Assembly: GCF_002234675.1 (NCBI RefSeq)
Contig: NC_019863.2
Coordinates: 2,284,609 to 2,348,608, forward strand
Length of the DNA: 64,000 bases
Direction: 5' to 3'
From: Oryzias latipes
Taxonomy: Eukaryota; Chordata; Actinopteri; Beloniformes; Adrianichthyidae
Under the pieces are notes generated by a model. That model searched no databases, was not told the origin of the DNA, and worked only from the letters and a program-made list of their open reading frames with translations. This document shows, in pieces, positions 1-64,000 of the stretch; the stretch's first letter is position 1, and the number at the start of each line of letters is the position of its first letter. The position numbers and the translations under genes are program-made.

Positions 1-59
1 ATTTTATGAGAACAGGAAGGAAAGAGCTTCTGTGGCGCTCACTACAATGGGGCTTTGGG

Positions 60-600
60 TGTTTTTAGCATGTTCTCATGACGGAGGACATGCATGTTAA
101 GACATTAGCTGAAAATTGCATTTCTGAGTTGTTGTTTTTTTCTAAAATCAACACGTTGCACACACAAACCGCCTGTAGGCGGAAACCGATCGTAGGTTCC
201 ACAGTGAGCCACGAGCTTCCTCTCTGCTCCATTCTGATGCAGACAAACGGATCCATGAGCGGCTTGGTTTTCCTCGTCTGAGCTGGAATCTGGATCTAAA
301 CTGGACGGATGAAGAGCTCCAAAACTGCTCGCCATTTTCATTGTTGTGAGGGGCTGTAAACAAATGAGGACAGGCCTCCTCACCGCCTAAAGTACCGGCC
401 ACAACTCAGAGGTGAATTTTTTAATGAACTCCTGTCGCTCTGCAGAAACTATGTCCTAGGAAGCGACACAGGTTTTTTTTTTTAAAAATTATAGCTAAAA
501 ACAGCATCATCATAATGAAGAGAACCACTGGGAACGTTTTTAGAATAGATGAAAAGCTGATCAAGACGGACTCTAACGGGAGTCTTAGTGTGTATTCAGA
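60..600. repeat. Interspersed MITE-like repeat, family B, copy 1 (diverged)
   Basis: This stretch shares blocks with copies near 10.4, 15.3, 45.4, 46.4 and 54.5 kb. Shared landmarks are 'gagctggaatctggatc', 'actcagaggtgaattt' and 'cagaaactatgtccta'. The best-preserved copy (15262-15819) is bounded by short inverted ends, which suggests a non-autonomous DNA transposon. The small ORFs here are repeat-derived and not genes. Confidence 0.5.
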
Positions 601-984
601 CTAGACACCTGTGGTTCACTCGGATAGAACCAGAGTTTTGTTCATCCAGAACAAATTTCCAGTATGAAAACACCCAAGTGGACCCTGGTGCGGGACCTAT
701 AACCACATTCTGACCCGTGTGCAGTTAGACTGAGCCCTGCTTCGCTCTGAGTGGGATGCAGGACGGAAGCAACCATGACAGTGAGACCCGGCGACTCACC
801 AACATTCAGTCGGATGAATGCAGCGTCATACAACTTTTAAAGTGATCCACTTGCTCCTCAAGCTGTGTCATGAACACTTATCAGCCTACCTTCTTCGTCC
901 TTGCTGCTGCAGTAACCGCCTTGCAGCCCGCCTCCACCGCACCAAACCTTCAAATTTCATTCATCTTCTTCCGTTTCTTCCCTC

Positions 985-1305
985 TTCTGGGTGACGGGGC
1001 TGCTGGAGCCTATCCCGGCCACTTGCGGGCGAAGGCAGGGGACGCCCTGGACAGGTCGGCAGTCTGTAACAGGGTCACAATCACACCCATGGACACTCAC
1101 ACCTAGGGGCAATTTAGAGTCACCCATGAACCTATGAAGCATGTTCTTTGAAGCCAGAGTCCCCGGAGAAAACCCACGGATACACGGGGAGAACATGCTA
1201 ACTCCACATGGAAATGATGTTCTGGTCCAGGTCCTCCAGCCGGGACTTGAACCTTCTTGCTGTGAGGCAAGAGCGCTAACCACTGCACCACCATGCAGCC
1301 ACATT
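985..1305 (+). repeat. Common fish interspersed repeat, possibly a LINE (L2/CR1-like) 3' tail
   Basis: It carries typical strings of a very widespread fish repeat: 'acgccctggacaggtcg', 'gggcaatttagagtcac', 'cggggagaacatgctaac' and a terminal 'gcgctaaccactgcacc'. Assignment to a LINE tail is from memory of the family and was not searched. Confidence 0.5.
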
Positions 1306-1401
1306 CACAATTGGTCAGAAAATGGGACTATCCTGACAAGGATTGCTTTTACCCGCCCTCGTAATTCCCGACCAATGACTGAATAGATCTTTAGTCACAT
1401 G

Positions 1402-2233
1402 TAGGCCTGCACGATATTAGAAAAATCTGCGATATGCGATATCAGTGTTTGAAACTGCGATGACGGTATGACTTGCGATAAATGGAAAAATAGAAAAGCA
1501 AAAATACCAATACATTTTGGTTTCAGTGTGAGTTTTATTCAAATAATTCAACACAACTTAAATTAACGCGCAAGTTTTATTCAAAAAGAAGAAAATATAT
1601 TTACCATAGAACTTGCCAAAACTATGATGAATGATTACAAAAAAATTATATAGATGCCCAGGAATAAAATAGGTTGGTGTCTCCTACATTTCCATTTTAC
1701 TGCAAGTGTTATTAAATAAATCAACATAACTTAAAATCCAAGTCTTTTTCAAAAAGGAGAAAAATTAAAGACCTATAGCTGTGGCCAAAACATAAATGAA
1801 CAATGAAGAAAAAAGATAGAGGCCCACAACTTAAACGTGACCTAGTATGAACTAGGGCTGCACGATATGAGAAACACTTGCAATATTAGTGATCAATATT
1901 GCGATAACGATATAATTTGCAGTAAATAAACAAATAGAAAAATAAACAAAAACATCATTCCAGTTTCATTGCAACAGTTTAAAAATTATACTCCAAATGA
2001 CTCTAACATAATAGGCCTCCATCTGATTGGTCAACAATGGGAAAGCGTCCATCCTATTGGTCAAAGCATAAAGGGATTTATTTTATTCGTTAAATGCTTC
2101 AAGCTGCTAGAAGATTGTTTTAGCACATTTTGGGTTTGCGATTAATTGCGATATTCGCCGTCTTTTGCGATATGCATATTGCAGAGCTGGATATTGCGAT
2201 AACGATAAATTTGCGGTATATTGTGCAGGCCTA
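1402..2233. mobile_element. Non-autonomous hAT element with 8-bp target duplication
   Basis: The ends are inverted: TAGGCCTGCACGATAT on the left and ATATTGTGCAGGCCTA on the right. The flanks are perfect 8-bp direct repeats GTCACATG (1394-1401 and 2234-2241). An 8-bp duplication with this type of terminus is diagnostic of the hAT superfamily. Internal sequence repeats 'gcgatat/gcgataacgata'. A second 'tagggctgcacgatatg' start at about 1853 suggests a nested or partial duplicate copy. No transposase remains. Confidence 0.85.
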
Positions 2234-2256
2234 GTCACATGGTTTATTTACAAGCT

Positions 2257-3700
2257 TTAGTTCAAAACAGGAGTGTCTGTTTCAGGACCAGAGATGTTTT
2301 TCAGTCTTAGTCTAGCTGTTCTTCTGTGTTGGTCCAGGAGGGGATGGGTGGAGTTATCTAAGATGCTCTGCCGTTTTTGAAGCCTTCTCCTCGCCATCTC
2401 TTTCTCTAGGGCAGGGGTCTCAAACTCAATTGACCTGGGGGCCACAGAAGGCGCGGTCTAGCTGAAGGGGGGTCGCAACTTCAGTGCACACGCAACTTCT
2501 GAGTGTCTGAGAGCCAATAAATCTGTATGGAACATATACCATATTATTACTTTATTATTAACTGTTCTCTGTACAAAATGTACTGATAAAACTCTCATTC
2601 AAAGAAAATAAAATACCCAAATAAAAAAAATCAATAAGTAAGTAAATCAGTAATACATTAATGTTTAATTAGTCTTCTATATCTGCTGTTTTCTAATTTA
2701 AATGTCCGTATTAACACAGTTCAGTTAACACTGTTGAATTCTAACTATTAAACACTAAATAAGACTCCAATTCTACAGCTCTGTAAATCCATCAATGGTT
2801 CTTCTGAACACGGCTTCTCTTGTCTTCTTATTGCTTCTGGACACTTGGCAGCACTTCCTCCCAAACAGCTGAGACCCTCAGTCTGGATGAAGATGATTGT
2901 CAGTAATCTGGACTGGATTTATTGAAATTTAAGGTGGAGAAGTCAGAGAGGATGTGCTCCCAATTTTGAGTCTGAGTTGAATGTTGTTTTTTTTTTAAGT
3001 TTACTCTTTAAAACACAAATCAGTAAAGGAGAAACAAAATTCGGTAACAATTTTTGGATTTTCTTTCTTATGACTTTTTCCACATTTAAACTCTGGTTTA
3101 TTTTAGAGCAGCCGGTCATCCACTCCTATATTTTCATGGTTGATTTCAAACTGTGGTTTGTAAAAGAACGGCTGCTGTTCACTGGAGATCAGAACAGATA
3201 AAAAAAAAAACTGATTGAAATTCATGTTGGTGACACCAAATAAGTGCAGACAAGACTCACAATAAGGGTGTTTCAGATCACCCAGGTGGACGCAACACTG
3301 CACAGATCACCTGGTGTGTGACGTATGTTTTTGTTTTTGCTCCAACATCACCTGTCAATCATCACAAAAATATAACCAGAAAGGGGCGGGAGCAGGGCCC
3401 CAAAAGTCATATGCCCCACTGTGATTGGTTGGTTTGTCAGCTCCGCACACAACACTGAAAAAGTGTCATTTATTAAAAGCTGGGGGGGGGGGATGCACTA
3501 ACATTGAACTTCCATTTTAAGGCGGGGGCCGCAAAAAGCCAGCGGGCGGCCAGTTTGAGGCCCCTGCTCTAGGCTGTCCAGCTTTGGTCCCACCACGTCC
3601 CGGTTCTGCAGATCTGTTGGGGTGTGTGACCCTCAGTCTGCCTCTGCACGTCACAGCAGACGAGGTGGAGATAGAGAAACCAGAGCTAAAGCTAAAAGTT
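2257..3700 (-). pseudogene. Possible 3'-terminal coding exon, split by a hAT insertion; unidentified gene
   Basis: On the minus strand, 3567 to about 3690 and 2411 to 2257 flank a hAT element. If the element and one copy of its duplication are ignored, the two halves join in one open frame: GPKLDSLEKEMARRRLQ, then a basic tail ending in TDTPVLN and a stop. The composition (alternating E/K/R then HRRTARLRLKN) looks like a real protein C-terminus, but I do not recognise it. The last codons lie against a family C repeat, so the stop may be transposon-derived. It could be a dead exon, a processed fragment, or chance. Confidence 0.3.
2412..3566. mobile_element. hAT-type DNA transposon, non-autonomous (1155 bp)
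   Basis: The left end is CAGGGGTCTCAAACTCAATT; the right end is its imperfect inverse ('ccagtttgaggcccctg'). The flanks are CTCTAGGG (2404-2411) and CTCTAGGC (3567-3574), an 8-bp duplication with one mismatch. The interior is AT-rich with no intact transposase. The same family is seen nested at about 51.1-52.2 kb, sharing 'gatcacccaggtggacgcaa' and 'cccactgtgattggttgg'. Confidence 0.85.
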
Positions 3701-4078
3701 TTGGCCAAAATGCAGGAAGTTCTGAATATTGAGTGCTTTAAACCAGACTGTATCTTCTGTTTTTTTGCCTTCAGTTATTATTTCACTATGATCCGTTTGA
3801 TTAATCACACGTCTGTTTCGGTGCTGCAGAGTTTCCCGGCTGAAGGTGGCCATGGCTGGTGGAGCGAGCCGTCCCTGCTGATCTCAGAGCTGCAGGTGGC
3901 GCTCCATCCCAAACCTCGTCGAGGCCGCCACTTTTCCAGTTGGTATCTTCCGGCCCCGTCCCTCTCTCCGTTCCCTGCGCCTCTGTTTCCTCTCACGTCC
4001 CGTCTCCCTTCAGAATGAGTTGCTGCTCGGCTGCAGGACGCGGGTCCCGCCGCTGAGGCCACATGTGCATCTGGAGAG
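3575..4078 (+). other. Upstream region of usp49, probable 5' UTR and promoter; exons not resolved
   Basis: GC content rises toward the usp49 start codon. There are possible 3' splice sites ('tttttgccttcag' about 3774, 'gtgctgcag' about 3829). None can be confirmed without transcripts. The immediate upstream neighbour is a hAT element ending at 3566. Confidence 0.35.
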
Positions 4079-7000
4079 ATGGATCGCTGTAAGCACGTGG
4101 GACGCCTGCGTCTGGGTCAGGACCATTCCATCCTCAATCCGCAGAAATGGCGCTGTGTGGAATGCAGCACGACAGACTCGGTGTGGGCCTGCCTGAAGTG
4201 CTCCCACGTGGCCTGCGGCCGCTTCATGGAGGAGCACTCGCTCAAACATTTCCAGGAGTCGCAGCACCCGCTGGCCATGGAGGTGCGGGAGCTGGACGTC
4301 TTCTGCTTTGCCTGTGGAGACTATGTTCTCAATGACAATGCAGAGGGGGACCTCAAACTCCTCCGGGGGGCGCTCTCCACGGTTCGGGTCCCGGGCCGGC
4401 GCTCGCTGCGCTCCTCAACCGGCGGGGACTGCACCCCCTGGGTCGGGGAAGGCGGGCCGCAGCCGGCCATGCAGCTGGCCGTGCGCCACAGGAGGAAGGC
4501 GCTTCTGGGGAAAATGCTTCAGACGTGGATCGGCAAACACCAGGAGGTGCAGAGTCGGCGCAGAGAGAAACTGGAGGAGGCCAGGAGACAAAAGAAGGAG
4601 GTGAAACGAAGGCTGATGGAAGAACTCGGTAGTGCTCCTCCCAGAAAGAGTGCCAGGCTTCTAACTCAGGGGCCGCGGTCCACCGTCACACTCATTCCTC
4701 GCAAGTTTCGCGACCCCCCAGAACGTCTACCTCCTCCTCCTCCTCCTCCTAAGAAGCCTTCGCTCCTCGCCGTGTCCCGCAAGGCTCCTCGGAACGGCAG
4801 AGCAGCTAAACTGAGGAGGTATTACTCCACGCACGCGGCGAGCCGGCGGAGAATCGCTCCAGGCGTCACCGGCCTGCGGAACCTGGGCAACACGTGCTAC
4901 ATGAACTCGATATTGCAGGTGCTGAGCCACCTGCAGAAATTCAGGGAGTGCTTTCTCACTTTGGACCTGTGTGAGACCGAGGAGCTGCTGGCCAAGACCA
5001 ACCACTCCCCGCCGGTGACGGGGGCTGTTGTCGGCGGCGGGAACGCACTGCTGTCGGAACGCCCTCTAGGAGCCACGGATAAGACGGGTTGCTGGAATGT
5101 TCCAATAGGGCAAAAGGAGAGCGCCCCGCCTCCCTCCAAGTCGGCGGAGTTGGTCCAACCCAAGGAGCCGCGCTGCTCCGCCCGCCAGAAGATGTCTCTG
5201 TGCCACGAGTTGCATACACTTTTCAGGGTCATGTGGTCCGGGCGGTGGTCCCTGGTGTCTCCCTTCGCCATGCTGCACTCGGTGTGGAACCTCATCCCGG
5301 CGTTCCGGGGCTACGACCAGCAGGACGCCCAGGAGTTCCTGTGCGAGCTGCTGGACAAGGTGCAGCAGGAGCTGGACACGGAGGGGTCCAAGCGCCGCAT
5401 CGTCATCCCCATCACCAAGAGAAAGCTGTCAAAGCAGGTGCTCAAAGTCCTCAACACCATCTTTCACGGGCAGCTACTGAGCCAGGTGAGCGCTGAGGGT
5501 CCATTTGGGTCGTCCCACACCACATTCCCACTCCCAGCAGCTTTTGATCTGCTGTAAAGTCCTTCCCAGCTGTATTTTAATGAGGATTGTTGTTGTTTTG
5601 GGCCAAAAACCTGTGACGTTTTCTAGGACATAGTTTCTGCAGAGCGGCAGGAGTTCATCAGACATTTATCAGGACTGTAGGCACAAAGCAATTCCGCAGC
5701 TCATAACTGAGAGCTCTCTGTTTACACACTCTGCTGCTAGTTTACAGCTCCTCTCAACTCCTAGATAACGAAATAAATATAAATAAAGAAATCCTCAGTA
5801 ATGCAACGTTGAGATTAATCTTTTAAATATTTGTCCTCAATCCCCTGAAAAATGCCACAAGAAGGTGTCAGAAACCTCAGAGTGAGAAGCCTTCTCACCC
5901 TCTTTGGAGAACTCACCCGTTTGCGTTCTTCCTCCAGGTGACTTGTCTGTCCTGTAAGCACAAGTCCAACACGGTGGAGCCGTTCTGGGATCTGTCCTTG
6001 GAGTTCCCGGAGCGCTACCACAGCGCAGACAAAGGCTCCGCCTCCACGGCCTTCCACCGCAGCTGCACCCTCACAGAGATGCTGTCCAAGTTCACGGAGA
6101 TGGAGGCTCTGGAGGGACGCATCTACGCCTGCAACCACTGCAACAGTCAGTGCACAAAATGACCTTTGACCGGGAAAGTGTTGAGAGTTTGACATGTAAC
6201 AGACAGACGGTAGCCGCGGCTCCACGTGCAAAGTGTTTAGAATTCAGCCGTGTGCATGGGGCCAGAAAAACGTTTTCCGATTATAACAAACGTGTCAGGA
6301 GAGGGCTAACACACGCTAACAACATTTAGCCTTTGATGAACATAAAATCCATGCGGGAAATGCTGCAATCTGCATCCTGGGCCCAAAGCCGCCGTGAGCT
6401 GGCGGTCCGAGCTCTGCTCAAAGACACAGTTCTACCGGGAGACCCGGTTCTCCTGAGTCCGGCAGCTCGTTCACCTAAAGCTGCGGGACGGTTCGCAGTC
6501 CGAAGACAAAGCATCCTCCCCTCCCCCCAAACACAGAGCTGTAAGTCCGGCTGCTCTGCACGGTTATGTCGGCCCACCGGCAGCCGCGCCCGCACCGCGC
6601 AGGTTCCAGACGTCAGGAGGCACGGAGCGCTCCTACCCGGTCCCCCTCCCGTGCCTCCTTCTCCAAGGAGGCACGGGAGGGGCGGGGAGCCCGCGTGGCG
6701 AGGGCGGACCGCAGAGGGCGGTCCCGTTTGCGCTCCACAGCTTTCTCTGGAGCGAAGCACCTTCTATGCATGACGTAAAACCCACGATCGGAATGAACCG
6801 TTTCCATGCACAACGAAGTGCATGGAAACGACAGCTTTAATTTTTCACAGTAATTCTATTTGTTTTAAGGGCGTAAAGCTCCTCTCTACACACTTTATCC
6901 CCTTTTTGCAGACAGACATGAAGTATCGTAGAAAAACAAGCCCAGTACTGTAAGGGGATGAAGCAGAGGGAATCATTTAAGAATTTATGTTTGTCTGCAA

Positions 7001-7267
7001 ACATCCGTTTGTTTCCAGCATGTTCTGGGTTTTTCAGGTGAGAGCAGTTTAATGTTTGGAAGACAGAAATCTTGTAATATTGCAGCAGATATGTCAAGTT
7101 AATTCTAGCACTTCCGGGTTTTTAATGTTCCGTCCATCACTAGAATGTGTTTAGGAATGAAAGCAGGTGAAACTATCCACACACGATTTACGGAGCCGCT
7201 GCTCTCCTGAAGTGAAGGATGATGTCATCTGATGGATCATCTATGGAAAGTCTTGACCTGTCTGTGC

Positions 7268-7302
<35 letters not shown>

Positions 7303-7881
7303 GCAGGAAGAAGAAGGAAATCCTCCCACAAACCCTTAGTTCTGTCAGAAGCCTGTAAGCAGCTTCTGATCTACCGTTTACCTCAGGTTCTACGGCTGCA
7401 CCTTAAACGCTTTCGGTGAGTTTCTTGACACGTCGACCACCGGTGACGCCCACAGCGTTATCCTCACGCTAACTGGCCTTTGTTGCACGGCAGATGGTCT
7501 GGGCGGAACCACAGGGAGAAAATCGGCGTCCATGTGGCCTTTGACCAGGTTCTGAAGATCCAACCGTACTGCTGCACAGACTCGGGTCACTCTGTCCACA
7601 GGGGGGGCTACGTCTACGACCTGTCTGCTGTGGTCATGCATCACGGCAAAGGCTTCGGCTCAGGGCACTACACCGCATACTGCTTCAACACCGAGGGGGG
7701 TGAGGAAGAGTCCGGCTCCGTGTGGGAACGCCGCGGGCCCCCGCTGTGCGCTCACGTCTGTGCTCTGCCGTCCTCAGGGTTCTGGGTCCACTGCAACGAC
7801 TCGGAGATGAGGGTCTGCAGCGTGGAGGAAGTGTGCAACACTCAGGCCTACATCCTCTTCTACACACAGAGGTCTGCCTAG
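4079..7881 (+). CDS. usp49: Ubiquitin carboxyl-terminal hydrolase 49 (histone H2B deubiquitinase)
   Basis: There are five coding exons, 4079-5485, 5938-6145, 7307-7415, 7494-7699 and 7778-7881, all with GT-AG junctions and consistent phase, giving 677 aa (human USP49 is about 688). Residues 1-100 form a UBP zinc finger (C4, H6, C26, C29, C38, C41, C46, H53, H57, C76, C79). A basic linker includes a run of seven prolines. The USP fold follows: Cys box [18 protein letters not shown] with catalytic Cys273, finger cysteines CLSC and CNHC, and His box [10 protein letters not shown] with His633. It is chosen over paralogue USP44 because of the N-terminus [12 protein letters not shown] and the tail [14 protein letters not shown]. 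The family removes ubiquitin from H2B in the nucleus and influences co-transcriptional splicing. The start is the first ATG of the zinc finger, in context GAGAGATGG. Confidence 0.95.
6180..6840. repeat. Family D DNA-transposon-like repeat in usp49 intron 2
   Basis: It shares 'ccgattataacaaacg', 'gctaacaacatttagcc' and 'aatccatgcgggaaa' with copies at 29190-30379 and 49340-50640. It ends in 'gtgcatggaaacgac', the inverse of 'gtgtgcatggggcc' at its start. This explains the GC-rich overlapping ORFs at 6326-6813, which are not genes. Confidence 0.6.
7269..7301 (+). repeat. (TG)n microsatellite abutting the usp49 exon 3 splice acceptor
   Basis: About 16 TG dinucleotides run straight into TTGCAG, the acceptor of the exon starting at 7307. 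They replace the normal polypyrimidine tract. Confidence 0.9.
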
Positions 7882-9425
7882 GTGCCTCTGGCTGCCACGG
7901 CAACCTGAGGGCTGCGTTTTCCGCTGCAAAACGTTCGGTTCTCAGAAGCCACCAGTCAGGAACTTTCCAGCAGCAGAAGCCACAACGGTTCCAGCTGTTT
8001 CTCATCTTTATTTGTGAAGCAGATGCTGAAAGGCTTTTCAGAAACGAGGCCTCTGGTCTCAGGTGTTCGGCCTGAAGACGGCGGGGGCGGGTTCTGCCCC
8101 GCACGGCCGAACCCGGCGCTCCCCGTCAAGAAGCTGTTCCTGACACGGCTCCAAACGTCAGAGAGGTACTGGACTCTAATCTCTAAACTCAGATCTGAAT
8201 GATGATGCCACCTGATTGGCTCTTTCCACTCTGGAGAAGCGTCACGAGTGGAGGCGGTTCCTCCTCTTCCTCGTGTCGTTGACTGTATCTGAGAACTGGA
8301 CCGGGTGAGCGCGACCCTTAGAAAACAACTCCGACCACATGAAGTCGCTTCAGTCGCGGATGGCGCCATGTTGGAGCCAGATGTCATCGGTAAGCCCCGA
8401 CGGGTCTAAGCTGGTCTCATTGGCTCATTGTTTCTACGGCAACCCCTCTGGCCAATCAGGAGGGAGCTTGTTGGAATTCCACACCCCTACCACTTGAAAG
8501 ACCACCTACTTTTACTGCTGAGGCGTCTGATTATAACTTGCTCTGCGGCAAAATATCAGGAAAAAAGAATTAGCAAAAGAAAATCAAGAATGGTTATTCC
8601 AACCAATAGAATGTGGATTTCTCCATAGAAGTCTATGGGATCCTGTTTGGTGGGAGGGGTCCCTCAGTCCAGTTCTCACGTACAGTCGACGGTTCTTTGC
8701 TCAGATGTTCTGCTGTGACTGGATACTGTGTCTTCTGCTCCAGACTCCTGGAACCGAAGAGCTTCTGGGTCTTTTTGTGGTTTTTCTTCTCTTGGTTTCC
8801 TGTGAAAAGGTTGGAGGTTCAGACACACTGGTGTTGAAAAAAAGCTGCACTTTGGTGGAGGAGCTGCCGCTCCGGTCCTGCTGTTACGTTCAGCTCACGC
8901 GTTTCATTCAAATGGCAGCTCCTCCTGTGGTTAAGCGTCCAGACCGCTCTGAGCAGGGATCAGACGCCTGCAGAAGATGAAGAGTGAAAGAGCAGAAGCC
9001 GATCCTGAAGAATGTTGTTTTCTTCTTCTTCTACTTTTTTTTTTTTACCTTTAGTCGAGCACCCAAAAGCAATATATTGTGGATTTTTCATTTGACAGGA
9101 AATGGAGATAAAATCAGGAATTCTTCTGCTTATTCTGATGTTTTTTCTACTCTGCTGTTTCTATCGAGGTCTTTAGAATTTGCTAGCTGATCAAAAAACC
9201 GTCGTGTTTGATACGAGTCAAATGCAAACGGCATTTGTGAACTCTGTGAAAGTTGGAACAATCTAATGACGATGAATGTCTCACTTTATGGAGGTCATTT
9301 GTGGCCTTGCCACTGGCTCTGTTCCCTTTGATTTGTGTCTTGTACTGTAAGAATACATGTCATAAATGTATTGTTCGTACGGGTTTTGCCTGGCGATTAA
9401 TAATAAAAACAACAAATATCCACAC
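7882..9425 (+). other. usp49: usp49 3' UTR with polyadenylation signal
   Basis: After the TAG at 7879-7881 there is no further USP sequence. The first convincing AATAAA is at 9402-9407, followed by an AT-rich and T-rich stretch. That gives a 3' UTR of about 1.5 kb. It contains a family E repeat (8345-8700). The end is inferred from the hexamer only. Confidence 0.5.
8345..8700. repeat. Family E interspersed repeat inside the usp49 3' UTR
   Basis: It is shared with 49530-49900: 'gccatgttggagc', 'gagcttgttgga', 'ctaccacttgaa' and 'gaggcgtctgatt/gaggcatctgatt' occur in the same order. Confidence 0.6.
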
Positions 9426-9883
9426 AGGAATCTCTTCTCTTTTTTTTTTTAGTTCATTTGTTTAAGGAGCATGTTTGTGTTGATGGATGAAATAATCCAC
9501 TGGATTACCAGATGCTGGTTTGAAACCTGCTCTCCCTGTAGCTCCTCTAATGTAAATTTAATCTGGAGCAGAGCGATGCTGCTGATAAAAGAGCATTAAA
9601 AGTGAGTAATCTCTCCTGACCGTTTTCATGACCCAGCACTTTTTACTCTGCTGTCACGATTCTATGGGTCAGATCCATTTGACAAATGTGTTTCTATTTG
9701 TCCCAGAAAAAACTCAAGCTTTAGTGACAAAAACCCCCACAGCTTTCAAGTTGTGGAGCTGCTCATCTTAGAAAAGCAGCAGATTTATGTAAAAAAAAAC
9801 TGTTGTAACATTTTAATGAATACATTTACTAATCAGAGATAATCTGTTGATTTTCATAGATTTTGGATCCTCCAAACCATTTC
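9426..9883. other. Intergenic, no feature recognised
   Basis: AT-rich intergenic DNA after the usp49 polyadenylation signal. No open frame with protein-like composition, no RNA gene and no clear repeat was seen. Confidence 0.5.
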
Positions 9884-9887
9884 TTAA

Positions 9888-10389
9888 GCCTTGTGTTATC
9901 TTGTGGGGTCTTGATGACCCCACTCCCAGCGTTAGCGTGTCTCTAACGTTGGGAGGACTGACATGCAGGAAACCAGGGTTCAATTCCCGGGGGGGATGAG
10001 CAAGCAATTTAATTGGTGAGCAGTTAACACCACCCAGTGAGGGCCCTTGGGCAAGACCCTCAACGCTACTGCCTACCAGCATGAATGTGCATGAATGATC
10101 ACGGTGATGGTCAGAGGGACCATGGGCGCCAACTGGCAGCCACGCCTCTACCATCACCAAGTATACATGGGGAGTGAATGAGTAATGGACACATTGTATG
10201 TATTATTTAACGTTGGGAGTTGGGTCATCTAGACCCACTAGACAGTGCTCTGAACCTTTTCTCTTCAATGATTTGTGATCTTCACTGGTGTCCATGGATT
10301 ACATGAAATCTTTCCACCTTTATCCACCTTTGTCATGGTAGGGAGAACACCTCAATGGAAGGGGGGGGTCATCTAAGATAGCACAAGGG
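9888..10389. mobile_element. piggyBac-like MITE (family A), copy 1, carrying a SINE
   Basis: The ends read GCCTTGTGTTATCTTG and AGATAGCACAAGGG, and are flanked by TTAA on both sides (9884-9887, 10390-10393). TTAA duplication with CCC/GGG termini is the piggyBac signature. The core has the family motif 'ggaaagatttcatgtaatcc' (inverse orientation here). A tRNA-derived SINE (9956-10208) interrupts it. Confidence 0.8.
9956..10208 (+). mobile_element. tRNA-derived SINE nested in the piggyBac-like element
   Basis: Features are 'ggttcaattcccggg' (B-box-like), 'cccttgggcaagaccct', 'ggtgatggtcagagg' and a 'ctaccatcaccaagta' end. It is flanked by the 11-bp repeat AACGTTGGGAG (9945-9955 and 10209-10219). 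The same family lies in reverse at 59420-59690. Confidence 0.75.
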
Positions 10390-10394
10390 TTAAA

Positions 10395-10765
10395 ATAGTG
10401 TTTCTGTAGGACACTTATTCAAATTCTTGTGAATCAGGAGCAGACGAAAAATGACATATGAAAAAGATTGTTTTGTGACGTAGGAAATAGATCCGGGCGG
10501 GGCCACAGTCTCCCTGCTCCACCCCATTCTGATGCATCCGCCTGCAGACGTCTTTGTTTTCCTCGTCTGAGCTGGAATCTGGATCCACGCCACAAGTCCC
10601 GCCCACAACTCAAAGGTGAATTTCTAATGAACTGCTGCTCTGCAGAAACTATGTCCTAGAAAACAACCAAATATTTTGGAATAGCGTCATAATCCTAACT
10701 GAAAGACCTCTGGGAACACTTTGACCACAGATCCAAAGATGATCACTTTAATGTCAAATGTTTCC
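10395..10765. repeat. Family B MITE-like repeat, copy 2
   Basis: It shares 'ttgtgaatcaggagcaga', 'gagctggaatctggatcc', 'cagaaactatgtcctag' and 'gacctctgggaacac' with the 15262-15819 copy. Confidence 0.65.
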
Positions 10766-11287
10766 TTTCAGTTTTAAACAAAACTCCACACATTCATTTG
10801 GTCGTATTAAAGCCAAGAAGAATCAAGTCAATTTTTTAATATATATTTCACCTCCAACTTAAAATGAACAACTTATTAAAATGTATTAATGAACACTGAA
10901 AGCTTTCTTAGTAAGATTTGGTTCATAATCTATCATAATCATAATCTATTGTTTCATTTCACTTTTCTATTGAATCAGTTATTAATGCTGGATTTATCTA
11001 TCATTAAAGACCCATTAATTGGAAATGTACATGTAATTTATTCTCTCTCTTAACCCTTGTGCTATCTTGTGGGGTCCAGATGACCCCACTCCCACTGTTA
11101 ATGTGCCTCCAGGCACGTTAAGGGATATTGATGACTTTTGAAACACCTGCCTGTATTTTTGGTTCATTTCAAATTATCCTAACCTTAATCAGCAGAATGT
11201 AAATGTATCCTATATTTCAACTTAAAAGCTCATTTACCTAAATTGTGTTTATTTACGACGTGAAGAGCAGCTTAATATAGGAAATAA
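10766..11287. repeat. AT-rich intergenic DNA with a truncated piggyBac-like MITE (11054-11124)
   Basis: The only recognisable object is a family A left end: TTAA (11050-11053), then CCCTTGTGCTATCTTGTGG and 'gatgaccccactccc'. It ends at about 11124 without a clear right terminus. The rest is AT-rich with no gene. Confidence 0.6.
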
Positions 11288-11924
11288 TTTATTTTACATT
11301 GTTTACTAAAACAGCAATATTCCTTTTTGCAAACTGGATATAAACTTTGACATGCCAGTCAGCAGAGAGCTCCTACAATAGTGGTTGTGACCTTGCATTG
11401 GTCGGTTCTGCATGTTTGGATGGTAGCCGTGAGTCTCTTTCTTCAGAACTGTCAGAGAAAAACCGGAAGGAGAGAGCCAGAGCGCCGAGCTCGGACCCCA
11501 ACAGGACGTGAGACTACTCGGGAAAAGTGCAGCTGGAAGGTTTCTGCATGGTTTTTGACCACATGACGGCAGATACACAACACTAACGCTTGTCGTTGAT
11601 GACATGTTAATAACCCATGCAAGCTGGATGCATCTTAGTGCACGTATGAGCACATGCATGAGCACGTGACATTCACGGAAAACATTGACCGGTAGTCCCC
11701 TTGGATGTGCCATGGCTTCAACATGAAGATTACAGCAGACGTGATCAGCATTTCAGAGCCATCCATAGTTGCTTTTACATTTAGAAATGGTTAAAAAAAA
11801 CGTCTGTTTTTGGTGATAGCAATGCAATGAGTGGCCATCCACACCACCTATGTGGATGAGATGAGAGCCTTTCATCCTGATGGCGTTTCCCATAGAAATC
11901 CTAAAGTCTTCCTTCTTCTCCAGC
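11288..11924 (-). other. tmcc2: tmcc2 3' UTR with polyadenylation signal
   Basis: Downstream of the tmcc2 stop on the minus strand, the first AATAAA is the complement of TTTATT at 11288-11293. This gives a UTR of roughly 640 bases. Inferred from the hexamer only. Confidence 0.45.
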
Positions 11925-14900
11925 TTAACTGGGCAGCAGCCACACCTCCACAAAGTCCCACTGCTTCCACAGCACGAACAGCAGCAGGGTCAGCAGCACC
12001 GTGGACGCCACGCGGGCTCTGGTCTTCATGAGCGGCGTGATGAAGTTGGCCAGCGTGGAGACGAAGACCAGCAGCACGGCCATGAGGGCCAGGATGACGT
12101 TGATGAGCTTCCCCAGCAGGGCTCGGGCGTTGGCGTTCTCCACCCCTTCCAGCTGCACCACCTGCTGCTGCTGCTGCTGCAGCTCCAGCTTGGTGATGCG
12201 GGTCAGACACGACTCCACGGCCTCCTGCGGGGACAGAGCAAGGCGCCGCCGGCACCACGGTTCAGCTCATCGCAACATTCCAACAAACCTGCTGTTTCTT
12301 AAATGTTTATTTGTTTTGAAATGTTATTAAAATACGCCGCTAACGTGAGTTTGTGTCATTTAAACGTCATCTTTCAAAGAACTGACTTTTAAATGACATA
12401 AATCAACAGCTTTAGCAGCTTTAATGCCTTTGTTTCCCTCAAAAGGTCATTTTTAATCAACCAAAGTTTATTTTTGTATCCTGATTAGCATTGCTATTAG
12501 ATTCAATACACACTGTTCTCAGGAGAATAATGTCAAGAATAACTTTTATATGCATAAACCTTCATTTAATCTAGTAAAACGACAGTGATAAGTGATTAAA
12601 CCCCCTGTTCCATGAGCGGTTTTCACTAAACCTCCATGAAATCATGAACGCAGCGAAGAATGCATTTATTTCATGACTGTTTCTGGGTATTAACTCCAAA
12701 TGTTTGATTTCATTCGGACATTTTCAACGCCTGATGGATTGACAATGGCTGTCTAATCCAATCGAAGCTAATCTTTTTGAGAATGGGGCGTGGCCTACAT
12801 ATTTCAAATGATCTGTATGAGAAAAACAGATATTAGTTCATCCTGGAGGTAATTATTTGTTGGGTCCTTTTTTTCAGTTTTTAAGCAATTTCTTTACATG
12901 CTTGGTGTCATTTAAATGTAGATTAACTCATTCACTGTTAACATTATAACAAAGACGGCCATTTTTGTTTGATCTCCAATACGTTGATATCATGAATGTT
13001 CTTTCAGGCACAGCAGACTAGGCTGTGTCCAAATTCCTTCCCTATTCCCCACATAGTGCACTATATAGTGCGTTCACCATTTTGTAGTGCCGTCCGAATC
13101 TACATTTACAAAATCAAGTGCCCTAGAAATTTCCCAGAAGTCTCTGCAAAAAACCAGCGTGCATCGATCTTCGAATATAGACCACAATGCATTACGTCGG
13201 AACAATTTTTGCCCAAAAGATTTATTTAAATGTGTTTTTTTTAACAAACCATGAACGTTTATTATCTTCAGAAGACACTGGTCTTCAGTGGTCAGCTCTG
13301 AATCGGGTCGCTACAAAGCTGCAGTTTCCTCCAGGCAGGACGGGTCTGTACCTGAATGTCTCTGGCTCGCTCGTAGGACTGGTAGGCCACCTTCTCCTCC
13401 ATGCTGGCCAGCTCCTGCTTCAGGTTGGACATCTCATTCTGGTGCAGCTCGGTGAGGTCGTTCAGCTGCTCCTCCAGACGCTCATACCTGAACGTGCATC
13501 GCAGCATTTTAAAGTCACCAAACATCCAAGACGTCCACATGTCCGATCATGCACAAAATGTGTCTTTTCTTCACGAGACAAACCAGCGACGGCACTTTGT
13601 GATGAATCTACTCTCACAGAAAGAAAGACATGCATTTTCATCCGCAGGTTTAGGTTTAGATTTGAATTGATTCCAGAAGCACGGAGAATGATTTTGGAAG
13701 GTTTGTCTTCCTGTTTTTGATCTTTGAGGGTTCGCTGTTGTGTTTGCGTGGACGCATCTTTGTTTACCACGGGGTTTTTGAAGCAAGCTCCCCGTGTGCC
13801 GCGGGGAATTATTCAATTTCCTCTTAGTGGAAAACATTTAGCCAGGATTGCCAGGAATATCAGCTCTATGTTCATCCAAACTGGACCAGGTTTCACACTG
13901 AGGAGTCAGGAAAATGGTAAAATGGTAAATGGGCAGCCGTGGTGCAGCGGTAGGGCGGTCGACCCATGATCGTAAGATTGCAGGTTCGATTCCCGCCTTG
14001 CATGCCCATGGGTCGAAGTGTCCTTGGGCAAGACACTGAACCCCACCTTTCCTCTGGTGGTAGGCGGGCGCCTGTGTTTGGCAGCGGAGCCGCCACCAGT
14101 GTGTGAATGTGTGTGTGACTGTAAAGCACTTTGTCCTTGTAGGAAGAAAGGTGCTATATAAGTATACACCATTTACCATTCATCCAAACTGGACCAGGTT
14201 TCACACTGAGGAGTCAGGAAAATGAAAGATCATAAAGGACTTTTTTGTGCTTGTTTGATTTGATGCTTTGAGTTGAAATTTTCTCACATGCTTTTGTGCT
14301 GTTGAGCCTTGTCATTATTATCAAGGAGTTTAAAAATCCTGCTTTGTGCAATAATACATGCATTCTACATGCATAAGGAGACTATATGAGTTTAGGACAG
14401 GGCTCTGGAACCTGAGGCTCGGCTCTTTAACCCCTTCATTGTGGCTCTTTGGCTTTAAAGGCATGAATACAGTAGTGGGTTTGCTAGTTTTGGTTCATTT
14501 GTTTTCATTGATAAAGTTTTGTGGTTGTTTTTATATTCTGATCTTCTGCTGTACAACAGTGTCTAGTTGCTGTTCAGAAGCAACATTCTTAAAATATACA
14601 GTTGCATTTACATGTGTTGATTTAAAAAAGACGGGTTCTGCACCAGTGTTGTCGTGTTTCTATTTGACAGTAGGAGGAGAAAATGGATAAAGGTGCACCA
14701 CTGTCACAATGACAGAAAATGACATGTTTGATTGGATTTCTTAATAGGTTGAATGTTGTAAATCCTTCAACCCATTGTTTCTCTGTTTCTCTTTCTTTAT
14801 TATAGTATCGTCCACCATTTTTTGGTGCTTAACACAATTTTTTCAGTTATTTTAACCATTCATTTATTCAAATGTTCTGCTATTTCAGCTTATTTCAGCT

Positions 14901-17900
14901 GTGACTTTTGATCCTTCAAATCCTTGAACTTTTCCAGATATTCCAGGATTTTTGCCTCCATTGAAATCCATGGGGAATCCTTGGTGCAGAAGCTCGCTGG
15001 TTCGAGACCCTGCGCTGGCATTTTTCACAAAAACATCTTTTTTGTTATTGTGCTGTTTTCATTTTCTGAATTTTCTTGTGGAAATGCAGCTTCAAGTTAC
15101 TCTTTTGCAACGGGAGGATCTTATGTGACTCAGGGTGTATTTTATTTTGAAAGAATATTTTGAATGTAAGTGCTGCTGTCGAAAGTAGGAGAAGCTAAAA
15201 TTGTTATAGGAAAAAATAACACTGCTACTATTGAAGTTATGTAAATATTTGAATGAATGGCTTAAAGACCCACTCCAATGGAAATGCTGCTTATGGTGTT
15301 TTAACATGTTCTTGTAGCATCACATTCAAATGGTTGTGAATCAGGAACCATTTGATAGTGTTTAGAGTGTTTTGTGGCGTAAAATCTACAAATTGCGGCC
15401 CGTGAGCTCCCTGTTCCACTCCATTCTGATGCATCACCTGCAGACAAACCGAACCATGAAGGTCTTCGTGTTCCTCGTTTGAGCTGGAATCTGGATCTAA
15501 ACTGGACGGCTGGATAGCTCTGATATTGATCAACATTTTTTTTGCACTGCTCTTGTTAGGTTGGGGATTTGAGGGGCTGTAAACTAGCAGGTGAGCATGT
15601 GAACAAATGGATGATGGGAACTAGTGACAATCTTCTTCTGCCCAGTCCAGCTCAAAACTCAGAGGTGAATTTCTGATGAACTCCTGCCGCTCTCCACAAA
15701 CTGTCTCCTAGAAAATGAAACAGGATTTTTGAATTTGGCCAATAACAGCATCATCAGAATTAAAGACCACTGCGAATGCTTTGACAGTGGATCAAAAGAT
15801 GATTGGAGCGGAACTTTAATGTTCACAAAGACAGAAAAAAAGGTGTTTTTTTTCTAAAAAGTGAACTTTGTGGCTCTTTCTGGGTTTTGCTCAATAAAAA
15901 ACTGGACCAAATGTCTCTTTTAGTGTTAAAGGCTACAGACCTCTGGTTTTAGGAAGATGAGAGAGCAAAGATCCTCACGAGGAATTCCAAATTAAAAAAC
16001 AGCAAGCCAAGCAAAAATACAGTCCTTCAATTACCAGATGTTATATGTAATCCAGTAAACGGTCAAATCATATGAATTGCTTTTTGTTAAGCAAAAACAA
16101 AAAACATAGAACAGTTTGAATGGGATTTATATAAAGAAACCATAGACACCCCCCACCGCCGCACCTTAGGGTTCATTGAAAACTGAACGGGCCGTCACAT
16201 TCTGGACCATCTTTACGGGTTTGCTGTGAATGCTGGGAGACTAGAGAGAAATGTTTTGAAGGTTGAGAAGATGAACTTTGTCCTGAAACTCCACATTCTG
16301 AACAGGAAGTAACTGGAGCCGGTTCAGTTCAGCACAGCTCCGTTTGACACCAAACACAAGTTGTTTCCTAAACCTTTTTACAGTCACCATGACAGCTGCA
16401 CTGGGGAGATTTCAACCATCAGTGTGTACATAAAGTTCACAGAGCAAAGAGTAGAAGCCCATGAAGGCGGGGCTTTGGTATGATACAGTTGGCGAGCTGG
16501 CAACGACCATGGAACCAAAATAACTGACTTCCTGTTGACCCAAGACGTTTCTCAGCAAGTAGAAAAGTTTGCCAAAGAATTCCGGACAGAGGTTGTGTGT
16601 GACGGAGATGGTGTGTGTGTTCTGGTGAGGGGGGGGTCTGTACCTGTATCTCTCCTCTTGCAGACACTGCGTCATGTAGGAGTAGTCGCTCCGCAGCTGC
16701 CCCTTCATGTCCTCGATGGCGTCCTCCATGTGAGTCTGACTGGCTTTGATCTCCTGCAGCCCCTCCAGAAGAGAGTCCCAGGAACCGTGGATATGGTGGT
16801 GGTGGTGGTGTCCGTCCAGGCGGGGGCTCCCCATCACTGGTCCCAACATCCCCCCTCCTGTTCCGGCCCCCCCTGAATTGCTGCCCACAGCAGAGCCGGA
16901 TGTGGCGCTGGAGCACTCGTCGTCGCTGCCGTACTTTGGGCTGGAGACCAAGGTGGCGCTGCCGCTGAGGGCGCGGGGGGTGGGCGTGTCCTCAGAGTGG
17001 CCCCCGACTCCGTCCTCGAGTGTGTCCTTCAAGTGAGTAATGTTATCAGCGCTGCCAAACTTGTTCCTGATCAGGCTGGCAAACTCTCTGGGCTTGGAGA
17101 CCACAGCTGTGTGGGTGAGTGCAGAGACTCCACCCTTGACCCCTTCAACGACTCCGCCTCCAAAGCCACTGATACCAGCACGAACGTTGGCTCCCACATC
17201 CTTTAATCCCTGCTGCATGTCTCGCAGGACATCCTTGGGCTGCCGGGCAGGGCCGTTCTGCAAAGAGGAGAGAGGAAACGAAGAAGCAGAGAGGTGGTGT
17301 TTGGGTTTGAGGGTGAGGAGAACAAGTCTGCAGAGTTTTGGTGAGACACAGGTCTGTCTACCTGCATTGGTAGAAATACAGGTGGAGTCTGAAGCACATA
17401 GAACCAGACTCTCCCAGGAGACTATTTAAAAATGTCCCTTTCCAAGGTCCACTCACTGGCCACTTTCTTAAGCACACCTGTCCAACGACTCGTTCATGAA
17501 CATTTCTAATCAGCCAATCTCATGGCAGCAACTCACTGCATGTAAGCGTGGTCCAGATGATCTGCTGCAGTTCAAACCCCGTATCAGAACGGAGAAGAAA
17601 AGGGATTGAAGTGACTTTGAACGTGGTTTATGGTGCCAGACAGGCTGGTCTGAGTATTTCAGAAACTGCTGATCTACTGGGACGTTCCCCCACAACCATG
17701 TATAGGGTTTACAGAGAATGGACAGAAAAAGAGAAAATATTCAGTGAGCTGCAGTTCTGTGAACAGAAATGCCTCGTTGATGCCAGAGGTCAGAGGAGAA
17801 TGACCAGACTGGTTCCAGCTGATAGAAAGACAACAGAAACTCAAAGAACCACTGGTTCCAATTGAGGTCTGCAGAAGAGCATCTCTGAACGCACATGTCC

Positions 17901-18649
17901 AGCTTGGAGGCAGATGGACTACAGCAGCAGAAGACCACACCAGGTACCACTCCTGTCAGCTAAGAACAGGAAACTGAGGCTACAATTCACTCAGACTCAC
18001 CAAAACTGGACAATAGAAGATTAGAAGAACGTCATCTGGTCTGATGAGTCTCCATGTGTAGCTGACAAATCTGCAGCAACTGTGTGATGCTGTCATGACA
18101 TTATGGACCAAACTCTCTGAGGAATGTTTCCAGAACCTTGTTGAATCTATGCCACCAAGGATTAAGGCAGTTCTGAAGGTCAAAGGGGTCAAACCCAGAG
18201 CTAATAAAGTGGCCTGTGAGTGTAATCTGTGTAAAAATGGTCCATCTTACCTGCTCAATCTCCTTTAACTTCTTGTGATAGTGCTCAAGTTTCTTGTGCA
18301 AGTGTGCAATGGACTGTGCAGACTTCTGGTTCTTCTTTTCAAACACCTGCTTGATTCTGGAGGCCTGCTGTTTGTCCGCGTTATGGGCCAGCTTCAGGTA
18401 CTCCGCCACGTTGTCATCGCGAGCCTCCTGCTCCACCCGGATCTGTTCTGTGACCTTCAGGATCTTCTGCTGCAGGTGCTCCAGAGCTGCACGTGTCCGC
18501 GGCGGCTCACCAGCCGCTGAGCCCTCAGCTCCACTCGCCACAACCGCAGCCGCTGTGGCCCCCGCTCCATCCGTGCTGATGTTGGTGTCAGAGCCACCAT
18601 GGCTGCTGGTGGATGGTAGCCCCAGGGTCGAAACCTCACTCTTGTCCAG
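11925..18649 (-). CDS. tmcc2: Transmembrane and coiled-coil domain protein 2 (N-terminal exon missing from the model)
   Basis: Four in-frame exons run on the minus strand, 18649-18251, 17257-16644, 13487-13352 and 12224-11925, giving 482 codons plus stop. The first begins in phase 0 after a CAG acceptor and has no Met, so at least one upstream exon is needed. In order: a coiled coil ([19 protein letters not shown] onward), a Gly-rich segment ([20 protein letters not shown]), a Ser-rich linker ([15 protein letters not shown]), a run of six His, a second coiled coil ([18 protein letters not shown]), a Q6 tract, then two hydrophobic segments ([33 protein letters not shown]) ending LLPS. The tail fits TMCC2 better than TMCC1 or TMCC3. 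The family are ER membrane proteins. Introns hold a SINE, a family B MITE and a Tc1 remnant. Confidence 0.92.
13022..13200. repeat. Small 'gtgtccaaatt' MITE-like repeat in a tmcc2 intron
   Basis: It starts 'ctgtgtccaaattccttccc' and contains 'agtgcactatatagtgcg', a motif of a common fish repeat. A compact relative with clean inverted ends lies at 42495-42586. Confidence 0.45.
13871..14224 (+). mobile_element. tRNA-derived SINE with 46-bp target duplication
   Basis: The element body is 13917-14178. Its tRNA-like head has an A-box region 'tggtgcagcggtagggcg' and a B box 'ggttcgattcccg'. Next come 'gtgtccttgggcaagacac' and a tail 'ctgtaaagcactttg..ggtgctatataagta'. The ends 'atggtaaatgg' and 'ccatttacca' are inverted. 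Both sides carry an identical 46-bp direct repeat, 13871-13916 and 14179-14224, starting 'ttcatccaaactgg' and ending 'gtcaggaaaatg'. The identity implies a recent insertion. Despite the tRNA-like boxes it is not a tRNA gene. Confidence 0.9.
15262..15819. mobile_element. Family B MITE, best-preserved copy (tmcc2 intron)
   Basis: The ends are inverted: 'ttaaagacccactccaat' on the left and 'attggagcggaactttaa' on the right. Nine or so relatives in the window share its interior, including 'ctgccgctctccacaaactg' (elsewhere 'gcagagcggcaggagttca'). There is no transposase. The superfamily is unclear because target duplications are not evident. Confidence 0.65.
17450..18222 (+). mobile_element. Tc1/mariner element, internally deleted, in a tmcc2 intron
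   Basis: The inverted ends are 'cactcactggccacttt' and 'aaagtggcctgtgagtg'. The interior matches a widespread fish Tc1 family: transposase-derived 'tttcagaaactgctgatcta', 'ttgatgccagaggtcagagg', 'caccaaaactggacaataga' and 'tctggtctgatgagtctcc'. It is 773 bp against about 1.2 kb or more for a full element. Reading frames are broken, so it is dead. Confidence 0.85.
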
Positions 18650-18758
18650 CTGAGGAGACATGAGCACAGGTCAGAGCCACAAAGGTCAGGCTGAAAACCA
18701 AACACTTAGGTTGTATTTTATCCAATCTTCCTTTAAACCAGAGGCCTGCATCCCTTAA

Positions 18759-18963
18759 CCCTTGTGCTATCTTAGATGACCCCACCCTTACATTGACATG
18801 TTCTCTCTACCATGACAAAGGTGGATAAAGGTGGAAAGATTTCATGTAATCCATGGACACCAGTGAAGATCACAAATCATTGAAGAAAAAAGGTTCAGAG
18901 CACTGTCTAGTGGGTCTAGATGACCCAACTCCCAACGTTAAAGGGACTAGGATAGCACAAGGG
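18759..18963. mobile_element. piggyBac-like MITE (family A), intact 205-bp copy
   Basis: TTAA on both sides (18755-18758 and 18964-18967). The ends are CCCTTGTGCTATCTTAG and AGGATAGCACAAGGG. The interior has 'ccaccctt', 'ctaccatgacaaaggtgg' and 'gtaatccatggacaccag'. It lies just upstream of the first identified tmcc2 exon. Confidence 0.85.
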
Positions 18964-18967
18964 TTAA

Positions 18968-20150
18968 CGCTAAAAAATTCATTTGGTCCAGTTTCTTACA
19001 GAGTAAAGTCCAGCGAGAGCCAAAAACTCCTACCTCATCGTTTAAAATAAATATACATAATTTATGAATTGGTAACCATTCAGCCATTTACATTTATGAA
19101 ATGTAGCTTTTAAATATTTACAATCATTAATATTATAGTGATAAAAATATTGTAATATTTTGTATACAACACTTAAAACAAGTTCCTTCTCAAAAATAAA
19201 ATACACATGGTGTCAAATAAGACACAGATCTGCTGCAGCACATTTTACAGAATAAAAAATGCTAAATAATCGAGTCAAAGAGGATTTTTTCTATTATTCT
19301 GACCTCCTTTTTCTCCTTTTCCTATCATTTATAGACATGACAACATTGGTATAGAATCAAAATATCAAAAATATATGAATAAGTAACTGCAATTGTGTAC
19401 TTCAGGAACTTGGTGTCTGAACAGCAACGACAGTGTTGTGCAGCAGAAGACAAGAGAACGTGGTTATCATTTTGCTCAGTTTTCTGACATGTAAAAAATC
19501 GAAACATAAATGACGTCCCTAGAGCCACAAGGGAGGAATAGAAAAGCCACCTGTGGACCACAGGTTGCTGACCCCTGCTTTTCAAATATGAGCAGACAGA
19601 AGTTATTTAATATTTAAGGCACAACATGGAAGGAAAATTTGAATTATTTTGAAGAGTAAAATGAAACTAACACGAAAGAAAATGATCACGAATTTGAAGT
19701 AATGACATAAGGCGTTTCAATAGTTTTGGATTCTTGTTCCACCAAGAGGAAATTCCAAGGCTTTCCAATCAATCCGAATGAGGTGGCAGAGAGGACAGGT
19801 AAAGGTGTGTTTGTCAGATTCTGTCTGTGTTGCCTGGATTGCTCCTTGGCTTCATTTAAAGGGTAATAAACAGGTTTTGCCAAGAAACAATCAAATTGTT
19901 GATTTAACATCTATTAAACACGCATTTCCTGCCTCTTGTGCTGTTAGCAACAACAATAAAGACTTGAAGGCTTTAAGGGGATTTTTTAGGGGTTTTCGGA
20001 GCATCTCAGTAGCAGCAAACACGTGAAAAACAAAGTGAAAGAGCTGAGCATGAACTGAAGCGGCCTGACTCATGGAGGAGCTCTAACAGCTCAGGCAGCA
20101 GAGAGCTGAGTGCAGCGGCCATCTTTATTAATTATGTGAAGCATAATTCT
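18968..20150. other. AT-rich stretch upstream of the known tmcc2 exons, no gene recognised
   Basis: Probably tmcc2 intron 1 or upstream DNA. 19360-19570 contains low-grade repeat-like text ('gaacagcaacgacagtgttg', 'tgctgacccctgct'), resembling in reverse a segment at 14460-14660. No coding exon was found. Confidence 0.4.
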
Positions 20151-20379
20151 AGTTTCCTTCAGCAGAGCCTCAGAGCCTTACCCTAAAAACTGAAGATGAC
20201 TTTTCTTATCAAATGCATGGATGGATGGAGATCTACCAGATCAGAGCTGTCCTTCTCTGAGGACAATCCTCCGGGACCTGCAGTGCCCCCCATGTGGGGG
20301 ATTCCCTGCTCTGAATGCTGGGTGCAGCTGCATGGGGGGGGGGGGGGGGGTCTGGTTTGACTCCCCCGCCTGAAGCCAA

Positions 20380-21300
20380 CACACCGCAATCTGACGCCTC
20401 AGAGCTGGAGCGCGCCAGCGGACGCATGACACCGACACGTCTATTTTTGCGCTGGAGCTGCGCGCCTGTGTGAGAGGAGCGAGCACGCGCGCGTTGGCTC
20501 TTCAAAGCGGGTTAGAATGGTGTCGGGGCAGATTCCAGATGAGCGCCGCGCGCGCAGATTAGTCCCGTCCTGATCTTGGGAGGGAAAGTGAGAAGCTAAG
20601 ATGAGGCTTGCAGCATGGGACAGTAGGGGGGGGGGGGGGTGTCAGCATTGGCCCAGATACCAAACACAGAGCTGGGGGGTGGGGGGTGGGTGTCATAACA
20701 TGCCTGAAGTTTGTAGTGTAAAAGCACACGGACGGCGCGGCGGAGGAGAGCCGAGCTGAGATGAAGATGGAGATGGCAGAAAACAACAGGACGTGGTCTG
20801 TCTGTGGCTTCCTGGAGACACACTGTGACACGAGAGATGGATGTCAACACGCGTGGATGTGGACGCACGAGGACGACACACACGCAGCACAGCGACGACA
20901 ACAAAATATTCAATCAGAAACGTTACCATACTGCTTTAATCCAATTTTTGCAGCGACATTGCAAGTGTCTGTTCGAGGCCCATCCTCCTCCTCCTCCTCC
21001 TCTCTCCCTCCTCCCTCTTTGCACACCAAGGAGCAGCCCCCCTCCTCAAATGAGTCTGCTCCCAGCAGCTATCGCGCGCGCCATCACCGCTCCGGATTCT
21101 AACGCTCCATCGTTAACGACATCAGCATCCACAGCCTGCTCCCTCTGCGCTCGTCTGTTTTCCTCCCTCTCCTTTGTGTCGTACGACCACCCCCCCCTCC
21201 TCCTCCTCCTGCCGCCTCCCTCTGCTTCACCCTCCGCCCCGCTCTCCCTCCGCATCTCTCTGTCTGCGCAAATGGGAGCAGTTCTGCCCTGTAATGGATG
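20380..21300 (-). promoter_or_regulatory. GC-rich block, candidate promoter/first exon of tmcc2
   Basis: CpGs cluster at 20400-20560 and 20990-21260, next to G runs (17 G at 20334-20350). On the minus strand 21.05-21.30 kb is purine-rich like a 5' UTR. The position, 2-3 kb upstream of the first tmcc2 exon, fits an alternative promoter. No confirmed start codon or splice donor was found. The proline-rich and low-complexity ORFs here are not treated as genes. Confidence 0.3.
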
Positions 21301-21420
21301 AGGGAGCAGCAGGACAGATGATGGAGGGAATGGACAGAAGGAGGTGGGGGGAGGCTCAGCAGAGGGAGGGAGGGAGGGTGGCTCCAGGCCTGCACCTTGA
21401 GTGCAAACAGCCTGTGTGAC

Positions 21421-21541
21421 TGATGCCAACACACACACACACACACACAGTGACCACCTCCCTTTTCTTGTGTGCTCATCACAGAAGATGAAGGAGGAGG
21501 CGCCACCACTGAGAACTTGTTGGAGTGTCCTCTGAAGATGT

Positions 21542-21584
<43 letters not shown>

Positions 21585-21615
21585 TGTGTGTGTGTGTGTG
21601 TGCATGTGTGCAGGA
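21421..21615. repeat. (CA)n/(TG)n microsatellites
   Basis: There is a short (AC)n at about 21428-21448 and a long (TG)n at 21543-21603 with a single GG interruption. The antisense and sense ORFs made of HTHT or CVCV are artefacts of this tract. Confidence 0.9.
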
Positions 21616-21797
21616 GGATGGAGGCTGAGCGCACATGAAAGCAAGCTTTCATCAACACCTTCAAAAGCAGCTCCGGTCCAGAGAAGCTCAGGTTCCTCCT
21701 CTTTCAGGTGCAGCAGAGGAGCGTGGGAGAAGCGCTGAAGCTGTCAGGGAGGCTCCAGAAAAATCTGCTGCCCAGCAACAAACCAAAAACTGAAGAC

Positions 21798-22990
21798 CTA
21801 CAGTGGAGGAAAGAAGTGTTGCCGGTCTTGTTGTCTATTTTGAAAAATTGTGGACTTGGGCCCCTTTTGAACTAACCGATTCAAATGTCTTCTAAATCAT
21901 TCCGATTTGGTGGCTGTTGCTTGGCAAAGCTGAGCTTCAGTTCTCTCCACAGGTTTTCTACAGGACTGAGGTCCAGAGACTGGCTGGACCGCTCCATGAC
22001 CACGATCTGCTTCTTCAGCCTTGGTTGTCTTGGCTGTATGTTTTGGGTCAAGGTCCTGTTAAGAGCCACCCATCCACCACACATTTGGAGGTAAGCACAT
22101 CCTCCCATCCACACGGGGAAGTTGCCCTGTGCAGAAAAAGCTCCCCACAGCATAATGCTTCCACCTCCATGCTTGACAGTGGGGATGGTGTTCTTGGGGT
22201 CAAAGGCAGCATTTCTCTTCCTCCAAACAAGACGGCTTGAGTCGGTAGATGCCAAAGAGCTCGTTGTTTGGTCTAATCTGACCACAGCACCTTCTTCCAA
22301 TCACTGTCCAGTCATTAAGGTGTTCCCTGACACACTTCAGGTGGGCCGGCACATCTGCCTTCCTCAGCAGGGGGACTTAGCACTCTCTACTAGATGTCAA
22401 ACCATTGCAGCATAAAGTATCACCAATGGTTTTCTTGGTGACTGTGGTCACAGCTGCTTTCAGATCATCAGCCCACTCCTGCCGTGTTGTTTTAGGCCAA
22501 TTTCTCTCTGTTCTCATGATCATGGAAACCGTTTCCACCAGGACAGATCTGGTTTGGAGCCCCAGACCTAAAGGTCCACTGATGATTATGTTCTTGTGTT
22601 TTGGCAGAATTGCACCAACAATTGTCATGGTAACCCCCAGCTTCTTGCTGATGGTTTTGTTGTCCATCAGTTCTACAATCTTCTCCCTTAGATCCAATGA
22701 AAACTCTTTAGTCTTTTCCATGTCTGATGGACTCTGGACAGGTGTCTTTTCTACAGGCGTCTTCAATTCAGGTGACAGGTTGAAGAGGAGAGTCTAACTG
22801 GTCTGTGTGAACCAGAACTCTTAATGGTTGCTAGGGGATCAAACACTGGAGTCCCTTGATGAAATCTAAATAAATGTATATACGTTTGTTTGATGTGCTT
22901 TGTGATTTTCTATCTCTCACTGTTCAAATAAATCTACAGATGACAGATTGTCCTCTATTGTACCTGCAGAACATATTGGGAATTTCCTCC
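21798..22990 (-). mobile_element. Tc1-like transposon with broken transposase
   Basis: It starts at 'tacagtggaggaaagaagtg'. On the minus strand, 22755-22377 gives a Tc1 helix-turn-helix start (MEKTKEFSLDLREKIVELMD) and 22300-21881 gives the catalytic part (KHGGGSIMLWGAFSAQG; LDLSPVENLWRELK). The two lie in different frames with a stop between. The HGGGSIMLWG block is typical of Tc1 DDE transposases. Frameshifts show it is inactive. Confidence 0.85.
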
Positions 22991-23173
22991 AGAACAGACA
23001 TATAACACTAAAGCAGATTGCCATAAAATGCAAAGTAAAGCCAACAGAGAGAAGGCTGCAGTTGATCTGCTGGAGGGGGCGAGGACGGATCTCCATTCAC
23101 TGTTTTTACGCCTCCTCTCTGCTCTTTGTCTCTTTCTTTTACTTGTTTAACTATAATCAGGATTGCAGCAAGA

Positions 23174-23250
23174 AGTATCACCAATGGTTTTCTTGGTGAC
23201 TGTGGTCACAGCTGCTTTGAGATCATCAACCCACTCCTGCCGTGTTGTTT
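23174..23250 (-). mobile_element. Second Tc1 transposase fragment
   Basis: This nearly repeats 22417-22493 ('gtatcaccaatggttttctt', 'cactcctgccgtgttgttt') with few changes. It is a detached piece of the same or a related element. Confidence 0.7.
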
Positions 23251-23840
23251 ATTACCTCAACTCCCAGCACGAATAACCCAACAATTGTGTTGAAGAAAAT
23301 AAAGGTGTGTGTAGAAAAACACAGATAAAACTCCTTCAGCGCTTCATCACCTCTTCCTCTCCTTGGATTGAGTTAGGATCCAGAAAAACCATCAGCCTTT
23401 TATTTCAGATTTATCACGGATCCACACAAACACGATGAATAACACAATAAATAAGAGTCGACTCCTGAGGAGCTGAAAAGTGATCGCATGACCAGAAGCA
23501 TCAGCAGAAGTGCATTGGGGCAGGTTTGCTCTTTTCGAAGCCGTCAGTTCATACATGATTAAAGTGACCTTACATGACTCTCATCCAGATTAGGCGGAGC
23601 AGCAGGATTTGCTGGACAGATATGTCGTTTACAAGCGGAGAGCAGTAGTTCCATCCATGACACCTTTGCTCCTGATGGAAAAACCTTCCTCACGAATACA
23701 TTTGGACCTGAAAATACTGTTCCTGATCGTCCTTTACGCACCTTAAAATACCTACAAGTACAACTTCTGTGCAATACTGCAATGTTTTTAGATTTATACT
23801 ACTCAAATACATCTGATATATGCTGAATATATATCTATAA
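23251..23840 (-). other. Region downstream of cdkn1a, possible distal 3' UTR
   Basis: A minus-strand AATAAA (TTTATT at 23398-23403) is the first obvious polyadenylation hexamer after the cdkn1a stop. If used, the 3' UTR would be about 1.3 kb and would include the piggyBac-like element at 23841-24152. Nothing else was recognised. Confidence 0.3.
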
Positions 23841-24152
23841 CCCTTGTGCTATCTAGTAGGGTCCAGATGACCCCACTCCCAACGTTAACATGCCTTGGGA
23901 GCACGTTAACGTTGGGAGTGGGGTCATCTGGACCCTACTAGACATATTGGCTTGTACAGCTCACCGTCTTGTGGGGTCCAGGTGACCCCAGTTGGAAGTG
24001 GGGTCATCTGGACCCCACAAGACAGTGAGCTGAACCTTTTTTTTCAATGTTTACATGAAATCCTCTCCACCTTTATCTACATTTCTCATGGTAGGGATAA
24101 CACGTCAATGTAAGGGTGGGGTCATTTTGACCCAACAACATAGCACAAGGGG
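23841..24152. mobile_element. piggyBac-like MITE (family A), 312-bp copy with internal palindromes
   Basis: It starts CCCTTGTGCTATCTAG and ends TAGCACAAGGGG followed by TTAA (24153-24156); the left TTAA has decayed to ATAA. The interior has two palindromes built from 'ggggtcatctggacccc' units (about 23868-23942 and 23968-24022). It is likely folded in single strand. Confidence 0.75.
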
Positions 24153-24714
24153 TTAATGCTCCAAAGAGATAAATTGCTACACACTGAACATTCATAATCC
24201 AGAGCCATTCACACGTCAGGACAGAGCAGCAGATGAATTTGACGAATAAGAGACAGGACATGAAGGGAAATGCAGGTTTGTGGTTCGTGATGGAAGCAGA
24301 GCGTCTCTAGACTTGGAGACGTTGAATCTCTTTTTCCCAATAGTTCATATAAAACTCTTCACTTCAGCATAAAAAAAGGGGGGACATTGTGATTTTAACA
24401 CATGCTGTACATCTTCCTCCTCTCCTGTGGGTGGGAGCCGAGATGTGGAATGTACAGCGGCGAAAATGTCTGTCATCACTTTGGCAACCGCTTGATCCAA
24501 ATGAGGATAAATCCACTGATTCCGTGGATTACCGTTAATCTTCTCTGCTCAAATGTCCCCTTCTTAGCCCAGGGAAAGGCACCGATCCCCCCCCACATAC
24601 AGTAGCCTAATTAACTGAGCAGTGAAATGTAGCTGAACCCCTCCCGAGTTCACAGGTACGGACTCCTGCGGAGGGCGTGGCTTCTGAGTGGGGCGTGGCG
24701 TGTGCGCTCCTCCG

Positions 24715-25637
24715 TCACTCGCCCGATTTCCGCGGCATCCAGACCATTCGTCGTTTAGCTTGGTAGAAATCTGCAGGGATGAAAGCGACACTGAGCTCAG
24801 GGGGAATCGGTGCAACGACACAGACGCAGCTGAACGTTCCACTCCCATCATATTTTGAGAAAAGCCTTCCCTGTCGTCTTTTGATTACGATTATGCCTTT
24901 TTTAGCCAAAATGAAATAATCTTGTCGTCACCTCTGAGATGTGGGCGGGGCATTAGCTCAGAGTAACCCCGCCCCTACCTCCCATTATCCATCTATTTGT
25001 ACCCTCTCTAGCTGGCTTACAGCCCCTCACATTACTCTTCTAGCTCAGACGAGGGACTAAAAAAGTTTTTTGGACCTATTTGTCTGTAAATGAATGCAGA
25101 TACTCTCTTTTTCTAACATTTTTTATCTGCTTTGAACAATTAAATACTAAGCTTTTCTTTATAAATGTCCTCCATCGTCAATAAAGCGTCATAAGAACAC
25201 GATTCAAAACAAATGAAAGCACCTGTGATGTTTGTCTGTTTCCTCTTCATCCCGGCCTTCTCCTCCTTCTCTGGTGTTTTCTCCACGTTGAAGATGTTCT
25301 CTGTCAGTGGGATGTTCTCCTTCTCCCTCTGCGGCAGCTCAGATCTTCGTCTCTTGGGGGGGGTCCTGGTCTCCGCCGTCTTCTGGACCCGTCCAGCATC
25401 CTGACAGCGGTACAGCAGCGGCACTCCGGCCCCCGGGACGCTCTCCCACAGGAAGTGGCTGCCCTCCAGGGGCTTGTCGGAGCGGAAGTCGAAGCCCCAG
25501 CGAAGGGACGCTTCGTCCAGGTCTTTCCGCAGGGCGGCCTGGTACTCCAGCTGAAGCTGCTCCCGGTCCACCGGGCCAAACAGGTTTCGCCTCGCGGGCC
25601 TCCTGGGAGCGGCGGGAATCCGCTTTGGAGCAGCCAT
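24715..25637 (-). CDS. cdkn1a: Cyclin-dependent kinase inhibitor 1A (p21-type)
   Basis: Two coding exons run on the minus strand, 25637-25223 and 24770-24715, joined in phase to give 156 aa (human p21 is 164). The cyclin-binding RRNLFG is at residues 16-21. The CDI domain continues through LRWGFDFRSDKPLEG. A basic stretch PPKRRR resembles a nuclear signal. The exon junction falls inside the PCNA-binding PIP box QTNITDFY (134-141), followed by the basic KRR (144-146). This PIP box identifies p21; p27 and p57 lack it. The protein blocks cyclin-CDK activity and PCNA-dependent synthesis in the nucleus. The start is ACCATGG at 25637; an in-frame earlier start in exon 1 is possible (see findings). 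The order with srsf3 matches human 6p21. Confidence 0.93.
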
Positions 25638-25765
25638 GGTTCTGCACTGTTTGAACACAGAACACTCCTGGTTAGATCTCAGATGTCATATGATGATGAG
25701 ATGGATCATGTAAAGCAGTAAAAGAGTCAAAGAAAAACCCAAAGTGTAAAAAGTTCCGAGCTCAC

Positions 25766-25835
25766 CATGACTGTTCACTCTACAGACCATCAGAGAAAAG
25801 CAGAGCTGTGCCTCTCCTCTCCTCCCTCCCTCTTA
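25766..25835 (-). other. cdkn1a: Candidate cdkn1a exon 1 (5' UTR)
   Basis: A strong donor (GTCATG followed by GTGAGC) ends at 25766. An acceptor, CAAACAG, sits before 25646. The implied intron is about 120 bp. The 5' limit is a guess. Confidence 0.4.
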
Positions 25836-25853
25836 GGAGAGGCTGAATCATCG

Positions 25854-25873
25854 GTACATGCCTGGACATAATC
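25854..25873. promoter_or_regulatory. Candidate p53 response element
   Basis: Two adjacent decamers, GTACATGCCT and GGACATAATC, resemble the p53 consensus (RRRCWWGYYY twice, no spacer) with one and two mismatches. They lie about 90 bp upstream of the candidate cdkn1a exon 1 donor. Confidence 0.3.
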
Positions 25874-26149
25874 TGACAGGCCGACAACACAGAGCCGCCA
25901 CTAGGGGGCAGAGTGGCAATGACAGATCCACCACCAGAGGTGTCCTTCCACCTCAGTCTGCATGACAGACCGCATCACCCTGAACAGGACATTTTCCTTT
26001 TTAGGAAAAAAGGAAGTCCATCCCAGGCCAGGCTGGTTATCCAGGAGGACAAAATAGTCCACAGTAAAGCTTGTTGTTTTTTTTTTAAAGAGAGCAGAAA
26101 ATGAGGATAGACAGCAAACAAACCCCCAGCAGCTTGTTAGATATGATTT

Positions 26150-26640
26150 TATTATAATACATAAATTAAAAATGGTTGTTCCTGTTTTTTTTTTGTTTTA
26201 AAAAACACTTTAGAAAACAATTTATACCAAAAATATGAATATTTTCCTTTATCTGGTTTAAAACTATTTCCAGTTCTTTAGTGATAATGTTTAAATTAAT
26301 ATTTAGGTTTCTCCACATTATAATCCCGCTGTTCTTAAAGCTCAGACTGATGGATATTGACATTAAATATCTTATTTTTGAATGTTTTGATTCTTCCATT
26401 GAGGCTGGAACGGTGATCTAGCAGAGTAACCCAGACTTTTCATGACGTCATAGACCGACATAAAGCTTCTGTTGTCTCTTCGGGGCGGGGTCACTGGGGG
26501 CGCGGCCGACTCCCATCGGGGCGGGCGTTCAGGCCATGGCGGGAGAGTATGAATCCGGGTTTGGACCAGCCCCGTTCGGTTACTACGAGGCTCCACGTGA
26601 ACCTGGAGCACGTGTCCCCCATTCAAACGGGGCTGTCACC
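26150..26640 (-). CDS. Unassigned open frame, possible small gene or exon
   Basis: A minus-strand frame open from about 26638 to 26372 encodes a Pro/Arg-rich peptide (SNRTGLVQTRIHTLPPW ... SVYDVMKSLGYSARSPFQPQ) and ends in a stop. An AATAAA lies on the same strand (TTTATT at about 26149). The frame lacks its own ATG upstream; it would need a splice from a 'gtgacag' acceptor near 26637. The region is CpG-rich. I do not recognise the family. It could be a small cilia/testis-type protein exon or chance coding in GC-rich DNA. Confidence 0.25.
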
Positions 26641-26879
26641 GCCGTACTCACGCGGAGGACGCGCGCGCGCATCAAAACACCCTAGATAGGACTTCTGGAA
26701 AACTTTTTTTTGATTTAATAAGTTACCAGGAAACTTTTTTAATTCATATAACCAGAATGTTGGATCAACGACGCTGAAGTTAGCATCCGATTCACAGCTT
26801 CCGATTCGCGAGTGCACTAAAGGAGCATTCCACTGTTTTTTTTGCACTAAGATCTCCTTAGATGGGGTCCGGTTCAAAA

Positions 26880-27845
26880 ACTGCTGGACCTAGACTGCTC
26901 AAACCTGGATTAAATTATGATTTAGATACTGAAGAATACATTAAACACAGTTTCTGATTTGTGAAACCTTCCTCTGATTTGTGAAAATGTGAAATAGGTT
27001 GATTTTTATCGTATTTTACGCACTGAGTCCACCTTAGACCGGGTCCTGTTCAAAAACCACTGGACCTGGACTGCTCAAACCTGGATTAAATTATAATTTT
27101 GACACTAAAGAACACATTAAACACAGTTTCTGATTTGTGAAACCTTCCTCTGATTTGTGAAAATGTGAAATAGGTTGATTTTTAGCGCATTTTACGTACT
27201 GAGTCCACCTTAGACCAGGTCCTGTTCAAAAACCACTGGACCTGGACTGCTCAAACCTGGATTATATTATGCATTAGATAATAAAAGAACACAATAAACA
27301 CAGTTTCTGATTTGTGAAACCTTCCTCTGATTTGTGAAAATGTGAAATAGGTTGATTTTTAGCGCATTTTACGCACTGAGTCCATTTCAGACCAGGTCCT
27401 GTGCAAAAACTGCTGGAACTGGACTGCTCAAACCTGGATTATATTATGCATTAGATAATAAAGAACACAATAAACACAGTTTCTGATTTGTGAAACCTTC
27501 CTCTGATTTGTGAAAATGTGAAATAGGTTGATTTTTAGCGCATTTTACGCACCGAGTCCATTTCAGACCAGGTCCTGTGCAAAAACTGCTGGAACTGGAC
27601 TGCTCAAACCTGGATTAAATTATGCATTAGATAGTAAAGAACACATTATACACAGTTTCTGATTTGTGAAACCTTCCTCTGATTTGTGAAAATGTAAAAT
27701 AGGATGATTTTGACCGCAATTTGCGCATTGAGTCCACATTAGACCAGGTCCTGTTCAAAAACCGCCGGACCTAGACTGCTCAAACCTGCATTAAATAAGG
27801 ATTTAGATACTGAAGAATATATTATACACCGTATTTGATTTTATG
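26880..27845 (+). repeat. Left array of ~177-bp tandem repeats
   Basis: The motif 'tttctgatttgtgaaacctt' recurs at about 26950, 27127, 27303, 27480 and 27655, a period of 175-177. Each unit also has 'cactgagtccaccttagacc' or 'ctgctcaaacctgg'. The units are not CRISPR-like: the period is long and there are no unique spacers. Confidence 0.9.
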
Positions 27846-27989
27846 CAATTCAAAGGTAATGGGGACAAGGGAAGGACAACCTGAAGCAAAACACCAAAAC
27901 AGGAATTTTAAAGTAAATTAGGAAACAAACCAAGAAATGTTGAACAAAAAAAACTAAAATTTAAGTCAGGGGCTCATGCTAACCCTGAC

Positions 27990-29186
27990 CATAACTATGT
28001 GTCCAATCTGACATCTGTTTCCCAGTTTCTTTTGTATGTTGATGTCTGAGATTTTTATATCGCCTCTTCCAGCCTTCTTGGATTCCTGTAGTCCATCATA
28101 AAAGTGCCAGCTTTTGTCTGTTCCCAGTCGGTGGAATGCAACAAAATGACTTTGCGCACTCAGGTGATATGTTATGGCCACCGGCTCGTACCTGTGTAAA
28201 CAAATACAATAGTACAATCCAGTATAAAAAAATAAAAATAGAAAAAATGTCAGTGATTTAATGATTTATTTTTTCCCTCAAAAATTCAATCGTAGCAAAA
28301 AAAACACATGATGCTAATTAAATTTAACCCAATGCTATAAATTTCTACATTAGTTCTGCAATTTACGCCTTACTTTTCACCAAGAAGTTCGATCTGATGT
28401 GGCAACGCTGTTGGATGCTGGTTCTTAGTCAAAGCGTTTTTGTGAAAGATTGATACCAGTACAAGACATGGCAACCCGTGCACAAAGGTACCTCTTGATG
28501 TTCTGTTTTTGTTCTGTGCATGGCCCTGCACCTCTGAAAATTTTAAAAAGTTAGAAAGTCCACAATTTGTTTCAAATATTTTGAAACATATATATATGCT
28601 ACTTCATACATACCTTTTGCATGGAAGTAGTACGATAATGTCATTGGACCACTTGTCAACGTCAGCCTGCAACTTAGTGAGGTCTTCACACCTTGCAACA
28701 AAATTTAAAATAAATAAATAACTTGTATGGGTACATGTTACATAAACTATTGTTTCTCTTACAATAACAGTAAAAACAAGCAAACAGTTTGTTAAATAAG
28801 TGTATGTAAAAGTTGTATCAATAATTACAATGTACTTACACAATATCTATTGAGTTGTATCTTCTTTTTGCAGTTGGACAGGCTGGATTAAGACATGTTT
28901 GTACAACTTCTGTACTGTTAAGGAATTCAAGTCTACATGTGACCATGTCCTCCTCTGCCCCAAAAGCATCCCAGGTTGATCCTGTGAATCTTCCTAACTC
29001 ATTGAGCCACAATGCTTTTCCCTGTGCCCACTCCTCATTCTCAAAAAGGTTGAAGATATGGAGTAAAGTTGATATCCATCTATCACACTCTGATAGTTTT
29101 TGTAGCTCATTTTGTATCCCTGGCTTGTTTTTAATTGCCAGATAAATTGTGTAAAGGAGGTTGTCAGCTGAAAAAGTGTTTGTCAA
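27990..29186 (-). pseudogene. Transposon-borne gene fragment; C-terminal part resembles a USP-type peptidase His region
   Basis: Minus-strand exon-like segments: 29182 to about 28843 (after acceptor CACTTTTTCAG; LLYTIYLAIKNKPGIQNELQ ... CLNPACPTAKRRYNSIDI, then GTAAGT), about 28702-28620 (CEDLTKLQADVDKW ... PCKR, then GTATGT), and about 28193-27966 (YEPVAITYHLSAQSHFVAFH ... WHFYDGL). The spacing of SHFVAFHR and W.FYDGL recalls the His-box half of papain-fold deubiquitinases. The CxxxxCP pair could bind zinc. No Cys box is visible; the upstream part may have been replaced by the nested repeat at 29190. I cannot name the protein. Confidence 0.4.
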
Positions 29187-29189
29187 TAA

Positions 29190-30379
29190 GCGGTTACATG
29201 GGCAGAATATCTTGATCGGATCAATGGTCGGGTTAAAATTCACCCGTGCACATGGGCACAGAAAACCTTTTTCCGATTAGAACAAACGTTCCCATGGCTC
29301 ACGCTTTCGTTCGGAATGAATAATCTGGGCATGCGCACTGTGCAGTAGTGTAAAATCACCCGGATGCGGAACTAGATCCCGTTGTAAACAAACCGCTGCC
29401 ACAGAGAGACAGCATGTGCTGCAGCTCCGTAATACGAGACGACCTTTCAAACGTGCTTTTATTAATGTCATGAATATTATGAAGCGCCTGTTCGCTCATC
29501 GTTATATTTAATCTGTGTGGTCAGTGCTGTTTTGTGAATGAAACAGCTGGAAGAAGGCTGAGGACAGGCTAACACGGGCTAACAACGTTAGCCTTGATGG
29601 ACACGAGAATCCAGGACCGTGCGACAAACGCAGCAATCTGCATATTAGCGCACATAAATGTCTGGAAATAACAGCAGCCTTTATTTTGTCGGGACACAAC
29701 TGGAAACACAAATCCACGTGAAACCCCGCGACATTTATTTCTGCTCTGATTTCTGCTCTGAAAAGTTCACACAGACCGCCCCAACCAAAGCCACTCTGAG
29801 CTAGCGGCCGGAGCTCAGTCTGTTCGAACACCGTTCCTCCTGAGTCCTGCAGCCGCTAACCCAGAGCGGCGGCGCGGCTCGCAGTCTGGATTCTCCCACA
29901 CATAAAAAAACGCACACGTAACAAAGCATCCTCCCCCCTCGGACACAAAATTATTAATCCAGCTCCTCTGTTCACTCGGGTGCCAGTGGACCGAGTGAGC
30001 GTCGGGGGGTACGAAGCGCCCCTTCCCCGCATTCCCTTCGTAAGGGGTGTAAGAGAGGGGAGAGCCAGCGGGGCGAGAGCGGAGCGGCGCTTTTCACGGG
30101 GCGTCCGCAGAGCTGGACGGTCCTGTATGAGCTTTCTCACAGCCAAACACCGTCTATGCGTGACGTAAACCAGAGCAGTAGTGACACACGATCGGAATGA
30201 CCGTTTACATGCTCCACGATCGGATAAACGATCGGTATAACCCACCTATCTCAATCGGAAAGAAATTCTGATCCGAATGAGTCTGATCGGGGCAGAGTAT
30301 TCCGAACGGGGCGTTTACATGACACATTTTCTTTCCGATCAGACGTTCATTCCGATTACTTTTGCCCATGTAAACGCGG
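29190..30379. mobile_element. Family D element nested inside the foldback transposon
   Basis: The inverted ends are 'gcggttacatgggca' and 'tgcccatgtaaacgcgg'. It shares interior text with 6180-6840 and 49340-50640 ('gctaacaacgttagcc', 'ccgattagaacaaacg', 'aacacaaatccacgtga'). It interrupts the transposon-borne gene fragment. No transposase ORF was recognised. Confidence 0.7.
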
Positions 30380-30464
30380 CTATTGTAATGGTTTTTTGTT
30401 CAATAACTGCCTTTCCTCCCCACTGGGGACACGATCGCTTTTTTTTTTTTTTAATTCAGGGTCG

Positions 30465-31570
30465 GGCAATGTGTTCTTTAGTATCTAAATCCTAATTTAA
30501 TCCAGGTTTGAGCAGTCCAGGTCCAGCGGTTTTTGAACAGGACCTGGCCTAAGGTGGACTCAGTGCGTAAAATGCGCTAAAAATCAACCTATTTCACATT
30601 TTCACAAATCAGAGGAAGGTTTCACAAATCAGAAACTGTGTTTAATGTGTTCTTCAGTATCTAAATTCTAATTTAATGCAGGTTTGAGCAGTCTAGGTCC
30701 GGCGGTTTTTGAACAGGACCCGGTTTAAGGTGGACTCAGTGCGTAAAATGCGCTAAAAATCAACCTATTTCACATTTTCACAAATCAGAGGAAGGTTTCA
30801 CAAATCAGAAACTGTGTATAATGTGTTCTTTAGTGTCAAAATTATAATTTAATCCAGGTTTGAGCAGTCCAGGTCCAGTGGTTTTTGAACAGGACCTGGT
30901 CTAAGGTGGACTCAGTGCGTAAAATGCGCTAAAAATCAACCTATTTCACATTTTCACAAATCAGAGGAAGGTTTCACAAATCAGAAACTGTGTTTATTGT
31001 GTTCTTTATTATCTAATGCATAATTTAATCCAGGTTTGAGCAGTCCAGGTCCAGTGGTTTTTGAACAGGACCTGGTCTAAGGTGGACTCAGTGCGTAAAA
31101 TGCGCTAAAAATCAACCTATTTCACATTTTCACAAATCAGAGGAAGGTTTCACATATCAGAAACTGTGTTTATTGTGTTCTTTAGTATCTAAATCCTAAT
31201 TTAATGCAGGTTTGAGCAGTCCAGGTCCAGTGGTTTTTGAACAGGACCTGGTCTGAAATGGACTCAGTGCGTAAAATGCGCTAAAAATCAACCTATTTCA
31301 CATTTTCACAAATCAGAGGAAGGTTTCACAAATCAGAAACTGTGTTTATTGTGTTCTTTATTATCTAATGCATAATATAATCCAGGTTTGAGCAGTCCAG
31401 GTCCAGTGGTTTTTGAACAGGACCTGGTCTGAAATGGACTCAGTGCGTAAAATGCGCTAAAAATCAACCTATTTCACATTTTCACAAATCAGAGGAAGGT
31501 TTCACAAATCAGAAACAGTGTTTAATGTATTCTTCAGTATCTAAATCATAATTTAATCCAGGTTTGAGCA
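30465..31570 (-). repeat. Right array of ~177-bp tandem repeats (inverted relative to the left)
   Basis: The motif 'ggtttcacaaatcagaaact' (one copy reads 'cacatatcag') recurs about every 177 bp, near 30620, 30797, 30975, 31150, 31327 and 31505. The unit is the reverse complement of the left-array unit. Confidence 0.9.
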
Positions 31571-31707
31571 GTCTAGGTCCAGCAGTTTTTGAACCGGACC
31601 CCATCTAAGGAGATCTTAGTGCAAAAAAAACAGTGGAATGCTCCTTTAGTGCACTCGCGAATCCGAAGCTGTGAATCGGAAGCTAACTTCAGCGTCGTGT
31701 TGGATCA

Positions 31708-32400
31708 TAGATCTAAAAGTGATTCGGACGTCATTTAAAAAAAACTATGTTTGGACAAAGCCCCTTCACAGAAAAACATCTGAACTTTTAAAGCGTATTG
31801 TTTGTCACCTTTTCTTTCAGTCATGTTACTCACATTCAAGAAAGTCCAAGGAAAGTCCTGGAATGCGTTTTTCCCCGTGAATCTCTCCGCCTCCCAGTCC
31901 TCCTCCTGCAGTTTTACACCAGCTGTGATGGAGCCAGGAGCTGCTGCGCCTCCGGGAGCAGAAACACACTAAAGCGGAGCCTCCGTGATGACTTCTCCCA
32001 CTGTTTTGCAGACATCCACTCGGGCCAAACTTTATGAACTCCGGTGGGCGGAGACCCTGCGCTCCCGTGCGGGGGCGGAGTCAGCGGGCTCACGCACGTG
32101 GACCTGTTCCCGTAAAACCCACGAGGACACGTGAAGCTCTGGCTCTGGATGGGAGGAAATTCCAGCTCAGGCGCCTCCATCCCGCTTCTCACCCACTCCC
32201 ACTGCGCATGCGCGAGGCCAGCAGCCGACGAGGAAGCGGTATCCCGGATACAGGAAACAAACAAACAAACGACGCAAAAGGCTGCAGGAAACCTCCACGC
32301 GCGGAGACAAAAAAAAAAGTAAATTATAGAAATGATCAAATAAGATCAAACCAAACCCACTGAGCCTCATACGTGTCAAACGTCCATTTGTTCTCATTCA
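31708..32400. other. GC-rich intergenic block, unassigned
   Basis: 31860-32280 is rich in CpG and Pro/Ser/Arg codons in several frames. It could be a regulatory island or a distal first exon for a minus-strand gene (cdkn1a or the 26.4-kb ORF). No ORF is convincing. Confidence 0.3.
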
Positions 32401-32429
32401 TGTTTATTCTGTTCAAGCCTGCATCTAAG

Positions 32430-33760
32430 GGGGCAAATGGCATCCATCATCCCTTATGTTTAACTGAAAAACTGTGGAGGGAGTGGCATGGTGTGGTGTT
32501 TTCTCAGTGGAGCCCAGGTTGGCAAAACTAGTCTAAATAAATCAGGCATTTTCACGTTAAACCTCTGTAACTTTAACATGAGATTGTTGCTGTTTATGGC
32601 AGAATTTATGATTGTTTTATTGAAAATTCTTTTTTAAAAATTTTGCTATGATAATTAAAACTCAAATAAAAGTTGTGATAGGTTGGTGAAAATTTTCTTT
32701 ATACTAGGCCATAAGTTTTCCTAGTTAGTTTTGACATTTGATTGATGTAGTTTTTTATCGTTTACATTTTTTTTACAACTACATTTTTATTTAGTCACAG
32801 ATTGTTTCACCTAAAGAACAATGGAAGCTTTTTTTTTTAAATGTTACATTGCTGCTCATAATAACACACCCTGATATTCTGACCTTTATGAGATGCTAAA
32901 CACAGTCAATGTAATTTTTCAGATTCCTGCCTTACCTGCTGCTGATTCACCTGGAATAGGTATGCTGGTCTAACAGAACGCTGCAAGGGCGGGGCTACGT
33001 GTAAAACAACTAGTCGTTTGACACCATTACACAATGAGCAATAGAATTACAAAATCCTAACGGGGTCAAAACACAGTGAAAGTGGAAAGTAGCTTATTAA
33101 ATCCAACCAATGAATAAAGTGCAAAACAATTAAACTAGACACAGCAGAGTCATGCTAAACTGTGTAGATGCTGTGATGATATTTTTAGTAACCTAATGTC
33201 AATCATGTGAGCCATAAACAGTTTAAATGGTTGCAACCTAATGGATTTGTTTAATGAAAGGTCACAAAACAGTGCCAAAAATATGACTTGATTTTGATTA
33301 TATTTTATATTTCGACTCTTTTATAAATGTTTTTAAAAAAGATGAATAAAAAAACAAACCTATTGAGACAAGAAAGCCTCACGGAAGTAAGAATGTGAAA
33401 CTCGTTTGTGTTCTGATTGATTGAATGGAGACATTTATGGCATCCATGATCCGTTCTGTCTGACAGAAAAACCTCAGGGGGGAGTGTCATGATGTGGTGT
33501 GGCCTCAGCTCAGGGGGCTGGAGGCTAAAGATGTGAGCTTTCAGGATTTTTTAGGCTAAACTTATGTAACCTCAAATGGAGATTGTGTCTGTTTATGTGT
33601 GTTTGTGTCTGATTTCAAAATTACTCTTCCAACGAGATATAATTATGCCAAACTGTGTGAATGTGATAATAATGTCTGTGATCCATGTGAACAGTTTCAT
33701 TAGATGGTGATGTATCGTTACATTTCTATTAAAATGAATGGTTGCATCTTCTGTAAAAAA
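32430..33760. repeat. Diverged ~1-kb-spaced duplication in the cdkn1a-srsf3 interval
   Basis: Segments from 32436-32610 recur, diverged, at 33430-33600 ('atggcatccat.atcc', 'ggcatg/catgatgtggtgt', 'taaacctctgtaac/taaacttatgtaac', 'gagattgt'). Segments at 33153-33235 recur at 33646-33735 ('atgc.aaactgtgt', 'catgtga', 'aatggttgca'). There is no coding potential. Confidence 0.45.
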
Positions 33761-34318
33761 TAAAATTAAGATTTATATTTCCATTCTGTAGCTCTGGACT
33801 CAACAGTTATGTCACAACACAGATGTCTGAAACGGAGGAACTTCAAAACACAAAGTACTGAAGTTTTTTCCACACCCACTCTTGTTCTTAAAGCATGTTC
33901 TCCCTTTTTCAGTCATGAGTCACAGTCAAACTTGTCAACCTGTCAAATGTTTTAGACCGGTTCCTAAAGGTTTAGAGGGATATGGTTCACAAAGGCCAAA
34001 CTGGTTTGAGGCTCCAGTTCTGCATGTACTATGGAACCTTCTAGTAATAGCAGATTGGTTAATTATTTACCTCTTTACCGTGCTTTTGTCCCCTTTTGTA
34101 ACTTCTGTGGTTGCATAACATCAGCATCATCATAAAGAACCACGAGCAAGACTCAACGTGTTTATCTATACATAGAGGCTAGAATAACTAGAACTAATAA
34201 GACTAGAGAATAGGAAAAAAATGTGAACGTTTTATGATAAAATTGAGATTTTTACTCATCCTTACAAAATCTTTCCTTAAAGATTTGATATGACTATAGG
34301 GAGGCCAGAATTCCTGCT
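33761..34318. other. Intergenic, nothing recognised
   Basis: AT-rich sequence. The 78-aa plus-strand frame at 33882-34118 has no recognisable domain and no splice or promoter support. Confidence 0.4.
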
Positions 34319-34322
34319 TTAA

Positions 34323-34521
34323 CCCTTGTGCTATCTTGTGGGGTCCAGATGACCCCACTAGACAGTGCTCTGAAGCTTTTTCTTCAATGATTTGTGATCT
34401 TCACTGGTGTCTATGGATTACATGAAATCTTTCCACCTTTATCCACCTTTGTCATGGTAGGGAGAACACGTCAATGCAAGGGAGGGGGGGGTCATCTAGA
34501 CCCCACAACATAGCCCAAGGG
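34323..34521. mobile_element. piggyBac-like MITE (family A)
   Basis: TTAA (34319-34322) precedes CCCTTGTGCTATCTTG. The right end is TAGCCCAAGGG followed by CTAA, a decayed TTAA. The core carries 'gtctatggattacatgaaat' and 'ctttgtcatggtagggagaa'. Confidence 0.8.
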
Positions 34522-34735
34522 CTAAAATGGGACCAAAACGTGGAGAAAGTGAATGCCTACAGCATTCCAGCATGTTTACGTTAAACATGTTGAACATGTA
34601 TTGTTCTACATTTACAAAGGATTTATCACTTCTAGTTTTATTGAATGACACAAGGCTTAGCAATGAGTCAACTGAAAGACTTTGTTGTCATTTTATCTGT
34701 TTATAATTGAAAAAAAGATTTTTTTGTTGCTGTTT

Positions 34736-34999
34736 TATAATACACAAATCATATGTTGTTTCCCTTTCGGCTTTTCCCATCAGGGGTCGCCACAGCGACC
34801 GAGTCGCATGGTAAACTTGGCAATGTTTTACGCCGGATGCCCTTCCTGACGCAACCCTCTCAAAGCAACCAGGCTTGGGACCGGCACAGAAGTAGAGAAG
34901 GGAACAGGGAGCAGCCCGGAGTCGAACCCTGGTTTCCCAGACGGAAGGCGCCGCAAACCAGCACGAGCTAAACCGGCTCCTATAATACACAAATCATAT
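34736..34999 (-). mobile_element. tRNA-derived SINE with 19-bp target duplication
   Basis: The body is 34755-34980. Read on the minus strand it starts with a tRNA-like head ('gtttagctcgtgctggtt', B box 'ggttcgactcc') and ends 'ggcgacccctgatggg'. It is flanked by perfect 19-bp repeats TATAATACACAAATCATAT (34736-34754 and 34981-34999). This is a recent insertion. Confidence 0.9.
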
Positions 35000-36270
35000 A
35001 TCAAACGGAAACAAAACCACGACCCAAAAACCGAGGCTGAAGCCGAATCGTAGGGACAGCTCATCGTTGTGATCCTATTAGGTCTGATTAAATAACACAG
35101 ACGAGAAACGCCATACTAACGTGTGTTTTATTTAAAATCTTAAAACAATCGATTTACCCTCCTTACCAGGTCTTTATTCAATGTTTTATTTAAAAGATTT
35201 CAAATTTTCAAATAAACAGTGAATAGATAAATGAATGAAACTGGATTGATTGACTTCTAGACAAATATGAAGCAGGTTGAAACAGGTTCTTCCACATTTC
35301 CTCTGGATTATGAAGTAAAGCAGGTTATGTTTGTCACAAAGAGCCCAAATCTCTAAATCTGATATAACTCAACCAATTTCCCTCTCAACCGAAACATACA
35401 GATTCTTTACATGAAGGTCCACGCGGGATGAAGTGCCATTAAAGGTGGAATTGTTGATGGCATCAGAGCAGGGCAGCTCCTTAAGGTGGAGCTGCTGTGC
35501 TGACATTAGCCATCATGTCGTCTGCGGCTGCGCGGGGGCCGAGACTGTAGCCACGGGGATCAGGTTACATAACAGACTGTGGAAATTGATCACGTCTGGG
35601 TGGGACTCCCGCGAGCTGCTTCACTGATGAGACTCTGGTTTCCACTGCCACCGTGAGTCACGGCTGCCCTGCTGTCACGTGACCAGCAGGAGTGAAGGCA
35701 CTGAAAGGCGCGGGAAACTTTGAGAACTCTGCGTCCCGCGCGCTGCCAGCTCACGTGGACCGTAGCGCGAACCGGTTCCTGCGTGTAATTTTAAGGTGGG
35801 AAAGCTTCTGCCTGAGAAAACGACCCCAAACTAATGCAAGTGAAACTAAAACCGTATCTGAAACAGCTCATCACTGTGGCTCATTTGTCATTTTTTAGTT
35901 ACATAACAGCTTCACACAGGTAGACCAGCATGGAAGCAGGTTTTACTCAGGAAAAAAATACATTTTAAAACGTTTACATGCCCTTCTAGGTAGTCAGGCA
36001 ATAAAATGTATTACAAATGTTTTTATGTTAAAGTTTTGGACTTTTACAAGACCAAACAGTGAGTTTTCTTTTACTCAATCTGGTATTTTATCAATACACC
36101 CCACCTAAATGGTTAATACTTGCAAATAAATGTAAAATAATAGTCTAATTGAATAAAAATGTATGCAATGTATAGCTGGCCACATTTTTGAGTCAGTGGA
36201 ATTCAGCCGTATGGGAGCCCTGTTGTGGGGAAAAAAAGAGAGTGATCACAAAAACAGGTCATTTTTTAAA
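35000..36270. other. Intergenic; CpG cluster at ~35690-35800, otherwise nothing recognised
   Basis: The CpG cluster ('aggcgcgggaaactttgag', 'cgtcccgcgcgctgcc') may be a regulatory element between srsf3 and cdkn1a. 'ggcgcgggaaa' resembles an E2F site. No gene was found. Confidence 0.35.
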
Positions 36271-36798
36271 TCAGTTTTTAATTGAGACCAGTTTACACAG
36301 TATTAAACAAAAGAATAACAATGTAAAACTTGAAAAGCAAAAATCAGACTTCCGTTTCAGTTTCTTTAAATCGGTTCCACAGTTTTTCCTTGCTGAACTG
36401 AGGGGCAACAAGACCACCGCTAAACATGTGAATGAAAGGACTACATTGAAAATAGATCGGCGTTGTGAGCGGAGCACTTCACATCTCTGGAGGTGCGTGT
36501 CAATCAAAAACAGAAGTTGGCGTTCGTACAGTGGAAACAAAGAAGAATGTGGGAGGGAGGGCGTCGTACATTCATGGACAGGAGAACAAAGACGGCAGGG
36601 ATGGGTCAGAACAAACAAGCACCGTTGAGACGCTCAATGCACTCAAAACAACCCCATCTGTAAAAAGAAACATAATCTAAAATACTCGATTGCTATAAAA
36701 AAAAAAGAAAAACAAAAAGACTAAATGTCAAAGCTGAAGTCCATTGAACGAAAAGCTGGAGCCGGTCCAAACAGCTCCCTTAAAACCGGCGGTTTCTT
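36270..36798 (-). other. srsf3: srsf3 3' UTR (proximal)
   Basis: This is sequence downstream of the srsf3 stop on the minus strand. An ATTAAA-type hexamer (TTTAAT on plus, about 36280) could end a UTR of about 520 nt. It holds no convincing ORF. Confidence 0.4.
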
Positions 36799-39700
36799 CT
36801 ATTTCCTGTCGTTTGACCTGGAGCGGCTGTGAACAGGAAGAACCACCAATGAGTTAAATCAAAGCATGTTTATCCTCAACACTTCAGGCTGAGATCAATC
36901 GAGGATGGCAGCAGTACCTCCTGGATCGAGAGAAGGACCGAGAGGGTTTGTGGTTCCTGTCCCTGGAGAGGGATCTTTCTCTCCTCCTGTCTTTGGAGAA
37001 AGACCTGAAAAAGGAGAAACCATCATGACGGTTTGCTTTTCTGTGACACAATCAAGAGCAAAGTGCACACGAGTTCGCCTGAAATTATTGTAGAATCACT
37101 GATGTCAGAGATAGAGAAATTCATGAGTGAGATAAAAGAATCGAGAGAATGCAGACATACCTGCTCCGGCTGCGGCTGAAGCTTCGCCTACGGGGAGATC
37201 TGCACAAGGAAAAGACAGCTGGTGAGCACAAAGACATTTGGTTCTTCAACGAAGCTCCACATCATATGACTTCTACCATAGACTACCTCAAACAGCCCTT
37301 TGTTGTCGCCAACAAAAACCAGAGATGAAAGCCTTTATTTCCAGGAGGGAAAAAAAAAATCCCCAAAGAAAATAGAGTCACTGACCATAAAGCCAAGCCC
37401 TCAGAGAAAGCAGAAGATCAGGAATCTCTGCTAACCTAGCCCACCACACTACTCAGGTCACATGACTACTCTAGTCAGAAAAAATGAATAGGGGTTAGTG
37501 TGTCCTAAGATGAAGCCCAACCCTGCATTCACACCAAACGCGATTCACGCCTCAAATTCGCAGCTGGATGCCCGTCCAGAATTGTGTTGATAAATTTGAC
37601 GCCTCCGCCACGTATGGGGGAGGAGCTACTGTCCAAATTCTTTAGCCCGACGGCTACTGGGAAGCATTGACATTTCTTTTCCAATGCACAGAAGACACGG
37701 TTGACGTCAAAATTTACATGGAAAAGCTCCACAAAAGCATCGGTAATCACGTCTCATGACATCACTCAACCTCACTTGATACGGCGAGCTCGGCCGTCCA
37801 CCGCAGGAGCTTCGTCTGAATGACTTGTCGTCCGAGGGGGAAAAATGAAAATAAAATTAGAGGAACTTATTATTGTGTGGGAACAAATAAAGACACAGCT
37901 CAGACGGAAAACTATCAGATTCTCCATTTCGGTTTTGGACACAGCCCTCAGATCACGTCATCACAGGCCTGAGGCAAGTCCCTGGGTGGTTAACGAATTC
38001 AACGCCAACGTTTAGACATTTGAAGTCTGGATGCACCGCCCGAGGCGCCGCTGCCGAACCTCAGATCGTGTCAGCACAAAACTGGACGCCTTCGACGTGT
38101 GAATCCCATTCGGTGTGAAGATAGCTTAAAAAATTACTGAAACAGGCTGCAAATTTTTCTTGTGCTAAAAAAAAAAGAAACAAATGTTGTAAACTGCTCT
38201 GTGTTTGACTAATCAACCCCCCCACTGACCCGTTTACCTGAAGCTAGCCTTTTTCCAGCTAACAGAGTTGTGACTGCTGTGACCTACGATGTGCCCAGAT
38301 CCCCTAACATCAGCACCATCAAGCTCCTCTGACAGCAGGCTCCATCTATCTGATCACTCCCATTGAAACAAAGACTCACATGGTGGATGACAAAGCTAGA
38401 GTTTAAACAATAAAAGTCTCTTCAAACCAGCTGTCTCTTCACTTTCAAAACTGAAATCAGCAGTGTACTGAATGAAGCAGGGAAACTTACTAGTTTTTTT
38501 GGATTTCAACAAGCTAGATATGACGAAAGGAAGGCAGACTGCCGGCCGCGTAGGTAGAATTGGCGGAATAGGAGTGGACAGATGCTGCAAGGTGATTAGA
38601 TGGCAGGCAGATGGGGGCTGGTTGTGGCTTTTTTCCTGCTTTAATTGGTAAGCTGACGGCTGCTGCTGGTGGGTTGTAGACATTTGGGAACATTTTACGC
38701 TGATTGGTCGGGAATGTGAAGTGGGTGGCTGCCCTTTGGTTTAAGGCTGAAGGAGCAGGAGGTTGAGAACGGCATGCTGAGGAACCAATGGGCTGGTGCA
38801 ACCTGACGACTGGCCAAGCCTGGGTCATGTGACAGCACCAGCCAAGCTGATTGGGACACGACGGTCAGCAGTCGCGTGATGCTGAAAGAGGACTAGTTGA
38901 CTGAGGGTGGTGAGAAGAGGCATGGTGGTGGTTCTGCAATGGGTTTCATTCTTATTAATATAGATGAAAAGTAAAAAAAAAATATAAAGACATTTGGCAG
39001 TTTTACCCCTCACACCGCCCGCCCCAAACTTTATACAAATTTACTTCTTTTTCCAAACTAAAAACTTTATTTATGACCTCTTGTCACTGTCAAACTCCTA
39101 AACAAAGATTTGGGTGTGCACACGAAACACACACAAAAGGACTCTGGCTGTTAAAAGCCAAAGTCCCATTCTACACAATGTACTTTTGACAAATATTTGA
39201 ATATTTTGTGTGTTTTCCTTGTTGCACAAAGTAAGCGCAGACAGGTCAACAGTCACCAAAAAAGAAAGAAAGAAAAGATAAATTAACAACACAACAACCC
39301 AGACTGGAAACCCAAAAGCAGTTCTCAGGAAATGTACTGTAAAGTAAATCACATAAGAGGATATAAAGCTAAGAAATCCCTTCCATCAAAGAACCCCTGG
39401 GTTACCTTCTCCTGGGTGGCGGGCTGCTACGCCGCCTGTAGTCGTCCCGTTCCCGCGGCCGCCTGCTCCACGATGGAGGAGCGCCGCGACTGCGGCTGCG
39501 CTTCTCCCCGTTAGACAGCTCCACGCGCACCCGGCAGCCGCACAGTGTCCTGCGACAACATTCACGCCTGTCATTCATTTCATACCAAACGCTGATTTCT
39601 GTGGAATTGCTGGTGGCCAGACAAACCCGTTTGGGAGGATTTTGCGGGCCGTACCTACAAAAATCACACAGGGAGGGACGTACCTTCCATCCAGTTCTCG

Positions 39701-39886
39701 CACCGCATCCGTTGCATCTCTGGGATCTTCAAACTCTACGAAGGCGAAACCTGGGGGGTTCCTGGCCACCCAGACGCTACGAAGAGGTCCGTAGTAGCCA
39801 AAGGCGCGCTCCAACTCGGTTTTGTTCCCATTGTTGCCCAAATTTCCAACGTAGACCTTACAGTCCAGGGGACAGTCACGGTGCAT
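36799..39886 (-). CDS. srsf3: Serine/arginine-rich splicing factor 3 (SRp20)
   Basis: There are five constitutive coding exons on the minus strand, 39886-39684 (exon begins 39894), 39549-39406, 37199-37161, 37004-36918 and 36826-36799. All are phase-consistent and give 166 aa (human 164). The RRM occupies about residues 9-82, with RNP2 KVYVGNL and RNP1 GFAFVEF, and [14 protein letters not shown] between. A linker follows ([15 protein letters not shown]), then an RS domain ending SRSRSNDRK. The N-terminus [10 protein letters not shown] lacks one Ser present in human MHRDSCPLDCK. The protein binds pyrimidine-rich RNA, promotes exon inclusion and mRNA export, and in mammals represses itself through a poison exon, which is also predicted here. 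The start is the first ATG after a CAG acceptor. Confidence 0.96.
38491..38933 (-). other. srsf3: Predicted srsf3 poison (NMD) cassette exon
   Basis: The acceptor TTGCAG precedes AACCACCACC at 38933, downstream of a T-rich tract. A strong donor, ACTAGTAAGT, places the exon end at 38491. The length is 443 nt; the mammalian SRSF3 poison exon is about 456 nt. Joined to the preceding exon (two bases carried over), the frame reads T-T-T-M-P-L-L-T-T and stops at TGA 38827-38825. That is more than 300 nt before the exon end, so inclusion should trigger nonsense-mediated decay. Confidence 0.75.
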
Positions 39887-40399
39887 GATGGAATCTGGAA
39901 TAATCAAAACCACGGGGTTATAAACACAAGGATCAGCTAAAAATATAAGAAGATGATAGATTACATTTCTGGTTTCAAATCAAGCAATTCTACTGTAGTC
40001 GACTGATCGGTTTCGTGGATGAACCAGGACAGACCAAACTAACAGTACGGCCGGAGATCCGCCTCTGCTCTGCCACCGATGATAATGATGCTCCAAATAC
40101 CTGTTTTTCAATGAGCCACAATAAACAAACGAAGATTTCGATAAATATAGTTACAAATGTTCTTACTTTGGTGGGCTGGGTCTAAATACGCATCGAGTTT
40201 CCACTACACGCGATCATCATTTAGAAAACTGATCCACATTTCTACCAAAGTTAGCATAAAATGCTAACTTTAGCCACACGATCGTGTAAAGTTAGCCATA
40301 ACCGGTAGCTTTAAGCTCACACTTAGCAACTCTATTTCAGTTTTGTAGTTTGACTTTTTTTTTAAACACACAGACTTCACTAACGGAGAAAACGGGTGA

Positions 40400-40760
40400 A
40401 TAAAAGCAGCTAAAATGGCTGTCGATACTCCGCGGCCTTCTCCTCCTGCGGCGGCGGCGGGTTCAACACACGACGTGATCAGACAATGGCGCACGCGGCT
40501 GCTTCCTTTAGCGCTAAAGCACGTGTCTACGGCGCTGAAGGTCCGTGAATGTCTGCACTACCTGTACCGGAGCCGAAGGAATTCACCGCTGAGAAGAACT
40601 CTTTTTCACGTGCACCCGTCTCGCCGATGCACTGCCTCCAGCCGACGGTGGAAAATGGCGTGACGGAGAATACGTTCGACTGTAAAAAGTGACCAGGATG
40701 CTGCACCGCGAGGGGCGGGGCTTCTCTGTGCGCGCTCGCGAGCGTCGACATCAAAAGCCA
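40400..40760 (-). promoter_or_regulatory. srsf3: srsf3 CpG promoter and non-coding exon 1
   Basis: This is a CpG-rich block upstream of srsf3. On the minus strand a donor-like GCTCCGGTACAGGTAGTG near 40570 could end exon 1. The plus-strand and minus-strand ORFs here are GC-driven. Confidence 0.5.
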
Positions 40761-42494
40761 GTTCGGTGTTCCCCGGGACAACGCCGAGAAGATCACTTCA
40801 GCACATTTTAAACCGGTTTAGCCACAGCAGAGGCCTGTTTCACAGCAGCCAATTTACGCTGACTGTTCATTTCCGGGTTTGTTGGTTGTATCAAATTCTC
40901 CAAAAGATACATGGAGAAAAAATATTTGCAGCTGTTTTCATTTATACAAATAATTACAAATTGTTGATTTTTTTTAAAAATTTCCTTTTATACTTAAATA
41001 GTGGTTATACACAAGTCAAGTTTATTTGTAGAGAACATTTAAAAAAAAGACAATACAAAGGGCTTTACATAAAACATTAAAGGAAACATAAAAAGGTATT
41101 AAAGGAGTGATCAATAAGTAAAAAAAGATTAATAGAGCTGAATGTAAAGTAATGTGGATGTAAACTTTTGCATAAAACTAATCAAATGCAGCTGAGAACA
41201 GGTGGCAGTTAAAGACCAACAGCGATGAGAATTGTGTTGTTAGTGTTTTTAAATGTTCTTGTGGCATTTTTCTCATGTTGGAGGACATTTATGAAGAAAA
41301 TTAGGCCTAAAACTGCATTTCTAAGTATTTCTTCATTCAAATCGTTGTGAACCAGGAGCAGATGAAAAAATGTCGCAATTCAGTACTTTAGTCTATAAAT
41401 GGATCTTAAAGAAGTAAAAAAGAAAAAAAACAGTTTTTGAAGTTTTAGTCATAAACAACAACAAAAGCATGAATGTCAACAATAAGGAAAGAAAAAAAGA
41501 AAGGAATGCACAATGTACGGAACATCACAAAAGCAAAACAAAAAAATAACAATGAGCTGCAGAGTTTATTAAAAAAATTACCTTTTGAAATATTACATTT
41601 GTTGAAATTTCTTTTTTCTTTTTTATTTGTTTGATACTTTCACTATATTTAATTATTTCATTCAAAAAGTGTTCAAAATCAAGTTTAGAGTTTGACCATT
41701 TCCTTTTATATATATGAAATTTCTCAAAAACAAAATAAATTGTGTTATAAAAATAAAGTTCTGCTTCATGTTGTCATAACAGCCCAAAATGGTTTGTTTT
41801 TCTGAAAATGTGATTGTTTTTCCAGTTTTATGACTAATGTCATTTCCAACGTGACTCCAAATCTGTCCAATGTTCTTTTAAAGACTATAAATAATGTGGT
41901 ATTCTGCTGGTTCCTGGTGTCGTCCTGCTGTGGCTCAACATCTGTGGCTCCAACCAGTCCCCTTCACCGATGCACAGATGGTCCAGGATGGTGCTGCAGG
42001 CAATGATTTTCCCGCGAAGGTTGGTTTTACTTCCAACGCCCCCAGAAATACTGCTCTCCACCTCGTCTTCATCTCCACCACAGAGCGTGCCTTGGAGTGG
42101 TGCTGGTTGTAACGGGCCTCAACCGCATTTCTCAGGGGTTCCCTGTAGGGTGTCTGCAGCGTGATGGGATGAGCAATGCAGGGACACCCACCATCACCTA
42201 AAAGGATGTATCCTTCAGGTGACTATGTTTGATTTGTGTAAACTGGGCTGCTACGCTGAAACCCCTTAATCATGGCCTGATACTGGATATCCAACAAAAA
42301 TATGTAAAAATTTGGCATTAGAATAAAATGTTAATATTTATTGGGTTTTTACTTTGGAAAATTGGTTTCGTCCTAGTCGGTGTTAAAGTAGAAGTAGTTC
42401 GCCTCCAGACCAGGTGGTGGCGGTAATGCGCTATTCTGTTTTCTTGTCAAGCGCCATATGAACAACACCCGAAAGAGAAAAGTAGTGAGCACGG
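40760..42494. other. srsf3-ahcyl1 intergenic spacer
   Basis: AT-rich. 41024-41110 carries a common fish repeat tail ('caagtcaagtttatttgtag', 'gggctttacataaaacatta'). 41215-41400 is a diverged family B fragment ('gttcttgtggcattttt', 'gttgtgaaccaggagcag'). 41880-42170 has a slightly GC-richer frame with no recognisable domain. Confidence 0.45.
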
Positions 42495-42586
42495 GTGTCC
42501 GAATTGCTTTTAAAATCATGGGAACTATAGAGTGCCGCAGTATATAGGGTTTTAGTAGTTAGAGATTAGGGTGGGAATTCGGACAC
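42495..42586. mobile_element. 92-bp MITE with GTGTCCGAATT inverted ends
   Basis: It begins GTGTCCGAATTGC and ends GGGAATTCGGACAC, short inverted repeats. The interior 'gagtgccgcagtatataggg' resembles the repeat at 13022. No clear target duplication. Confidence 0.55.
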
Positions 42587-42839
42587 AGCACTAGTCTCTC
42601 CAGCGTGTCCTGGGTTTTCCCCTGGGCCTCTGCTCAGAAATTGCCAAATTTTGAAATTAATTCACATGAAGAATTAGTATCTCAGAGAATTGAAAAACTG
42701 TCAAAATGATTTTTTCTTACAGCATCTGGGTATGAAATGAATTACTTTCTTGAATTGAGCATCTTGGTAATTCTAAATAAAATACGTAGTTGGAGATTTT
42801 TTTTCTTTAGTTGGAGTTTTCGATTCCATCTGGCCTTGA

Positions 42840-43184
42840 ACGCAGCAGTGACGTAGCCGCCAAGCAGACAGCTGGTTCCCGCCCACAAAGTTTCTCAGCC
42901 TAATGACAGCTACGACAGCGGGGGAACAACACGACTGGAGCCTCAGCGGAAAAACGGAGCACAGAACTGCTTTCCTCAGCCACAAACCACGGTCTGGCGA
43001 GCCAAATGCCCATCTGACAGCTGCTTTTTGCTGCATTTTGTCCGCGCATGATGATCTAAACAGGCTGCCGTCAGTTGCTGCGTTCGAGCGGGCGGCTAGC
43101 AGCAGTGAGTCGCGCGTGAACTTGTGACGTTTCCTGACTTACAGGTTTATTTCGGTGTCCAGGTGAGGTCACGCAGCCGCGAAC
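42840..43184 (+). promoter_or_regulatory. ahcyl1: ahcyl1 promoter/5' UTR
   Basis: CpG density rises from 42880 to the start codon. There is no TATA box at an obvious position. A CRE-like 'gtgacgt' occurs near 43125. The transcription start is not determinable here. Confidence 0.5.
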
Positions 43185-63353
<20,169 letters not shown>

Positions 63354-64000
63354 GCTGCGAAAGCACCCAGAACCCCTGAATGTGGAGCCCTGTCTTCCAG
63401 TGAGGAGCAATGTGTATAGATGCTGTGTTTCATGCTCCTCACTGGGTGCATACATACGTTGCTTTAAGTGTATTGCAGTGATTGCGGCAGGCTTGTGTCA
63501 GTACGACTTCCCTTTGATGAAACGTGCCACACAGAGAAAGGCGTTGCGGTCGCAGAACTCGTGTGTTTCTGTAATATTTTGTGCCAAAGGAGGAGGCGGG
63601 CTGGAGTCTGGAGCTGTAAAACAGTGAGAATTATTAAAACAAGTCGATTTGGTGCACAAATGTGGAGTGAAAGTATACCAGAACTCATCTGTGAACGGCA
63701 TCACCCGCTGTACTGTGCTGTGGGTGTTTTAAGCTGCTCATCCCTTTTGTTCTTGAAACCAGTTCTAGATATGATCTATGAGAAACTCTCGACTGAAGAT
63801 TTAATGTTTTAATAATAATAATAATACATTTTATTTAGAATACGCTTTACATTTTGGGTAAAATCTCAAAGCGCGTTTTGCTTCAGGACAGATGGACCAA
63901 AGTTGAGCTTAAGCAAAAAAAAAAAGAGATTTTATGGCACTTAACTTAGAGACAGATGTTTGCTTATATTGACATAATTTCTGGAAGTCTGCTAGATATA
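63354..64000 (+). other. ahcyl1: ahcyl1 3' UTR (runs to or near window end)
   Basis: Begins after TAG 63351-63353. An ATTAAA variant hexamer lies at about 63632. 63805-63900 is a repeat tail ((AAT)n, 'cattttatttagaatacgct'). The true end may lie outside the window. Confidence 0.4.

Follow-up and report, generated by a model that had tools for sequence, protein, structure and literature searches.

What is the segment with opposed satellite arms that lies beside a cdkn1a-type gene in the medaka genome, and how did its arms come about? The window, which is the whole stretch of DNA that was analysed, comprises 64,000 nt of the forward strand of Oryzias latipes (GCF_002234675.1, NC_019863.2, 2,284,609-2,348,608). 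Within it, positions 26768-31698 make up an element of 4,931 bp, bounded by perfect 9-bp duplications and organized as follows, in window coordinates and with the neighbouring exon:

25223..25637, minus strand: first coding exon of a cdkn1a (p21)-type gene, outside the element (Pfam CDI domain, E 1.6e-16; borders by eye)
26759..26767, no strand: left target-site duplication, GTTGGATCA
26768..26837, plus strand: left terminal tip, 70 bp, beginning with ACGACGCTGAAGTTAGC
26838..27841, plus strand: left arm array, made of five full units (176/177 bp each) plus a partial unit of 123 bp
27842..30467, no strand: core between the arrays
27966..29185, minus strand: decayed 3' portion of the family's gene, in roughly four exon-like pieces, with the putative second domain
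29186..30381, no strand: nested older repeat, 1,196 bp, inserted within the gene fragment
30382..30467, no strand: rest of the core, which joins the gene fragment without a break in L009 and L010
30468..31628, minus strand: right arm array, made of six full units (176 bp each) plus a partial unit of 105 bp
31629..31698, minus strand: right terminal tip, 70 bp
31699..31707, no strand: right target-site duplication, GTTGGATCA

The end sequence ACGACGCTGAAGTTAGC is found at 26768-26784 on the plus strand and at 31682-31698 on the minus strand, confirming the inverted ends and the perfect 9-bp target duplication that a sequence-only reading of this DNA had claimed. No further site occurs in the window at up to three mismatches; 0.13 matches would be expected, and two matches were reached in 1 of 100 shuffles.

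The arm sequence recurs at 34 further loci of the host genome, which are all those among the arm-search matches listed, window excluded. As the arm search reported 173 matches and scored the best 40 of 463 candidates, and the tip search scored the best 40 of 354, these copy counts are lower bounds. Counting the window's copy, 31 copies are two-ended, of which 25 have a perfect 9-bp duplication, four have one with a single mismatch and two have none. With lengths from 12 down to 4 tried, the longest exact flanking match is 9 in all 25 perfect cases; inverted pairs of ends with 9-bp flanking repeats had been predicted elsewhere in the genome, and the exact duplications show this length and no other. 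Outside the duplication count stand the one-ended loci (L035, L039, L041 and L042, 4 of 35 including the window) and the gene-derived copies (C5:1276611, C7:30530902, C11:25242521 and C7:16566403), and outside all counts the tip matches at C5:7638594, C9:11712480, C17:12373020, C6:32232761, C15:12933930 and C7:32712479. Poorer duplications flank three copies beyond the 31, with 7 of 9 bases agreeing at C7 and C11 and 4 of 9 at C5:1276611 (flanks counted by eye). The flanks of the 31 copies, taken up to 350 bp per side, are unrelated save for five pairs with a repeat-like stretch of 71-201 bp in common, 76-85% alike. Several cores are nearly or fully alike: the cores of the window copy and of L010, whose right end is short of its terminal 12 bp, agree at 99.55% over 1,344 bp, and identical 235-bp cores occur in at least L019, L020, L022 and L025. 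That a satellite array was instead inverted and duplicated at this very locus, with a 9-bp repeat by chance, has next to no probability, for although the locus has arrays on either side and inversion of tandem arrays does occur, the arm sequence is common to all these other loci, 24 of the 30 other two-ended copies have exact duplications in mostly unrelated flanks, and a single 9-bp match at two fixed borders has a chance of 4.3e-6 given the base composition; the dispersed copies with the same ends lead us to reject both chance and local inversion.

With its long inverted terminal repeats, built largely of tandem repeats, and its dispersed copies with target-site duplications of fixed length, the element has the structure of a foldback transposon. 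It is very probably a non-autonomous foldback-type DNA transposon, derived by deletion from a larger element with a DDE transposase and a second domain. In the window copy, the gene content is only a broken piece of the region downstream of the transposase, and since nothing but this piece and the nested 1.2-kb repeat remains, the copy is non-autonomous. L009 and L010 lack the nested repeat at the corresponding position, and it has divergent relatives at 6237-6816 and 49175-50388 of the window. The gene fragment itself reads NTFSADNLLYTIYL in the window copy versus NTCSVDNLLYTIYL in the equivalent L009 copy.

The larger relative is represented by an 11,210-bp copy at C7:30530902-30542111, both ends of which carry the tips (88-90%) with, behind them, parts of a unit rather than arrays. 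A second gene copy, without recognised ends, lies at C18:23567001-23587000. Both contain broken genes for a DDE transposase, whose D1, CxxH and E blocks follow in order when aligned to a 626-aa open frame at C24 (the L061 ORF, L061:1698-3575). Two-sequence comparison with this frame yields E values of 9e-25 for C7 and 6e-23 for C18, the genome-search E for the relationship being 1.9e-8. Conserved in all three are LYLDATG or LYFDATG, HxCxxH and N..VE.WF; the second catalytic aspartate (D2) is retained in the C24 relative and replaced by glycine in C7, and the D2 block was not seen in C18. The C24 frame had no match in the PDB and no confirmed match among viral contigs. As the C7 and C18 genes are broken and we found no copy with these ends whose transposase gene is intact, we make no claim of present mobility. 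From the dispersed same-ended copies, the near-identical cores and the longer copy with transposase sequence, we infer that the family moved in trans; together with the exact duplications, these observations agree with the earlier proposal of a young, non-autonomous element.

How, then, would such an element have spread? A transposase from elsewhere would bind the 70-bp tips, and probably also a 14-bp motif, TCTGATTTGTGAAA, which is present twice per unit as a direct repeat within the most conserved part of the unit. It would then excise the element and paste it into a staggered break, leaving the 9-bp duplication. In a post hoc comparison, 19 bp of the left tip are similar to the unit's conserved block, all differences being transitions, with the score reached by 16 of 1000 shuffles at +1/-1, by 5 of 1000 under transition-tolerant scoring and by 143 of 1000 at +1/-2. 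Neither the tip pattern nor the unit pattern had any match among viral contigs, nor the unit pattern any among prokaryote genomes.

Could the family be an ordinary Mutator-like element (MULE) of the kind of Tm1 or Phantom, whose long ends are internally repeated? Its 9-bp duplications fall into the 8-11 bp given for MULEs in the extract of PMC6446971 used here, where vertebrate MULE reports in Repbase are regarded as misidentified. As excerpted from PMC3169594, Tm1 of Meloidogyne likewise has duplications of 9 bp; its TIRs are composite and contain variable tandem repeats, coding copies exist next to non-coding ones, and its transposase is MULE-like, of the Phantom type. However, its unit is 13-15 bp long, and its repeat motif shares no more than a 7-base match with the medaka tip; 163 of 2000 shuffles and 51 of 2000 stretches drawn at random from the window score at least as high, so that we reject a link between the two. 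Moreover, the Pfam MULE model PF10551 has no match in the whole genome, in a search in which it matched 3 of 14 control genomes, all prokaryotes, and no Pfam transposase model, the MULE domain included, matched the 626-aa relative. A classical MULE is thus rejected by Pfam, and an ordinary MULE is unlikely. The proposed search for a Mutator-type relative did lead to a DDE transposase in a longer copy, but to one with no MULE domain.

The arms themselves are arrays of a satellite unit. TRF gives a period of 176 for both, with 5.5 and 6.4 copies at 92% and 94% matches, so that the opposed satellite arms described earlier stand, but with a unit of 176 bp and not 177 bp, a length found in a single copy. 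Over about 1.07 kb the two arms are mirror images at 93-95% identity, the right array exceeding the left by about 0.9 unit, and across the family an arm contains between 0 and 38 full units. The arrays would grow and shrink within the inverted arms, probably via unequal exchange. As the mean distance between units is 0.0647 across opposite arms, practically the same as the 0.0643 within the same arm, versus 0.0838 to other elements, the unit sequences suggest that the opposed arms evolve together, and the two arrays may have been homogenised with one another.

A shared recent origin could mimic such homogenisation: if both arms were copied together recently, units would agree across arms without any exchange of sequence between them. 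The very young look of several copies fits this account, as do the nearest neighbours of 293 internal units: 139 units have theirs only in other elements, 86 only within their own arm and 21 only in the arm opposite. Speaking against it, unit types of the window copy are common to both arms in non-mirror order (L2-R5, 2/176 differences; L3-R4, 2/175; L4-R2, 4/176), and at 30 of its 32 informative columns the minor variant occurs in both arms. Arm lengths also differ freely across copies (Spearman rho 0.29, p 0.13, 30 copies, L021 left out). We regard joint copying without exchange as a real but minority possibility, and continue with homogenisation between the arms.

An alternative for the family as a whole is that it represents a true Rehavkus in a vertebrate, whose DDE transposase would include a PHD finger and whose inverted termini, flanked by 9-bp duplications, hold satellite arrays; we give this somewhat less than an even chance. 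The family shares the 9-bp duplications, the satellite array in the terminal repeat and a DDE transposase with CxxH. The C7 gene copy shows a PHD-like cysteine pattern, CVC (stop) ..CSCCRDWFH..WCCPSC, and the C18 copy holds its outer parts CVC and WCCPSC in different frames, although in both copies this stretch is without a supporting Pfam match. The extract of PMC6446971 describes the Rehavkus group by 9-bp duplications, a PHD finger, minisatellite or satellite arrays in or next to the termini and TIRs of 26-400 bp, and places it in Arthropoda and Annelida, with no vertebrate among the hosts it names; the mirrored medaka arm of about 1.07 kb exceeds this range, and arm length varies widely across the family. 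The earlier label 'Mutator-type (Rehavkus-like)' thus holds for part of the Rehavkus anatomy, but not for the MULE domain, which is absent from the genome and from the relative transposase. The likeness is one of architecture, set against published descriptions, and the label is best taken as a lead and not as membership.

The second domain of the family's gene, downstream of the transposase and in the same orientation, resembles to the eye a cysteine peptidase. The domain and its gene fragment have no Pfam family over the cut-off and no PDB homolog, and the window exon has no confirmed match among viral contigs and plasmids. A USP/USPL1-like identity was rejected, with no Pfam peptidase, no PDB match and no hhalign alignment to USP (probability 0.3% against the window's USP, from a query side of only 3 sequences). 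A Cupin_5 match of the C-terminal exon (E 0.00079, 0.0035 and 0.01, below the Pfam cut-off) was taken as chance, and a single-sequence fold of the window exon with a mean pLDDT of 54.8 was set aside.

Among known systems with repeated ends, Galileo of Drosophila has a duplication length that differs from the 9 bp of the medaka family. Its TIRs are similarly long and internally repeated, and they contain multiple transposase binding sites, but it belongs to the P superfamily (PMC3688188; PMC4079207, in extract). Tetris of Drosophila virilis (PMC4079207, in extract) is a foldback element and the source of a satellite; its TIRs hold tandem repeats of about 220 bp whose number varies, and its duplications measure 8-10 bp. 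Its known copies have no transposase, whereas the longer copy in our fish host has a broken transposase sequence. Rehavkus-1_TC of Tribolium castaneum is likewise a DNA transposon with short satellite-unit arrays in inverted termini (a 164-bp unit, mostly in five and eight copies; PMC10218199, in extract), but it is a 9.5-kb insect element, and medaka arms reach 38 full units. Satellite arrays inside moving elements have been proposed as a source of satellite DNA, with examples from Drosophila and a beetle in the extracts of these papers (PMC4079207; PMC10218199).

A bolder reading, to which we give less than an even chance, is that the medaka family belongs to a vertebrate superfamily of Rehavkus grade, with its own DDE transposase and peptidase-like domain, whose arms may serve as mobile satellite nurseries: within an element that transposes, arrays would grow from a single unit to tens of them, homogenise across arms and keep the duplicated 14-bp motif as multiple transposase sites. 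The earlier idea that the arms could seed satellite arrays gains partial support from the longest arm. The 31 two-ended copies, with their range of units per arm, would permit a direct measurement of growth, shrinkage and cross-arm homogenisation in young arrays, and if the transposase is Rehavkus-related, the range of that group reaches vertebrates. In the window, the insertion lies about 1 kb from the candidate cdkn1a exon, as first noted and now backed by the CDI domain on the minus strand; the ATG is at 25637, and the candidate donor of an exon further upstream, at 25766, leaves 993 bp to the insertion (ATG and donor placed by eye). This insertion provides a concrete locus for tests of polymorphism and expression.

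What kind of element has inserted next to the cdkn1a-type gene? By its structure, the 4,931-bp sequence at window 26768-31698 is a foldback-type transposon: it is bounded by GTTGGATCA on either side, both of its ends read ACGACGCTGAAGTTAGC inward (an end with no further site in the window, even allowing three mismatches), and a 70-bp tip at each end leads into an array of 176-bp units, the left and right arrays being oppositely oriented. The sequence-only reading had placed the borders exactly; its unit length of 177 bp is corrected here to 176 bp. The insertion lies, as had been proposed, about 1 kb upstream of the candidate first exon, read by eye, of a minus-strand cdkn1a-type gene (CDI domain, E 1.6e-16; PIP-box-like last exon by eye at 24770-24715).

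Arrays of the element and further genes in the window (domains by Pfam)
Left array: 5 full units and 1 partial
Right array: 6 full units and 1 partial
4019-7878, plus strand: UCH + zf-UBP deubiquitinase gene
11928-17425, minus strand: Tmemb_cc2 gene
39578-39979, minus strand: RRM gene

The RRM gene resembles srsf3. A near-palindromic stretch that is MITE-like by eye (23840-24030, GGGGTCCAGATGACCCCACT...) follows the coding region of the cdkn1a-type gene. An open frame at 61883-62107 on the minus strand, for which Pfam gives a Myb/SANT-like DNA-binding domain (E 1.9e-13), possibly derives from another DNA transposon.

The element belongs to a dispersed family. With the left arm as query, the host genome (734 Mb, 25 contigs; the window is C5:2284609-2348608) returned at least 173 matches, and 40 of 463 candidates were scored; 34 retrieved loci and the window copy make up a sample of 35 loci, 31 with both ends. 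Identical 9-bp flanks, as the sequence-only reading anticipated for such relatives, are found in 25 of these 31, nine bases being the longest exact flank match in each; four show one mismatch among the nine, and two, L010 and L021, have no duplication, the right end of L010 being without its last 12 bp. No strong common motif is visible by eye among the duplicated 9-mers, and the copies' flanks are mutually unrelated, except for five pairs sharing short repeat-like matches. The copies arose by independent insertion, through a single machinery that cuts with a 9-bp stagger. Outside this count, a gene-based search added three two-ended copies with poorer duplications, 7/9 bases at C7 and C11 and 4/9 at C5:1276611. 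In L012 the element encloses another left tip with its array, both complete, an arrangement that nesting of two elements, or unequal exchange between them, could produce. Among the papers searched on Rehavkus, teleost and medaka foldback elements, medaka DNA transposons and related subjects, no listed title or abstract opening describes the family, which may already be catalogued in Repbase or Dfam.

Between the arrays lies a core of about 235 bp in 12 and about 450 bp in 8 of the 31 copies, while the window copy, L009 and L010 retain a gene fragment of 1.3-1.4 kb. The cores of the window copy and L010, the copy with the closest core, are 99.55% identical across 1,344 bp, and the 235-bp cores of at least four copies are identical; such similarity indicates recent movement, in keeping with the youth previously ascribed to the element. 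The minus strand of the fragment shows four pieces resembling exons, which in L009 include NTCSVDNLLYTIYL and HFVAFHR...WHFYDGL; in the window copy, by eye, the cysteine is lost, the frame is changed relative to L009, and the fragment is split by a later 1,196-bp insertion (29186-30381), the empty site of which emerges from comparison with L009 and L010. The domain resembles a cysteine peptidase by eye, but as Pfam, PDB and hhalign give no support for a peptidase family, this identity remains a guess. Divergent, rearranged relatives of the nested 1.2-kb repeat lie at window 6237-6816 and 49175-50388, and a 591-aa open frame whose motifs, by eye, are reverse-transcriptase-like is nested in the right arm of L010 (element positions 3887-5659).

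Searching at the protein level with the L009 exon pointed to a copy of 11,210 bp at C7:30530902-30542111. Each of its ends has a tip backed by parts of a unit, but arrays are absent; it looks old and, by eye, contains retrotransposon-like frames. Its gene block SNAVVENWFRKIK sits upstream of the peptidase-like part. This 134-aa piece matches, at 77%, another broken copy of the gene (C18:23574598), with no tips or units recognised nearby, and also three distant relatives, one of them a 626-aa open frame on C24 (38%, E 1.9e-8); against the C7 and C18 copies alone, this frame scores E 9e-25 and 6e-23. In order, the alignment shows LYLDATG/LYFDATG, then a block that reads TDHSW in C24 and TGLSW in C7 and was not seen in C18, then HxCxxH and N..VE.WF; by these motifs the family gene is predicted to encode a C(2)H-type DDE enzyme. 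Both transposase gene copies read, C7 and C18, are broken. The C24 frame (L061:1698-3575, in C24:1543001-1548500), with its D, D, CxxH and E motifs, is a candidate for an autonomous sister element, or else for a domesticated gene; Pfam gave no transposase match for its protein, and the 5.5 kb examined around it held just a chance-level 14-bp inverted match.

The earlier assignment as Mutator-type (Rehavkus-like) holds in part. Two Rehavkus features are present, and Rehavkus-1_TC and Tetris are the closest in anatomy among the systems compared; the TIR length, however, falls outside the described Rehavkus range, and the MULE model PF10551 has no match in the host genome, the matching control genomes being prokaryotes. 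The PHD-like cysteine pattern, the PHD finger being a Rehavkus trait, occurs further upstream in C7 with a stop inside, and in C18 as its outer parts only, in different frames, in both without Pfam support. On anatomy, kinship to Rehavkus is a possibility. Rehavkus is recorded from arthropods and annelids and Repbase vertebrate MULE entries are considered misidentified (PMC6446971), while PMC4438587 lumps Mutator and Rehavkus together and so does not discriminate between the two.

Where might a transposase bind? The unit consensus carries TCTGATTTGTGAAA twice, 20 bp apart, a repeat of a length reached in 0 of 2000 shuffles, and each of the 21 exact CTGATTTGTGAAA occurrences in the window falls inside the arms. 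Variation within the unit is lowest around the motif: the window copy has 4 variable columns in a 60-column stretch there, reached in 28 of 20,000 permutations, and across the 31 copies the mean minor frequency of internal units is 0.030 and 0.022 in the 22-bp bins at the motif, 0.037 in the 62-bp block and 0.062 in the remainder. A 19-bp stretch of the tip, CACAGCTTCCGATTCGCGA, matches CACAGTTTCTGATTTGTGA with transitions as the only differences, a score reached by 16/1000 shuffles with +1/-1 and 5/1000 with transition-tolerant scoring, and the corresponding score by 143/1000 with +1/-2. We infer that the repeated motif binds the transposase. Most likely, a transposase supplied by another copy or relative would recognise tips and internal motifs, then excise and reinsert the element, generating 9-bp duplications; the window copy is most likely a deletion derivative that was mobilised in trans in this way.

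The arrays vary from 0 to 38 full units per arm across the copies examined, with no clear correlation between left and right counts (rho 0.29, p 0.13); the right array is absent in L021. Among 354 full units, 293 internal ones were compared: mean distance is 0.0643 for units sharing an arm, 0.0647 for units in opposite arms of the same element and 0.0838 for units of different elements, and left-right distance is below that to other elements in 18 of the 21 elements having internal units on both sides. We read this as putative exchange or conversion of sequence between the opposed arms. Alternatively, both arms could share a recent common origin: of the 293 internal units, 139 have their nearest neighbour exclusively in another element, 86 exclusively in their own arm and 21 exclusively in the arm opposite, as would be expected if young elements had been copied together with their arrays. 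Against common origin, however, the two arms of the window copy share unit types whose order is not mirrored (L2 with R5, L3 with R4), and both arms contain a minor variant at 30 of 32 informative columns, favoring exchange between arms. The outermost unit behaves differently, with its nearest neighbour only in another element in 52/61 cases and a terminal-to-internal distance of 0.118, as expected if it belongs to the functional terminus. At the upper end of the unit counts stands L034 (C14:19931600-19940400), flanked by a perfect 9-bp duplication: 38 full units occupy one of its arms, against 3 in the opposite one, and its right array, at 6,726 bp, is of satellite size and still lies within the element.
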